This document shows, piece by piece, positions 1-64,000 of a stretch of 64,000 bases of DNA. A program made the translations under genes and the position numbers. A model generated the notes under the pieces. It was not told the origin of the DNA and made no database searches. It saw only the letters and a list, made by a program, of their open reading frames with translations. The stretch comes from an uncultured Porphyromonadaceae bacterium. Lineage in GTDB: Bacteria > Bacteroidota > Bacteroidia > Bacteroidales > Muribaculaceae. The stretch is from NCBI GenBank assembly GCA_947177185.1, contig CAMWTJ010000003.1, positions 45,169-109,168 of the forward strand, read 5' to 3'. Every line of letters begins with the position of its first letter. Positions within the stretch are counted from its first letter, which is position 1.

Positions 1-1
1 C

Positions 2-1450
2 TTTCCCGATGTGCCCGTCATAGCCGGTGGCATCGAGGCCTCGCTGCGGCGCCTTAGCCATTACGACTACTGGCAGGACAGGCTGCGGCCGGGCATACTG
101 GCCGACTGCCATGCCGACATGCTGATATACGGCATGGGCGAGCGCACCACGCTCGAGATAGCCCGACGCCTCGACGCCGGCGAGTCGGTGAAAGACATCA
201 CAGACCTGCGTCAGACCGCACTGCTGCGGCCGCTTGCCGAAATGCCGGCAGCGTCCGACGACGCCAACATAGTGCTGGCGCCGTTTGAAACCTGCCAGCG
301 CGACCCTAAGAGTCAAGCTGCAAATTTCCGACACATCGAGCAGCAGAGCAACTGCATGGACGGCGGCCTCACCATATGGCAGGCCACGGGAAACATGGCC
401 ATAAAGGTGAACCCCATGTGGCCGGCCATGAAACAAGGCGAGATAGACGCGGCGTTCGACCTGCCTTATACCCGCCTGCCGCACCCGCGCTACCGCGGCA
501 AACGCATCCCTGCCTACGAAATGATACGCCACAGTGTCAACATGCACCGCGGATGCTTCGGCGGATGCGCGTTCTGCACCATATCCGCGCATCAGGGCAA
601 GTTCATAGCCTCACGCAGCAAGGAGTCAATCATGCGCGAGGTGCGTCAGGTGGCCGCCATGCCTGATTTCAAGGGGTATATCAGCGACCTCGGAGGCCCC
701 TCGGCCAACATGTATGCCATGGGCGGACGCGACAAGAATATCTGTGCCAAATGCCGGCGTCCCTCGTGCCTGCACCCCAAGGTGTGTCCCAACCTCAACA
801 CCGACCACCGGCCGCTGCTCGACATCTACCACAGCGCCGACGCCACACCGGGCGTGCGCAAGAGCTTTGTGGGCAGCGGCGTGCGCTACGACCTGGCGAT
901 GCACCGCACCGGCGACAGCACCATCGACGCCACCAACCTGCGCTACTGCCGCGAACTGATAGCCGACCACGTGAGCGGCCGCCTGAAAGTGGCGCCTGAA
1001 CACACTTGCGACGACGTGCTGAACGTGATGCGCAAACCTTCGTTCGCTCTGTTTCATGATTTCAAGCGCCTGTTTGACAAAGTCAACGCGTCGCACGGAC
1101 TCAGGCAGCAGCTCATACCATACTTCATCTCGAGCCACCCCGGATGCCGCGAGATAGATATGGCCATGCTCGCCGCCGAAACAAAGGAACTGAATTTCCA
1201 TCTTGAGCAGGTGCAGGATTTCACGCCCACGCCCATGACCGTCGCCACCGAAATATATTATACCGGCTATCATCCGTACACACTCGAACGTGTGTACACG
1301 GCGCGCACCCCCGAACAGAAAACGGCCCAAAGGCGCTTCTTCTTCTGGTACGACCGCGCCTACAGAGCCGAAATCACCCGCAGCCTGCACCGGCTGCACC
1401 GTCCCGACCTCATACGGCGGCTGTTCGGTCCGGCCACTCGCGGCAAATGA
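2..1450 (+). CDS. YgiQ family radical SAM protein (5' truncated by the window edge)
   Basis: Frame is open from base 2 (FPDVPVIAGGIEASLRRLSHYDYW...); radical SAM motif RGCFGGCAFCTI; YgiQ-like C-terminal part. Confidence 0.93.
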   Translation, partial: FPDVPVIAGGIEASLRRLSHYDYWQDRLRPGILADCHADMLIYGMGERTTLEIARRLDAGESVKDITDLRQTALLRPLAEMPAASDDANIVLAPFETCQRDPKSQAANFRHIEQQSNCMDGGLTIWQATGNMAIKVNPMWPAMKQGEIDAAFDLPYTRLPHPRYRGKRIPAYEMIRHSVNMHRGCFGGCAFCTISAHQGKFIASRSKESIMREVRQVAAMPDFKGYISDLGGPSANMYAMGGRDKNICAKCRRPSCLHPKVCPNLNTDHRPLLDIYHSADATPGVRKSFVGSGVRYDLAMHRTGDSTIDATNLRYCRELIADHVSGRLKVAPEHTCDDVLNVMRKPSFALFHDFKRLFDKVNASHGLRQQLIPYFISSHPGCREIDMAMLAAETKELNFHLEQVQDFTPTPMTVATEIYYTGYHPYTLERVYTARTPEQKTAQRRFFFWYDRAYRAEITRSLHRLHRPDLIRRLFGPATRGK

Positions 1451-1546
1451 TTATCAGGCATCAGGACCAGCCATGAACTTTTTTTTTAAAAAAAATCAAC
1501 GGAGAGTGTTGCAATCGGCTACACTCTCCGTATTTATAGTACAGAC

Positions 1547-2041
1547 ATGGAAGAAGACAGACTCACATCGACATTCCGACGTATCTCGGAGCGCCTGCGG
1601 CTTTCGGCAAGAAAGCTGACCGGCACGTCCGACGATGCCGACGACGCCCTGCAGGAAGCCTTCTTCCGCCTGTGGAAGCACCGGCAGACCATACTCAACC
1701 ACGAACAGGCTGAGCGCATGCTCTACACATCGGTGCGCAACGCCGGAATCGACATCATGCGCAGGCGCTCGCGTTTCGTCGACGCCGGGGTGCCTGAAAC
1801 TGCCGACGACGACGAACACGGCGACCGCGACGACTTGTTTCGCGAGGTCACCGCACTAATCGACAAATCGCTCTCCGACCGCGACCGACAGATACTCTAC
1901 GAGCGCGACCGCTTCGGATGGGAGATAGCCGACATTGCAGCCGCCCACGGCACAAGCGAGGCCAATGTGCGCATGATATTGAGCCGCGCGCGCAAACACA
2001 TACGAGAATTATACCGACAACGCCAAAACAACGAGATATGA
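1547..2041 (+). CDS. ECF-type RNA polymerase sigma factor
   Basis: 164 aa with sigma-70 region 2 (DDADDALQEAFFRLWKHR) and region 4 helix-turn-helix (IADIAAAHGTSEANVRMILSRARKHIRE). Confidence 0.9.
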   Translation: MEEDRLTSTFRRISERLRLSARKLTGTSDDADDALQEAFFRLWKHRQTILNHEQAERMLYTSVRNAGIDIMRRRSRFVDAGVPETADDDEHGDRDDLFREVTALIDKSLSDRDRQILYERDRFGWEIADIAAAHGTSEANVRMILSRARKHIRELYRQRQNNEI

Positions 2042-2505
2042 ACCAACAGGAACTGGACCGACTGATAGAACTCTACTTCGACGGTCTGACCACCGAAGCC
2101 GAAGAGCACACACTGCGCCACGCCCTGGCCGACCCCGCCCACACCGGCGCAGCAGCCGACGAGGCACGCGCCGTGATGGGAGTATTCGCGGCGGCAAGGT
2201 GCAGACGCGACTCCGCAGTGCGGGAAACGTCGCGACCCAAGCTGTGGCGTGCAGCGGCGGCTGTAGTCGCGGCGGCAATCATCGGCGCTGTATTTATGGC
2301 GGTTCCGCGGCATACGGAGCGGGAGGCCTCATACATAGCATATCACGACGGCAACACCATCACCGACCCGGAAACCGTCATGGCCATGGCTTTTGCCGAC
2401 CTCGGCGCCGTGGCACAGGCAGCCGACGCCATCGACCACTCTATAGAAGCCAACATAGCCGCTTTCGGCGCCGCACTCAACTCTGAAAACACACTGACAC
2501 AATGA
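2038..2505 (+). CDS. Probable anti-sigma-factor-like membrane protein
   Basis: ATGA overlap with the sigma gene; MNQQELDRLIELYFDGLTTEAEEHTL N-terminus and one TM segment (AAAAVVAAAIIGAVFMAV). The longer ORF from 1918 overlaps sigma and is less likely. Confidence 0.7.
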   Translation: MNQQELDRLIELYFDGLTTEAEEHTLRHALADPAHTGAAADEARAVMGVFAAARCRRDSAVRETSRPKLWRAAAAVVAAAIIGAVFMAVPRHTEREASYIAYHDGNTITDPETVMAMAFADLGAVAQAADAIDHSIEANIAAFGAALNSENTLTQ

Positions 2506-2948
2506 AACACGCTACACATCTGATATTCCTGCTCGCCATGGCACTGGCCGCGCTGCCACTGCGCGCCGCCACTCCGGCCGCCATCAACAGCCTGTTTGAC
2601 GGACGCTTCAACGATACCCCGGGCGCACGAGTCACCATGATGGAAAACGGCCGACTCGGCAAACAGTCTGTGCGGGTGTTCAAGAGCCTGAGTATTGAAA
2701 ATCCCGACAACGACTGCGCCTCCGAAATAGAAACAGCCGTGAAACGCGACGGTGCCGCGGCCACATCAAGAGAAGTTCAGTTCCGCGACGGCAAGCTGTA
2801 CTACGGATTCTACACCTTCCCCGACAAAAACAAGACGCACCGCTATCTGCTATATCTCAACCAGATACCGGCCGGAGGGACACAACTGATATTGATATAC
2901 ATCGAAAGCTCATTGAGCGCCAAGCAAATAAGAGAATTACTGAAATGA
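2502..2948 (+). CDS. Conserved exported protein of unknown function (possibly DUF6108-like)
   Basis: Signal peptide MKHATHLIFLLAMALAALPLRA; overlaps the upstream stop; same operon. Confidence 0.6.
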   Translation: MKHATHLIFLLAMALAALPLRAATPAAINSLFDGRFNDTPGARVTMMENGRLGKQSVRVFKSLSIENPDNDCASEIETAVKRDGAAATSREVQFRDGKLYYGFYTFPDKNKTHRYLLYLNQIPAGGTQLILIYIESSLSAKQIRELLK

Positions 2949-3820
2949 AAACAATCGCTACTACACTCACACTGCTTGCATGCGCAGCCTGTGCGGCTGC
3001 ACAAGAGGCGCCGGACACGATAGCCTCCATAGCCGACGCTCGCGAACTCACCGTGACGCGCACCCCCAACGGTCTTAAAATCGTGGTCGACGGCCGGGCC
3101 GAAAACCCCGACTTCTACTACGAATACATGTCGGAATACGCCACCGACAGCACTACGTCCGCCGGCCCGGCGCTGCACATTCCCATCCTGGGCAATTACA
3201 TAAAAAGCGGCAACAGCTCATCGACGGGTCGCTTTCCGCGTGCCGGAGTGCGCCTGAAGCCGGCCTTGTATGCAGGCACGTCAATACCCGTTGGGAACAC
3301 GCCTATGCTTGCGTCGTTCGAGATTGGACTGAGCCGCGTGGCCGACTGGCAGCTGCGTTTCTGCAACAGTATGAGCCTGAGCATAGGCGCCGGCCTCGGC
3401 TATGTGCAATATGCCGTAGGCGACGGCATGCGCCTTGACGCCGCCCACCAGCGCCTGCTGCTTGTGCCGCGCGAAGAAGGCACCGCCAAGCACAGCTCGC
3501 GCCTTAAGGTGTTCCGCCTGCATTTCCCGGCCATGCTCACCGTGCACCTGGGTCGCAAGGCATCCGTATCTGCCGGAGCACTTATAAATCTGAACAGCTA
3601 TGTGCCGGCCTCTACCTCATACACCATAGGCAACACCAGGACACAACAGACCTTCAAGGACCTGCACCAGCGCATACTCACAGCCGACATCACAGCCGAA
3701 GCCTACACACCGTGCGGACTTGGCATCTATGTGCGCTATAGTCAGCAGGGACTGTTCCGCACGGGCTGGGGTCCCGATTTCAAAACCGTTTCCGTAGGTC
3801 TAACCTTAAAAATCGACTGA
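2945..3820 (+). CDS. Predicted outer-membrane beta-barrel-like protein (paralogue A)
   Basis: Signal peptide; shares SRLKVFxLxFP, LNLNS and LGIYVRYSxQ motifs with the next ORF. Confidence 0.6.
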   Translation: MKTIATTLTLLACAACAAAQEAPDTIASIADARELTVTRTPNGLKIVVDGRAENPDFYYEYMSEYATDSTTSAGPALHIPILGNYIKSGNSSSTGRFPRAGVRLKPALYAGTSIPVGNTPMLASFEIGLSRVADWQLRFCNSMSLSIGAGLGYVQYAVGDGMRLDAAHQRLLLVPREEGTAKHSSRLKVFRLHFPAMLTVHLGRKASVSAGALINLNSYVPASTSYTIGNTRTQQTFKDLHQRILTADITAEAYTPCGLGIYVRYSQQGLFRTGWGPDFKTVSVGLTLKID

Positions 3821-3822
3821 AC

Positions 3823-4701
3823 ATGTTTCGCAAACACATTATAGCACTGCTCATATCCTCTGCGCTGCCGGCCGTTGCTGCTGCCACCGAACAACCCGAT
3901 ACCCTGCTGCATGCACATGCCGCCGACGTCACAATCACCGAAACCGTAGCGGGGCTGCGTGTCGACGCCCGAACCGATTCGTTCGCCGTGAGCGTCACCG
4001 AACCCTACCCCGCCGATGCCGTAATCAAAAGCAGCCAAAGCAGCATGCGCACACTCGGCGCCAGACTCGGACACAGCCGGCAGGTGGAGTGGGAACTAAT
4101 AAGCGGAGGACTCATGTTTGGATTCACAAACGCTCTGGGAGCGCCGCGCGACGTTGATTTCGAAATGGGAAAATCATTTGAAATCAGCTGGCTCAACACC
4201 TTGTCGCTCTCATGCAAAATCAAGTCTATCCGCAGCCGTGTAAGCGCCGGTATCGGCATCACATGGCGCAACTACCGTACCACCACCGGCATGCGCCTTA
4301 TCGCGGGCGAAGGCTCGGTGGCCGGTTTTGAGCCTTTCGACGGCGAGTTCACACCTAAATACTCACGCCTGAAGGTGTTCAGCCTGTCGTTTCCCATCCT
4401 GTTTACCCATCATTTCCACATCCCCGGTTTTAAAGGAGCTGCCATACAGGCAGGCCCGGTACTGAACCTCAACACGCACTCGAGTCTGCAAAGCCGCTGG
4501 CTCGACGCCGACGGCCGCAAGCAGACACAGACAGTCAACTCCATTGGCCAGCGCCGTTTCACTGTCGACCTTTACGCTTCCGTAGCCCTTTTCGAGGGAC
4601 TGGGCCTATACGTGCGCTGGTCGCCTCAGAGCGTGTTGCGCAATTGCCCCGCCCTTGAGGGTTTCACCACGCTTTCCACAGGCTTTATATTGGGGCTGTA
4701 G
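3823..4701 (+). CDS. Predicted outer-membrane beta-barrel-like protein (paralogue B)
   Basis: Signal peptide; SRLKVFSLSFP, LNLNTHS and LGLYVRWSPQ match the previous ORF; nearly the same length (292 vs 291 aa). Confidence 0.6.
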   Translation: MFRKHIIALLISSALPAVAAATEQPDTLLHAHAADVTITETVAGLRVDARTDSFAVSVTEPYPADAVIKSSQSSMRTLGARLGHSRQVEWELISGGLMFGFTNALGAPRDVDFEMGKSFEISWLNTLSLSCKIKSIRSRVSAGIGITWRNYRTTTGMRLIAGEGSVAGFEPFDGEFTPKYSRLKVFSLSFPILFTHHFHIPGFKGAAIQAGPVLNLNTHSSLQSRWLDADGRKQTQTVNSIGQRRFTVDLYASVALFEGLGLYVRWSPQSVLRNCPALEGFTTLSTGFILGL

Positions 4702-4723
4702 CCGCACGCCCCCTCCTGCATCA

Positions 4724-4767
4724 GCGCCTCCCCGCCGCGCCGGCACAATCCGGCACCGGGGAGGCGC
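4724..4767 (+). terminator. Strong GC-rich hairpin ending the sigma/barrel operon
   Basis: GCGCCTCCCC ... GGGGAGGCGC inverted repeat 3' of the last gene. Confidence 0.7.
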
Positions 4768-4896
4768 TTCGCTATGCTGCGCCGTCGGTCCCCTCTGCCG
4801 GCCTATGCCGACAGATAACACTCAACACTTGAATTGCAGACACACTCATTATTTATAGTACACTATAAGACCGTGCTAAACTTTTTTATGTAAGCT

Positions 4897-4928
4897 ATTG
4901 CCATGGGCAGTAAAATGTTGTATATTTG
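4897..4928 (+). promoter_or_regulatory. Bacteroidetes-type promoter (ATTG-N20-TATATTTG)
   Basis: -7 TATATTTG at 4921-4928, -33 ATTG at 4897-4900. Confidence 0.55.
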
Positions 4929-5179
4929 CGGTTGACAGAGAGATATCCAATCACAACATTTTTTTAATCAGAAGCGTTATGTTCATCTCGAAGCCGTGAA
5001 CGTAGGGATTCAAGACATTTAAGAGAGTGCGCATAGAGGTTCTCACGCTTACTACGTGGGGTGCAATCGCCATTTATCTTAAAAGGGTATTATCCTGGGC
5101 CTCCGACTTCGAACGCGGCATTGCAGTTCCACGCTTCGTGTATCATATAACTACTCTTTTGGAACTTGAAGAGCCTATT

Positions 5180-5584
5180 ATGCTTATGAAGCAACTGTCT
5201 GTGATGTTGTTAATCCTGATTTCAGTCGGGTTTACCAACTGTGCGAATCCCACTCCTCCCGAAAAAGAGCTGCTAAAAGAAGGGCCAACGGTGAGTTTTC
5301 CGTTCAAACTATATCCAACGGACAATATGTGGACTTTTATCAAACTGGATACGCGAAATGGCAAAATGTGGCAAGTGCAATATAGTATAGAAGGAGATGA
5401 CTACCGCTTTGAAATACCACTAAATACAACTGCGCTGGCGGACGAATCAATCAGCGGCCGATTTGAACTCTACCCTACGCGAAACATGTTCAATTTCATA
5501 CTGCTTGATAGAGCAGAAGGCACAAGTTGGCAAGTACAATGGTCAACAACGCCTGAAAATCAAGCAATCATACCAATCAAATAA
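5180..5584 (+). CDS. Lipoprotein with two LYPTxNMxxFIxLDxxxGxxWQVQ repeats
   Basis: Start re-assigned from 5027 to 5180 (or 5186): MKQLSVMLLILISVGFTNC lipobox; two repeats, FKLYPTDNMWTFIKLDTRNGKMWQVQYS and FELYPTRNMFNFILLDRAEGTSWQVQWS. Confidence 0.7.
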   Translation: MLMKQLSVMLLILISVGFTNCANPTPPEKELLKEGPTVSFPFKLYPTDNMWTFIKLDTRNGKMWQVQYSIEGDDYRFEIPLNTTALADESISGRFELYPTRNMFNFILLDRAEGTSWQVQWSTTPENQAIIPIK

Positions 5585-5614
5585 TCTTCACACTAACCAC
5601 CGTTATACAATCAA

Positions 5615-6199
5615 ATGAGCAAACTTGTTTCCATTGTTGTAATGATGCTTTGTTATATGGCATCTACTGCACAAACAGCAAATGAGCATATGACGTTCAA
5701 AGGAGTTCCGATTGATGGCACTCTAAGTGAATACGTGTCTAAAATGAAATCCGCCGGACTATCGTATATCGGCACACAAGACGGCACAGCTTTACTGCAA
5801 GGAGGTTTTGCAGGGTTTAAAGGGTGTGTAATCAGCGTTTCTACACTCAAAAAATCAGATATTGTCAACACCATCGACGTTCTGTTTCCAAAGCAAAGTG
5901 AATGGTCTTCTTTGGAAGAAGACTATCAGAACTTAAAAATGATGTTGACTGAGAAGTATGGCGAGCCCTCCGAATGTGTCGAAGAATTCCAAGGCTACAA
6001 CCCGCCGAGAGATAACAGAGATAAACTGATTCGGTTACAATCGGATAAATGCACTTACTCAACCTTATTTGAAACCCCAAAAGGAAGTATTAAGCTATCA
6101 TTAGAATACCACATTTTATATTCCAGCTTTGCTAAGCTCCAGTATTGGGACAGGATAAATACAGCTGCCGCAAAAGCAAACGCCTTAGACGACTTATAA
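5615..6199 (+). CDS. Hypothetical secreted protein
   Basis: N-terminal signal peptide ending ASTAQ; AT-richer than the neighbours. Confidence 0.65.
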   Translation: MSKLVSIVVMMLCYMASTAQTANEHMTFKGVPIDGTLSEYVSKMKSAGLSYIGTQDGTALLQGGFAGFKGCVISVSTLKKSDIVNTIDVLFPKQSEWSSLEEDYQNLKMMLTEKYGEPSECVEEFQGYNPPRDNRDKLIRLQSDKCTYSTLFETPKGSIKLSLEYHILYSSFAKLQYWDRINTAAAKANALDDL

Positions 6200-6223
6200 T
6201 CCTCCCCTATTATACTTTTAACA

Positions 6224-6269
6224 AAAGCCATATTCTTGCCGCACACAACGGGCACAAGAATATGGCTTT
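6224..6269 (+). terminator. Hairpin terminator with 15-bp stem
   Basis: AAAGCCATATTCTTG ... CAAGAATATGGCTTT, perfectly complementary. Confidence 0.75.
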
Positions 6270-6357
6270 ATTGCGAAACGCGTCCGGCACATGCAGAGGT
6301 GCGCTTTTACAGCCTGCAGTTGCATAGATTAAGAGCAAGCACGCCACAACATGGCAA

Positions 6358-6390
6358 GAGCGGCCGCCTCCGTGATGGAAGCGGCCGCTC
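6358..6390 (-). terminator. Hairpin 3' of secDF
   Basis: GAGCGGCCGC ... GCGGCCGCTC inverted repeat just downstream of the secDF stop. Confidence 0.6.
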
Positions 6391-6418
6391 AGTATTATGC
6401 GGCTGACAGCGTCAGCTG

Positions 6419-9286
6419 TTATTTCTTGGCGGCACGACGCGAGTCGGAGATGTAAGCCACGGGAGCAGCCACGTAGATTGTGGCAAGCGTGCCTACGATT
6501 ACACCAAGGAGCATCGCGAACGTGAAGCTGCGGATAGCGTCGCCACCGAGAATGAAGATGCAGAGCAGCACGAGCAGCGTGGAGCCGGAGGTCATTATGG
6601 TACGACCGAGAGTGCTGTTGATCGAAGAGTTGATGGTGGTGAAGAAATCCTGCTTGGGATACAGACCCACGTTTTCACGCACACGGTCGAACACCACTAC
6701 AGTATCGTTTATCTGATAACCGATAACGGTGAGGATAGCTGCGATGAACGTCTGGTCGATTTCCATAGCGAAAGGCAGAACACCATAGAGCAGCGAGTAC
6801 AGGCCTATGATGCTGAAGGCTGTGAAGGCCACGGCTGCAAGTGCGCCGAGCGAGAACGCCACGTTGTGGAAGCGGAGCAGGATGTAGAGGAACATTGCGA
6901 TGAGCGAGATGATTACAGCAATGTAGGCGTCGGTACGCATGTCGTTGGCCACAGTCGGACCCACTTTCTGCGAGCTGACGATACCCTGGCTGGCATCGGT
7001 GGTGGAGAACTCAACATCGCTCATGCCTTCGCGGAGGTAGGGCTTGAGCACGTTGAAGAGTTTGCCGGTGATTTCCTTTTCTGTGCCTTCGTTTTCGTCG
7101 TTGATCTTGTAGTTGGTCGATACGCGCACCTGGTTGGAGCTTTCGATGGTGATAACGCTTACGGAAGCACCTTCGAATTCTGCTGCCAGAGCATCCTGGA
7201 GTTCCACGGTGTTGACGGGCTGCTCGAATTTGACCACATAGTTGCGGCCACCCGAGAAGTCGATGCCCTGGTTGAGGCCGCGCACGAAGAGCGAAGCCAC
7301 GACAACGAGCACCAGGATGCCTGCAACTGTGAAGCTGAGCTTGCGCTGGCCGAGGAAATTGATGTGCGAGTTAACGAACATCTTGCGGGAGATGCCGGTG
7401 GTGAAGGTCATGTTCTGGAAAGCGCCGAGCTTGCTGAACCATGTGAAGAACACGCGGCTGAGGAATACGGCCGTGAAGAACGAGCAGACCAGACCGATAA
7501 TGAGCGTGGTGGCAAAACCCTTGATGGGACCTGTGCCGAAGAGCAGCAGAATCACACCGGTGATGATCGAGGTAAGGTTGGAGTCAAAGATTGCGGAGAA
7601 CGCGTTGCTGTAGCCGTCGGCTATGGCAGTGCGCAGATTCTTGCCGGCGCGGAGTTCTTCTTTCGTACGCTCGAAGATGAGCACGTTGGCGTCGACTGCC
7701 ATACCGAGCGAGAGCACGATACCGGCGATACCGCTCATGGTGAGCACGGCCTGGAACGAAGCCAGGATGCCGAGAGTAAAGAACAGGTTGCAGAGCAGGC
7801 AGATATTGGCCACCAGACCGGGTATCACGCCATAGAACACCATCATGAAAATCATGAGGAGCACGAGAGCCACGAGGAAGGAGGTGAAGCCTTTTTCAAT
7901 GGCCTGCTTGCCGAGCGACGGGCCGATAACCATATCGCTGATGATATGCACCTTCGCGTCCATCTTACCGCTCTTGAGCACATTGGCGAGGTCCTTAGCT
8001 TCTTCAAGCGAGAAATTGCCTGTGATGCTCGACGAGCCGCCTTCGATGGCGGTGTTGACGTTGGGAGCGGAGTACACTTTGTCGTCAAGAGCGATTGCCA
8101 CCTGACGGTTGATATTGGCTGCAGTGATACGGGCCCATGCGCGTGCGCCTTCGGGGTTCATGCGCATCGACACCTCATTGCCGCGAAGCGGATCGTAATC
8201 GCTGCTGGCGTCGCTCACAGCCTTGCCGTCGAGGGCGGGCTTGCCGCCGGGAGCGCGGAGGGCGTAGAGAGCATAGCCGAGGCTCACTTCCTTGCCGTTG
8301 GCGTCGGTGCGCACATCGGGCTTGATGCTCCAGCGCAGTTTGAGGTCGCTGGGCAGGAGGGTCTTGGCGATGGGGCTGGCCAGGAGTTCGTCGATAGCTG
8401 CCATGGCGCGTGCGTCGGGGGCGAAGCCCACGGTGGCACCGTAGCCGGGGTTCTGCAGAAGCGCCATCAGAGGAGCGGCGTTGTACAGAGTGTCGGCGTT
8501 GAGGCGTGCGGCGGTGTTGCCGAGTGCGCCTGCAATCTGGTCGACGGTGTATGTTTCATAGAACTCAAGGTTGGCGGAACGCTGGAGCAGGTCGCGCACG
8601 CGTTCGTGGTCTTTCACACCGGGGAGTTCGAGCAGAATCTGTCCGTCCTTGCCCTGAAGCACCTGGATGTTGGGCGAAACCACACCGAACTGGTCGATAC
8701 GGTTGCGGAGCACGTTGGTGGCCGAATTGTCCACGCGGTCTTTGACTTCGGCTTTGAGCTTGTCGCGCACGGCATCGTCGCCTGCGCCGGAGTTGACAAG
8801 ACCCTGGAACACAACCGAGAAATCAGCCTGCGGACGTTTTGCGCGATAGTCGCTCACGAATGCGCCTACGAAATCGTCTGTTTCGTGGGCGTTTACGGCA
8901 GCCTGTGCGGCAGCGATGGACGACTCGAACACGGAATCAGTGTCGCCGCTCTTCATGCTGCGGAGCATGTCGGGCATGTCGACCTGCAGGATGACGTTCA
9001 TACCGCCTTTGAGGTCGAGGCCGAGGCCAACGCCCCATTTGCGTACGTCGTTGAGGGTGTATCCGAGGTAAACTTTCTGCTCGCCGAGCGAGTCCATGTA
9101 GTGTTTGTAAGCCTGGTTGTAGGCAGCGTCGTCGTTGTCACCGCTCTCAACGAGGGCATACTGCTCTGCTTTCGTTTCATGCTTGCTGGAAATCAGCGAG
9201 AATGAAAGATAGAACAAGCACACCACCGCCAAGAAAACAGCAATGACACCGGCAACGACCGTGCCCAATTTTCCTTTGCTTTGCAT
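6419..9286 (-). CDS. secDF: Protein translocase SecDF (fusion)
   Basis: 955 aa; GLDLKGGMNVILQVD (SecD), ...GIDFSGGRNYVVKF (SecF), two RND-like TM blocks. Confidence 0.95.
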   Translation of the reverse strand: MQSKGKLGTVVAGVIAVFLAVVCLFYLSFSLISSKHETKAEQYALVESGDNDDAAYNQAYKHYMDSLGEQKVYLGYTLNDVRKWGVGLGLDLKGGMNVILQVDMPDMLRSMKSGDTDSVFESSIAAAQAAVNAHETDDFVGAFVSDYRAKRPQADFSVVFQGLVNSGAGDDAVRDKLKAEVKDRVDNSATNVLRNRIDQFGVVSPNIQVLQGKDGQILLELPGVKDHERVRDLLQRSANLEFYETYTVDQIAGALGNTAARLNADTLYNAAPLMALLQNPGYGATVGFAPDARAMAAIDELLASPIAKTLLPSDLKLRWSIKPDVRTDANGKEVSLGYALYALRAPGGKPALDGKAVSDASSDYDPLRGNEVSMRMNPEGARAWARITAANINRQVAIALDDKVYSAPNVNTAIEGGSSSITGNFSLEEAKDLANVLKSGKMDAKVHIISDMVIGPSLGKQAIEKGFTSFLVALVLLMIFMMVFYGVIPGLVANICLLCNLFFTLGILASFQAVLTMSGIAGIVLSLGMAVDANVLIFERTKEELRAGKNLRTAIADGYSNAFSAIFDSNLTSIITGVILLLFGTGPIKGFATTLIIGLVCSFFTAVFLSRVFFTWFSKLGAFQNMTFTTGISRKMFVNSHINFLGQRKLSFTVAGILVLVVVASLFVRGLNQGIDFSGGRNYVVKFEQPVNTVELQDALAAEFEGASVSVITIESSNQVRVSTNYKINDENEGTEKEITGKLFNVLKPYLREGMSDVEFSTTDASQGIVSSQKVGPTVANDMRTDAYIAVIISLIAMFLYILLRFHNVAFSLGALAAVAFTAFSIIGLYSLLYGVLPFAMEIDQTFIAAILTVIGYQINDTVVVFDRVRENVGLYPKQDFFTTINSSINSTLGRTIMTSGSTLLVLLCIFILGGDAIRSFTFAMLLGVIVGTLATIYVAAPVAYISDSRRAAKK

Positions 9287-9423
9287 GTGATTGATTAAGT
9301 TAAAATATGATTAGAAATTTATATTTCAATATTTCGGCTCGCAAATATAGCGTTTTTTCCTGACATTTTCGGCCTGTCGGGACGATTTTCTATATTTTTC
9401 GGGGGAAGCGCACGAAAAGCAAG

Positions 9424-9465
9424 CCCGGACACCGGGCCACCCTTTCAAGTGGCCGGATGTCCGGG
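9424..9465 (-). terminator. Nested hairpin 3' of the M3 peptidase
   Basis: CCCGGACA ... GGCCAC ... GTGGCC ... TGTCCGGG; the minus strand continues into a T-containing tract. Confidence 0.55.
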
Positions 9466-9498
9466 TGCGTGTATGGGCCAAAGGCCCTGCGGGTTCAT

Positions 9499-11616
9499 TT
9501 ACTTGATAAGGCCGCGGTTGCGGAGCAGAGGCTCTACGCCGGGCTCGTGGCCGCGGAAACGCACGTAAAGCTCCATGGGAGCGGCGCTGCCGCCCATTTC
9601 GAGCACATTGCTCTTGAACGAACGCGCTGTTTCGGGATCGAAGATTCCTTTTTCCTTGAAAAGTTCGAAGCCATCGGTGTCGAGCACCTCGGCCCACAGG
9701 TAAGTATAGTAGCCGGAGGCATAGCCGTCGCTGCCGAATACGTGCTTGAAATAGGGCGAGCGATAGCGGAATGTGAGTTCGGCGGGCATGCCGAGGTCAT
9801 CGGCCACTTTTTTCTCAAAAGCGAGCACGTCTACGTCGCCCTCGGGATTAAGCTTGCCGTACTGGAGGTCGAGCAGCGCGGCACCTGCGAGTTCGGCGGT
9901 GGCGAAGCCCTGGTTGTGGGTGGCGGCAGCCTGCAGTTTTTCTATGAGCTCGTCGGGAATCACCTCGCCGGTCTTATAGTGGTGGGCATAGCTGCGGAGC
10001 AGTTCGGGCTCCATGGCCCAATGCTCGTGAATCTGCGAAGGAAGCTCCACAAAATCGCGGTCGACGTTTGTTCCGGCCTGCATTTTGTAGCGTGCGCGCG
10101 AAAGCATGCCGTGGAGGCCGTGGCCGAACTCATGGAACATGGTTTCCACCTCGTCGAGCGTAAGAAGCGAGGGCAGTTCGGCTGTGGGACGGGTGAAATT
10201 GCCGACGTTGAATATCACGGGACGCGAAGAGGTGCCGTCGGGCTCGGTCCACGAACCCTTGAACTCGCTCATCCATGCGCCCTGACGCTTGCTGGGGCGT
10301 GCGAAATAGTCGGTCATGAACACAGCGATGTGCTCGCCTGTGGCGGCGTCGGTCACGTCGTAGACCTTTACCTCATCGTAGTATTTGGGAGCGTCGGGCA
10401 TCTCGGTGAATTTGATGCCATAAAGGCGCTCGGCCATGCCGAATATGCCCTGACGCACGCTGTCGACGGCGAAATAAGCCCTTACGGCTGATTCGTCGAG
10501 GTCGTACTTTTTCTGACGCACTTTCTCGGCGTAATAGTAGTAGTCCCACGGTTTGATTTTCACACCCTTGCCTTCGCTGTCGGCTATGGCCTGCATCTCC
10601 GCCACTTCTTCCTTGACTTTGGCTACTGCCGGGGTCCAGATTTGCTTCAGAAGCGATTCGGCGGCTTCAACGCTGCCTGCCATCACATTGTCGGTCATGT
10701 ACGAGCCGTAGTCCTTGAAGCCCAGGAGCTGCGCTTTTTTGGAGCGTGCCTGGAGTATCTTGTTGATTACGGGAAGGTTGTTGAACTCGCCTTCGGTGGC
10801 CTGCGTGGTGTAGCCCTCGTAGATGCGGCGGCGGAGGTCGCGGTTTTCAGCAAACTGCAGCACCGGCAGACGGCTCGGAGCATGCAGCGTGAACACCCAT
10901 TTGCCCTTTTCGCCGCGCGCTTCGGCTTCTTCGGCAGCCACAGCCACTGTGCTGGCAGGCAGACCTGCGATTTCGGCCTCATCTTCCACCACTACAGCAA
11001 AAGAGTTGGTTGCGTTGAGCAGATTTTTGTTGAATTGCAGATAGAGGTCGGCCAGTTCGCCGTTGATGGCCTTGAGCTCTTCCTTGCGCTCGGCATCCAG
11101 CAGGGCGCCATTGCGGGTGAAGTCCTTGTACATCTTCTCCACAGCCAGACGCTGGTCCGACGCCAGATCAAGACTGTCGCGGCGGTCGTACAGATATTTG
11201 ACACGCTCAAACAGTTTGTCGTTCATCATCATCTCGTCGGCATGGGCCTGATAAGCGGGATAGAATTTCTCGGCTATCTCCATCATTTCGGGCGAGGAAT
11301 TGCTCTCCTCAAGGGCCGCGAAGACGAGTACCACGCGGTCGAGTATCTCGCCGGTGCGGTCGAGTGCCAGTATGGTGTTGTCGAACGTGGGCACCGAGTC
11401 GTTGTCGGTGATGGCTTTTATCTGCTCGTTCTGCTGCTCGATACCGGCCTGCAGAGCAGGCATATAGTCGTCGTAGCTGATCTGGTCAAACGGCGGAATC
11501 TCGTACGGTGTGGTGTAATCCGCCAGAAACGGGTTCTGATGCATTTCTTGCTTTTTACAGCCCGGAGCCACGACCAGGGCCGCAGCCAGCAAGGCGGTTG
11601 TAAGACTGTGTTTCAT
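9499..11616 (-). CDS. M3 family metallopeptidase (Dcp-like peptidyl-dipeptidase), probable lipoprotein
   Basis: HEFGH zinc motif (MFHEFGHGLHGMLS); N-terminal lipobox-like VAPGCKK. Confidence 0.92.
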   Translation of the reverse strand: MKHSLTTALLAAALVVAPGCKKQEMHQNPFLADYTTPYEIPPFDQISYDDYMPALQAGIEQQNEQIKAITDNDSVPTFDNTILALDRTGEILDRVVLVFAALEESNSSPEMMEIAEKFYPAYQAHADEMMMNDKLFERVKYLYDRRDSLDLASDQRLAVEKMYKDFTRNGALLDAERKEELKAINGELADLYLQFNKNLLNATNSFAVVVEDEAEIAGLPASTVAVAAEEAEARGEKGKWVFTLHAPSRLPVLQFAENRDLRRRIYEGYTTQATEGEFNNLPVINKILQARSKKAQLLGFKDYGSYMTDNVMAGSVEAAESLLKQIWTPAVAKVKEEVAEMQAIADSEGKGVKIKPWDYYYYAEKVRQKKYDLDESAVRAYFAVDSVRQGIFGMAERLYGIKFTEMPDAPKYYDEVKVYDVTDAATGEHIAVFMTDYFARPSKRQGAWMSEFKGSWTEPDGTSSRPVIFNVGNFTRPTAELPSLLTLDEVETMFHEFGHGLHGMLSRARYKMQAGTNVDRDFVELPSQIHEHWAMEPELLRSYAHHYKTGEVIPDELIEKLQAAATHNQGFATAELAGAALLDLQYGKLNPEGDVDVLAFEKKVADDLGMPAELTFRYRSPYFKHVFGSDGYASGYYTYLWAEVLDTDGFELFKEKGIFDPETARSFKSNVLEMGGSAAPMELYVRFRGHEPGVEPLLRNRGLIK

Positions 11617-11645
11617 TAGCTCTTGGTTTATATTATTAATGTGAT

Positions 11646-12776
11646 TTATCTATTGTCGGCAGCATCGCTGTCCCACACAAAAGTAGTGAGCAGCGGGTAA
11701 TGGTCGGAATAGCGCTTTCCGCCACGCTCCACATCCACCGGGCGCAGGTCGCCGCGCCACAGCACATGGTCTATGCGGAAATAAAATCGATTGTCGTTGT
11801 ACGTCCACACCGGTCCGAATCCCACCTCAGGCCAGACTTCGCGCATACCGATATCGGCGAGCGTCCGCAAAGTATAGCAGCCCGGCACATCGTTGAAATC
11901 GCCGCACACTATCACGTTGCGGCCGCCATAATGCTCCACATAGCGGCACAGCATATGCGCCTGCTCGGCACGGAACCGCGCTGCCTGCTCCAGTTTGCCG
12001 AGCACGCTGTGGCGCAGCACGCCGGCTTCATCGGTATGCAGCCGCGTGATATCGCGGTAGGCCTCCTTGTCGTCGCTCGAAAGATTGTAGCTCTGCATGT
12101 GCACGCTGAACACGGCAAGTCTGCGACCTTCCACCTCAAGCACATAGCCTGCGGCATCGAAGTAGCTGCCGGGCTCGCCGCGCGTATCCATACGTATGGG
12201 CGTGAGGGGATATTTCGAAAGTATGGCCCCGGCATATCCGCCCAGCACCACATAGGGATAACGCGCGTGCAGCGAGTCAAGCTGCTCGCCGGTCATGAAT
12301 ATCTCGGGCTGCCGTTCGAAAAATTTCACTTCCTGAAGGCACACTACGTCGGCATCGGCGTCGAGTATGTAAGAAAGCGTAGGGTTTCTTGCCCCGGCAT
12401 ATTCGCCCGTGCGGTCTACAAAATTGTAGGTATTATACGTCATAAGCGTGAACACACGTTCCACCGGCGTGCCGTCGGGTATGCCTCCGCCTATGTTGAG
12501 CGGACATGTGGCCCACACCATAGGCCCGGTGGCGGCGATAGCGGCAAGCAACACGAGCGACGTCTTGCGCCACCATATGAAATCGACGACCAGCAACAGA
12601 GCCGTGAGGCACAGCCATATCGGAAACGTAAGCACCGCTATGCCGGCAAGCGGATATTCCGCGGGAGGCACACACCCCGAGTAGGCCGTCACGAAAAGTC
12701 CGGCTCCCACCAGCAGATTGAGAACCAGCATTGACGCATTGACTGCGCGACGAAACACACCCGGACGCGTACTCAT
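11646..12776 (-). CDS. Membrane-anchored endonuclease/exonuclease/phosphatase family protein
   Basis: Three N-terminal TM segments, then an EEP fold (TYNTYNF, CLQEVKF, CGDFND, SDHYPL). Confidence 0.85.
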   Translation of the reverse strand: MSTRPGVFRRAVNASMLVLNLLVGAGLFVTAYSGCVPPAEYPLAGIAVLTFPIWLCLTALLLVVDFIWWRKTSLVLLAAIAATGPMVWATCPLNIGGGIPDGTPVERVFTLMTYNTYNFVDRTGEYAGARNPTLSYILDADADVVCLQEVKFFERQPEIFMTGEQLDSLHARYPYVVLGGYAGAILSKYPLTPIRMDTRGEPGSYFDAAGYVLEVEGRRLAVFSVHMQSYNLSSDDKEAYRDITRLHTDEAGVLRHSVLGKLEQAARFRAEQAHMLCRYVEHYGGRNVIVCGDFNDVPGCYTLRTLADIGMREVWPEVGFGPVWTYNDNRFYFRIDHVLWRGDLRPVDVERGGKRYSDHYPLLTTFVWDSDAADNR

Positions 12777-12779
12777 TCC

Positions 12780-13535
12780 CTACCCTTGTTTTTTCACCTT
12801 GTGCGACAATTCGAACAAACGCTTTTTGTCGCGGCTCGAAAGAGCGTTGTAGCCCGACACGCGCACTTTGTCGAGAAGCGCGTCGAGCTCAGCACGCATA
12901 TCGGCGCGCGAGCGTCCGCACACTCCGAAAATTCCTGATACACGGCCACGCATGCCGAAGGCGACACCGAACACCGCGCCTCCGGCGTGCGCCACATTGC
13001 TGGCTACGCTGCCGGTAAGGCCCACGCAGAACAGCGCCACCATGGCCACGACAATCCATTTCACACGCACAGGCCCCAAAGGCCACACATTGAGCTGCAT
13101 GTCCGGCACCTCGAAAGCCACGGCCACAGCCACAGCTATAACCGCCGACGACGCACCCATGAGCGTGGCCGTGCCGAGCGCGGGCACGAGCGCATACACC
13201 GCCACAAATGCCAAAGCGCCGACAAGACCTCCGCCGAGATAACACAACCACAGCGAACGGCCCGAAGCGAACTGCAGCATTATGCGTCCGAAGCAATACA
13301 GCCACAGCATATTGAACAGCAGATGCAACACATCGGCCTGCACGAACATATAAGTGACAGGGGTCCACGGATGCGAAACAGTCGCCAAAGCGCCTGAAGG
13401 CAGCGCGAGTGCCGCCGTAAAGGACCCGTCGGTGAAATAGTTGCCCACGGCAACCACCGCCAGCACGGCAGTGTTGAGCGCGATAAGCACATGAAGAGCG
13501 CCTGCCGAACGCAGTTTAGAAAAACCACCGACCAT
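12780..13535 (-). CDS. Rhomboid family intramembrane protease (GASS variant)
   Basis: MGASSAVIA and NVAHAGG motifs; six or more TM segments. Confidence 0.82.
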   Translation of the reverse strand: MVGGFSKLRSAGALHVLIALNTAVLAVVAVGNYFTDGSFTAALALPSGALATVSHPWTPVTYMFVQADVLHLLFNMLWLYCFGRIMLQFASGRSLWLCYLGGGLVGALAFVAVYALVPALGTATLMGASSAVIAVAVAVAFEVPDMQLNVWPLGPVRVKWIVVAMVALFCVGLTGSVASNVAHAGGAVFGVAFGMRGRVSGIFGVCGRSRADMRAELDALLDKVRVSGYNALSSRDKKRLFELSHKVKKQG

Positions 13536-14268
13536 TGAACGTGCCTTTTTTCTTCCAGTAAAGAATCATCACAAGGCCTATCAACATGCCGCCGAGATGT
13601 GCGAAATGCGCCACGTTGTCGGCCACACCGCCCAGTCCGAGCGACAGTTCAAGCAGCCCGTAGCCTGCCACAAACCATTTTGCCTTGATGGGAACGGGTA
13701 TGAACCACATGTATATAGGCTGATTGGGAAACAGCATGCCGAACGCGAGCAGCACGCCGAATATGGCGCCCGAGGCGCCCACCAGCGGCGTATTTACCAA
13801 AGCATTAAGGGTGGCAGCCGTCACATCGGTATATATCCGCCCCTGCTGCATGAGTGTCCATCCCTGGTCTATGATATAGTCGGCAGCCTGGGGCGGAAAC
13901 ATGGCCATATATTTGTGCACAAAAACGGCGCTCACAGCCTCCTGAATAAGCCCGGCGCCGATTCCGCACGCCATATAGTACACAAGAAAACGCTCCGAAC
14001 CGAGCGCACGTTCTATCACACTGCCGAACATGACGAGAGCAAACATATTGAAAAACATATGTGTGAACCCGCCATGCAGAAACAGATACGTCACAAGCTG
14101 AAATGGCATATAGCCGGGCGACGAAAAATAATACATGGCGCACCAGCGCGTCACCGCGCGGTCGAGCTGCGGCACCAATGCCATGGCCAGCCACACCACG
14201 ATACAGATTCCGGCCAGATTTTTTGTAACCGGCGGGATTCGCTGAACAAAGCCCGAAAAGTAACTCAT
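13516..14268 (-). CDS. Rhomboid family intramembrane serine protease
   Basis: VGASGAIFG (catalytic Ser) and AHFAHLGG (catalytic His). Confidence 0.92.
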   Translation of the reverse strand: MSYFSGFVQRIPPVTKNLAGICIVVWLAMALVPQLDRAVTRWCAMYYFSSPGYMPFQLVTYLFLHGGFTHMFFNMFALVMFGSVIERALGSERFLVYYMACGIGAGLIQEAVSAVFVHKYMAMFPPQAADYIIDQGWTLMQQGRIYTDVTAATLNALVNTPLVGASGAIFGVLLAFGMLFPNQPIYMWFIPVPIKAKWFVAGYGLLELSLGLGGVADNVAHFAHLGGMLIGLVMILYWKKKGTFNGRWFF

Positions 14269-14421
14269 ATTATATTGACGTTAGCGTTTGAATAGCAGTT
14301 TTGCTCTACAAAATTATAAAAAAATAGCCGAAAGCACGTTATTTTTCGGCCAACGGTGGATAATTTTGAAATTTATGCGATTTTTTTAACAAAAATATAC
14401 GCAATATTCAGTTTTATGCCG

Positions 14422-14429
14422 TATATTTG
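14422..14429 (+). promoter_or_regulatory. -7 element of the HU promoter (TATATTTG)
   Basis: TATATTTG 35 nt upstream of the HU ATG. Confidence 0.5.
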
Positions 14430-14463
14430 CGCAATAAAACAAAACCAAATAAAATTTCATCCT

Positions 14464-14736
14464 ATGAACAAGACTGAGCTTATCAACGCAATTGCAGAGA
14501 AAGCAAACCTGACCAAGGCCGACGCAAAGGCCGCTCTCGACGCAACAACCGCCGCTATCGCTGAAGCACTCGCCGCCAACGACAAAGTAGCCCTCGTAGG
14601 CTTTGGCACATTCTCCGTAAGCGAAAAGGGAGAACGCACCGGCATCAACCCCCGCACCAAAGAAACCATCACCATCGCCGCCCGCAAGGCCGTTAAATTC
14701 AAAGCCGGCAGCGAGCTCAACGACGCCGTTAAATAA
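14464..14736 (+). CDS. HU family DNA-binding protein
   Basis: MNKTELINAIAEKANLTKADAKAALD...GFGTFSVSEKGERTGINPRTKE; start moved from 14356 to 14464. Confidence 0.95.
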   Translation: MNKTELINAIAEKANLTKADAKAALDATTAAIAEALAANDKVALVGFGTFSVSEKGERTGINPRTKETITIAARKAVKFKAGSELNDAVK

Positions 14737-14757
14737 TCAACTCGCCATACAGCCATA

Positions 14758-14796
14758 GCGGCCGGGCCCCAGCAAGGGGCTCGGCCGCATCTTTTT
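14758..14796 (+). terminator. Rho-independent terminator of the HU gene
   Basis: GCGGCCGGGCCCC / GGGGCTCGGCCGC stem, then ATCTTTTTAA. Confidence 0.85.
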
Positions 14797-14958
14797 AATG
14801 CTCTTTTAATGCTCTGCGAGGATATTTATTCCAAAAAATGCGACATATCGGACAACCCTTCAGCACGTTGTATTAAAATATGTTAGAATATCGGCACATC
14901 AGTCGCGTTTCGCGATTTTTTTCGCAATTTTGCATGCAGAAATCCCAACAGTGCAGAT

Positions 14959-16365
14959 ATGTTCAGAACCATACTTTCCGCTGCCGCGATGCTCGTGGCA
15001 GCAGCCGCAAACGCACAGTCGCCGCTGACGCTTGACCAGTGCATCGCCATCGCATTAAGCGAAAGCCCTGTGGTGCAGGTGGCCGACATGGAAATAAAAC
15101 GCGTAGACTACTCACGCACCGAAACACTCTCGCAGCTTTTCCCGCAGGTGAATTTCGGAGCCAACTACTCACGCATGCTCGCCAAACAGGTGATGTATAT
15201 GAGCATGGACGGCGGATTCGGCCAGCAAGGCTCCGCCGGCGGCGACAGCTCTGAAGAAGCCGCATCGGCCTCCTCGCGGAAAAGCGGCAGCGAAACCGGC
15301 ATTAAAATGGGCCTCGACAACAGCTATCAGATAGGTTTTTCCGCATCTGTGCCTCTGATAGCCCCGCAGCTGTGGAAATCGCTCAAACTGAGCGACTCGC
15401 AGATTCTGCAGTCGGTGGAGCAGGCACGTGCGTCGCGCCTCGACCTCGTCAACCAGATTAAGGACGCCTACTACGCGCTCATGCTCGCCACCGATTCGCG
15501 CGCCGTGGTGCAGGAAAGCTACGACATGGCTGCATTTACCCACGAGATGTACACAAAGCAGTTTGAAGCGGGAGCTGCCAGCGACTACGACGTGCTGCGC
15601 ACATCCGTGGCCATGAAAAACATCGAGCCGGAGCTCATGCAGGCCGACATTGCCATCAGGCAGGCTCGTCTGCAGCTGCTCGTGCTGATGGGAGTGGACG
15701 CCGATTTCCCGCTGGAAATAGCCGGACGGCTGTCGGATTATGAGTCCACCATGTTTGACGAAACAATGGCCATCGAATCTGATTTCTCGCAAAACGGCAG
15801 CCTGGTGCAGAACACCCTGCAGACACGCATGCTGCGCGACGCTCTCGATGTGCAGCGCATGGCGTGGTACCCCACCCTTTCCGCAAGCATCAACTACTAT
15901 TGGAACAGCAACAGCAACGGCTCGCCGTTCAAGAATTTCAGATGGAGCAACTCCTCGTCGTTCGGCCTGTCGCTGTCGATGCCGCTGCTGACTGGCGGCG
16001 CACGCTACAGCCGCATACGCCAGGCGCGCGTGCAGCTCATCGAGGCTGAGCTTCAGCGCGAGAACATAGAGCGGAACGTAGGCATGCAGGTGCAGCTCGC
16101 CATAGACAATGTGCGCATGAATGTGCGGCAGATATCGTCCTCGTCAGAGAGCGTGGCGCAGGCTGAGCGTGCCCACGACATCATGGAGCGCTCGTTTGCC
16201 ATCGGAGCCGCCAGCTATCTCGACCTGCGCGACAGCGAACTGGCGCTCACCCGTTCGCGCCTTGCCTACTACCAGAGCATCTACAACTATCTCGTGGCGG
16301 GCAGCCAGCTTGAACTGCTGCGCGGCACAGCACCCCTCGCACAATACGAATCCATCGTCAAATAA
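14959..16365 (+). CDS. TolC family outer membrane efflux protein
   Basis: Signal peptide and TolC repeats (LTLDQCIAIALSESPVVQ; SYLDLRDSELALTRSRLAYYQSIYNY). Confidence 0.92.
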   Translation: MFRTILSAAAMLVAAAANAQSPLTLDQCIAIALSESPVVQVADMEIKRVDYSRTETLSQLFPQVNFGANYSRMLAKQVMYMSMDGGFGQQGSAGGDSSEEAASASSRKSGSETGIKMGLDNSYQIGFSASVPLIAPQLWKSLKLSDSQILQSVEQARASRLDLVNQIKDAYYALMLATDSRAVVQESYDMAAFTHEMYTKQFEAGAASDYDVLRTSVAMKNIEPELMQADIAIRQARLQLLVLMGVDADFPLEIAGRLSDYESTMFDETMAIESDFSQNGSLVQNTLQTRMLRDALDVQRMAWYPTLSASINYYWNSNSNGSPFKNFRWSNSSSFGLSLSMPLLTGGARYSRIRQARVQLIEAELQRENIERNVGMQVQLAIDNVRMNVRQISSSSESVAQAERAHDIMERSFAIGAASYLDLRDSELALTRSRLAYYQSIYNYLVAGSQLELLRGTAPLAQYESIVK

Positions 16366-16385
16366 CATACACATCCATCACAATA

Positions 16386-17420
16386 ATGTACCGCCCCACC
16401 ATCTACCGCTATTGCATGATAGCCATCGCTGCAGCCGCGTTTACGGCTTGCGGCGGCAAAGACAGAGAAACCGCCGCCGATGCCCATCAGGAAGAATTGC
16501 CCCGCGTGGAAATTGATTTCGCGCAGACGCGCGAAGTGCCGCAGCTCAAGGAATACACCGCCAACGTTGAGGCCTACAACGTGAATAATATCTCGCCCGC
16601 AGCCCCCAACCGCATCAAAACGATAGCAGTGGAAACAGGCGACCCTGTGCGCCGCGGGCAAGTGCTTGTCACGCTCGACCCTGCCAATCTCGACCAGCTC
16701 AAAATCAACCTTGACCAGACAGAGCGCGAGTACAACCGCGCACTCACGCTGCTTGAGATAGGTGCAGGCACGCAGCAGGCGGTAGACCAGCTGAAGGCTC
16801 AGCTCGACGCCGCACGCACGCAGTATGCCAACGCAAAAGAAAACACCGTGCTCACGTCGCCCGTGACAGGCGTGGTGACCGCGCGCAACTACGATCCCGG
16901 CGACATGACGGCCTCTCTGCCGGTGCTCACCGTAGGACAGCTCTCGCCCGTAGTCAAAGTGATAATCAACGCCACCGAATCCGACCTCACGAGCGTGCAC
17001 CGCGGCATGCCGGTGAAAGTGATGTTCGACGCGCTGCCCGACGAAACGTTCGCCGGCACAGTAGCGCGCATATATCCCTCCGTCGACCCGGCCACGCGCA
17101 CTTTCGAAGCTGAGATTCAGATCAAGAACCCCGGCGAGCGTCTGCGCCCCGGCATGTTTGCCAGAGTGGAAATAGACCACGGCTCGCAGAGCCGCGTGGT
17201 GGTGCCCGACAGAGCTGTAGTGAAACAGACAGGCAGCGGCAACCGCTATGTGTACGTGCTGCACGGCGACCGCGTGAGCTTCAACCGCGTAGAACTCGGC
17301 CGTCGCCTCGGCGATGCCTACGAGCTCATAAGTGGCGTGAACGACGGCGACACCGTGGTGATTTCCGGCCAGAGCCGTCTGGCCGACGGCATAGCCGTAG
17401 ACGTGCTCGAAACGAAATAA
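16386..17420 (+). CDS. Efflux RND transporter periplasmic adaptor (MFP) subunit
   Basis: Lipobox FTACGGK; lipoyl/HlyD-like domain (ETGDPVRRGQVLVTLDP). Confidence 0.93.
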   Translation: MYRPTIYRYCMIAIAAAAFTACGGKDRETAADAHQEELPRVEIDFAQTREVPQLKEYTANVEAYNVNNISPAAPNRIKTIAVETGDPVRRGQVLVTLDPANLDQLKINLDQTEREYNRALTLLEIGAGTQQAVDQLKAQLDAARTQYANAKENTVLTSPVTGVVTARNYDPGDMTASLPVLTVGQLSPVVKVIINATESDLTSVHRGMPVKVMFDALPDETFAGTVARIYPSVDPATRTFEAEIQIKNPGERLRPGMFARVEIDHGSQSRVVVPDRAVVKQTGSGNRYVYVLHGDRVSFNRVELGRRLGDAYELISGVNDGDTVVISGQSRLADGIAVDVLETK

Positions 17421-17449
17421 TCCGACAACGCGCTTAACACTTTTTCCAC

Positions 17450-20400
17450 ATGAGCCTATACGGAAACGCGGTAAGACGCCCCATCATGACCACACTGTGC
17501 TTTGTGGCGGTTGTGATTCTGGGTCTGTTTTCGCTTAACACACTCCCCATCGACCTCTACCCCGATGTCGAAACAAACACCCTCATGGTGATGACATCGT
17601 ATCAGGGCGCGAGCGCGCAGGACATCGAACAAAACGTCACGCGTCCGCTCGAAAACGTACTCAACTCCGTCAACGACCTCAAGCATATCACCTCCAAAAG
17701 CCGCGAGGGTATCTCCGTGATTACGCTCGAATTCGAATACGGCAAGGATATCGACGTGCTCACCAACGACGTGCGCGACAAGCTCGACCTGGTGTCGTCG
17801 TCGCTGCCCGACGATGTCGAGAATCCTACCATATTCAAGTTCTCGTCGGACATGATTCCGATTGTAATGCTGTCGGTGCGCGCTTCCGAGAGCATGCCCG
17901 GCCTCTACAAGATACTCGACGAAGCCGTGGCCAACCCGCTCGCGCGCATCAACGGAGTGGGCTCCGTGAGCATCTCGGGCGCGCCGAAGCGCGAAATACA
18001 CATCTATGCCGACCCTGCCCGACTTGAAGCCTACGGACTCACCATAGAGCAGATAGCCTCAGTGATTGCAGCCGAAAACCGCAACATCCCCGGAGGCTCC
18101 TTCGACATAGGTTCCGACACATATTCCATGCGCGTGCAGGGCGAGTTTTCCTCGTCGGACCAGATGGCCGGCGTGGTGGTAGGCTCGCGCAACGGGCGCA
18201 ACGTGTATCTGCGCGACGTGGCCCGCATCGACGATTCGCTCGAGGAGCGCGCCCAGCAGACCTACAACGACGGCGAAAAGGGCGCCATGATTATCATACA
18301 GAAGCAGAGCGGCGCCAATTCGGTGGAAATCTCCAACAAAGTGCTGGAAATCCTTCCGTCGATACAGAAGCGACTGCCCTCCGACGTAAAACTCGGCATA
18401 ATAGTGGATACGTCCGACAATATCCGCAACACCATAGCCTCGCTTGTGGAAACTGTGCTTTACGCGCTGCTTTTCGTGGTGATTGTGGTTTTCTTCTTCC
18501 TCGGACGCTGGCGCGCCACGCTCATTATCACCATCACCATACCGATTTCGCTCATAGCATCTTTCATATACCTTGCTGTCACGGGCAACTCTCTGAACAT
18601 CGTGTCGCTTTCGGCCCTGTCGATATCCATAGGCATGGTCGTGGACGATGCCATCGTGGTTCTTGAAAACGTGACCACACACATAGAGCGCGGCTCCGAC
18701 CCGCGCCAGGCGGCGGTGCACGGCACCAACGAGGTTGCCATATCCGTGGTGGCGTCCACACTCACCCTTATAGCCGTATTCTTCCCGCTGACACTCGTCA
18801 CGGGCATGACCGGCGTGCTGTTCCGCCAGCTCGGATGGATGGTCACCATCATGATGATTATATCCACTGTGTGCGCCCTGTCGCTCACCCCCATGCTCTG
18901 CAGCCTGCTGCTTCGCCGCCAGAACACACACGGACGCCTCTACAACCTGCTGTTCACGCCCGTCAACCGTGCGCTCGACGCTTTCGACCGCGGCTACGGA
19001 CGTCTGCTCACATGGGTCGTAAGCCACAAGCTTATCACGGCCGTAGTGTGTTTGGCCATATTTTTCGGCTCGCTCGGACTGCTTAAAAACGTGGGCACGG
19101 AGTTCTTCCCCACCGCCGACGACGGCCGCCTGAGCGTAAGCCTCGAGCTGCCCATCGGCACACGCGTGGAGATAGCGCAGGAGCTCACTCAGAAACTCGT
19201 GCAGGAATGGCGGGAAAAATACCCGGAAATCACCGTAATAAACTACACCACCGGCTCGGCCGACAGCGACAACACATTCGCCTCGCTGCGCGACAACGGC
19301 CCGCACATTATATCCATGAACATACGCCTGAGCGACCCCGGCGACCGCGAGCGCGGAATCACCGAGATAGCGGCCGCCATGCGCGCCGACCTGCGCGACT
19401 ATCCGCAGTACAAGAAAGCGCAGGTGCAGGTGGGCGGCGGCGCCGGCATGGCCGGACAGGCCACCATCGACTACGAAATCTACGGCTACGATTTCGAACT
19501 CACCGACACTGTGGCGCAACAGCTCAAGAGCATGCTCGAAAGCATACCCGGAACGGCCGACGTGTTCATATCGCGCTCAGACTATCAGCCCGAATATCAG
19601 GTGGATTTCGACCGCGAGAAACTCGCCATCTATGGCCTCAATCTGCAGACTGCGGCCACGTATCTGCGAAACCGCATCAACGGCACCATAGCCTCACGCT
19701 TCAGAGAAGACGGCGAGGAATACGACATCATGGTGATGTACGATCCCGCCCACCGACAGTCCATAGACGATATTGAGAACATACTCATTTACAACTCGGC
19801 AGGAAACGCCGTGCGCCTAAAAGACGTCGGCACAGTGGTGGAACGCGCCACTCCGCCCACCATCGAGCGCAAGGACCGCGAGCGCATAGTCACCGTGAAG
19901 ACCACCGTGCAGGATGTGCCCATGAGCCGCATTGTCGAGCAGTCGCAGGCGCGCATCGACAAGATGGATATACCGCAGGGTGTGAGCATACAGCTCAGCG
20001 GCAGCTATGAAGACCAGCAGGACTCGTTCCGCGACCTTCTCACCCTGGCCGTGCTGATTGTGATACTCGTCTACATCGTGATGGCAGCGCAGTTCGAAAG
20101 CTACACTTATCCGGCCATAATCATGACATCGCTTATGTTTGCGTTCTCGGGCGTATTCATAATACTTTGGCTCACAGGCCACACCCTCAACGTGATGAGT
20201 ATGATCGGAGCCATCATGCTCATAGGCATAGTAGTGAAAAACGGTATTGTGCTCATTGACTACATCACCCTCAACCGCGAGCGCGGCATGAGCATACGCC
20301 GGGCCGTGATTCTCGGCGGCGAGTCGCGCCTGCGCCCCGTTGTGATGACCACGCTCACCACCATACTCGGCATGGTGCCTATGGCCGTAGGCTCGGGCCA

Positions 20401-20560
20401 GGGCGCAGAGATGTGGCGTCCCATGGGCACCGCCGTAATAGGAGGCCTCACGTTCTCCACCATACTCACACTGCTGTTCGTACCGATGCTCTACTGCGTG
20501 TTCGCCTACAACGGCGTGCGCAATACCCGCAAAAAACTCCGCAAAGCCACCGACAAATGA
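17450..20560 (+). CDS. Efflux RND transporter permease subunit
   Basis: 1036 aa AcrB-like: RRPIMTTLCFVAVVILGLFSL, GMVVDDAIVVLENV, GGLTFSTILTLLFVPMLYC. Confidence 0.96.
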   Translation: MSLYGNAVRRPIMTTLCFVAVVILGLFSLNTLPIDLYPDVETNTLMVMTSYQGASAQDIEQNVTRPLENVLNSVNDLKHITSKSREGISVITLEFEYGKDIDVLTNDVRDKLDLVSSSLPDDVENPTIFKFSSDMIPIVMLSVRASESMPGLYKILDEAVANPLARINGVGSVSISGAPKREIHIYADPARLEAYGLTIEQIASVIAAENRNIPGGSFDIGSDTYSMRVQGEFSSSDQMAGVVVGSRNGRNVYLRDVARIDDSLEERAQQTYNDGEKGAMIIIQKQSGANSVEISNKVLEILPSIQKRLPSDVKLGIIVDTSDNIRNTIASLVETVLYALLFVVIVVFFFLGRWRATLIITITIPISLIASFIYLAVTGNSLNIVSLSALSISIGMVVDDAIVVLENVTTHIERGSDPRQAAVHGTNEVAISVVASTLTLIAVFFPLTLVTGMTGVLFRQLGWMVTIMMIISTVCALSLTPMLCSLLLRRQNTHGRLYNLLFTPVNRALDAFDRGYGRLLTWVVSHKLITAVVCLAIFFGSLGLLKNVGTEFFPTADDGRLSVSLELPIGTRVEIAQELTQKLVQEWREKYPEITVINYTTGSADSDNTFASLRDNGPHIISMNIRLSDPGDRERGITEIAAAMRADLRDYPQYKKAQVQVGGGAGMAGQATIDYEIYGYDFELTDTVAQQLKSMLESIPGTADVFISRSDYQPEYQVDFDREKLAIYGLNLQTAATYLRNRINGTIASRFREDGEEYDIMVMYDPAHRQSIDDIENILIYNSAGNAVRLKDVGTVVERATPPTIERKDRERIVTVKTTVQDVPMSRIVEQSQARIDKMDIPQGVSIQLSGSYEDQQDSFRDLLTLAVLIVILVYIVMAAQFESYTYPAIIMTSLMFAFSGVFIILWLTGHTLNVMSMIGAIMLIGIVVKNGIVLIDYITLNRERGMSIRRAVILGGESRLRPVVMTTLTTILGMVPMAVGSGQGAEMWRPMGTAVIGGLTFSTILTLLFVPMLYCVFAYNGVRNTRKKLRKATDK

Positions 20561-20850
20561 AAACCGTATTCATAGCCTTTGACCAGGCACACCGCGAAAA
20601 GATAATCGACATACTCGACCGCTCCAACTGCCGCGGCTTCACGGCATGGCACACAGTGGAAGGACGCGGCACCACCGACGGCGAACCGCACTACGGCTCG
20701 CACGCGTGGCCGTCCATGGCCTCGGCCATACTCACCGTGGTGCCCGACGAGCGCGTCGGCATGCTGCTCGGACGCCTGCGCGACCTCGACGCCGAACGCC
20801 CGAAGCTTGGCCTGCGCGCGTTCGTATGGAACGTCGAGCAATCCATCTGA
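20557..20850 (+). CDS. PG0541-type small RND-transporter-associated protein
   Basis: ATGA overlap with the RND gene; small PII-like sequence MKTVFIAFDQAHREKIIDILDRSNCRGFTAWHTVEGRG. Confidence 0.75.
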   Translation: MKTVFIAFDQAHREKIIDILDRSNCRGFTAWHTVEGRGTTDGEPHYGSHAWPSMASAILTVVPDERVGMLLGRLRDLDAERPKLGLRAFVWNVEQSI

Positions 20851-20876
20851 CACGTCACTTTTACGTGCTACAACAC

Positions 20877-20915
20877 ATCAGGCGCCTGCCCCGAGGGGGA
20901 CAGGCGCCTGATGCG
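20877..20915. terminator. Bidirectional hairpin between convergent genes
   Basis: CATCAGGCGCCTGCCCC ... GGGGACAGGCGCCTGATG inverted repeat. Confidence 0.7.
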
Positions 20916-20932
20916 TTGTCTATATCACCGTG

Positions 20933-22297
20933 TCAGACGGGAAGCAGTCCAAGTCCGGCGAGAAACACCAGCAGGATGCACACAGGAGCCACGCAGCGCA
21001 TACAGAACACCAGTGTGCCCACAAGCGCACGACCGCGGCGCGTGGCGGGAGCAAGCTCGCTGCGCATCACCTTGCGGTCCAGCACCCATCCGGCATACAC
21101 GCTTATGATCATGCCTCCAACCGGCAGCAGCACATTGCTCGATACGTAGTCAAACAGCTCAAACAGTGTCATACCGAACATGCGCACACCGTTCAGACAG
21201 CCGAACGACAGCGCACACAGCGTACCGAGCAGCATGGCCACCCCGATATTGATGCGTGTGGCACGGCGGCGGCTCATGTGCATGTCGTCGCACAGCCATG
21301 CTATGGTGATTTCGCTCATCGAAACCGTGCTGGTAAGCGACGCCGTAAACAACAGCACAAAAAACAGCGCGCTCCACACAGCCCCGCCGGCCATCTCGGC
21401 GAATATCGCCGGGAGCACCTCAAACACCAGACGCGGGCCGGCCGCCGGCTCCTGGCCGAAGGTGAACACGGCCGGAAATATAATCACTCCCGCCACTATG
21501 GCGACGAAGCTGTCGAGCGACGCCGTCAGAAACGCAGTCTTCACAAGAGGCGTCCGGCGCGAGAAATAGCTCGAATACGTAATAAGGCATCCCAGCCCCA
21601 GACTGAGCGAGAAAAAGGCCTGCCCCATGGCACTCAGCACCACCGACGGCGTAATCTGCGAGAAATCCGGGCGGAACAGAAATCCGAGGCCCTCCGCGGC
21701 TCCGGGCATGCAGAGCGAGTGCACACAAAAAGCAAACAGTATGACAAACAGCAGCGGCATCAGCACATTGCTGACCCTCTCTATGCCCTTTTCGACTCCG
21801 CGCGCAAGGATAGCGTAGTTGCACAGCAGAAACAGCACGGTCCACATGGCCGGACGCACATTGCCGGCAGCAAACTCGTCGAACTGCGAGTGCAGTGACT
21901 CTGCATCGGCATGCATGCCGCCGAAACCGGCCACCGAGCGCCATATGTATTCCATGGTCCAGCCGGCCACCACCGAGTAGAAACTCAGAATCAGCACCGA
22001 CGACAGTATGCCTATGTAGCCCACTACGCCCCAGCCTGTGCCGGGCGACAGACGCCGGAAAGCTCCGCGCACATTGGCTCCCGTATGGCGGCCTATTACA
22101 AACTCGGCACACATCACCGGCACACCTATCACAAACACAAAAAGCAGATTGAGCAGCATGAACGCCGCGCCGCCATTGGCCCCGGCCTCATACGGAAAAC
22201 GCCATATATTGCCCAGTCCTACGGCTGAGCCCACCGTGACGGCCACCACGCCGAGGCGCGTGGCAAACTGGGCTCTGTTTTTATTATCCTCACTCAT
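20933..22297 (-). CDS. Sodium-dependent (neurotransmitter:sodium symporter family) transporter
   Basis: FATRLGVVAVTVGSAVGLGNIWRFPYEAGANGGAAF signature. Confidence 0.94.
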   Translation of the reverse strand: MSEDNKNRAQFATRLGVVAVTVGSAVGLGNIWRFPYEAGANGGAAFMLLNLLFVFVIGVPVMCAEFVIGRHTGANVRGAFRRLSPGTGWGVVGYIGILSSVLILSFYSVVAGWTMEYIWRSVAGFGGMHADAESLHSQFDEFAAGNVRPAMWTVLFLLCNYAILARGVEKGIERVSNVLMPLLFVILFAFCVHSLCMPGAAEGLGFLFRPDFSQITPSVVLSAMGQAFFSLSLGLGCLITYSSYFSRRTPLVKTAFLTASLDSFVAIVAGVIIFPAVFTFGQEPAAGPRLVFEVLPAIFAEMAGGAVWSALFFVLLFTASLTSTVSMSEITIAWLCDDMHMSRRRATRINIGVAMLLGTLCALSFGCLNGVRMFGMTLFELFDYVSSNVLLPVGGMIISVYAGWVLDRKVMRSELAPATRRGRALVGTLVFCMRCVAPVCILLVFLAGLGLLPV

Positions 22298-23441
22298 CGG
22301 GAAATTCGGTCATTTTGCGCAAAGCATCGGCGTCGGCCCGATGCTCGTCAGGGCTTTCTCCGTCCTCGCGGTTGCTTATATAACGGTTGTAGTACGACAG
22401 CAGCAGTGTGGTGAGCGGGAGCGCTATAATCAGTCCCACAAATCCCAGCAGCGTGCCCCACACCGACAGCGACAGCAATATGATGGCTGGGTTCAGCCCC
22501 ATGGCGCTGCCCATGATTTTAGGTGTAAGAATCAGGTCCTGGATGCATTGCACCACTACGTAGACCAGAATACAGGCGCCCCATATGCTCCAGAACTCCA
22601 CGTGGGTGTCGAGCGAATACACCACACACAGCAGCGTAGTGGGCACAATGGATATCAGCTGCAGATAAGGCACCATGTTCAGAAGCCCGATAAACATGCC
22701 GAGCACAATGGCCATCGGAAGGCCCACTATCATAAAGCCGATGCTGAACAGCACGCCCACGCACAGCGCCACAAGGGCCTGTCCGCGGAAATAGTGGTTC
22801 ATGCTGCTTTTTATATCGCTGCCTATCGCAAACACGGCCGGGCGGTGTTTCGGGGGCACCAGATGCCGGAATCCTTTGAGCAGACGTTCGTAATCGAGCA
22901 TTATGAACACTACGTACAGCACCACCATGAACCAGTTGAACACAGCCAGCACCATGTTGAACCCGCCGGCGAGTATGCCCGACACACTGTCGAGCAGCTC
23001 CCTCCAGTCCTGGCGCGTGAGTTTCGAGGCTATCTGCTGGAAATCTATCTCCGTGCGCAGAAAGTCGTGCACACTCTGCGGTATGAAAGGAATCGACGCC
23101 GACTGCGAGCCGTAACGGCTTATCAGCACCGCAAACTGCCGCGCCTCGTCCATTATGCCCGGCACAATCAATATGCCGGCCACTGTGAGCAGAAGCAGCA
23201 GTTCGAAAAGAGTCATGAATATAGGCACCAGGCGCCGGCGCATGCCCAGCAGGCGGCAGTTGTACTGCACGAAAGGCTCAAGCAGATAGGCTATAAGCCA
23301 AGCCACAAGAAACGGCAGCAGCACATGGCGGAGAGCATCCACGAGCCATAAGGCGGCCAATACGCCGAGTGCGGTGATTACCAAACGCACCACGCGGTCG
23401 AATGTGTACGGGCGTGAATCGGCGGACTGATTAGAATACAT
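22290..23441 (-). CDS. AI-2E family transporter
   Basis: PerM/AI-2E-like TM pattern and C-terminal motif (GLNPAIILLSLSVWGTLLGFVGLIIALPLTTLL). Confidence 0.9.
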   Translation of the reverse strand: MYSNQSADSRPYTFDRVVRLVITALGVLAALWLVDALRHVLLPFLVAWLIAYLLEPFVQYNCRLLGMRRRLVPIFMTLFELLLLLTVAGILIVPGIMDEARQFAVLISRYGSQSASIPFIPQSVHDFLRTEIDFQQIASKLTRQDWRELLDSVSGILAGGFNMVLAVFNWFMVVLYVVFIMLDYERLLKGFRHLVPPKHRPAVFAIGSDIKSSMNHYFRGQALVALCVGVLFSIGFMIVGLPMAIVLGMFIGLLNMVPYLQLISIVPTTLLCVVYSLDTHVEFWSIWGACILVYVVVQCIQDLILTPKIMGSAMGLNPAIILLSLSVWGTLLGFVGLIIALPLTTLLLSYYNRYISNREDGESPDEHRADADALRKMTEFPDE

Positions 23442-23481
23442 TTTACGGTATCGGTATGAAAATTGTTATGAAATAGTGGAA

Positions 23482-23509
23482 CAAAGTTAGCATATTTTCA
23501 TTAAATTTG
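23482..23509. promoter_or_regulatory. Back-to-back divergent -7 elements
   Basis: Minus TAACTTTG (CAAAGTTA at 23482-23489) and plus TAAATTTG at 23502-23509. Confidence 0.55.
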
Positions 23510-23547
23510 CACTTTAAAGAGATAATAAACCAAGAAATTCATACGAA

Positions 23548-24960
23548 ATGAAAGAAAAGACCCAACAATTGCTCAACGATAAAGCCTGGGCACGCTGGAT
23601 GGCGCTGATTCTGATAGCGTCAATGATGTTTTTTGCGTACATGTTTGTCGACGTAATGTCGCCGCTCAAGTCGCTTCTTGAAGAGAAACTGCACTGGGAC
23701 AGCGCGGCTTTCGGAACCTATGCCGCCTCGGAATACTTTCTCAACGTATTCTTCTTTTTCCTTATCTTCGCCGGCATAATACTTGACAAAACTGGCATAC
23801 GCTTCACCGGCCTGCTTTCGGCTTCGCTCATGGTGATAGGCGCAGCCATCAAACTCGTGGGCATCAGCGACTGGTTCGCCACCACCGGCATGTGCCAGTG
23901 GCTTGACTCCTGGTGGGTATCTTTTCCCGGCAGCGCCAAAATGGCGTCGCTCGGATTCATGATATTCGGATGCGGATGCGAAATGGCCGGCACCACTGTG
24001 TCTAAAGCCATAGCCAAATGGTTCGAAGGCAAGGAAATGGCACTGGCCATGGGCGTAGAGATGTCGATAGCCCGCCTGGGCGTATTCGCCACCATGTGGA
24101 TTTCGCCTCTCATCTCCAATAAATTCGACCAGTCGGTGCTCGCTCCCCTTGCTTTCTGCACACTGCTCCTCATCATCGGCCTGCTGTGCTACATAGTGTT
24201 CTCTGTGATGGACACACGCCTCGACCGCGAGCTCGTGGCCGCCGGCAAGCGCGGAGAAGAAGGCGCGTCGGACGAGGAATTCCACATCTCCGACCTTGGC
24301 AAAATACTTTCGAGCAAGATGTTCTGGCTCGTGGCCATGCTCTGCGTGCTCTACTACAGCGGCATATTCCCCTTCCAGCGCTATGCGCCCAACTACGTGC
24401 AGGAAACACTCGGCGTAAGCGCCGAAACGGCCGCGCGCCTCTTCAGCGTGTTCCCCATCCTTGCCATGGTGCTCACGCCCTTCCTCGGCGCGTTCCTCGA
24501 CTATCGCGGCAAGGGTGCCACGATGCTTATCGTCGGTGCTGTAATCATGACGTGCTGCCACCTCGGCTTCGCCTTCCTGCTGCCCGCCGTGCCTGAGGTA
24601 TGGCTGGCCGTGACCCTCATACTCGTGCTCGGCGTGTCGTTCTCGCTCGTGCCGGCCGCACTCTGGCCATCGGTGCCCAAAATCATCGATGCCAATATCC
24701 TCGGTTCTGCCTACTGCCTCATATTCTGGATTCAAAACATAGGCCTGTGCCTGGTGCCCCTGCTCATCGGCGAAACCCTCGACGCTACCGGCGGCTACCG
24801 CGTGCCGATGCTTATATTCGCATCGTTCGGCGTGCTCGCTATTCTGTTCGGCATATGGCTCAAGGTGCTCAACAGCCGCCACGACTACGGACTTGAGGCC
24901 CCCAACGTAAGAAACAGCGAGCAGACCCTCGCCGCAGAGGCTGCATCCGCAGAAGAATAA
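23548..24960 (+). CDS. MFS transporter
   Basis: 12-TM-like protein with MFS motifs (YMFVDVMSPLKSLLEEKL, NFV/GAFLDYRGKG). Confidence 0.9.
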   Translation: MKEKTQQLLNDKAWARWMALILIASMMFFAYMFVDVMSPLKSLLEEKLHWDSAAFGTYAASEYFLNVFFFFLIFAGIILDKTGIRFTGLLSASLMVIGAAIKLVGISDWFATTGMCQWLDSWWVSFPGSAKMASLGFMIFGCGCEMAGTTVSKAIAKWFEGKEMALAMGVEMSIARLGVFATMWISPLISNKFDQSVLAPLAFCTLLLIIGLLCYIVFSVMDTRLDRELVAAGKRGEEGASDEEFHISDLGKILSSKMFWLVAMLCVLYYSGIFPFQRYAPNYVQETLGVSAETAARLFSVFPILAMVLTPFLGAFLDYRGKGATMLIVGAVIMTCCHLGFAFLLPAVPEVWLAVTLILVLGVSFSLVPAALWPSVPKIIDANILGSAYCLIFWIQNIGLCLVPLLIGETLDATGGYRVPMLIFASFGVLAILFGIWLKVLNSRHDYGLEAPNVRNSEQTLAAEAASAEE

Positions 24961-24981
24961 ATCCTTAAACTCTCTACCGCT

Positions 24982-26415
24982 ATGAACAAACTCTTTTCAC
25001 GAATTTCGCTTTTCGCCGCCATATTGGCACTGGCCGCGTGCGGCAACAAAAGCAACGACATCCTGTCGACTATTCCCGCCGATGCCGAGATAATAGTGCG
25101 CGTGGACGCCGAGAAGATTCTCGAATCGGCAGGATGCACCATCGACGACGGACAGTGGACTCCCGGGGCAGGCGTTGAACGCATGCGCGACGCGCTCACA
25201 AGCGGCATGCGCGACGATATCGACAACCTGCTGGCCGCCATGCCGGCCGTGAATGCCCAAAACATATATTTCCACACCTACAAGAGCCGCCCCTGCGTGA
25301 CTGTGGGCGTGAAACACCCCGGCATCATGGCCGACGCGCTCGAAAAAGAGTTCGGAAAACCTGAAACGAAGGACGGGTTCCAATCTTACGGCCACGGGAT
25401 ACTCCTGCGCGACGACATGCTGTGGATCACCAACGACTCCCACGCACTCGCCGAGTCGCTCGACGCCGCGAAAAAATCCGCGGCCTCGTCCGACAAAATA
25501 TTCGACAAGGCGTTCGGCTCACGCAGCGACGACGCCCTTACCGTGGTCTGCAACTACGCCACTCTACTGCGCGCCAACCCCTATGTGGCTTATAGCGGCG
25601 TAATCGGCATGATGAGCGATAAGTACATAGCCTACGGCATGAAATTCAAAGGCAGCAGCGCTATTATCGACGGCGGCGTGTATTCGGCCGACGGCGAAAT
25701 ATTCAAAGCCGGAGGACTTGTGGCTCCCGTCGACGACACCTTCACGAAGCTGCTCCCGGCCAACACTCTGCTGGCCTTCGCCTTCGGACGTCCCGACGAG
25801 GAAATCACCGACCAGATCATTGACCAAATGGGAGCCCGCGTCAAATCGGAGGTAAAACCGTTCGTCGACGCGCTCGACGGCACGTTCGCACTCGCAGTGG
25901 CTCCACCCGCAGATTTTCCCAATCTTCTGAAACTCTCGGAGTGGACATTCACCATGGCCGTGCAATACAAAAAGGACAAAGCAGACGAAATCATAGCCTT
26001 TGCAGAAAGTTTTAAAGACCAGGGCGCAAACGTGTCGGAACTCTCCGACCAGGTACTCATCAGCGTGCCCGGCGGAATTGGCTATCTCAACCCCGCCAAT
26101 TTCTATTTAGGTTATTTCAACGGCATGCTCGTGGCATCCACAAGACGCATCTCTGCCGACAACGGCAATGATTTCAAGCGCTATTTCAACGGCTATTATT
26201 CGGCGGCGTTTCTCGACATGCCGGCCAACGGAGATATCGTAAAGGGACTCCACCTGCCTTTCGGCCTTAAGAGCACCATGAAATGCGATGACGAAAACTA
26301 CGTGTCTGAAATCACTCTCGACGGCAGCAAATCGCCCTTTATAGAGTCGATAATCAATGCCGCCACCGACCGTGCCATGCAGCGCGAGGTGGCCGAAGCC
26401 CTTTCAAAGCTCTGA
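24982..26415 (+). CDS. DUF4836 family lipoprotein
   Basis: Lipobox LAACGNKSNDILSTIPADAEIIVRVDAEKILESAGC, typical of DUF4836. Confidence 0.8.
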   Translation: MNKLFSRISLFAAILALAACGNKSNDILSTIPADAEIIVRVDAEKILESAGCTIDDGQWTPGAGVERMRDALTSGMRDDIDNLLAAMPAVNAQNIYFHTYKSRPCVTVGVKHPGIMADALEKEFGKPETKDGFQSYGHGILLRDDMLWITNDSHALAESLDAAKKSAASSDKIFDKAFGSRSDDALTVVCNYATLLRANPYVAYSGVIGMMSDKYIAYGMKFKGSSAIIDGGVYSADGEIFKAGGLVAPVDDTFTKLLPANTLLAFAFGRPDEEITDQIIDQMGARVKSEVKPFVDALDGTFALAVAPPADFPNLLKLSEWTFTMAVQYKKDKADEIIAFAESFKDQGANVSELSDQVLISVPGGIGYLNPANFYLGYFNGMLVASTRRISADNGNDFKRYFNGYYSAAFLDMPANGDIVKGLHLPFGLKSTMKCDDENYVSEITLDGSKSPFIESIINAATDRAMQREVAEALSKL

Positions 26416-27071
26416 TGATTCAGACCATCTATCTGCGGGACGTGCTGCCCGAAGTGTTCGCCGACGATACCCGGGCGCCGCGGCCATCCGACGTATGGCT
26501 GCAGAGCGGACTGCGACTCGAGCGCGGCCGCCGCTACCTCGTGGAGGCCGAAAGCGGCACCGGCAAATCGTCGCTGTGCAGCTTCATATACGGCAACCGG
26601 CACGACTACCGCGGACAGATACTCTTCGACACGACCGACACGCGCACGCTCGACACCACAGCCTGGTGCGGGCTGCGCTGTCGGGCGCTCGCTCTGCTGC
26701 CGCAGGAAATGCGCCTGTTTGCCGAACTTACAGTAGCCGAAAATATCGCCCTCAAAAACGGCCTCACTGATTTCCGCTCCGAACAGGAGATACGCCGCAT
26801 GCTTGAAGAACTCGAGGTGGACCACAAATACTGCCAGCGTGCAGGACTGCTCAGCATCGGGCAGCAGCAGCGTGTGGCGCTGGTGCGCGCGCTGTGCCAG
26901 CCGTTCGACTTTCTGCTGCTCGACGAGCCCGTGAGCCATCTCGACGAACGCAACAACCGCGCCGCGGCAGCCATGGTGCAGCGCGAGGCCGACGCGCAGG
27001 GTGCGGCCATAGTGGCCACATCAGTAGGAAACCATCTCGCACTCACCGACTACACCACGCTGCACCTATGA
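26415..27071 (+). CDS. ABC transporter ATP-binding protein
   Basis: Walker A ESGTGKSS, Q-loop LLPQE, signature LSIGQQQR, Walker B FLLLDEP; TGATG overlap with DUF4836. Confidence 0.88.
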   Translation: MIQTIYLRDVLPEVFADDTRAPRPSDVWLQSGLRLERGRRYLVEAESGTGKSSLCSFIYGNRHDYRGQILFDTTDTRTLDTTAWCGLRCRALALLPQEMRLFAELTVAENIALKNGLTDFRSEQEIRRMLEELEVDHKYCQRAGLLSIGQQQRVALVRALCQPFDFLLLDEPVSHLDERNNRAAAAMVQREADAQGAAIVATSVGNHLALTDYTTLHL

Positions 27072-28267
27072 AATCGTACACCAACACACTGGTAAGGCGG
27101 CTCATGCGGCACAACGTCAGCACGCCGCAGATTGCCGGCTATGCGCTGGCCTCGCTGGTGGGGCTCGCCATAGTGCTGGCGGCCATGCAGTTCTACCGCG
27201 ATGCCTCTGGACTGTTTGCCGGGGGCGACAGCGGAATCCTGCGCCACGACTACCTCGTGCTGTCGAAACAGGTAGCCATCGGTTCGGGAGCCACCGCGTT
27301 CACCGCCGACGAGATTGCCGACCTTGAATCGCAGCCGTGGGCCGAAGCCGCCGGCGCGTTCACGGCATCACGCTTCAAAGCGTCGCTCGGGGTGGATTTC
27401 GCAGGCCGGGGCATGTCGACCGAAACTTTTTTCGAGAGCATACCCGACGAATTCTTCGACAGCCTGCCGTCCGACTGGTCGTTCGACCCCTCCGAGGGCG
27501 AAATGGCCGATGTGCCCATAGTGGTGTCGCGCGACTATCTCGCGCTGTACAATTTCGGTTTCGCCGCCACCCGTGGACTGCCCACACTGCGCGAAGGCGA
27601 GATAGGCATGATACCGCTGCGGCTGTATCTGCGCGGCTCCGACGGCTCCACACTCCGCATGCGCGCCCACATAGCAGGTTTCTCATCGCGCATCAATACC
27701 ATTGCGGTCCCGCAGCAGTTCATGGACTGGGCCAACGCGCGCCTTGCACCGGGCAGCGCGGCCGCTGGCCCGTCAAGACTCGTAGTCAAGACCAACACCC
27801 CCGGCGACCCCGCCATTGCCGCCTACATGCGACGCCACTCGCTCGACATAGCCGGCGACAAAATAGACAACGGCACCGCTGCCTATTTCCTGCGCGTGGC
27901 CACGGGGGCAGTAGCCGCCATAGGCGCCATTATCTCCGCGCTCGCATTTTTTGTGCTGATGCTTAGCATCTTCCTGCTGCTTCAGAAAAACCGCGACAAG
28001 CTCCACCAACTGATGCTTCTCGGCTATTCGCCCTCTCAGGCGGCCCGCCCATACGTCATGCTCATAGCGGCCGTCAACACCGCTGTGCTCATCGCAGCCA
28101 TTATCGCAGTGGCCGCGGCGCAGCTGCTTTGGAAGCCGATGCTTGAGGCCGTAGGCGCTCCGACAGCCTCGCTGTGGCCCACCGTGTGCGCCGGCGTCGC
28201 ACTTATGGCAGCCGTCAGTGCCATCAATATCGCATGCGTGCGCCGAATCATTAACAAAGACTTCTGA
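27068..28267 (+). CDS. FtsX-like ABC transporter permease
   Basis: ATGA overlap with the ATPase; N-terminal TM, ~220-aa extracytoplasmic domain, C-terminal TM cluster. Confidence 0.75.
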   Translation: MKSYTNTLVRRLMRHNVSTPQIAGYALASLVGLAIVLAAMQFYRDASGLFAGGDSGILRHDYLVLSKQVAIGSGATAFTADEIADLESQPWAEAAGAFTASRFKASLGVDFAGRGMSTETFFESIPDEFFDSLPSDWSFDPSEGEMADVPIVVSRDYLALYNFGFAATRGLPTLREGEIGMIPLRLYLRGSDGSTLRMRAHIAGFSSRINTIAVPQQFMDWANARLAPGSAAAGPSRLVVKTNTPGDPAIAAYMRRHSLDIAGDKIDNGTAAYFLRVATGAVAAIGAIISALAFFVLMLSIFLLLQKNRDKLHQLMLLGYSPSQAARPYVMLIAAVNTAVLIAAIIAVAAAQLLWKPMLEAVGAPTASLWPTVCAGVALMAAVSAINIACVRRIINKDF

Positions 28268-28271
28268 ACGG

Positions 28272-29543
28272 ATGGTCGGCCTGATCGACTGCAACAATTT
28301 TTTTGTATCGTGCGAGCGGGTCTACTCTCCGCGGCTGCGCGCTCCCAGGCCGGTGGTGGTGCTGAGCAACAACGACGGATGCGCCGTGGCCATCAGCAAC
28401 GAAGCCAAGGCCCTGGGCATCAAGCGAGGCGACCCATTTTTCAAAATCGAGCATCTGTGCCGGCGCCACAATGTGGCGGTGGTGTCAGGCAACCACCGCA
28501 TGTACGGCGACCTGTCGGCTCGCGTTATGGCCACCATCGGAGAACTTGTGCCGGAAATAAGCATATACTCCATCGACGAGTGTTTCATCGACCTCGGTGC
28601 CCGGAGTGACAGCGCGCAACTCGAAAAGCTCGGCCGCGACATAGTGTGCCGTGTGCGCCGCAACACCGGCATCCCCTCCTCGCTGGGCATAGCTCCTACA
28701 ATGACTTTGGCAAAGGTGGCCGCGCGTTTTGCCAAAAAGTATGCCGGCTATCGCTCCGTGTGCATTATCGACTCTGAGGAAAAGCGGCGCAAAGCCTTGT
28801 CGCTCACCGCGCTTTCTGACATATGGGGCATCGGCCGACGCTTGTCGCGAAGGCTTGTTCCGATGGGCTACAACAATGCGCTCCAGTTTGCCGACATAGC
28901 ATCTGAAGAGGTCGGACGCACGTTCAACATCAACCTTGAGCGCACACACTCGGAGCTCAACGGAATCCCGTCCATCAGCATCGACAGCGAAAACGAACCA
29001 CGGCGCAAGCAGATGTGCTCCACCAGAAGTTTCGGCCACTCCGTGACGGATTTCGCCACCTTGGAATCGGCCATGGCAGCCTTCGCATGCATAATAGGCC
29101 GCAAACTACGCGAACAGGGCAGCTGCGCTGTGGTGCTCGGCGCCTTCATACAGACCAACAGCTTCCGCGACGACGAGCCACAATACTCCAATTCATGCCA
29201 AATAAGGCTTGAAGAACCCACATCCGACACCATGCGCCTGACCGCCGCGGCACAGGCCTGCCTGCGGCAGATTTTCCGCCGCGGCTATGCCTACAAACGC
29301 GCAGGTATCCACGTGCACGAGATTGTGTCGGAAGAGGCAGTGCAGGGTTCGCTTTTCATCACACAGGACGAACGCGCACGCCGACAGCGCATCATGAGCG
29401 TAATAGACGAGATAAACCGTCGCAGCCGCAGTCACGACAAGGTATATGTAGGCTCGTACGCTCCCCTGTCGGGGCTCGTGCGCCGCGAGCGCGACAACCG
29501 CTCGCTCACTCCTCCCGATATCGACATCATCAGGCCGTTCTGA
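28272..29543 (+). CDS. Y-family DNA polymerase (UmuC-like)
   Basis: MVGLIDCNNFFVSCERVYSPRL, VVVLSNNDGCAVAISNEAKALG, YSIDECFIDL. Confidence 0.94.
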   Translation: MVGLIDCNNFFVSCERVYSPRLRAPRPVVVLSNNDGCAVAISNEAKALGIKRGDPFFKIEHLCRRHNVAVVSGNHRMYGDLSARVMATIGELVPEISIYSIDECFIDLGARSDSAQLEKLGRDIVCRVRRNTGIPSSLGIAPTMTLAKVAARFAKKYAGYRSVCIIDSEEKRRKALSLTALSDIWGIGRRLSRRLVPMGYNNALQFADIASEEVGRTFNINLERTHSELNGIPSISIDSENEPRRKQMCSTRSFGHSVTDFATLESAMAAFACIIGRKLREQGSCAVVLGAFIQTNSFRDDEPQYSNSCQIRLEEPTSDTMRLTAAAQACLRQIFRRGYAYKRAGIHVHEIVSEEAVQGSLFITQDERARRQRIMSVIDEINRRSRSHDKVYVGSYAPLSGLVRRERDNRSLTPPDIDIIRPF

Positions 29544-29831
29544 GCCGTGCTGCCGTGGCGGTAGGTAGTGTCAAAAATCGTAAGTCGGGCTGTTGCTGAC
29601 ATTTTTTAACACGCAAAGCCAAAAAATCGTAATAATTCCATGTTATACAACATGATTATACAAAATAACCCCGCAACACGTGGCATTTTTATCTTACAAA
29701 TAGACACAAATAGGCGCCGATAATTGCTGTTTTACAAATTTATCGCCTGCAAGGGCGCGAAAATGAAAATATGTAAGCCGCTGAGGCTCTACAGCGTGCG
29801 TCAATATGCCGCATCTATTTATTTACGCGAG

Positions 29832-29863
29832 TTTGCACGGTATGAAAATTATTATTACCTTTG
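29832..29863 (+). promoter_or_regulatory. Bacteroidetes-type promoter (TTTG-N20-TACCTTTG)
   Basis: TTTG 29832-29835, 20-bp spacer, TACCTTTG 29856-29863; no normal-length ORF downstream on this strand. Confidence 0.7.
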
Positions 29864-29869
29864 CAGTGG

Positions 29870-29990
29870 GAAATAAAACATTACAGCAAGAGATTGCTTT
29901 CTTTTCATGAGTAATATGGAATAGACACTTAATTGATACAACACTATGTGTACGACGCATGGGGGACTCGGGAGAGCCCCCCATGCTCGT
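29870..29990 (+). ncRNA. Candidate structured small RNA
   Basis: Downstream of the strong promoter; hairpins AGCAA-GAGA-TTGCT (29885-29898) and 13-bp GCATGGGGGACTC-GGGA-GAGCCCCCCATGC (29957-29986), both with GNRA loops. No T-run; 3' end uncertain. Confidence 0.4.
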
Positions 29991-30021
29991 TAAGAGCCGG
30001 TTCGAAAATAATGCAGGCAGG

Positions 30022-31326
30022 TCAGAAAGTAAACTGGCACATGGCACCCACGCGACGGGCAGAACGCGCGTAGCCGTCGACGTTGCAGCGCAGCCCCCAG
30101 TCGAACTCCACGCCGGCCTGTATGCGCGGAGTCAGATTCCAGAACAGATTGGCACACGCCCACAGTCCGTACTTGTACTCGCTGCCGGCCGTGCCCTCGC
30201 GTGCATAAAGACGCGTCTGGCTGAACGAGGCGCTTGCGAAGATATCGGGCCGAAAATTGTACTGCAGGCCGAGGTTCCATCCGAGCGATGCAGGAGCGTA
30301 CATGTGTCCGGGGTCTGCGACGTCCGGCAAAAGGTCGTAGGCACCGCATATGAGGTCGCCGCCCATGCTTGAGGTGCCGCGTCCGTAGTTGAGAGTGGCA
30401 TACACGGTAAGAGGGTCGGCAGGATGGCCGGTGGCGCTCAGCAGCACACCCCACCCTGCCCTTCGGTGTGTGCGTTCCGAAATCAGGTCGCGATAGCCCA
30501 CCGAACGGACTATACCGCTCAGGCGCACATGCGACGTCGGTCCCCACGCATACTGCACAAATGCAGCTCCGTCGGGACACACCGTGCTGGCGGCCTCAGT
30601 GCTCACACCGTCGGTAGCCACGGCTGTGGTCGGGTTTTCCACCGACACAGCCGCCGTCCAGCCGCTGCGGAATGTATGCATGTAGCGCAGCAGCACCGTG
30701 GTGTTGCTTATCTTATTGTTGGCACCCTGCGCGTCTATCACGGGCGGCTGAGCGGCAGGGTCGCCGAACGTCGACGACGCGTAGCCCACGGTCACATCGC
30801 CTATGGTGGCGTAGGCCTTTTTCAGTTGAAAGCCCACATGGTCGTAGCCGTTGAAATTTCCTTCTATATAGAGCTGGTAATGGCCGAGCATTTTATTGCG
30901 GCCTATCACTCTGAAAAACAACCCTGTGCCCGACGGCGACACACCCAGGCGGTCGCGGCTCGTGCGCTGCGCGGGGTCCATTGTGATAAGGTAGGGAGAG
31001 AAGCCGTTGCTCTTGGTCATGTAGCCCACATCGTACCAACCGCGCATGCGCACAAGGCCGCCTATGCCCATGGCCAGCTGCGAATCCTTGCTCATGAACA
31101 TGAAGTACGGGGCTTCGGGGTCCTGAAAGCCGCGGAACTGGTCGAAATAGTACTCGGCGACTATACGGTTGATACTGTCTACCTGCTCGGGGGTGTACTT
31201 GTTGCCGCCGAGTTCATAATAGACTACATCGGCGGCAGCGGCAGCGCGCTGGCGATCGACATGGCTTTGCGCCGATACGGCCATTGCTGCTGCCGCAGCG
31301 GCCATAAACAAAAATATGCGCTTCAT
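30022..31326 (-). CDS. Porin-like outer membrane protein (DcaP-like)
   Basis: Signal peptide, beta-barrel strand pattern, C-terminal aromatic (MCQFTF). Confidence 0.75.
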   Translation of the reverse strand: MKRIFLFMAAAAAAMAVSAQSHVDRQRAAAAADVVYYELGGNKYTPEQVDSINRIVAEYYFDQFRGFQDPEAPYFMFMSKDSQLAMGIGGLVRMRGWYDVGYMTKSNGFSPYLITMDPAQRTSRDRLGVSPSGTGLFFRVIGRNKMLGHYQLYIEGNFNGYDHVGFQLKKAYATIGDVTVGYASSTFGDPAAQPPVIDAQGANNKISNTTVLLRYMHTFRSGWTAAVSVENPTTAVATDGVSTEAASTVCPDGAAFVQYAWGPTSHVRLSGIVRSVGYRDLISERTHRRAGWGVLLSATGHPADPLTVYATLNYGRGTSSMGGDLICGAYDLLPDVADPGHMYAPASLGWNLGLQYNFRPDIFASASFSQTRLYAREGTAGSEYKYGLWACANLFWNLTPRIQAGVEFDWGLRCNVDGYARSARRVGAMCQFTF

Positions 31327-31383
31327 AATGCGATGATGTGAGATAAGCGTTTTTGCTTATAACACATTTCGCCGCCGCGCGGT

Positions 31384-32160
31384 TCACTGTTTGCCGAACA
31401 ACGATTGCGCGTTTGCGAAAGTAGCATCGGCCAGTGCATCGGCCGACATGCCGAGCGCTTCGGCGCAGCGCACTGCCGTGGCCGCGATATATGCGCTCTC
31501 GTTGCGGCGGCCGCGATGCGGCACCGGCGCAAGGTATGGCGAATCCGTTTCGAGAAGAAGCCTCGAAACGGTGATGGAAGGCAGAGCGTCGGCCACCCGG
31601 CAGTTCTTGAACGTAACAATACCGTTTATGCCGAAATACCAGTCGTCGCCCAGTCGTCGCCGAACGGCATCGACATCGGCTTCCGTACCTCCGAAACTGT
31701 GCATCACGCCGCGCATGCCTTTGACGCCCGACAGCACCTCAAGCGTTTCGTCGAGGGCCTCGCGGCAGTGTATCACCAGCGGCAGCCCCAGAGCTGCCGC
31801 GTGAGCGGCCTGCATCTCAAGCGCCTGCATCTGCTGCTCGCGGAACGTGCGGTCCCAATACAGGTCCATGCCCACCTCGCCCACAGCCACATCGCCGGGC
31901 TGCAGCGCTGCAAGCGCCTGCTCCACATCGTCGCGCCAGCCTTCGCCCACCTCGGTGGGATGAAGCCCCATGGCCGCCGATATGCGCTGCGGGAACTGCT
32001 GTTGCAGCGCCCGCAACGGCGCTATGGTAGTAAGGTCGACATTGGGCATGAGCATAGCTTCCACGCCGGCGTCCACCGCCCGCTCCACCGCCGCGGCGCC
32101 TCCGCCGTCGGCATCGAAATCGGACAGATACAGATGCGTGTGTGTGTCGTAAAGCCTCAT
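31384..32160 (-). CDS. TatD family hydrolase
   Basis: YDTHTHLYLSDFD, AMGLHPTE, VIHCREA, LETDSPYLAPVPHRGRRNE. Confidence 0.95.
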   Translation of the reverse strand: MRLYDTHTHLYLSDFDADGGGAAAVERAVDAGVEAMLMPNVDLTTIAPLRALQQQFPQRISAAMGLHPTEVGEGWRDDVEQALAALQPGDVAVGEVGMDLYWDRTFREQQMQALEMQAAHAAALGLPLVIHCREALDETLEVLSGVKGMRGVMHSFGGTEADVDAVRRRLGDDWYFGINGIVTFKNCRVADALPSITVSRLLLETDSPYLAPVPHRGRRNESAYIAATAVRCAEALGMSADALADATFANAQSLFGKQ

Positions 32161-32167
32161 GCGCGCA

Positions 32168-33118
32168 TCATATTTTGCGCGAGGCCATGCGCTCGGCGGT
32201 TTCCACGAAAAACTCCCTCAGCGCTTCGTCGGCAAACACGGCGCGGTCAAGGGCGGCGATGGCCAGGGCATGGTGTTCGGCCGCGGCGGCGTCGCACCGC
32301 TCGCCTATGCGCAGACGCTCATAGAGCCTGCGCACCTGATGTATTTTCTCGTCGTCGGCGAGGTCTTCCTCGAGTATGGCGTCAAGCTCGCCGTGGCTTT
32401 CGTGGCGTGCCGTGATGAGCATCCACGTTTCTTTTTCGTTGATGATATCTCCGCCGATAGGCTTGCCGAACGTGGCTGCGTCGCCAAACGTATCGAGCCA
32501 GTCGTCGCGCAGCTGAAACGCGAGGCCGAGCTGCAGGCCGTAGTCGCCGAGAGCTTCCACGGTGCGGTCGTCGGCGCCGCCCACCATAGCGCCAATACGG
32601 CACGCCGACGCCAGCAGGGCGCCTGTCTTGAGGCTTATCATATGGAAATATTCGTCGGTGGTCACGTTTCTGCGCGACTCGAATTCAGTGTCGAGTTGCT
32701 GGCCCTCGTAGACGCGCAGCGCCATATCGTTGAACTCAGCGGCCACAGGCGCCACCACCTTCTGCGGCACCCCCAGCGCGAGCTGCGAGGCAAGCGTGAG
32801 CATGGCGTCGCCGCTCAGTATGGCCTGATTGGCTCCGAAGCGCGCAGGCACACTCGGACGGCCGCGACGCATGGCCGAACGGTCCATTATATCGTCGTGC
32901 ACGAGCGTGAAATTATGGAACATCTCGAGAGCGAGTGCCGCGGGCATCACATCGTAGACACTGCCGCCACACGCCCGGCAAGCCTGCACGGCCAGCAGCG
33001 GCCTCAGCCGCTTGCCCCCGCCTTCGAGTGCGTAACGTATGGGTTGATAAAGGCCGGCCGGCTTTTCCGGCAGCCTTATGGACGCGATGTGTTGCTCTAT
33101 GATTTCAGACAGTTCCAT
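32168..33118 (-). CDS. Polyprenyl synthetase family protein
   Basis: GGGKRLRPLLAVQA, LVHDDIMDRSAMRRGRPS, QLRDDWLD; start set at 33118 from the promoter position. Confidence 0.94.
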   Translation of the reverse strand: MELSEIIEQHIASIRLPEKPAGLYQPIRYALEGGGKRLRPLLAVQACRACGGSVYDVMPAALALEMFHNFTLVHDDIMDRSAMRRGRPSVPARFGANQAILSGDAMLTLASQLALGVPQKVVAPVAAEFNDMALRVYEGQQLDTEFESRRNVTTDEYFHMISLKTGALLASACRIGAMVGGADDRTVEALGDYGLQLGLAFQLRDDWLDTFGDAATFGKPIGGDIINEKETWMLITARHESHGELDAILEEDLADDEKIHQVRRLYERLRIGERCDAAAAEHHALAIAALDRAVFADEALREFFVETAERMASRKI

Positions 33119-33140
33119 GTTGCGATTTGTTTGGTTGCTG

Positions 33141-33172
33141 CAAAGGTAGCGAAGAATTTCCACAATTACAAA
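33141..33172 (-). promoter_or_regulatory. Promoter of the polyprenyl synthetase gene (TTTG-N20-TACCTTTG on minus)
   Basis: Plus-strand CAAAGGTA 33141-33148 and CAAA 33169-33172, spacer 20. Confidence 0.7.
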
Positions 33173-33241
33173 AGCAAAACGCGGCGCGGCTCCCGGGCGG
33201 CCCTGCGCTGCACCCGCGGTAGCACCCGCGGCGGCAGGGCA

Positions 33242-33274
33242 TTTGGAGTTTTCGCTTATTTTTCGTTAACTTTG
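33242..33274 (+). promoter_or_regulatory. Promoter of the ECF sigma gene (TTTG-N21-TAACTTTG)
   Basis: TTTG 33242-33245, TAACTTTG 33267-33274, ATG at 33292. Confidence 0.65.
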
Positions 33275-33291
33275 CGCCATCCAAGACTGCT

Positions 33292-33801
33292 ATGACCACT
33301 CGCGAATTCGAAAAAGAGTTCAAGCGCCTGTATCTCCCGCTGGGCATGTATGCGCTGCGTATAGTCGGCGACACATCGTCGGCCGAAGACATCGTGCAGG
33401 AAGCCTTCATCAGTATCTGGCAGTCAGTCGGCGCCGATGGCGCCGAGGCTCCGGCCAATTTCAAGGCCTATATGTACCGCGCGGTGCGCAACGGGTGCAT
33501 CAGCCACCTGCGTCAGCAGAAGCACCCGGAAGAGCTGCAGCCCGACCTGCCGCAGCCCGACGAAGCGGAGATAGACACATCCGAACGCGACGCCCGCATA
33601 TGGCAGGCCGTAGACGCTCTGCCCGAGCGCTGCCGGGAGATATTCCTTATGAGCAAGCGCGACGGCCTCTCAAACGACGAGATAGCCGAAGAACTCGGAC
33701 TGTCTGTAAGCACAGTCAAAAACCAGATGGTCAAGGCCATGTCGCGGCTGCGCGATGCGCTTTCCACCGGCCACAGACCGTTTTTTCTTCCTTTTTTGTA
33801 A
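33292..33801 (+). CDS. ECF (FecI-like) RNA polymerase sigma factor
   Basis: SAEDIVQEAFISIWQ; DGLSNDEIAEELGLSVSTVKNQMVKAMSRLRDAL. Confidence 0.93.
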   Translation: MTTREFEKEFKRLYLPLGMYALRIVGDTSSAEDIVQEAFISIWQSVGADGAEAPANFKAYMYRAVRNGCISHLRQQKHPEELQPDLPQPDEAEIDTSERDARIWQAVDALPERCREIFLMSKRDGLSNDEIAEELGLSVSTVKNQMVKAMSRLRDALSTGHRPFFLPFL

Positions 33802-33867
33802 AAAATTTCTTTTCGGGATAGTACTTTTCGGAGTTTTTTGCGTCACAGGGGCAAAAAACATCTTGAA

Positions 33868-34323
33868 ATGGAAAAATCACGCATTGAATTCATCGCCCGC
33901 CACTACCGCCGCGGAGCTTTCGACAGCCGCCGCGCATGGCTGCGCCTCGGTATAGCCTCGCCCATAGCCTGGTGGCGCCGCGGCAAGGTGGCGGCGGCAG
34001 TGGCCGCAGGAGCCATCCTCACAGCGTCAGCTGCCATATTGTGCTACGAAGGGCTGCACACGCAGCCGGAAGCGCCGGAGCAGCAACAGACAGCAGCACC
34101 CGCGCCCTCGCCGCTAAAAGCCGTAAAGGCCATCGACTTCACAGACGCAATGCTCCCCGCCGTGCTGCGCGAAATCCGCTCTACCTACGGCGTGGAAATA
34201 CACAATGTGCCTGAAAACGCGGCTTCCTACCGCCTGACGCTGCATTACGAAGGCAACGCTGCCGACCTCGTGGCCACTATAAACGAGATTCTGGGCACTG
34301 AAATGACCGTATCCGAGCCATGA
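33868..34323 (+). CDS. Short FecR/DUF4974-like anti-sigma protein
   Basis: 151 aa; single TM (VAAAVAAGAILTASAAILCY), C-terminal STN/DUF4974-like module; lies between sigma and TonB receptor. Confidence 0.68.
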   Translation: MEKSRIEFIARHYRRGAFDSRRAWLRLGIASPIAWWRRGKVAAAVAAGAILTASAAILCYEGLHTQPEAPEQQQTAAPAPSPLKAVKAIDFTDAMLPAVLREIRSTYGVEIHNVPENAASYRLTLHYEGNAADLVATINEILGTEMTVSEP

Positions 34324-36740
34324 ACCGCGTATTTCTGATTGCCATATTCATGTGCGCGGCAGCCTTGGCGCACGCACGCGGCAGCGTCACACTCCATGCC
34401 GTCGACAAGCCGGCCGCGGAAGTGTTCGGCGCCCTTATGGCGCAGACCGGCAAGAATTTCGTTTACGAAGCCGGGCTGCTTGACGGCCTTAGAGTGAGTG
34501 TCGACGCCGATTCCAGGCCGCTGAAACAGGTGCTGTCCGAAATATTCCGCGACACAGACATTGAGTATAAACTGAAAGGACGCGATGTGGTGCTGCGCCG
34601 CAGGCAGGTGCCGGCAAGCCGCCGCGTCATAGAAGCCACACGCGGCACTACAGGACTCACGGCTTCGCCCAACGAGCTCGACGAGCTGGTGGTAGTGTCG
34701 CGCCTGGAAACCCCGCCAGTAGAGAGCGCCGAACTCGGCGCACGCAAGCTCACGGCCGCCGACATGCGGGGCGTGCCCGTGATAATGGGCGAACCCGACG
34801 TAGCGAAGGCGCTGCAGATGCAGGCCGGAGTGGCCGACGGCAGCGAAGGCTTGGCCGGAATGTATGTGCACGGCGGCGAGGCCGACGAAAACCTGTGGCT
34901 GCTCGACAATGTGCCCATATATCAGGTGAACCATTTCGCGGGGTTATTCTCGGCGTTCAACACCGAGGCCATACGCTATGCCGACTTCTTCAAAACGTCA
35001 ATACCTGCCAAGTACGACGGACGCCTCTCGTCGGTGGCCGATGTGCGCACCGCCGACGGTTCGCCCGACGGATTCGGCGGCTCGGCACGCTTCGGCCTCA
35101 CTTCCGGCGCCGTGTGCCTCGGAGGCCCTATCGGCAGCCGTACCACCTGGATGGTGGCCGCTCGCCGCTCGTGGTACGACCTGCTCTCGGCTCCATTGCT
35201 CGCCATAGCCAACTCTTCGTCGGAAAACGAAAAGACGCGATTCCGATATGCGTTCACCGATTTAAACGCAAAACTCACGCACCGCTTCTCCGATAAGGCG
35301 AAAGCGTTTGTGAGTGTATACGCCGGCCGCGACGTGCTCAAGACGGGTTCGGACGAAAGCGACGACAACGGCTCGTCGGGTTGGTGCGATTCCGACCGCT
35401 ACGACTTCAGCTGGGGCAATCTCGTGGCGCAGGCCGGCCTCTACTACCGCTTCAGCCACCGCACCGGCGCCGAATTCACGGCGGCCTACACGCGCTATTT
35501 CTCTACAATGAAGCGCGACGAAAAGTCCACCGAGTTCACGCAGGGAGGCAGTCGCACGTCGCACATAGTGGTTGACACCGACAACGATATAAACGACTGG
35601 ATAGCACGCGCCGACTTCGACACCCGCCTCACGGGAACAGCACGCCTGCGCTACGGCATAAAAGGCACCGTGCACTCGTTTTTGCCCGCACGCACCTACC
35701 GCAGCTACGACTTAGACGACACATCCATGGCCACACGCGACTCCACCACCCACTACCGCGGAGGCGAAGCCAACGCATATGCCGACGCCGACTGGACCAT
35801 AACGCCGCGTCTGCGAGTCAACGCCGGCCTTCAGGCATCGCTGTTTCGCGTCGACAGCCATACGCGCTACGGCCTGGCTCCGCGCGTATCGGCGTGCTAC
35901 AGGCCGGCGCCCGGCTGGGCAGTGAAAGCCGCCTATACACGCACCAACCAGTTTGTGCACCAGCTGTGCCAAAGCTATCTCGCTCTGCCGTCTGACCAGT
36001 GGATTCCGATTTCAGGCGACTTCAAACCCGAATCGGCCGACAAGGTGGCCTTAGGAGCCGTATGGCAGCCCGAAAACGGAGCTTATGCCATCACTGCGGA
36101 AGCGTACTACAAAAGCATGCACAATCTTATCGATTTCCGCGACGAATACTACCTGCTGCCACCGCTCGCGCAATGGGACGCTCGGCTCACCTCAGGCAGC
36201 GGCACGGCCAAGGGACTCGACATCACTCTTGAGAAGAAAAGCGGCCGGCTCACAGGCCACATAGCGTATTCGCTGGCATGGGCCGACCGCACCTTCCCCG
36301 AAAAGAACGGCGGACGCACCTATCCGGCGCGCAACGACAACCGCCACACCATAAAGATACTGCTCGGATGGCGCATCAGCAGCAAGGTAAGACTCAACGC
36401 CGCATGGACCGGCCATTCCGGCAACCGCTACACTCTCATGACGCAGACATGGCAAGGGCCGCAGACAGGCGCCGGAGATAACGACTCGTTCGGCCATGCA
36501 TCCGAGGTCCCATTGCGCGCTCCGCTCAACAGCTACAGGCTGCCCTTCTATCACCGGCTTGACCTCTCGCTCGACATACAGCGCCGCCACGGCTACTGGA
36601 CCATAAGCCTGTTCAATGCTTATTGCCACATGAACACCATAGCCGTGGGCCGCGACGAGGACCGCTACGGCAGAGAGGTGTTCCGAAAAGTAAAACTACT
36701 ACCCATAATCCCATCCATATCATACACATGGCTGTTCTGA
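34320..36740 (+). CDS. TonB-dependent receptor with N-terminal STN domain
   Basis: Signal peptide; STN-like SVTLHAVDKPAAEVFGALMAQTGKNFVYEA; plug and barrel (VNHFAGLFSAFNTEAIRYADFFKTSIPAKYDGRLSSV). Confidence 0.9.
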   Translation: MNRVFLIAIFMCAAALAHARGSVTLHAVDKPAAEVFGALMAQTGKNFVYEAGLLDGLRVSVDADSRPLKQVLSEIFRDTDIEYKLKGRDVVLRRRQVPASRRVIEATRGTTGLTASPNELDELVVVSRLETPPVESAELGARKLTAADMRGVPVIMGEPDVAKALQMQAGVADGSEGLAGMYVHGGEADENLWLLDNVPIYQVNHFAGLFSAFNTEAIRYADFFKTSIPAKYDGRLSSVADVRTADGSPDGFGGSARFGLTSGAVCLGGPIGSRTTWMVAARRSWYDLLSAPLLAIANSSSENEKTRFRYAFTDLNAKLTHRFSDKAKAFVSVYAGRDVLKTGSDESDDNGSSGWCDSDRYDFSWGNLVAQAGLYYRFSHRTGAEFTAAYTRYFSTMKRDEKSTEFTQGGSRTSHIVVDTDNDINDWIARADFDTRLTGTARLRYGIKGTVHSFLPARTYRSYDLDDTSMATRDSTTHYRGGEANAYADADWTITPRLRVNAGLQASLFRVDSHTRYGLAPRVSACYRPAPGWAVKAAYTRTNQFVHQLCQSYLALPSDQWIPISGDFKPESADKVALGAVWQPENGAYAITAEAYYKSMHNLIDFRDEYYLLPPLAQWDARLTSGSGTAKGLDITLEKKSGRLTGHIAYSLAWADRTFPEKNGGRTYPARNDNRHTIKILLGWRISSKVRLNAAWTGHSGNRYTLMTQTWQGPQTGAGDNDSFGHASEVPLRAPLNSYRLPFYHRLDLSLDIQRRHGYWTISLFNAYCHMNTIAVGRDEDRYGREVFRKVKLLPIIPSISYTWLF

Positions 36741-37744
36741 ACAGAATACTGCCCCTGCTTCCGGCTCTCGCGCTGACAGGGTGCTACGAAAATTTCTCAC
36801 CCGGCGTGCAGTCCGAACCCGTGTTGTGCATCAACGCCATAGTCACTGCAGGAAATCCCGTGGAGCCGGAATTATCGCACACGTGGTATTACACCGACGG
36901 CAGCAACACCCCTTGGCAAAACGACCAAAACGAGCCTGACCACAGCGTGGCCGACGCCACTGTGCGCATATACATCGACGGACACCCCATGCCCGAAGGT
37001 TACACAGCCGCCGAGGGCGATACGATACGCATCGTGGCCGAAAGCCGGACCTACGGCTCCGCCGAGGCTACCGTGACGGTGCCGCATGCGCCCGCCATAA
37101 CCCTTGAAGGGTGCACTCCGCGCGCCACAAGCTATGGCGCGGCCGGCGACCACCCGGACTATGCAATGATGGACTACGTGATGTTTGACCTCAACGTCGA
37201 GCTGCGCATCGACGACCACGCAGCCACTGCCGACTATTTCCGCTTCTACTACGAGCCTGTGAGCTACGGCACGAACGAGCATGGCATCGAAGTGCTGTCG
37301 CGCGGTTCGTTCAACTACGACGCCGAGCCCATATTCTCGGAACACATAGGCGTGTTCGAGTCGGTGACGGGCAGCGACTCCTGGGGCTTCACGTTTTTCT
37401 CCGACAGGCAGTTTGCGGGCGACAGCTACACACTGCGGTTGCGGCTGACCAACATCAGCTACCACGCCATCTCTGTCGACTACGACGAGCGCCTCGAACA
37501 CTGCGGCTTTCTGCTGACCCTCGCATCGGTATCCGAGAGCTACTACAAATGGTGCAACTACATCTGGCAGTGCGAAAACGGCATTGTGGGCGATATGAGC
37601 AACGTAGGCTTCGCCCCTCCGATGCCAGGCTACAGCAATGTTTCCACAGGTGCCGGAATAGTGGCCGCGCAGACTCCGAGCCAATATTACATAGATTTAA
37701 CCGATTTCATACGCAGTACTCTCGCCTCCGACGACTCAAAATGA
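36728..37744 (+). CDS. DUF4249 family lipoprotein
   Basis: Lipobox LALTGCYENF; follows the TonB receptor with 13-nt overlap; start re-assigned from 36623. Confidence 0.78.
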   Translation: MAVLNRILPLLPALALTGCYENFSPGVQSEPVLCINAIVTAGNPVEPELSHTWYYTDGSNTPWQNDQNEPDHSVADATVRIYIDGHPMPEGYTAAEGDTIRIVAESRTYGSAEATVTVPHAPAITLEGCTPRATSYGAAGDHPDYAMMDYVMFDLNVELRIDDHAATADYFRFYYEPVSYGTNEHGIEVLSRGSFNYDAEPIFSEHIGVFESVTGSDSWGFTFFSDRQFAGDSYTLRLRLTNISYHAISVDYDERLEHCGFLLTLASVSESYYKWCNYIWQCENGIVGDMSNVGFAPPMPGYSNVSTGAGIVAAQTPSQYYIDLTDFIRSTLASDDSK

Positions 37745-37872
37745 ACAACTACGCCACAGCAATACTGATGATACTCGCCTCCTATACATCGCCGTCGAAA
37801 GGTGCCGGCAGCACCGGCTCCCAAGCACAGGAGCACGAAAAAACAAACCGAAAAACAATCAGCAAACTATGA
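37741..37872 (+). CDS. 43-aa ORF with ATGA overlaps at both ends
   Basis: MNNYATAILMILASYTSPSKGAGSTGSQAQEHEKTNRKTISKL; ATG overlaps the DUF4249 stop and its stop overlaps the next ATG. Confidence 0.45.
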   Translation: MNNYATAILMILASYTSPSKGAGSTGSQAQEHEKTNRKTISKL

Positions 37873-38417
37873 ATCACCTTTCAACTGCAATACTGAGCGC
37901 CATAGCCGCGCTCCTCATGCTGGCCGCCACATCCTGCGGCAGAGGAAAAGACTACGCACCCATGCAGGCATCGTCGCAGTCATGCACCATAGCCGTGCGA
38001 TGCGTGGCCCACGACGGAAGCGACCTGCTCGACAATAAAAAAATAGCCGACGGAATTACATTGGAGGGCCGAAGCTCCAACACGCGGCTGAAATACGAAC
38101 TCCGCACTATCAACGGACACAAGTGCATCGTGTTCGAGGCCGATATCCCCGACCGCAACGACATGCGCTGGACCTACGACCGGCGCGAGGCAAGCGGCAT
38201 CTCCAAAGTGGCGCTGAAAATCGACAGACAGCGCCTCGATCTGGAGTGCGCCTTAAAATACATCGCAAACAGGCCACCGGCCGCTGCCGGAGGCTCTCTT
38301 ACGCTCGAACAGGTGACGCTTAAAGGACATACCTTCAAAAAATCAGGAGGCATGGTGCCTGTAACCCTGCATTTCGACGAAAACATAAAGCTGTTAAACC
38401 CCGTGGCACAACATTAA
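37869..38417 (+). CDS. Hypothetical lipoprotein
   Basis: MNHLSTAILSAIAALLMLAATSCGRG lipobox; last gene of the receptor operon. Confidence 0.65.
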   Translation: MNHLSTAILSAIAALLMLAATSCGRGKDYAPMQASSQSCTIAVRCVAHDGSDLLDNKKIADGITLEGRSSNTRLKYELRTINGHKCIVFEADIPDRNDMRWTYDRREASGISKVALKIDRQRLDLECALKYIANRPPAAAGGSLTLEQVTLKGHTFKKSGGMVPVTLHFDENIKLLNPVAQH

Positions 38418-38504
38418 TCGCAGCCGGCACCGGCCTCCCGGCGGCATGGAAAGTTGATAAAGAATTGCGAATATCGGAGATTTTTCGCTAATTTTGCAGT
38501 AGCT

Positions 38505-39941
38505 ATGAAAGAATCTCTCGAACTATCGCAACAGCAGCGCCTGCAGCAGCGGCTTCACCCGGAGCAGATGCTCTACGGGCGCCTGCTCGAAATGTCGACG
38601 CCCGAAATCGAGGACGAGGTGCGGCGTGTTGTGGACGAGAACCCGGCTCTCACGGAAAGCCGCCCCGAATCGGCAGCGCAGGACGACAGCGACGGCGACG
38701 GCGGCGATTTCGCTGAAAGCGCCGAGCAACTGCAGCGTGCCGACTATGCCACGGACGACGATGTGCCCTTTCAGCGCGTCGGCACGCGCTCCTATGCAGG
38801 CGCTGCCGATTTCGACATGCCGGCGGCTGCTCCGGGCGAAACGCTGGCGGAAACGCTGAAGACGCAGCTGTCGGATTTCAGGCTGTCGGAGCAAGAGCGC
38901 GAAGTGGCCGAATACATCATAGACAATCTCGACGACAACGGCTATCTGACGCGCTCCGCTGCGGCTATGGCCGACGACATGAGCGCCACCACCGGCGCCG
39001 AGCACGACGCCGACGAGTTCCGGCGCATGCTCGACATCGTGCGCCGCCTGGAACCGGCCGGTGTAGGCGCCATCGACCTGCGCGACTGCATGCTGCTGCA
39101 GCTGTCGCGCCTTAAGCACGACGCACGCACACGCCTGGCCACCGAGATAGTAGAGCACCATTTCGACGCTTTTTCCAAGCGCCATGCAGAGCGGTTGCGG
39201 GCAGCGCTCGGCTGCGACGAGCGCGCCATGGCCGAAGCCATAGCTCTCATACAGACCCTCGACCCCAAGCCCGGAGGACACGCCGACAGCAGCGGCGACG
39301 CGCGCACGCGTTATATAGTGCCGGATTTCACGGTAGAGATGGACGCCGACGGACGCGCCACCATAGGCCTCACAAGCCGCACGCCCGAACTGGAGATTGA
39401 AGAATCGTTCGTGCCCGACGAGCGCATGGCCACGGCATCGCGACGCGAGCGCGAGGCGTATGCTTTCGTGCGCGCACGCCACGACGAGGCGCAGAGTTTC
39501 ATTAAGATGCTGAACGCGCGCGGCCGCACGCTCATGGCTGTGATGAAAGCCATAGTGGCGCGGCAGAAGGCTTTTTTCATGACAGCCGACCGCAGCACCA
39601 TACGCCCCATGATATTGCGCGACATATCTGCCGACACCGGCTACGACCTGAGTGTGATATCCCGCGCCACCGCCGGCAAGTATGTGGCCACACCGGCAGG
39701 CATATACCCGGTGAAGATGTTCTTCAACGAGAGCCCGTCGGACGGTTCCGACACGTCGTCGCCGGCGCTTGAGGAAAAAATCAAAAGCATAATCGAACAC
39801 GAGGACAAGAGCCGCCCGCTGAGCGACGAGGCCATACGCTCCGCTCTCGCCGCCGCAGGCTTCGACATAGCGAGGCGCACAGTGGCGAAATACCGCGAGA
39901 AGCTGGGGCTACCTGTGGCGCGCCTGCGCCGCGGTTTCTGA
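38505..39941 (+). CDS. rpoN: RNA polymerase sigma-54 factor
   Basis: LELSQQQRLQQRLHPEQM (AID), RRTVAKYREKLGLPVARLRR (RpoN-box variant); start re-assigned from 38454. Confidence 0.95.
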   Translation: MKESLELSQQQRLQQRLHPEQMLYGRLLEMSTPEIEDEVRRVVDENPALTESRPESAAQDDSDGDGGDFAESAEQLQRADYATDDDVPFQRVGTRSYAGAADFDMPAAAPGETLAETLKTQLSDFRLSEQEREVAEYIIDNLDDNGYLTRSAAAMADDMSATTGAEHDADEFRRMLDIVRRLEPAGVGAIDLRDCMLLQLSRLKHDARTRLATEIVEHHFDAFSKRHAERLRAALGCDERAMAEAIALIQTLDPKPGGHADSSGDARTRYIVPDFTVEMDADGRATIGLTSRTPELEIEESFVPDERMATASRREREAYAFVRARHDEAQSFIKMLNARGRTLMAVMKAIVARQKAFFMTADRSTIRPMILRDISADTGYDLSVISRATAGKYVATPAGIYPVKMFFNESPSDGSDTSSPALEEKIKSIIEHEDKSRPLSDEAIRSALAAAGFDIARRTVAKYREKLGLPVARLRRGF

Positions 39942-39989
39942 CACGGGCGACCGCACTCACAGCCCTCCCACACCACAGCATACCTACAA

Positions 39990-40640
39990 ATGGAAGCAAA
40001 CGACAACATCACGGCAAAACCCGGCGCTCTGCGCCGCACGGCGCAGATAGTGAGCGATGTGTTCTCGCCGCTGCTCGTGCCCACGTATTGCATGGCTATG
40101 GCCATGTGGATCACCCCGCTGCAGATATTGCCCGAGCGCACCCGTCTGGGGGCAACCTTGGGCGTGGCCGTAATCACTGCGGTGCTGCCGCTGTGCGTGC
40201 TGCTGGTGATGCACACCACCGGCCATGTGACCGACATGTGCCTGTCGCGCCGCCACGAGCGCACCGTGCCGATGCTCACAGCCATCGCGGCATACGTAGG
40301 AGCGGCAGTGTACCTGCATGTGCTCCATGCTCCCTACTGGCTGACGAGCTTCTTCACCGGCTCGGCCATAGCGGCCACGGTGGCGCTCATAATCAATTTT
40401 CAATGGAAAATCAGCGCCCACTCCATTGCTGTGGGCGGCATGGCCGGCATGATGCTGCGCCTTACCGAAAGCGGCCTTGCCACCGTCAACGCAATGATAT
40501 GGCTTACGGCCGTGATACTACTGGGCGGCATTGTAGGCTCGGCACGCCTTGTGCTCGAACGCCACACGGCGGGCCAGGTGTGTGCCGGCTGGCTGTTGGG
40601 CGCGGCATGCGTGTTCGCAGCCATGTGCATACATTTTTAG
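39990..40640 (+). CDS. PAP2-like integral membrane protein
   Basis: Multi-TM; SAHSIAVGG and SARLVLERHTAGQV resemble PAP2 motifs but are partly degenerate. Confidence 0.6.
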   Translation: MEANDNITAKPGALRRTAQIVSDVFSPLLVPTYCMAMAMWITPLQILPERTRLGATLGVAVITAVLPLCVLLVMHTTGHVTDMCLSRRHERTVPMLTAIAAYVGAAVYLHVLHAPYWLTSFFTGSAIAATVALIINFQWKISAHSIAVGGMAGMMLRLTESGLATVNAMIWLTAVILLGGIVGSARLVLERHTAGQVCAGWLLGAACVFAAMCIHF

Positions 40641-40703
40641 ATGTTATTTATGTCAGGGGGTGCGTAATGAATACCGCGCACCTTACAAAAAACTGCCACT
40701 GAA

Positions 40704-42317
40704 ATGAATAGAATCGACTACCGACGGCGCGCCACCACGACAGTGCGCGTAGGCAACATCAACATAGGAGGCGACAATCCCGTGCGCCTGCAGTCCATGA
40801 CCAACACCCCGACGCTGGACACAGCCGCCAGCGTGGAGCAGTGCGTAAGGCTGGCGGAAGCCGGCGCTGAGATAGTGCGCCTCACAGCGCAGGGCGTGGC
40901 GCACGCGCGCAATCTCGGCGAAATACGCCGCGAGCTGCGCGCACGCGGCGTTCAGACTCCTTTGGTGGCCGACATACATTTCAACCCCGCGGCAGCCTTC
41001 GCAGCCGCCGAGGAGGTGGAAAAGGTGCGTATCAACCCCGGCAATTTCGTCGACCCCGGACGTGTGTTCAAACACCTTGAATACACCGACGAAGAGTACG
41101 CCGCCGAGCTGCAGCGCCTTCGCGACAAACTGGTGCCGCTGCTCGAGCTGTGCCGCGAGCGCCACACGGCGCTGCGCATAGGCGTTAACCACGGCTCGCT
41201 CAGCGACCGCATCATGAGTCGCTATGGCGACACGCCTGCCGGCATGGTGGAATCGGCCATGGAATTTCTGCGCGTATGCCGCGACATCGACTTCACCGAC
41301 GTGGTGATAAGCATCAAGGCGTCGAACGTGCGCGTGATGACGGAAACCGTGCGCCGCCTTGTGGCGGCAATGGACGCCGAACACATGCATTTCCCCCTGC
41401 ACCTGGGCGTGACCGAAGCCGGCAATGAACTCGAAGGACGCATCAAGTCGGCCGTAGGCATTGGCTCGCTGCTCGTCGACGGCATCGGCGACACCATACG
41501 CGTGTCGCTCAGCGAAGACCCCGTAGCGGAGATTCCAGTAGCGCGCGCCATACGCGACTACATAGACCGCATAGCCGCCGCCGAGCCCACAGGCGCTGTG
41601 CCTGCCGAGGGCTTCGACCCGTTCTGCCCGTCGCGCCGCGTTTCGGAAGCCGTCGGAACCATTGGCGGTAACAACACGCCGGTGGCCATAGGAGTGGATT
41701 TTTCAGCCACGGAGTCGCTGCCTGAAGGCGTGGCTGTGGTGCAGGCCTCCGACGGCGCTGTCAACCCCATAGCCGACATACGCGCGCAGATGCACGCCAT
41801 GATGAGCCGCGGCGACCGCCGTCCGGCCATAATCCTGCGCCGATATCCGGCCGGCATGCCGGCCTCGCAGGTGACCGTGGAAGCAGCTATCGAGTTCGGC
41901 GCGCTGCTGCTCGACGGATTCGCCGACGGCATAGCCATCGACGCGCCGTCGCTGTCGGCCGACGAGCGTGCCGAGCTGTCGCTGGGCATCCTTCAGGCCA
42001 CACGCCTGCGCTTCACACGCACTGAATACATAGCGTGCCCCGGATGCGGGCGCACGCTCTTCGACCTGCAGCGCACACTGGCCGAAATCAAGCAGGCTAC
42101 CTCGCATCTCACAGGCCTGAAAATCGGCGTAATGGGCTGCATCGTGAACGGACCCGGCGAAATGGCCGACGCCGACTACGGCTACGTGGGTGCCGCCGCA
42201 GGCAATGTGAGCCTTTACCGCAACAAAGAGTGCGTGCTCAAGAACATCCCGGCACAGGAGGCCCTGCCACGGCTCATACAACTGATAAAGGACAACGGCG
42301 ACTGGCGCGATGCGTAG
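40704..42317 (+). CDS. ispG: (E)-4-hydroxy-3-methylbut-2-enyl-diphosphate synthase
   Basis: RRATTTVRVGNINIGGDNPVRLQSMTNT; CPGCGRTLFDLQ; MGCIVNGPGEMADADYGYVG. Confidence 0.96.
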   Translation: MNRIDYRRRATTTVRVGNINIGGDNPVRLQSMTNTPTLDTAASVEQCVRLAEAGAEIVRLTAQGVAHARNLGEIRRELRARGVQTPLVADIHFNPAAAFAAAEEVEKVRINPGNFVDPGRVFKHLEYTDEEYAAELQRLRDKLVPLLELCRERHTALRIGVNHGSLSDRIMSRYGDTPAGMVESAMEFLRVCRDIDFTDVVISIKASNVRVMTETVRRLVAAMDAEHMHFPLHLGVTEAGNELEGRIKSAVGIGSLLVDGIGDTIRVSLSEDPVAEIPVARAIRDYIDRIAAAEPTGAVPAEGFDPFCPSRRVSEAVGTIGGNNTPVAIGVDFSATESLPEGVAVVQASDGAVNPIADIRAQMHAMMSRGDRRPAIILRRYPAGMPASQVTVEAAIEFGALLLDGFADGIAIDAPSLSADERAELSLGILQATRLRFTRTEYIACPGCGRTLFDLQRTLAEIKQATSHLTGLKIGVMGCIVNGPGEMADADYGYVGAAAGNVSLYRNKECVLKNIPAQEALPRLIQLIKDNGDWRDA

Positions 42318-43581
42318 CAGACAGGACAATATTTCATATGCCACGCTGCCGTGCGGCATGCGTATGGTGCACATACACACTCCCGGAGCCGCCACGGCCA
42401 TAGCCGGTGTCACCGCACGCGTGGGAAGTCGCGACGACGGGCCTGACGCCCACGGCATAGCCCACATGGTGGAGCACAACATATTCAAAGGCACAGCCCG
42501 GCGCTCGTCGTGGCACATCATAAACCGTATGGAAGCTGTGGGCGGAGAGCTCAACGCCTACACCACGAAGGAAGAAACCGTGGTCTACAGCATCTATCCG
42601 GCGGGAAACACCGCACGCGCCGCCGAACTGATAGCCGACCTGGTGCAGAACTCGCAGTTTCCCGAACGTGAGTTCGAGAAAGAGCGACAGGTGATAGCCG
42701 ACGAGATAGACTCCTACCTGGACTCGCCGGCCGATGCTGTGTACGACGATTTCGACGACATGCTGTTCGCCGGCACTCCTTTGGGCCACAACATACTCGG
42801 GAGCAAGGCCGACATAGCCCGCATAGCGCCTGCCGACTGCCGCGCATGGATGCGCCGCCATTACACGTCGGACAATATGGTGGCCTTCTACAGCGGGCCG
42901 GAAAGTGCCGCCAGGGTGGCTGCCACTTTCGGGAGGCGCTTTGCCCCGTCCCGGACTGAAAACACAGCGGCGGCACAGGCTACGCCGAGGCCTGCGCAGC
43001 CTTTCGGCGAGCGACGCTGCATCCCCGGCTGCCATCAGGACCACAACATCATCGGAGCGCGTATCCCGGGCATGTTCGCTCCCGAGCGGCACACATTCGC
43101 CCTGCTGACCAACATACTCGGCGGCCCGGGCATGAATTCGCTGCTGAACGTGGCGCTCCGCGAGCGCCGCGGGCTGGTTTATGCCGTTGAGGCATCCACC
43201 GCGTGGTACACCGACTGCGGGGCTTTCACCGTGTACTTCGGCTGCGATCCCGCCGACACGGCCCGGTGCAGCAGGCTTGTGCGGCAGTGCATAGCCGGGG
43301 TGGCCGACGGAAGCGCCATCACCGACAGACGCCTCGAAATGGCCAAGCGTCAGTATCTGGGACAGCTCGTGGTGGCATCGGACAACCGCGAGAGCCGTGC
43401 CCTTTCGGTGGCGCGCGCCACTCTGTTCTGCGAGCGCGCAGCCACAGCCGACGAAACGCGCGCACGCATACAGTCCGTCACCGCAGCCGATTTGCGCGCT
43501 GCCGCCGCCGAGCTCGTGACGGCGTCGAGCCTCACACTCGGTCCGTGTGCGACTGAATCCGATGTGGAACCTTGGCACTAA
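42310..43581 (+). CDS. M16 family (insulinase-like) peptidase
   Basis: HGIAHMVEHNIFKGT (HxxEH) and GGPGMNSLLNVALRERRGLVY. Confidence 0.93.
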   Translation: MRSRQDNISYATLPCGMRMVHIHTPGAATAIAGVTARVGSRDDGPDAHGIAHMVEHNIFKGTARRSSWHIINRMEAVGGELNAYTTKEETVVYSIYPAGNTARAAELIADLVQNSQFPEREFEKERQVIADEIDSYLDSPADAVYDDFDDMLFAGTPLGHNILGSKADIARIAPADCRAWMRRHYTSDNMVAFYSGPESAARVAATFGRRFAPSRTENTAAAQATPRPAQPFGERRCIPGCHQDHNIIGARIPGMFAPERHTFALLTNILGGPGMNSLLNVALRERRGLVYAVEASTAWYTDCGAFTVYFGCDPADTARCSRLVRQCIAGVADGSAITDRRLEMAKRQYLGQLVVASDNRESRALSVARATLFCERAATADETRARIQSVTAADLRAAAAELVTASSLTLGPCATESDVEPWH

Positions 43582-43616
43582 CGCCACAGAACAATCGCCG
43601 GCTCTGAAACAAAAAC

Positions 43617-43653
43617 GACAGGCCGCGGATGCTTGGGCATCCGGCGGCCTGTC
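43617..43653. terminator. Bidirectional hairpin between convergent genes
   Basis: GACAGGCCGC GGATGC TTGG GCATCC GGCGGCCTGTC. Confidence 0.7.
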
Positions 43654-43679
43654 GGTCTTATGGCAAGCAGGCGCAGGCT

Positions 43680-44240
43680 TTATTCGTCGAAAGTCATTTC
43701 GTCGAAGCCTGCCGCGTCAAATTCGTCGGGGTTGAACTCGTCGTTGCCATAGAAATCGGCATCAAGATCGTCGATTCCGGCGGCGGCCACCTTGGCAGCC
43801 TTTGCGTCGATTTTAGCATCGAACTCGTCTATGTCGACAGTCTGTGCGGGCGGATTGCCGAGAGCAAGCGTGCACACGGGGTCTTTCAGCGTCTTGCCGG
43901 TGATAAGTTCGCGCATCTCGATGAAGAAATTGCGGTCGGTGAGATAATCGAAAGTAAAGAGCATTTTCTGCCCTTCGTCGTCTATGAAATCGCTAAGCAC
44001 GGAATCCTCCATGAGCCACACATCTTGATCGGAATCGGAGCCCATGTCCTCGAGGGTGATTTCCTTTTCTTTTTCCCAGTTGCGGTCGCAGAGGAAGAAG
44101 CTCGACATCTGGTTTTTGTCGAAGCCCACCGCGTCGCAAATGGCATTTTTGAGGTCGAGGAATGTGGCCTCGGCGTCTATTTTGATTTCACGTTTGAAGT
44201 TGTCTACTTCGTCTGAAACAATGCGGAAATTGAAAATCAT
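43680..44240 (-). CDS. pRiA4b ORF-3-like / 'IS1096 passenger TnpR family' protein
   Basis: MIFNFRIVSDEVDNFKREIKIDAEATFLDLKNAICDAVGFD ... FFLCDRNWEKEKEITL; no transposon features around it. Confidence 0.8.
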   Translation of the reverse strand: MIFNFRIVSDEVDNFKREIKIDAEATFLDLKNAICDAVGFDKNQMSSFFLCDRNWEKEKEITLEDMGSDSDQDVWLMEDSVLSDFIDDEGQKMLFTFDYLTDRNFFIEMRELITGKTLKDPVCTLALGNPPAQTVDIDEFDAKIDAKAAKVAAAGIDDLDADFYGNDEFNPDEFDAAGFDEMTFDE

Positions 44241-44406
44241 ATTATGTGAGGGTTATATCGGTATGATGCGGCTTCCGTGCGGAAATCCGATGCAAAGATA
44301 TTATTTAGAACGGAAATCATGAAATAAAACAAAGGAAATTTTGCCATAAAAATGCCGGCACAAATTGTGCATTGAGATTTTTGCTAACAGCAATGCTATT
44401 TTATCC

Positions 44407-44445
44407 GCAAATATTTGCAATATAGCGCCAAAATCAGTAATTTTG
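44407..44445 (+). promoter_or_regulatory. Promoter (TTTG-N20-TAATTTTG) overlapped by palindrome GCAAATATTTGC
   Basis: Palindrome 44407-44418, TTTG 44414-44417, TAATTTTG 44438-44445. Confidence 0.6.
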
Positions 44446-44498
44446 CAACATTATTGTTTTAAAAAATTACGAATCTAAAAATCGCACAATATATAACC

Positions 44499-44996
44499 AT
44501 GAACCGACAACAGTTCGACAAACTGGACCTGAACATCCTGAGCATGCTTTCGTCCAACGCGCGTAAACCCTATCTGGAAATAGCCCGAGAGTGCGGTGTG
44601 AGCGGCGCGGCCGTGCATCAGCGTATACAGCGTCTTACAGCGTCGGGTGTGATTCAAGGTTCGGAATGTATAGTAAATCCTGCGGCTGTGGGCTATGAAA
44701 CGTGCGCCTACGTAGGCTTCTATCTTCGCGACCCTGCGCAGTTCAACCACGTGATTTCCGAGCTGCGCAAGATACCTGAAGTGGTGGAGTGCCATTTCAC
44801 CACCGGGCAGTATGATATATTTGTCAAGCTCTACGCCCACAACAACGACCACCTGCTGACAATACTCCAGGACCAGATACAGGCCCTCGGACTGGCACGC
44901 ACGGAAACCATGGTATCCTTCAAGGAGGCCTTCCGCCGTCAGGTGCCGGTGGGAGGAAACACGTGCGGCGCCAACGACTCCAAACAGCAAGCGTAA
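44499..44996 (+). CDS. Lrp/AsnC family transcriptional regulator
   Basis: FDKLDLNILSMLSSNARKPYLEIARECGVSGAAVHQRIQRLTASGVI. Confidence 0.95.
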   Translation: MNRQQFDKLDLNILSMLSSNARKPYLEIARECGVSGAAVHQRIQRLTASGVIQGSECIVNPAAVGYETCAYVGFYLRDPAQFNHVISELRKIPEVVECHFTTGQYDIFVKLYAHNNDHLLTILQDQIQALGLARTETMVSFKEAFRRQVPVGGNTCGANDSKQQA

Positions 44997-45008
44997 GGCA
45001 CGTCCGTC

Positions 45009-46094
45009 ATGGTGATAGAAGCTATAGATGTGCCCGGCGCGCACGGGCACAGCAGGCCTGCTGTGATAGCCGGCCCCTGCAGCGCCGAGAGCGAGGAGCA
45101 GATGATGTTTGTGGCAATGGCGCTCCGCGAGGCCGGAGTGGGTGTGCTACGTGCGGGAGCCTGGAAGCCGCGCACCAAGCCCGGCGGCTTTGAAGGCTAT
45201 GGCGAGGCGGCGCTGCCGTGGATAGTGCGCGCTGCGCGCTCGTGCGGCATGCTGTCGGCCACGGAGGTGGCCACTGCCGCGCATGTGAATGCCGCTATCG
45301 AAGCCGGCATCGACATGCTGTGGCTGGGCGCACGCACCACCGCCAACCCGTTTGCCGTGCAGGAAATAGCCGACACGCTGAAAGCGTGCGGACGCAACGT
45401 GCCCGTACTTGTAAAGAATCCTGTGAGCCCCGACCTCGAGCTTTGGCTGGGTGCCATAGAGCGGCTCAGCGCAGCCGGCATGACACGGCTGGCTGCCGTG
45501 CACCGCGGCTTCGGAGCGTATGGCGAGAATTATTATCGCAACGCGCCGCTGTGGAGAGTGCCGATAGAGCTGCACAGGCGTGTGCCTGAGCTTCCGCTGC
45601 TGTGCGACCCGAGCCACATAGCCGGACGCCGAGAAATCGTGGGAGAAGTGGCCCAGGAGGCCATGGACATGGGTTTCGACGGGCTGATGGTAGAGGTGCA
45701 CTGCTGCCCGGAAACGGCGCTGAGCGACGCCCGCCAGCAGTTGACTCCGCAGGCGTTCGCCGATATGCTCCGCAGCCTCACGCTGCGCTCGGGTGCCGAA
45801 GCGGCGCCGGGCATGGACGCGCTGCGCGAAGAGATAGACCGCATCGACGACCGCCTGCTCGCACTGCTCGCCGAACGCATGCGCGTGAGCGACTCCATCG
45901 GGCGCTGCAAACAGGCCGCCGGAATCCCGGTTGTGCAACCTGCGCGCTACCGCGAGCTTATAGACCGCCGGTGCGCTCAGGCTGCCGAGCAGGGACTGAA
46001 CCCGGAATTCGTGCGCGCAGTGCTCGCTGCCGTGCATGAGGAAAGCGTAGCGCGTCAGCTCGCCATAGTCAACAGCCGCGGAGAAACCGAATAA
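45009..46094 (+). CDS. Bifunctional 3-deoxy-7-phosphoheptulonate synthase / chorismate mutase type II
   Basis: VIAGPCSAESEEQMM...GVLRAGAWKPRTKPGGFEG plus C-terminal MDALREEIDRIDDRLLALLAERM. Confidence 0.94.
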   Translation: MVIEAIDVPGAHGHSRPAVIAGPCSAESEEQMMFVAMALREAGVGVLRAGAWKPRTKPGGFEGYGEAALPWIVRAARSCGMLSATEVATAAHVNAAIEAGIDMLWLGARTTANPFAVQEIADTLKACGRNVPVLVKNPVSPDLELWLGAIERLSAAGMTRLAAVHRGFGAYGENYYRNAPLWRVPIELHRRVPELPLLCDPSHIAGRREIVGEVAQEAMDMGFDGLMVEVHCCPETALSDARQQLTPQAFADMLRSLTLRSGAEAAPGMDALREEIDRIDDRLLALLAERMRVSDSIGRCKQAAGIPVVQPARYRELIDRRCAQAAEQGLNPEFVRAVLAAVHEESVARQLAIVNSRGETE

Positions 46095-46110
46095 GAGCCG
46101 GCTCCGGGCG

Positions 46111-47442
46111 TCATACTTTGGGCAGGCGGCTGCCGCCGTTGAGCATGAGTTCGGAGTCGTAGCGGTTCATGTGGTCGATAAGTCCGCTGAGCCAGCGAGA
46201 ATACGCATCGTAGTCGTCGAGCGGGCGTCGGGCAACACCGCTTTCAGCAGCCGCGCGCGCCACGGCCACGGCCACCACGGGCAGCAGACGCTTGTCGAAC
46301 GGCTTCGGCAATATATATTTGGGACCGAACTCGAGCTGCTTGTCGGGATACAGCCTGCGCAGGGCATCTGTGGCAGGCTCGCGTGTGAGCGCAGCCACGG
46401 CGCGTGCAGCCGCCAGTTTCATCGCCTCGTTGATTTCAGAGGCGTCGCAGTCGAGCGCTCCGCGGAATATGTAGGGGAAGCCGAGCACATTGTTTATCTG
46501 ATTGGAGAAATCGCTGCGACCGGTGGCGAATATAAGGTCGGTGCGTGTCGCGAGGGCCAGGTCGTGGTCTATTTCAGGATTGGGATTGGCAAGTGCGAAC
46601 ACTATGGGCTTCGGAGCCATAGAGAGCAGCATGTCGGGAGTCATCACGTCGGCTACGGACAGGCCCAGGAACACATCGGCACCGACGAGAGCGTCGGCGA
46701 GTGTATGCAGGTCGCGGTCTGTTGCAAATTCCAGCTTGGAGCCGGATAGTCCGGGACGGTCGGCGCGCAGCACCCCCTTGCTGTCGCACATCACGATATT
46801 GTTTCGCCGCACACCCAGGGCCATATACAGGCGCGTGCATGCTATGGCGGCAGCTCCGGCGCCGTTGACCACAAGGCGTATTTCGGCTATGTCCTTGCCT
46901 TGAATGTCGAGCGCATTGAGAAGCGCCGCGGCAGAAATGATGGCTGTGCCGTGCTGGTCGTCGTGCATCACAGGTATGTCGCACTCCTCGCGCAGCCGCC
47001 GTTCGATTTCAAAGCACTCCGGCGCCTTGATATCCTCCAGATTTATGCCTCCGAAAGTAGGTGTCATGGCTTTCACCGCAGCTATGAACGCCTCGGGGTC
47101 GGCGGCGTCGAGCTCGATGTCGAAAGCGTCGAGGCCGGCGAAGATTTTAAACAGCAGAGCCTTGCCTTCCATCACGGGTTTAGCGGCAAGCGGGCCTATG
47201 TTGCCGAGGCCGAGCACCGCGGTGCCGTTGCTTATTACGGCCACCAGGTTGGAGCGCCCCGTGAGAGTGCGCACTGCCGACGGGTCGTCCTTGATGGCCA
47301 GACACGGATATGCCACGCCGGGCGAATACGCCAACGAGAGGTCCTGAGGGTTGCTATACGGCTTTGTGGGTATTACAGCGATTTTTCCGGGATGCGGATA
47401 CTGGTGATATCGCAGAGCTTTTTCTTTTAACGAGTCGTTCAT
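46111..47442 (-). CDS. Malic enzyme (catalytic and NAD(P) domains only)
   Basis: [47 protein letters not shown]; 443 aa, no phosphotransacetylase-like tail. Confidence 0.94.
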
Positions 47443-47534
47443 AGGATTATTTCAATTTTCAATTTATGTTAAACGCAAAAACCGTGCCATATGTTGCCAT
47501 GACACGGTGGATTTCGTACCTTACGGCAGAATTA

Positions 47535-47571
47535 TGTAAAAAACGGAAGACTCGCGCGGAGTCTTCCGTTT
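47535..47571 (-). terminator. Rho-independent terminator for the lipoprotein/TonB receptor operon
   Basis: Perfect 13-bp AAACGGAAGACTC/GAGTCTTCCGTTT stem; the minus strand continues TTTT into TTTACATAA. Confidence 0.9.
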
Positions 47572-47599
47572 CTGTTTGTAAGCTGATACAGTCCGATTG

Positions 47600-49648
47600 T
47601 TATTCGGCGCTGTTCCAGGTGCAGTCGAGGAATGTGAACGTGCCGGGGGCAGTCACCTCGAAGCGTATGGTTTCAGTCTTGTTGGCGCCGTCGTAAGTGC
47701 CGAAGGTGATGGTGTATGTCACCTGCACACCGTCCATAGGCACTGCTTCGGGATGGAGCTTGGCAAGCGCTGCGGGCATAACCTCGGTTTCGAAGCGGCG
47801 CTTCATGAGTTCCACTACCTCGCCTTCGGACATGCCGCTGTAGCCTTCGGGATACTGTGCGATGGCCTTGTCGCCACGGAGGTCGACATTGTTCTGATAT
47901 GCCGAGGTGCCGGAGTAATATTCGTTGTTGCCGTAAGAGGTCACGTAGCCGAAGCCGCTGGTGATGCTGGTAGAGCCCAGGGGCACATCGATATTTTCAT
48001 ATACCCAGTCGGTGCAGGCCTGATAGTAGGTGGCGCTGAAGTCCTGGTTTCTGCCGCTGGGCAGCACAATCACCACGCCGGGGTCGGCTTTCCACTGGCC
48101 ACCGTTGCGCACAAACTGGAGAGTGGTCTGCTCGATGCCGTCGTTCTCGGCCCAAACGCCTTCGGTGTAAATGTACTGACGTGCCACGTAGCCGCCGGCC
48201 TCGTAGTTGTTGAATACTACGAATTCCTGCTCGCCGTCCTGAGCATAGGGGAAGGTCTGCGCCAGGAAGATGGGGAGGCCGAAGTCGGCCTGAGCGGTGG
48301 TCAGGTTGTTGAACGTCTTGCCGGAGATAGCGTTGCACTGGTCGGCGCTGAGGGCAGTCACATCGTTGGGTTTGCTCCAGCGGCTGCCATTGTAGTAGAA
48401 CACCTCGGTGGCCTTTGTGGAAGCCACGGTGGCCACGCGCTGCGGAGCAGATGCTGCGCCGGTGCTTACGGTGTTGACCACAGTGTTCATATAGCGGCCG
48501 CCAGCCACAGCTATGAAATAGCCTGTGACGGTGACGGTGGCGCCGTCGGTGAGTTTCTCCTTCAGGTCGGCGAGAGTGAAATATGCGCTGCCCTTGGCGG
48601 TTTCAGCACCATCGACCACGATGTTGATGTTGTTGCCGCTCACGGCCACAGCACCTGTCATCTGCACGTACTGCGCGAGTTCGTCGTCAGTGCGTGTGAT
48701 CATCTGGTCCATTTCGGCGCCGGTGAGCACCTTGGGAGCAGGATAGGTGTAGGCGGGAGCGGTTTCGTCGGTCACTTTGGTTACGGTGGCCGTAGTCAGG
48801 TCAAGCTGGAAGCCCTTGTTGTAGGAAGACACCGTGGCGGTGACTTCGTAGGGCGCGCCCAGTGTGTAGTCGGCCGCGTTGATGCCTGCGCCGGTGTAGG
48901 CAAACACCGCGCCGCTGGCGTCGGCAATTACGAATCCGCGATCGCAGAGAGCGGTGATCCAGCCGCGCACGGTCACTTCATCGCCGAGAGCGATATCACC
49001 GACCACCGACGTGGGCTGCCACTCTGTGGGCTCCACAGGAGTGGTAGTGAACACGGGGTCGGTATTGCTCCAGTTGTAGTTGACCACCACGTAGTCGCCC
49101 TGTTCTGCATCGGGGAACTGCTCCGTGAGTATGGCAGGAATCGATGCTGCAGCGGTGTGCGACGGAGCCAGTGCCTCGGCGTAGTCCTCGTCGCTGCCGT
49201 ACACGCTCTTATAGTCGTCGGCAGTGAGGGTATAGCTGCTTGCGGCGTTGAGCAGTTCGAGTTCTTCGGGCAGCTCGGAGGCCACATTGTAGGTGAGTTT
49301 CACGGCCGAGCCGTCGTTCACGGCAAAATAGGGGAAGCTCGTGGACGCCAGGAAGGCGGGCACGTAGTCCTCGGCGTTGATTGCTTCGGTGAAGCGATGC
49401 AGCTTGCCTACATTGGCCAGTTCGGCTGCAAGCTCGTCGCCGGCAAGCGCCTTGTTGGCTGAATTGGCGGCGATAGCAGCATAATCGGCGTCGGTGAGGG
49501 TGTACTCCACGGTCTTTACGTCGGTGGTGTTGAGGTCCGGCGTGGTGAAACCGTCGAGGTAGTCCTCGTTCCAGCTGTTTTCGCTACATGCCGCGAGCGC
49601 GAGCACTGCTGCAGTCGCGAGCATGGGCTTTACAATATATTTTTTCAT
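47600..49648 (-). CDS. Large repeat-containing lipoprotein paired with a TonB receptor
   Basis: Lipobox LALAACSEN; internal modules (LTxxDYxxI ... FPxFAV/FPYAQDGE) and an OB-fold-like section (GDEVTVRGWITALCDRGFVIADASGAVFAY). Confidence 0.75.
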   Translation of the reverse strand: MKKYIVKPMLATAAVLALAACSENSWNEDYLDGFTTPDLNTTDVKTVEYTLTDADYAAIAANSANKALAGDELAAELANVGKLHRFTEAINAEDYVPAFLASTSFPYFAVNDGSAVKLTYNVASELPEELELLNAASSYTLTADDYKSVYGSDEDYAEALAPSHTAAASIPAILTEQFPDAEQGDYVVVNYNWSNTDPVFTTTPVEPTEWQPTSVVGDIALGDEVTVRGWITALCDRGFVIADASGAVFAYTGAGINAADYTLGAPYEVTATVSSYNKGFQLDLTTATVTKVTDETAPAYTYPAPKVLTGAEMDQMITRTDDELAQYVQMTGAVAVSGNNINIVVDGAETAKGSAYFTLADLKEKLTDGATVTVTGYFIAVAGGRYMNTVVNTVSTGAASAPQRVATVASTKATEVFYYNGSRWSKPNDVTALSADQCNAISGKTFNNLTTAQADFGLPIFLAQTFPYAQDGEQEFVVFNNYEAGGYVARQYIYTEGVWAENDGIEQTTLQFVRNGGQWKADPGVVIVLPSGRNQDFSATYYQACTDWVYENIDVPLGSTSITSGFGYVTSYGNNEYYSGTSAYQNNVDLRGDKAIAQYPEGYSGMSEGEVVELMKRRFETEVMPAALAKLHPEAVPMDGVQVTYTITFGTYDGANKTETIRFEVTAPGTFTFLDCTWNSAE

Positions 49649-49669
49649 TATATAGTCGGATTGAGGGTT

Positions 49670-52399
49670 TTAGAAATTAAGACGCAGCTTGATGGAGTAT
49701 GTGCGGCCGAAGGAGTAGAACACGTACTCGGCGTTGCGCCACGTGCCGTCCTCGGTGAGGGGGCTCTGACCGTGGGTGATGTAGTTGTAGTTGAACAGGT
49801 TGTTCACGTTGCCGCTGATGGTGGCGTCGAGGCCGCCGATGGGGAACTTGTAGCTGGCGTTGAGGTCGGTGGTGTGTCCCCAGGGCATTTCCCAGGGCTG
49901 AGCCACGTCGATGGGCTTGGTGAAGCTGAGGTTGCTGGTGTTCAGGTACTGGTCGGTGTAGTTGCGTGCGGCCACAGTCCAGTCGGCTCCGATACGGAAG
50001 CCGCGGAAGGGACGGAAGGTCACGCCGATGGCAGCTGTGGTCTGGGGCGAACCGTCGACTTTGATGCCCTTGTAGTTAAGGTCGGCATGTGCGTGGTCCG
50101 GGCCGTAGATTTCGCTGGCGATAGCGCCGGTGAGGCTGCCTTTCTCGAGTGCGAGAGGCTGGCCGAGGGAGTTGAAATAGTAGCCGGAAGCGTTGCTAAC
50201 CCATTCCCAGTTGCCCAGAGAGAGCATACCGTTGAGTTCAAACCATGTGGTGGGTTTGTAGGTAAAGTCGAGTTCGACACCCATGTGGCGGGCGTTGATG
50301 CCCTGAAGGTTGAGGAAGTAGCGCTCGTCGCTGCCCTGGAGGAAGCCCGAACGCGCGATGGCGCGGTCGATCCACTTGGTGTAGTAGGCGTTGAGGGTGA
50401 GGGCGAACACCTTGTTGGCGAAACCGTAGCCGATTTCAGCCGAGAAAGTCTTCTCGTTGACAGCGTCGCGGTTGAGTTCGTTGCTCACATTGTAGGCTGC
50501 GAAAGCGTTGCTGAAGAAAGGAGCGCGGCTGATGAAGCCCACGTTGAAGAACACGTTGTTGTGACGGTCGATGTTGTAGTTGGCGCCGCCCTTGATGGTA
50601 CCGCCTATGAAGCTGGTGGTCTTCGAGCGGGAGTGTTCGGCGTCGTAATAGAAGAGGTCGTTACGCCAGTAGCTGATGTTGCTCAGCGCGCCGGACACCA
50701 CCATGTTGAGTTTCTTGTCGAGCATGGTGTATTCGGCCTGTCCGTAAACGCCTTCCTGCACGGTGTAGCCTTTGAAGTCGCGGTAAACGACGTCGCCCAC
50801 GCCGAGGTGTTCGTATTTCCAGTTGGGGTCGGCGGCAGCAGCATTGTTGACGGCCTTGACGCTTGCGCGGTCGGCGTCGTCCATGTAGTATTCGCCGCTG
50901 TAGAGGTCGTTGATTATGTTTTTGTGGTCGCCGATGTAGTAGCGGAAGTCAATACCGCCGGTAACGGAAAGGCGGTTGCCGTTCTTCTGATCCCAGAACT
51001 TCTTGTAGTTCGACACAAGGCCGTACCACTGATGGCTGTTGACGCTCTTGCTCATCACCATTTCCGAGCCCGTGGTGCTGGCGGCGTTCATGTCCTGGAT
51101 CGCGCCGTAGTCGAACGTGCCGTCGGGGCGACGGAATTTCATGTTGAGCTGACCGCTTGTCGCGCCGTTCCACCAGCCGCGGCTGGTGCTTGTGCGACCC
51201 TGGCCGCTGTAGCCGTAGCCGCTGGACACGGAAGCGTATATCGAGGTAGCCCACGACGAGGTGGGGTCGATCTGCCATACGTGGCGGAGTGTGAACTGGG
51301 GCTTGTGGTAGACGTTGCGGTTGCTGGTGCGCTCGCGTCCTTCGTTGTCAAAACCGTAGGTGGGGTTGTAGCGGTAGGGGCTTTCGCCGTTCATGTAGTT
51401 TTTCACGTTCTGCCAGCCTTCTACGGTGAGGCCGCCGTAGTTTTTGTTGCGCTGGTCGTGGCTCTGGGGAGCGCCGAAGCCTGTGAGCGAGATTTCATGC
51501 TTGTCGTTGATGCGCTTCGACACGTTGAAGAACCAGTTGTAGCCGCTGTACTTAGTGCCCTGGATGTATCCGTCGGCCCAACGGTGGCTGCCGAGCACGG
51601 TCACCGCCCAGCCGTTTTTCATCACGCCGGTAGAAAGCTTGATACCGTACTGGTTCATGCCGTCGCTGCCCATGCCGTACCACAGGCTGCCGCCTTTGTC
51701 GATGTCGAGCGTGCGTGTGGTGATGGCGATTGTGCCGCCTACCGAGGGAGTGGAGAGAATCGAGGCTCCGAGGCCGCGCTGTGTCTGAATACTGCTGGTG
51801 ACGTCGCTGAGGCCGGCCCAGTTGCTCCAGTAGAGGTTGCCGTTCTCCATGTCGTTGACGGGCACGCCGTTGATGGTCACGGCCACCCACTGGCTCTTGA
51901 AGCCGCGCATGCGGGTTTCTGCGTCGCCGTAGCCACCGCCCTGCTTGTTGGTGTACACGCCGGGAGTGGTCTTGAGGATTTCAGGGAATTCCTGCGTGCC
52001 GAGTTTGAGGTCGATGGTAGCCTGGTCGACATTGCTCATGGCAACGGGGGTGACGCGTGTCTTGCCGATGGCCTGTGTCACGATCACGTCGTTGAGGAGA
52101 GTGTTGTCGGGCTCAAGTTTAATAACACCAAGATTCGCGGAGGGCTTGACTTCCACGGATTTGTAGCCTATGTAGGCAATTTTGATGTTTTTCGCGTTGT
52201 CGGGAACGCTGAACTTGAAATTGCCATCGTAGTCGCTCACTGCAGCAGCGTTGCTGCCGGGCACTGTGATGGAGGCACCGATGATTGGCTCATTCTGGTC
52301 GTCGACAACCTGGCCGGTGACAGTCACCGCTGCCTGTGCGCTGAACGCGCCCAGGCAGGAAATCCAAATTGCGCAAGCCAAGAGAAGTAGTCGCTTCAT
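49670..52399 (-). CDS. TonB-dependent receptor with carboxypeptidase-like N-terminal domain
   Basis: VTVTGQVVDDQNEPIIGASITVPGSNAAAVSDYDGNFKFSVP; plug and barrel; C-terminal RLNF. Confidence 0.92.
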   Translation of the reverse strand: MKRLLLLACAIWISCLGAFSAQAAVTVTGQVVDDQNEPIIGASITVPGSNAAAVSDYDGNFKFSVPDNAKNIKIAYIGYKSVEVKPSANLGVIKLEPDNTLLNDVIVTQAIGKTRVTPVAMSNVDQATIDLKLGTQEFPEILKTTPGVYTNKQGGGYGDAETRMRGFKSQWVAVTINGVPVNDMENGNLYWSNWAGLSDVTSSIQTQRGLGASILSTPSVGGTIAITTRTLDIDKGGSLWYGMGSDGMNQYGIKLSTGVMKNGWAVTVLGSHRWADGYIQGTKYSGYNWFFNVSKRINDKHEISLTGFGAPQSHDQRNKNYGGLTVEGWQNVKNYMNGESPYRYNPTYGFDNEGRERTSNRNVYHKPQFTLRHVWQIDPTSSWATSIYASVSSGYGYSGQGRTSTSRGWWNGATSGQLNMKFRRPDGTFDYGAIQDMNAASTTGSEMVMSKSVNSHQWYGLVSNYKKFWDQKNGNRLSVTGGIDFRYYIGDHKNIINDLYSGEYYMDDADRASVKAVNNAAAADPNWKYEHLGVGDVVYRDFKGYTVQEGVYGQAEYTMLDKKLNMVVSGALSNISYWRNDLFYYDAEHSRSKTTSFIGGTIKGGANYNIDRHNNVFFNVGFISRAPFFSNAFAAYNVSNELNRDAVNEKTFSAEIGYGFANKVFALTLNAYYTKWIDRAIARSGFLQGSDERYFLNLQGINARHMGVELDFTYKPTTWFELNGMLSLGNWEWVSNASGYYFNSLGQPLALEKGSLTGAIASEIYGPDHAHADLNYKGIKVDGSPQTTAAIGVTFRPFRGFRIGADWTVAARNYTDQYLNTSNLSFTKPIDVAQPWEMPWGHTTDLNASYKFPIGGLDATISGNVNNLFNYNYITHGQSPLTEDGTWRNAEYVFYSFGRTYSIKLRLNF

Positions 52400-52703
52400 A
52401 CTGAGTTGCTTGGGATTAGAAATTGTGATTATATAAAGATTGGTTCAATGACAGAGTGTTCGTGTCGTCGCCAAACCCGTGGCGGAATTTCTATATCCTT
52501 GTATGCAACAAAGTGTTAGAATTGTACCTTAATAACAGGTGCGCATAAACGCAGCCGGAGGAACTGCAAGTCTTTTTCAGCGCCGCAAAGTTACGCAAAA
52601 TTTTCGATTAATAATATTTTTTTAACATATTATTCAAGCCCGTTGCGGCAGATTTGATGTATTTTTGCCATGTACACATAATTCTTCATTCCATATTTCC
52701 CTC

Positions 52704-53801
52704 ATGCACATGATGCAGTATAAGCTATACCTTACCCTCGCATGCGCGGCCTTGTGGCACTGCGCGGAAGCACGTACTATTGTAGCAGACAGCGCCGACA
52801 ATGCGCCACTCGTCGCAGCATCCGTGTTCGACAGCCGCGGCACACTCGTGGCCATCACCGACACTGCCGGCGGCTTTGACGCGGCTCCGCCCGTGAGCGT
52901 GCGGTGCCTGGGCTACGAACCTGCAACCATGAGTTCCCTGACCGACACGCTGCGCCTGACGCCTGCGAGCTACGAGCTGCCGGGCATGACAGTAAATCTC
53001 GCCGAGCGCGATGTGTTGCGTCTGATATGCTATGCGCGCGAATACATGGGGCTCACAACAAGCCGCGACACTGCTGCTGTGTTCGCAGAATATATGGTCG
53101 ACTACATGCTGCCCGTAAAGAAACTCAAGAAATACAAGGGACGCTACACTCCGCGCATACTCAACAAGCGCAGCGTGAAACGCGAGCTCCACGCCGGCGA
53201 AGAGTCCGACTGCCTGACGACGGAGGACGACTCGTTCCTCTCGTGGCTGCAGCTTGCAGGATTATATGCGGGAAAAGACGGCGACTACGGCACACTGCCG
53301 GACAGCATACTCAGCGGCAAGGGCAGCATGGAAATACGCAGCAAATCGGGCGTGGTGAAATCATATCGCCTGTTGCCACAGTCCTATGTGGTTATATCCG
53401 ACGCCCTCGCGGGCAAAAAAGACCACCGCTGGTCGCCGTGGCTGTTCAAGATGCTCGGCTTGACCATCGTTTTCAACGAATTGCGCGGCTCGTCGGCCTA
53501 TGCCCCTACCCCAAACGGCAGCCTGCATCCCGAAAATCTGCTTATGAGCACGTTCGCCCTGGAAGCCGAGGGACGCGGCAAATTCTTCCGCAAGGCGCTG
53601 GACAGCACCTCGCCGGTGATTATGAAAAGTTTCATTGAAATATATCCCGTGGACCGCGAGTATCTGACCGCGGCGGAAGCGCGTGAGGCCGACAAAGACG
53701 AAACGGCGCAGGCCGAATTCGCCGTGCCGGCACAAGCCATACCGCTCGACGAGGCCACTCAGCGGCTTGCCGAGCGCGCACGGCTGACAGTCACGAGATA
53801 A
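52704..53801 (+). CDS. Carboxypeptidase-like regulatory-domain exported protein
   Basis: Signal peptide; ARTIVADSADNAPLVAASVFDSRGTLVAITDTAGGFD; ORF call from 52665 uses TTG, the first ATG is 52704. Confidence 0.65.
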   Translation: MHMMQYKLYLTLACAALWHCAEARTIVADSADNAPLVAASVFDSRGTLVAITDTAGGFDAAPPVSVRCLGYEPATMSSLTDTLRLTPASYELPGMTVNLAERDVLRLICYAREYMGLTTSRDTAAVFAEYMVDYMLPVKKLKKYKGRYTPRILNKRSVKRELHAGEESDCLTTEDDSFLSWLQLAGLYAGKDGDYGTLPDSILSGKGSMEIRSKSGVVKSYRLLPQSYVVISDALAGKKDHRWSPWLFKMLGLTIVFNELRGSSAYAPTPNGSLHPENLLMSTFALEAEGRGKFFRKALDSTSPVIMKSFIEIYPVDREYLTAAEAREADKDETAQAEFAVPAQAIPLDEATQRLAERARLTVTR

Positions 53802-54664
53802 ACTCCCGAAAATATCAGCACCACCGCCACACACTTGAGTGGCGTGAAAGAATCAAAACCGAGATACACGCCAAGCGCACTCGCCACCAGCGGCTGCACA
53901 TAGTTGTACATGCCCACAACCGTGGGACGAAGGTTCTTCTGCCCGGTCATGATGCACACATAGGCGAGAAACGTGGCAAACACCACCACGCAGGCCACGC
54001 CTATGGCCTCCTCATGCGTCACAAGCCCCCACTGCGTGGAACGTATGGTGGACAACGACGCAGGAATCACGGCCAACGACGCGAACGTGAACATCCATTT
54101 CATAAGCGTCACCAGCGAATACTTGCGAATGAAATTCCTGTACAGCGTGAGATACAGCGCATAGCTGAACTGCGCCACGAACACAAGCACATCGCCCGCC
54201 AGCGGATTCTGCCCCGGCACTTCGGCTCCGACACGTCCGAGCACCAGAATTAGAGCGCCGGACGCGCCAAGCACTATGCCGCCCACTTTCTTGAGAGTCA
54301 CGGGCTCCTTCAGTATGACGGCGGCAAGCACCATAACCCACAGCGGCATTGTGGTGGTGATAATCGACGCCTCGCCGGGCGATGTAAGCCCCACGCCGAA
54401 TATGAAGCATCCCTGATTGAACACCACACTCAGCAGGCCGGCTCCGGCAAGCAGAAGCAGGTCGCGCGGCGGCACATGCTCTCTCTTGCAGAACAGCGAC
54501 GCTATCCAAAACAGCACCGCTGCACCGGCCACCCTGAAGTCTACAAGAATCAACGGTGCTATCACGCCGGAGGCCATCACAAGTTTGGCCACCGGGGCCA
54601 TAAGCCCCCACGTCACGTTGGCACAAAACATAGCAGCATGTCCCTTGATACTGAAATCTCCCAT
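53759..54664 (-). CDS. DMT/EamA family transporter
   Basis: Two EamA halves, ~10 TM; start set at 54664 because the likely -7 element lies at 54706-54713. Confidence 0.85.
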   Translation of the reverse strand: MGDFSIKGHAAMFCANVTWGLMAPVAKLVMASGVIAPLILVDFRVAGAAVLFWIASLFCKREHVPPRDLLLLAGAGLLSVVFNQGCFIFGVGLTSPGEASIITTTMPLWVMVLAAVILKEPVTLKKVGGIVLGASGALILVLGRVGAEVPGQNPLAGDVLVFVAQFSYALYLTLYRNFIRKYSLVTLMKWMFTFASLAVIPASLSTIRSTQWGLVTHEEAIGVACVVVFATFLAYVCIMTGQKNLRPTVVGMYNYVQPLVASALGVYLGFDSFTPLKCVAVVLIFSGVYLVTVSRARSASR

Positions 54665-54705
54665 ATAATAATGTGTAAAAACTGTACCTCTTTGCTTTTC
54701 GGCTG

Positions 54706-54743
54706 CAAAATTACTCATTTTTGAGCAAAAATTGCTAAATTTG
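54706..54743. promoter_or_regulatory. Overlapping divergent promoters for EamA (-) and lepA (+)
   Basis: CAAAATTA 54706-54713 (minus TAATTTTG) and TAAATTTG 54736-54743. Confidence 0.6.
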
Positions 54744-54768
54744 CAGTTTGAAACAGAATATATACAGA

Positions 54769-56556
54769 ATGAAACGAATCCGCAATTTCTGCATCATAGC
54801 CCACATTGACCATGGCAAGAGCACCCTTGCCGACCGGCTCCTCGAATTCACCGACACAATATCGGCCAAGGACATGGAGGCGCAGGTGCTTGACGACATG
54901 GACCTTGAGCGGGAGCGCGGTATCACCATCAAAAGCCACGCCATACAGATGGCGTACAAACTTGATGGAGAAGACTACACGCTCAACCTCATCGACACTC
55001 CCGGACACGTCGATTTCTCTTATGAAGTGTCGCGAAGCATAGCCGCCTGCGAGGGCGCGCTGCTGATAGTGGACGCCTCACAAGGCATACAGGCTCAGAC
55101 CATATCCAACCTGTATATGGCCATCGACAACAATCTGGAGATAATACCCATCATCAACAAATGCGACCTCGACTCCGCCAACCCCGACGAGGTTGAAGAC
55201 CAGATAGTGGACCTGCTCGGATGCGAGCGCGAGGACATCATACGCGCCAGCGGCAAAACCGGCATGGGAGTGCCGGATATACTGCGCGCCATAGTTGAGC
55301 GCGTGCCGGCGCCGGAAGGCGACCCCGACGCCCCGTTGCAGGCCTTGATTTTCGACTCCGTGTTCAACCCCTTCCGCGGCATCATAGCCTATTTCAAGAT
55401 AGTCAACGGCACCATACGCAAAGGCGACGACGTGAAATTCGTGGCCACCGGCAAGGAATACGACGCCGACGAGATAGGAGTGCTGAAACTCGACCTGTCG
55501 CCGCGCAAAGAACTGTCGGCAGGCAACGTAGGCTATATCATCTCAGGCATCAAGACCTCAAGGGAAGTAAAAGTGGGCGACACAATCACCCATCTCGACC
55601 GGCCTTGCGCGGCTGCCATCGACGGTTTCGAGGAAGTGAAGCCCATGGTGTTTGCGGGCGTTTACCCGATTGAAACCGAAGATTTCGAAAACCTGCGCGC
55701 GTCGCTGGAGAAGCTGCAGCTCAACGATGCATCGCTCACGTTCGCGCCCGAATCGTCGGCCGCTCTGGGCTTCGGCTTCCGATGCGGCTTCCTGGGCCTG
55801 CTGCACATGGAAATCATACAGGAGCGTCTGGGCCGCGAATTCGACATGGACGTGATCACCACCGTGCCCAACGTGTCGTATCTCGTGCACGACAAAAAGG
55901 GCAACGTGACGGAAGTGCACAACCCGTCGGGACTGCCCGAAGCTACCCTGATAGACTATATCGAGGAACCTTACATACGCGCCACTATCATCACCACTGC
56001 CGACTTCATAGGCCCTATCATGACGCTCTGCCTCGGCAAACGCGGAGAACTCGTGCGGCAGGAGTACATCAGCGGCAACCGCATGGAGCTCACCTTCGAC
56101 ATGCCGCTCGGCGAAATCGTGATTGATTTCTACGACAAGCTCAAAAGCATCAGCAAAGGATACGCGTCGTTCGACTACCACATCCAGGACTTCAGAGAAA
56201 GCAAGCTCGTCAAGCTCGACATACTGCTCAACGGCGAAAGCGTGGACGCGCTCAGCACCCTCACGCATGCCGACAACGCACTGTCGTTCGGACGCCGCAT
56301 GTGCGAAAAGCTCAAAGAACTGATTCCTCGACAGCAGTTCGACATTGCCATACAGGCCGCGATAGGCGCCAAAATCATAGCACGCGAAACCATCAAGGCC
56401 GTGCGCAAGGACGTAACAGCCAAGTGTTATGGCGGCGACATTTCGCGCAAGCGCAAACTGCTTGAAAAACAGAAAAAAGGCAAGAAGCGCATGAAGCAGA
56501 TTGGCTCGGTTGAAGTGCCGCAAAAGGCATTTTTGGCCGTCCTGAAGCTCGACTGA
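54769..56556 (+). CDS. lepA: Elongation factor 4
   Basis: [44 protein letters not shown]-terminal LepA domain. Confidence 0.97.
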
Positions 56557-56566
56557 GCCCCCAATA

Positions 56567-56607
56567 AGCGTTTTTTGTTCCGTGCATGCGGAAGCAAAAG
56601 ACGCTTT
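56567..56607 (+). terminator. Hairpin 3' of lepA
   Basis: AAGCGTTTTTTG-TTCCG ... CGGAAG-CAAAAGACGCTT. Confidence 0.6.
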
Positions 56608-56658
56608 AATATTGTTATAGTATGTGAATACTCATCCTTCATATCCAAAACGAAAATC

Positions 56659-58068
56659 ATGACCCGAAATACGGACCTGCCGGAATTTGCCGGCAACATT
56701 TTTTATGCGGCCCGACAGGCCATACGCCGCCACGCAAGCGGCGGCAACGTGCTCATAGCCGCCACTGTGCTGGCACTTGCCGTGGCCAACATCCCGGCCA
56801 TCAACGGCTACTATTTTGAGTTCTGGACGCAGGAAGTGCGCCTTCAGCTGGGCGATTTCAACGTGTTCAGCCACCACGGCGAGCCCATGAGCCTGCTGGC
56901 GTTTATCAACGACGCCCTGATGGCAGTGTTCTTCTTCACCATAGGCCTGGAAATCAAACGCGAGATACTCGTAGGCGAACTGGCTTCGTTCAAGCAGGCG
57001 CTTCTGCCCATACTGGCAGCCATCGGCGGCATGATAGTGCCGGTGTGCATATTCCACTCGCTCAGCGCGGGCACGGAGTATGCCGGAGGCGCCGCCATAC
57101 CCATGGCCACCGACATCGCCTTCTCGCTCGGCGTGCTGGCCATGCTTGGCTCGAGAGTGCCGGTTTCGCTCAAGATATTCCTTACCACACTGGCCGTTGT
57201 CGACGACATCGGCGGCATTATCGTCATAGCCGCATTCTACAGCACGCACATAGAGGTGTCGCTGCTGCTCATAGCCGCCGCGCTGTTCGTGGTGCTGCTG
57301 TTCGGTTCGAGCATGCGCATCAAGAGCAAGATTTTCTACATCGGCATAGGCGGCATCATTTGGTTCCTGTTCCTCAACTCCGGCATACACCCCACTATTG
57401 CCGGCGTGCTTGTGGCCTTCTGTGTGCCTGCCACCCCCGTGTTCGAGCCTAAGAAATACATCAAGCAGATACGCAACGCCATAAGCAATTTCAACGGCGA
57501 GGATGTGGAGCTGCTCACGCGCAAGTCGATTCTTAACAAAGAGCAGATGGACTGGCTGAAAGAGGTGGAATCGGCATCCGACAAGGTGATATCGCCGCTG
57601 CAGGATCTGGAGGACTCGCTCCACCCCATAGTCAATTTCTTCATAGTGCCGCTGTTCGCGTTCGCCAACGCGGGCATATTCCTGCTGAACACCGACCCAG
57701 CCAGCGTGTTCGAAGGAATCTCGCTGGCCGTTATAGCCGGCCTTGTTATCGGCAAATTCGTGGGCATTTTCGCATTTTCCTGGGCCACCGTCAAGCTCGG
57801 CCTCGCGCCCATGCCCGCACACAGCAACTGGAAGATGATGGCCTCGGTTTCTATGCTGGGCGGCATAGGCTTCACCGTATCGCTGTTTATAGCCACACTC
57901 ACGTTCGCCGGAGGCGACACGCACTCTCTCGAGCTGCTTGACCATGCCAAACTCGGCATCGTTGTGGGTTCGCTTCTGGCCGGTGTGCTCGGCTTCATAG
58001 CGCTGCACGCCACCCTGCCGCGCACCGCCGCACCCGACAGCGCACTGCGGCGTGCCGATGAAGATTGA
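56659..58068 (+). CDS. nhaA: Na+/H+ antiporter NhaA
   Basis: GGAAIPMATDIAFSLGVLAML, LTTLAVVDDIGGIIVIA. Confidence 0.95.
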   Translation: MTRNTDLPEFAGNIFYAARQAIRRHASGGNVLIAATVLALAVANIPAINGYYFEFWTQEVRLQLGDFNVFSHHGEPMSLLAFINDALMAVFFFTIGLEIKREILVGELASFKQALLPILAAIGGMIVPVCIFHSLSAGTEYAGGAAIPMATDIAFSLGVLAMLGSRVPVSLKIFLTTLAVVDDIGGIIVIAAFYSTHIEVSLLLIAAALFVVLLFGSSMRIKSKIFYIGIGGIIWFLFLNSGIHPTIAGVLVAFCVPATPVFEPKKYIKQIRNAISNFNGEDVELLTRKSILNKEQMDWLKEVESASDKVISPLQDLEDSLHPIVNFFIVPLFAFANAGIFLLNTDPASVFEGISLAVIAGLVIGKFVGIFAFSWATVKLGLAPMPAHSNWKMMASVSMLGGIGFTVSLFIATLTFAGGDTHSLELLDHAKLGIVVGSLLAGVLGFIALHATLPRTAAPDSALRRADED

Positions 58069-58101
58069 TTTGGTATTATCCATTAATTTTCACTACATTT
58101 G
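58069..58101 (+). promoter_or_regulatory. Promoter of the DUF4492-cydAB operon (TTTG-N21-TACATTTG)
   Basis: TTTG 58069-58072, TACATTTG 58094-58101, ATG at 58112. Confidence 0.65.
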
Positions 58102-58111
58102 CGTCGCAAAC

Positions 58112-58366
58112 ATGACAAAAAGAACCAACATAGCGACACGTATAGTCAGGTTCTACGCCGACGGGTTCCGAAACATGACCATCGGACGCACCCTGTGGGC
58201 CATCATTATAGTAAAACTGGTGGTGCTTTTCGCTGTGCTCAAGCTGTTCTTTTTTCCTGATATCCTGGCTTCCGGCTACGATAGCGACGAGGCCCGCGCC
58301 GGAGCCGTGCGACAGGCTCTCACCACATCCAACACGAAGGAATCAATTCAAAATCCACGACCATGA
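58112..58366 (+). CDS. DUF4492 small membrane protein
   Basis: FYADGFRNMTIGRTLWAIIIVKLVVLFAVLKLFFFPDIL; ATGA overlap with cydA. Confidence 0.85.
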   Translation: MTKRTNIATRIVRFYADGFRNMTIGRTLWAIIIVKLVVLFAVLKLFFFPDILASGYDSDEARAGAVRQALTTSNTKESIQNPRP

Positions 58367-59934
58367 ACGAACTTGCATCCGTTATAGACTGGTCACGCGC
58401 ACAATTTGCACTTACCGCCATATACCACTGGCTGTTTGTGCCGCTGACGATAGGTCTTGCCACGATAGTCGGCATAATGGAAACAATCTATTACCGCACA
58501 GGCAACGAGCGCTGGAAAGCCCTTACCAAATTCTGGATGACGCTTTTCGGAATCAATTTCGCGATAGGCGTGGCCACAGGCATAATCCTTGAATTTGAAT
58601 TCGGCACCAACTGGAGCAACTACAGCTGGTTTGTGGGCGACATATTCGGAGCGCCTCTCGCCATAGAAGGTATATTCGCGTTCTTCATGGAAGCCACGTT
58701 CGTAGCCGTGATGTTTTTCGGCTGGGACAAGGTGAGCCGCGGGTTCCACCTTGCGTCCACATGGCTCACAGCCCTCGGAGTCACACTTTCGGCACTGTGG
58801 ATACTCGTGGCCAACGCATGGATGCAGAACCCCGTGGGCATGACATTCGACCCCGGGCAAATGCGCAATGTGATGGACAATTTCACGGAGGTGGCGTTCA
58901 ACGCCGTGGCCATGAACAAGTTTTTCCACACCGTGTTCTCCACATGGGCGCTCGCAGGCATCTTTGTGGTGGGAGTGAGCTGCTGGCTCGTGCGACGCGG
59001 AAGCAATTTCGCAGCCGCCCGCTCGTCCATCAGGATAGGAGCGTGGTTCGGCCTCGCAGGCATGCTTCTCACACTCGCCACCGGCGACGGCTCCGCCGTG
59101 CAGGTGGCCCGCGTACAGCCCATGAAACTTGCCGCCATGGAAGGCCTCTACGACGGAAAAGTCGGGCAAGAGCTTGTGGGTTTCGGCATCTTGAATACGA
59201 AAAAACAGCCGGGCGACGACGCCGCCCCGATGCTGTTCGACATATCCATCCCCTACGGCCTGAGCGTACTCGCCAACCACGACCCACACAGCTTCGTACC
59301 GGGCATCAACGACCTCATTGAAGGCATTGAGCTCACGCCTCAGGGCGATACAATACACACCACCGGCTACGCCGAGCGCATCGCCGCCGGACGCCGTGCG
59401 CAGGAAGCACTGCGCGCCTACGGCACCGCGAAAAACGCCGGCGACACCGCTGCCATGAACGAGGCCGCGGCCGCCGTGGCGAAAGATTTCAAATATTTCG
59501 GCTACGGCTATTTCGAAAAGCCGGAAGAGGCTGTTCCGCCGGTAGCGCTCACATTTTATGCGTTCCGCGTCATGGTAGGCCTCGGCACGCTGCTGCTACT
59601 GGTGCTCGCGGCTATGGCCTGTGCTTCAGCCTTCCGCCCCACCCTTCTGCGCAACAAGTATCTGCAGCTGGCGGGCATATGCTCACTGCCGCTGGTATGG
59701 ATATGCAGCCAGGCCGGATGGATTGTGGCCGAAGTGGGCCGCCAGCCGTGGACCATACAGGACCTGCTCCCTGTGTCAGCCGGCATAAGCAATGTCACGG
59801 CAGGCAACGTGCAGACCACTTTCTGGATGTTTGCCATCATATTCACATTGCTCCTAATAGCGGAAATAAGTATAATGGTGCGCTTCATACGCCGCGCATC
59901 AACCACCGATATTGAAACAGCCACACACTTATGA
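58363..59934 (+). CDS. cydA: Cytochrome bd ubiquinol oxidase subunit I
   Basis: WSRAQFALTAIYHWLFVPLTIGL; EVGRQPWTIQDLLP. Confidence 0.97.
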   Translation: MNELASVIDWSRAQFALTAIYHWLFVPLTIGLATIVGIMETIYYRTGNERWKALTKFWMTLFGINFAIGVATGIILEFEFGTNWSNYSWFVGDIFGAPLAIEGIFAFFMEATFVAVMFFGWDKVSRGFHLASTWLTALGVTLSALWILVANAWMQNPVGMTFDPGQMRNVMDNFTEVAFNAVAMNKFFHTVFSTWALAGIFVVGVSCWLVRRGSNFAAARSSIRIGAWFGLAGMLLTLATGDGSAVQVARVQPMKLAAMEGLYDGKVGQELVGFGILNTKKQPGDDAAPMLFDISIPYGLSVLANHDPHSFVPGINDLIEGIELTPQGDTIHTTGYAERIAAGRRAQEALRAYGTAKNAGDTAAMNEAAAAVAKDFKYFGYGYFEKPEEAVPPVALTFYAFRVMVGLGTLLLLVLAAMACASAFRPTLLRNKYLQLAGICSLPLVWICSQAGWIVAEVGRQPWTIQDLLPVSAGISNVTAGNVQTTFWMFAIIFTLLLIAEISIMVRFIRRASTTDIETATHL

Positions 59935-61073
59935 ACGAACTTGAAATACTGCAGCATTACTGGTGGTTCCTGATATCTGTGCTCGGAGCCGCACTGGTGT
60001 TCATGCTCTTTGTGCAGGGAGGTCAGTCGATGCTCTGCTGCGCCCGAAACGAAACAGAGCGTCAGCTTATTGTGAATTGCCTCGGACGGAAATGGGAAAT
60101 CACGTTCACTACGCTCGTAGTGTTCGGAGGTGCGTTTTTCGCCTCGTTTCCGCTGTTCTACAGCACAAGTTTCGGCGGTGCCTACTGGCTATGGATGCTC
60201 ATTCTGGTCAGCTTTGTGGTGCAGGCCGTAAGCTACGAATACAGACGCAAGCGCGGCAATGTATATGGCACTGGCTTCTACGACAGTCTGCTCATGTTCA
60301 ACGGCCTTTTCGGCTGTGTGCTGCTCGGCGTGGCTGTGGCCATGATGTTTTTCGGTGCTGAATTCACCATCGACAAGGGCAACATACTCGACGGCGCCAA
60401 TCCCGTGATATCCCGATGGTCGGCAACCCGCGGCCTGGAGGCCATCGCATCCTGGCGCAACCTGCTGCTCGGAGCCACTGTCTTTTTCCTCGCGCGCACA
60501 CTTGCTGCACTATATTTCGTGAACAGCATATCAGGCGAGGAAGCCCTCACACGGAGGATGCGCAGAGCAGCCACTTACAACGGCCTCGTGTTCACCGCGC
60601 TGTTTGTGGTGTTTGCGGTCGTTCTGCTGTCCTCCTCCGGCCTGCGCCTGCAGGCCGACGGCACATTCGCCGCCGAGCCGTATCTGTATCTCCACAATAT
60701 GCTCTCAATGTGGGGCGCCGGCGTGGTGTTCGTCCTGGGAGTGGTCGCGGTGCTCTACGGAATAGCACGCACCACTGCCGACTCGCACTGGCACAAGGGC
60801 ATATGGTACTGCGGAGCCGGAACGATTGCGGTAGTGACCACCCTGCTGCTGATGGCCGGATGGGGCGATACCGCCTACTACCCCTCTCTGCTCGACCCGC
60901 AGTGCTCACTGACTATCACAAACTCGTCCTCGTCGGAATTCACCCTGCGGGTCATGAGTTATGTATCGGCTTTCATACCGTTTGTTGTCGGATACATAGC
61001 TTATGTGTGGCGTAAGATGAACGCCAAACCGCTCACGCCCGAAGAACTTGCCGGCGAACCACACCAGTACTGA
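59931..61073 (+). CDS. cydB: Cytochrome bd ubiquinol oxidase subunit II
   Basis: LQHYWWFLISVLGAALVFMLFVQGGQSML; follows cydA with ATGA overlap. Confidence 0.95.
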   Translation: MNELEILQHYWWFLISVLGAALVFMLFVQGGQSMLCCARNETERQLIVNCLGRKWEITFTTLVVFGGAFFASFPLFYSTSFGGAYWLWMLILVSFVVQAVSYEYRRKRGNVYGTGFYDSLLMFNGLFGCVLLGVAVAMMFFGAEFTIDKGNILDGANPVISRWSATRGLEAIASWRNLLLGATVFFLARTLAALYFVNSISGEEALTRRMRRAATYNGLVFTALFVVFAVVLLSSSGLRLQADGTFAAEPYLYLHNMLSMWGAGVVFVLGVVAVLYGIARTTADSHWHKGIWYCGAGTIAVVTTLLLMAGWGDTAYYPSLLDPQCSLTITNSSSSEFTLRVMSYVSAFIPFVVGYIAYVWRKMNAKPLTPEELAGEPHQY

Positions 61074-61080
61074 ACCACAC

Positions 61081-61677
61081 GTGGCGGATTTATTCTACAC
61101 CATAGCATCGCCCTCGGAAGCGCAATACACCGACAAGCGCAGCAAGTTTCTTGCGTTCGCCTATCCCGTGTCCACGGCAGAAGAAGCAAAGGCACGGGTG
61201 GCCGAGTTGCAGAAGCGATACTACGACGCCAGACACGTGTGCTGGGCCTATATGCTTGGAAGCGCCCGCGACGAATTTCTCAGCAACGACAACGGCGAGC
61301 CGAGCGGCACTGCCGGCAAGCCCATACTCGGGCAGATAAACTCGATCGGGCTGACCAATGTGGCGGTGGCAGTAGTGCGCTATTTCGGCGGCATCAAACT
61401 CGGCACGTCCGGCCTGATAGTAGCTTACCGCACGGCAGCGCGAATGGCCCTGGAAGCGGCGGAAACAATCGAGCGGCACGACATGGCACGAATCACATTC
61501 CACTTTCCGTACATGTCAATGAACGCGGCAATGAAGCTGACAAAGGATTTTGAAGTGGACATAGTCGACCGCTCTTTCGACAACACCTGCTGCCTTACGC
61601 TTGAAATACGCGCCGACCTGGCATCTCGGCTCCGCGACCGCATCAGCGAAATCGACGGAGCCACCATATCGGAATAA
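61081..61677 (+). CDS. YigZ/IMPACT family protein
   Basis: KRSKFLAFAYPVSTAEEAKARVAEL...NDNGEPSGTAGKPIL; GTG at 61081 avoids overlap with cydB, ORF call starts at 61048. Confidence 0.9.
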   Translation: MADLFYTIASPSEAQYTDKRSKFLAFAYPVSTAEEAKARVAELQKRYYDARHVCWAYMLGSARDEFLSNDNGEPSGTAGKPILGQINSIGLTNVAVAVVRYFGGIKLGTSGLIVAYRTAARMALEAAETIERHDMARITFHFPYMSMNAAMKLTKDFEVDIVDRSFDNTCCLTLEIRADLASRLRDRISEIDGATISE

Positions 61678-61708
61678 TAAACATATCACATATTCTACAA
61701 TAAACCGT

Positions 61709-63832
61709 ATGAACAAAACCATAAACGCAATCATCATGAGCGCATCGGCTATGCTTGCGGCTCAGGCGGCTCCGGCAGCCGAGGCTCCACTCATCGACCG
61801 GCCCGATTTCCACTCACAGAGCGGCGTATTCGACATCGACGCTCTGGAAGCGCTCGGCCGTGTCAGCTCTCCGTGCGTGAGCCCCGACGGCAAAACCGTG
61901 CTCTTCAGCATCGGCTACGAGAGCCTTGAGCAGAACGCGTCGAACAACGACCTCTATACACTTGCTCTCGGCGTAAAAAACGCGCAACCCGTACGTCTTA
62001 CCGCCACACCCAAAAGCGAAAGCGGCGCGGTGTGGTTCGACAGCGGCAGACGAATAGCCTTTATGTATCCCGACGCCGACGGGGCGATGCAGATGTGGGG
62101 CATGAACGCCGACGGCTCCGAGCGCACACAGCTCAGCAACCACAAAGGCGGCATAAGCGGCTTCCTGCTCTCGCCCGACGAAAAGAAGATAGTGGTAATT
62201 GGCAATGTCAAGTATGCGCGTTCCGCAGCCGACCTCTACCCCGACCTGCCCAAAGCCACGGGGCGTGTGGTCGACGACCTCATGTATAAGCACTGGGACG
62301 AGTGGGTGACCGAAATACCCCACCCCTTTGTAGGCAATTTCGACGGCAAAGCTGTCACCGACCTCAAAGACATCATGGCCGACGAGCCTTACGAAGCTCC
62401 AATGAAGCCTTTCGGCGGCGTGGAATCCTTCGCCTGGCATCCCAACAGCGAGATGCTCGTGTACGTGAGCCGCAAAAAGACCGGGCTCGACTATGCCGTG
62501 TCCACCAACTCCGACCTGTATCTCTACCATCTCGAGAGTGGCCGGACACGTAACCTCACCGAGGGTATGGAAGGCTACGACACAATGCCTGCGTTCTCGC
62601 CCGATGGCGAATATCTGGCATGGCTGTCGATGGAACGCGATGGTTATGAAAGCGACCGCAACCGCCTGTTCCTGCTCAACTGCCACACAGCTGAAAAGCG
62701 CGATATCACCGCCGACTGGGACTATTCAATCGACGAGTTCGCGTGGGCCCCGGAAGGCAAGAGCATCTATTTCATAGCACCGAAAGATGGTGTGATTCCT
62801 GTATTCGCCATTGACGTAAACACTTCGGCAATAACCAAACTCACTGACCGCGTGGCCGATTTCACCTCGCTGGCTCCCGCAGGCCGCGACCGCATAGTCA
62901 CCATGTGCCACAGCATGCTGCGCCCCAACGAGCTCCAGCTTATCACCCTGCGCGGCAAGAAGGCCCCGGTCGTAGAGCCCCTCACCGATGTCAACGGCGA
63001 GGTGTTCGCGCAAGTTGAGATGCCGACCGTTGAAAAGCGCATGGTGCCCACCACCGACGGCAAGCAGATGCTCGTATGGGTGGTGTATCCCCCGCACTTC
63101 GACGCCACCAAGAAATATCCCGCCATACTCTACTGCCAGGGTGGCCCGCAGCAGCCTGTGAGCCAGTTCTGGAGCTATCGCTGGAACCTCGCTCTCATGG
63201 GAGCCAACGGCTATATAGTGATTGCTCCCAACCGCCGCGGCCTTCCCGGCTTCGGCACGGAATGGAACGAGCAGATATCGAAAGACTATCCCGGACAGAA
63301 CATGCAGGACTACCTCGCCGCAGTGGACAATCTTAAAGCAGAACCCTATGTGGACGAAGCGCACATAGGCGCCACAGGCGCAAGCTACGGCGGCTTCTCC
63401 GTCTACAATCTGGCCGGCATACACGAGCATCGTTTCGCAGCCCTGCTGGCACATGCCGGTATTTTCAACATGGAGGCGCAGTATCTCGAAACAGAGGAGA
63501 TGTGGTTTGCAAACTGGGACATGGGCGGCGCATATTGGGAAAAAGACAATGCAGCCGCACAGCGCACCTTTGCCAACTCGCCGCATCGCTTTGTCGACCG
63601 CTGGGACACCCCCATTATGATTTCCCACGGCGAATACGACTACCGAATCCTTGCCTCGCAGGGCATGGCTGCGTTCAACGCCGCCAAACTCCGCGGTATC
63701 CCTGCCGAGATGGTGATTTTCCCTGACGAAAACCACTGGATTCTCAAACCGCAGAACGCCGTGCTCTGGCAGCGCCTGTTCTTCCGCTGGTTCGACAAAT
63801 GGCTGAAACCGGCTGCCGCCGATGCAAAATAG
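61709..63832 (+). CDS. S9 family (prolyl oligopeptidase-like) peptidase
   Basis: Signal peptide, beta-propeller repeats, GATGASYGGFSVYNL catalytic Ser, SHGEYDYR and DENHW. Confidence 0.95.
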   Translation: MNKTINAIIMSASAMLAAQAAPAAEAPLIDRPDFHSQSGVFDIDALEALGRVSSPCVSPDGKTVLFSIGYESLEQNASNNDLYTLALGVKNAQPVRLTATPKSESGAVWFDSGRRIAFMYPDADGAMQMWGMNADGSERTQLSNHKGGISGFLLSPDEKKIVVIGNVKYARSAADLYPDLPKATGRVVDDLMYKHWDEWVTEIPHPFVGNFDGKAVTDLKDIMADEPYEAPMKPFGGVESFAWHPNSEMLVYVSRKKTGLDYAVSTNSDLYLYHLESGRTRNLTEGMEGYDTMPAFSPDGEYLAWLSMERDGYESDRNRLFLLNCHTAEKRDITADWDYSIDEFAWAPEGKSIYFIAPKDGVIPVFAIDVNTSAITKLTDRVADFTSLAPAGRDRIVTMCHSMLRPNELQLITLRGKKAPVVEPLTDVNGEVFAQVEMPTVEKRMVPTTDGKQMLVWVVYPPHFDATKKYPAILYCQGGPQQPVSQFWSYRWNLALMGANGYIVIAPNRRGLPGFGTEWNEQISKDYPGQNMQDYLAAVDNLKAEPYVDEAHIGATGASYGGFSVYNLAGIHEHRFAALLAHAGIFNMEAQYLETEEMWFANWDMGGAYWEKDNAAAQRTFANSPHRFVDRWDTPIMISHGEYDYRILASQGMAAFNAAKLRGIPAEMVIFPDENHWILKPQNAVLWQRLFFRWFDKWLKPAAADAK

Positions 63833-63875
63833 CATGAGCACGCGGCCGTAGCCGCACTACCCCTGCAACCTATAG

Positions 63876-63917
63876 ACTGCACTCCGAAAGTCGTGAGCCG
63901 ACCTTTCAGAGTGCAGT
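63876..63917 (+). terminator. Long imperfect hairpin 3' of the S9 peptidase
   Basis: ACTGCACTCCGAAAGTCG ... CGACCTTTCAGAGTGCAGT, then TAGTTTTC. Confidence 0.7.
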
Positions 63918-63948
63918 TAGTTTTCACACAGATATCATAAACAAGAGT

Positions 63949-64000
<52 letters not shown>

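Follow-up and report, generated by a model that had tools for sequence, protein, structure and literature searches.

The window, by which is meant the whole 64 kb stretch of DNA analysed, contains a conserved gene for a small RNA in the gap between umuC and a porin-like gene, and there is very little doubt that the gene is real. The computation supports an RNA gene with its own promoter, a terminator hairpin whose base pairs covary, a box at fixed spacing upstream that matches the consensus of the Crp-family regulator Cur, and mostly a single copy per genome. Its transcription, the action of Cur on it with the sign of that action, and its pairing with target mRNAs are inferred. Overall the RNA is likely to be a Cur-controlled, trans-acting sRNA of a new family, a judgement that does not extend to any named target, and it probably serves as a regulator of sugar shortage that works by mRNA pairing.

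Table 1. Positions of the promoter, the RNA and neighbouring features in the window
Feature	Position	Strand	Basis
−33 box TTTG (Bacteroidales sigma-ABfr promoter)	29832-29835	+	Sequence; family conservation
−7 box TACCTTTG	29856-29863	+	Sequence; 20-nt spacer after TTTG
Small RNA body, ~120-125 nt	29868-29993	+	Conserved block in G024, G007 and G023; models R1/R2/R3; both ends inferred
5′ hairpin AGCAA-GAGA-TTGCT	29885-29898	+	Sequence
Anti-start motif UUCUUUUCAU (family form CUUUUUCAU)	29899-29908	+	Window clade has the variant form
ACAC-TAT-GTGT	29941-29951		Sequence
Universal core ACACUAUGUGUA (family form UUAAGUACUAUGUGUAAG)	29941-29952	+	Motif conservation
Terminator-type hairpin, GNRA loop GGGA (29970-29973), then TTAAG	29953-29989	+	Covariation
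13-position stem with one A.C mismatch, loop GGGA	29957-29986		Sequence
Predicted Cur/BT4338 (Crp-family) box CATGTTATACAACATG	29639-29654	no strand	12/14 against the consensus wwwTATGTTnTAnAACATAwww
umuC/Y-family polymerase gene, 5′ of the RNA and outside it	28218-29543	+	Pfam IMS, 7e-36
Porin-like gene, convergent neighbour	30022-31326	−	Weak Pfam Porin_2/DcaP matches, below cut-off

A preliminary description of the window had proposed a new small RNA that starts from a promoter TTTG-N20-TACCTTTG, said to be among the best in the window, and ends at a large hairpin. The strict pattern TTTG-N19..21-TAnnTTTG occurs five times in the 64 kb, against 0.25 expected, and the promoter at 29832-29863 is one of the five. 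The other four are at 33141-33172 (−), 33242-33274 (+), 44414-44445 (+) and 58069-58101 (+). The gap from the umuC stop to the porin stop (29544-30021) measures 478 bp, in agreement with the ~480 bp and the tail-to-tail arrangement first reported, and a gene check of the gap likewise showed no ordinary gene on the plus strand 3′ of the promoter. The two GNRA-loop hairpins and ACAC-TAT-GTGT were all found at the places first given for them. The RNA between 29870 and 30000 folds with −38.1 kcal/mol (z = −4.4; none of 200 shuffles equals it). As the antisense strand also folds well, folding cannot set the strand of the RNA, and it is the promoter that does so. The informative parts are absent from the preliminary description: the Cur box 5′ of the promoter, the copies in relatives, and the unpaired motifs that are conserved.

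A first DNA search, covering 61 genomes, showed that three further species of the genus have the block 29827-29991, with 81-86% identity, whereas the rest of the umuC-porin gap is not conserved. There are four such close copies, in the sister species G024, G007 and G023, and they lie at other loci. In G023 the RNA stands in two 98.3% identical 2.4 kb stretches on two contigs (L004, G023:C32, and L008, G023:C2), which may come from mixed strains in the assembly and not from a true second copy. All four sequences retain the promoter, the invariant stretch GATTGCTTTCTTTTCATGAGTAATATGGAATAGACA and the terminal hairpin. Weak matches to the promoter alone in G005, G010 and G022 (L005-L007, L010) were promoters of other genes and were set aside.

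A covariance model built from the close copies, R1, recovered more distant full-length copies; one match (L044, 37 bits, E 7e-4) was dropped as a chance terminator match. With a second model, R2, made from an alignment of 17 sequences, the RNA was found in 32 of the 41 genomes of the genus and full-length copies in 101 of the 397 genomes of the family, at up to 151 bits, the weakest few of which may be chance. Family-wide, there is nearly always one copy per genome. The third model, R3, represents the 3′ part of 30 sequences and gave bimodal scores: true matches reached at least 50 bits, background did not exceed 38 bits, and the true matches span seven genera (g1, g29, g30, g32, g36, g40 and g48). 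The covariance-model match in the window, at 29869-29989, scores 96 bits. Model searches of the order outside the family, R3 included, gave no convincing copy, and two R3 matches at that level (G589 and G516, 41 and 39 bits) consist of hairpin and core scraps only and were left uncounted. The host family of the RNA is probably Muribaculaceae. No match to the RNA was present in phage and plasmid collections or viral contigs, so by these tests it is not of the mobile-element type. The Rfam search that had been suggested at the outset assigned the window to no family, and at ten distant loci it gave, at the element, nothing beyond chance-level matches. One subgroup of the genus (L094, L095, L108 and L114) has an insertion around CATAGTGGAATTTA and an altered core, GUACACAGUAUGUU, in the RNA.

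Covariation in homologous regions had also been proposed as a check, and it is strong in the terminal stem. Among 30 diverse sequences all ten counted pairs change on both sides, with a covariation score of 0.735 against 0.245 for shuffled alignments (none of 500 reaches it); 92.7% of the cells pair, which was likewise unreached in 500 shuffles, and slid registers also score far below. Ten pairs changed on both sides in the alignment of 17 sequences, and the four close copies already contain four compensatory pairs. The loop is GNRA in most members (GUGA, GGGA, GCGA or GAGA). A T-rich tail follows the hairpin in most relatives, as in an intrinsic terminator, while in the window copy the T-tract is poor (CGTTAAGAG, compared with CGTTTTTTGC in G024). 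The conservation of promoter and terminal hairpin, with strong covariation in the latter, supports the RNA first proposed, as judged from the sequences.

The 5′ hairpin is less constant. Its position is occupied by GCAUU-N4-AAUGC in the main group and by AGCAA-N4-UUGCU in the window clade, a compensatory U-A/A-U exchange, but it is absent from G023 and some subgroups; of the two hairpins whose conservation had been anticipated, then, the terminal one is kept in relatives and the first is lost in a close one. A hairpin at 29900-29925 does not vary among the four close copies, yet the main group lacks it, and it is unsupported. A small conserved open reading frame was also considered and rejected, the window reading MSNME-stop not being retained in the main group.

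Two motifs, CUUUUUCAU and the GUACUAUGUGUAA core, are conserved far above the rest of the RNA. CTTTTTCAT is present in 32 of 41 members and six of the seven genera, against 0.05 expected from shuffles; all 41 members have ACUAUGUGU or one of its listed variants, and 38 have UUAAGUAC. CUUUUUCAU is the complement of AUGAAAAAG starts, which makes start codons the obvious place to expect pairing. In the main group the stretch around it is largely unpaired; the form in the window clade can alternatively fold as a weak hairpin. Duplex energies were calculated for sampled stretches of two genomes, comprising 309 and 258 start regions. In the window genome this bulk prediction gave no excess over shuffled seeds, and in G030 there was a small excess.

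One candidate target was found, the gene of a 246-aa protein of outer-membrane type at G000:C2:30318. Its start region, CACATAGTGTatATGAAAAGAA, shortly 3′ of the gene's own TAACTTTG promoter, fits the two motifs of the window copy, antiparallel in order, over 10 + 10 nt; such a joint match would occur ~0.001 times by chance in the sample, a hand estimate made post hoc. Of 17 related genomes 15 lack the gene, so the protein cannot be the conserved target, and the homologue in G194 does not fit the G194 RNA. It is doubtful that this gene is a target. For action by pairing at mRNA starts in general, the sequences put the chances at about even.

The principal alternative is that the motifs bind a protein, either an RRM protein such as RbpB or a regulator that is sequestered, and not mRNA starts. 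A core kept in 41 of 41 members is more conserved than varied mRNA targets require, the bulk prediction shows no excess, and RbpB is known to bind the FopS/GibS sRNAs in Bacteroides (PMC11697453). Against this, CUUUUUCAU is an exact anti-start-codon motif, mostly unpaired in the main group, and one start region of the window genome does match over 10 + 10 nt. On balance protein binding seems unlikely, though it is the best of the alternatives, and pairing at mRNA starts is retained as the working mechanism.

Conservation extends upstream of the RNA. The −7 box TAnnTTTG is found in 38 of 41 family members, mostly 4-8 nt 5′ of the conserved RNA start, and TTTG or three of its four letters at −33 in 36 of 41. 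Counting words 5′ of the 41 loci, before any comparison with a published consensus, brought out words of the TATAACA/TAACATA type, which resolve into the palindrome TATGTTnTAnAACATA; 25 of the 41 loci carry a matching box. This palindrome equals the published consensus of Cur (BT4338), including both fixed central bases. Cur is the Bacteroides master regulator of carbon limitation. Its consensus, wwwTATGTTnTAnAACATAwww, was predicted in Bacteroides (PMC3878776) and is backed there by ChIP-seq and by deletion at fusA2 (PMC6989115). The window box fits 12 of the 14 specified positions and is the sole site of such quality in the 64 kb; the window has ATGTTNTANAACAT exactly, with 0.04 matches expected at up to one mismatch. 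Boxes with at least 12/14 number 28 in 14 kb of upstream DNA against four in 351 kb elsewhere, a 171-fold enrichment. At loci whose upstream gene runs in the same direction as the RNA, the window among them, the box sits 3′ of that gene's stop codon, and it can therefore serve only downstream DNA. No recognisable Cur box was found upstream at 16 of the 41 loci, including the g30 members and most g32 members.

The spacing of the box is fixed. From its centre to the end of the −7 box there are 216-219 nt at 17 loci of the genus, the window included, and exactly 52 nt at four loci of other genera. Most of the genus (L097, L100, L096, L098, L101, L102, L105, L106, L094 and others) has a second element, TTTAAC-N2-ATTTTAA, ~188-191 nt upstream of the −7 box end, including loci that have no Cur box; the window clade lacks it. 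Between this element and the promoter the DNA shows background identity only, though its length is held.

The window genome, which is 91% complete, has a single gene above the Pfam cut-off for HTH_Crp_2. It encodes 232 aa with a cNMP_binding domain and carries a box of the same kind, TATGTTTTATAACATG, ~17 nt before its start codon (L120 2201-2216, G000:C1); the region had already been flagged in the first genome search by its similarity to the window gap. Similar boxes precede the Crp-family gene in G024 and G095, and autoregulation of this Crp/Cur-type gene is probable from the sites. Another palindromic Cur-like site in the window genome, GATGTTTCACAACATC (11/14), is at L046 1601-1616 (G000:C61).

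The palindrome might instead serve another regulator, from the Crp/Fnr superfamily or a different family, and not a Cur orthologue. Some relatives do have several Crp-family genes and 217 nt is an uncommon distance for Crp, but a lone HTH_Crp_2 gene bearing the same box, together with identity to the published consensus down to the two central bases, makes this improbable. Cur is predicted, with considerable confidence, to control the RNA in the genus, and with nearly as much to control the window copy. Activation would be somewhat favoured over repression; the position at about −220 in the genus, far from the promoter for a Crp activator, counts against the overall reading.

The genes next to the RNA differ among the 41 loci, with an HU-like protein upstream in five, umuC in the window and others elsewhere, and those downstream lie on either strand. 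With neighbours that differ and strands that vary, it is improbable that the RNA is a leader, comes from a 3′ UTR or serves the porin gene specifically. A role as 5′ leader (attenuator or riboswitch) of a downstream gene, or origin as the processed 3′ end of an upstream mRNA, would suit the same-strand downstream gene at about half of the loci and the same-strand gene ~300 nt upstream at many; it is nevertheless highly improbable, given an opposite-strand downstream gene in the window and at many other loci, a divergent upstream gene at about ten, mutually unrelated neighbours and a separate promoter in 38 of 41. Action on the convergent porin gene by antisense or terminator interference, to which the tail-to-tail arrangement, the weak T-tract of the window copy and a homologous porin ~1.4 kb from the G024 copy might point, deserves just as little credence, since the porin-like gene is not kept beside the RNA in most relatives, different genes occupying its place, the RNA body does not overlap the porin gene (stop at 30022), and the duplexes it would form with the porin start region are weak (−7.9 and −9.1 kcal/mol). 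Of the two modes of action first suggested, action in trans is thus the better, and interference at the porin 3′ end is unsupported. A secreted GH13 alpha-amylase gene, possibly the ancestral neighbour, is near the RNA at 15 of the 41 loci, mostly ~300 nt upstream (L078, L080, L082, L085, L086, L089, L093, L094, L095, L104-L108 and L114).

The nearest functional parallel to the trans-acting sRNA proposed here is MasB (BTnc201) of B. thetaiotaomicron, an intergenic sRNA of ~100 nt that is activated by Cur, with a Cur ChIP peak 5′ of it, is most abundant in carbon starvation and is described as narrowly conserved (PMC10994844). MasB represses an mRNA by base pairing, and its proven site is ~40 nt inside the coding region (PMC10994844), whereas pairing of the window RNA is proposed at start codons. 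The two are alike, by description, in size class, intergenic place and, for the window RNA as predicted, link to Cur. No MasB match was among the Rfam matches with E ≤ 1 for the loci scanned, which would bear on homology only if Rfam 15 includes MasB.

The nearest architectural parallel is FopS. The FopS and GibS sRNAs of Bacteroides consist of an unpaired seed followed by an intrinsic terminator, with seeds aimed at translation starts and a role in sugar use; GibS has the promoter motif PM2, and FopS, a 14-copy family with 12-15 copies per genome, has a sigma-ABfr promoter (PMC11697453, PMC7366714). FopS shares with the window RNA the layout of a seed region, putative in the latter, and a terminator, as well as the promoter type, but not its mostly single copy per genome or its Cur box. 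The Rfam scans of the window and relatives gave no FopS or GibS match. RF04180 (BTnc231) was rejected as a relative: its matches in L034 and L038 are weak (E 0.07-0.23; 26 bits against a gathering threshold of 80), none of 12 genomes exceeds the cut-off, and similar weak matches in E. coli and other controls mark them as non-specific.

Spot 42 and CyaR of E. coli are single-copy, Hfq-dependent sRNAs; Crp controls them, and they act by pairing at the starts of mRNAs. They belong to another phylum, and the likeness is functional, no sequence relation being expected. In B. thetaiotaomicron, BTnc140, BTnc195 and BTnc364 lie near Cur sites and are raised in carbon limitation; the accessible part of that source does not report their conservation outside Bacteroides (PMC10294740), and they too are likened by description, not sequence. 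The window RNA is classed as a new family within a kind of sRNA already known, on the lack of an Rfam match and on comparisons by description with MasB, FopS and BTnc140/195/364.

In the proposed mechanism, RNA polymerase would start near 29868-29871 from the sigma-ABfr-type promoter and stop at the terminal GNRA hairpin. A Cur protein of the BT4338 type on the upstream palindrome would control this transcription, most likely activating it once good sugars run out. The RNA would then bind target mRNAs where their translation begins and so lower it, using two motifs: CUUUUUCAU, which faces AUGAAAAAG, a start common among exported proteins, and the GUACUAUGUGUAA core. More tentatively, the RNA might be a hub sRNA throughout Muribaculaceae that passes on the carbon-limitation signal of Cur by repressing mRNAs of exported and outer-membrane proteins. 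In the genus it might be switched remotely by a two-part upstream module, the Cur box 217 nt and TTTAAC-N2-ATTTTAA ~188 nt before the −7 box, which would be enhancer-like, with spacing fixed to ~2 nt across unconserved DNA. Hub and module taken together are rather unlikely; an enhancer-like arrangement is, to our knowledge, not known for Crp-family control in Bacteroidota.

Muribaculaceae, the probable host family, are abundant in the mouse gut, and no described sRNA from the family was found in the literature searched. In Bacteroides, an as yet unknown sRNA or protein has been predicted to carry the effect of Cur on Roc (PMC10294740), and further Cur-linked sRNAs are therefore wanted. The link from the carbon-limitation regulator to an sRNA has to date been demonstrated for MasB in a single Bacteroides species, and the present RNA, which looks unrelated, suggests that it recurs. 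Mostly single-copy, spread over seven genera and with a Cur box in front, it offers a handle on post-transcriptional sugar control in Muribaculaceae.
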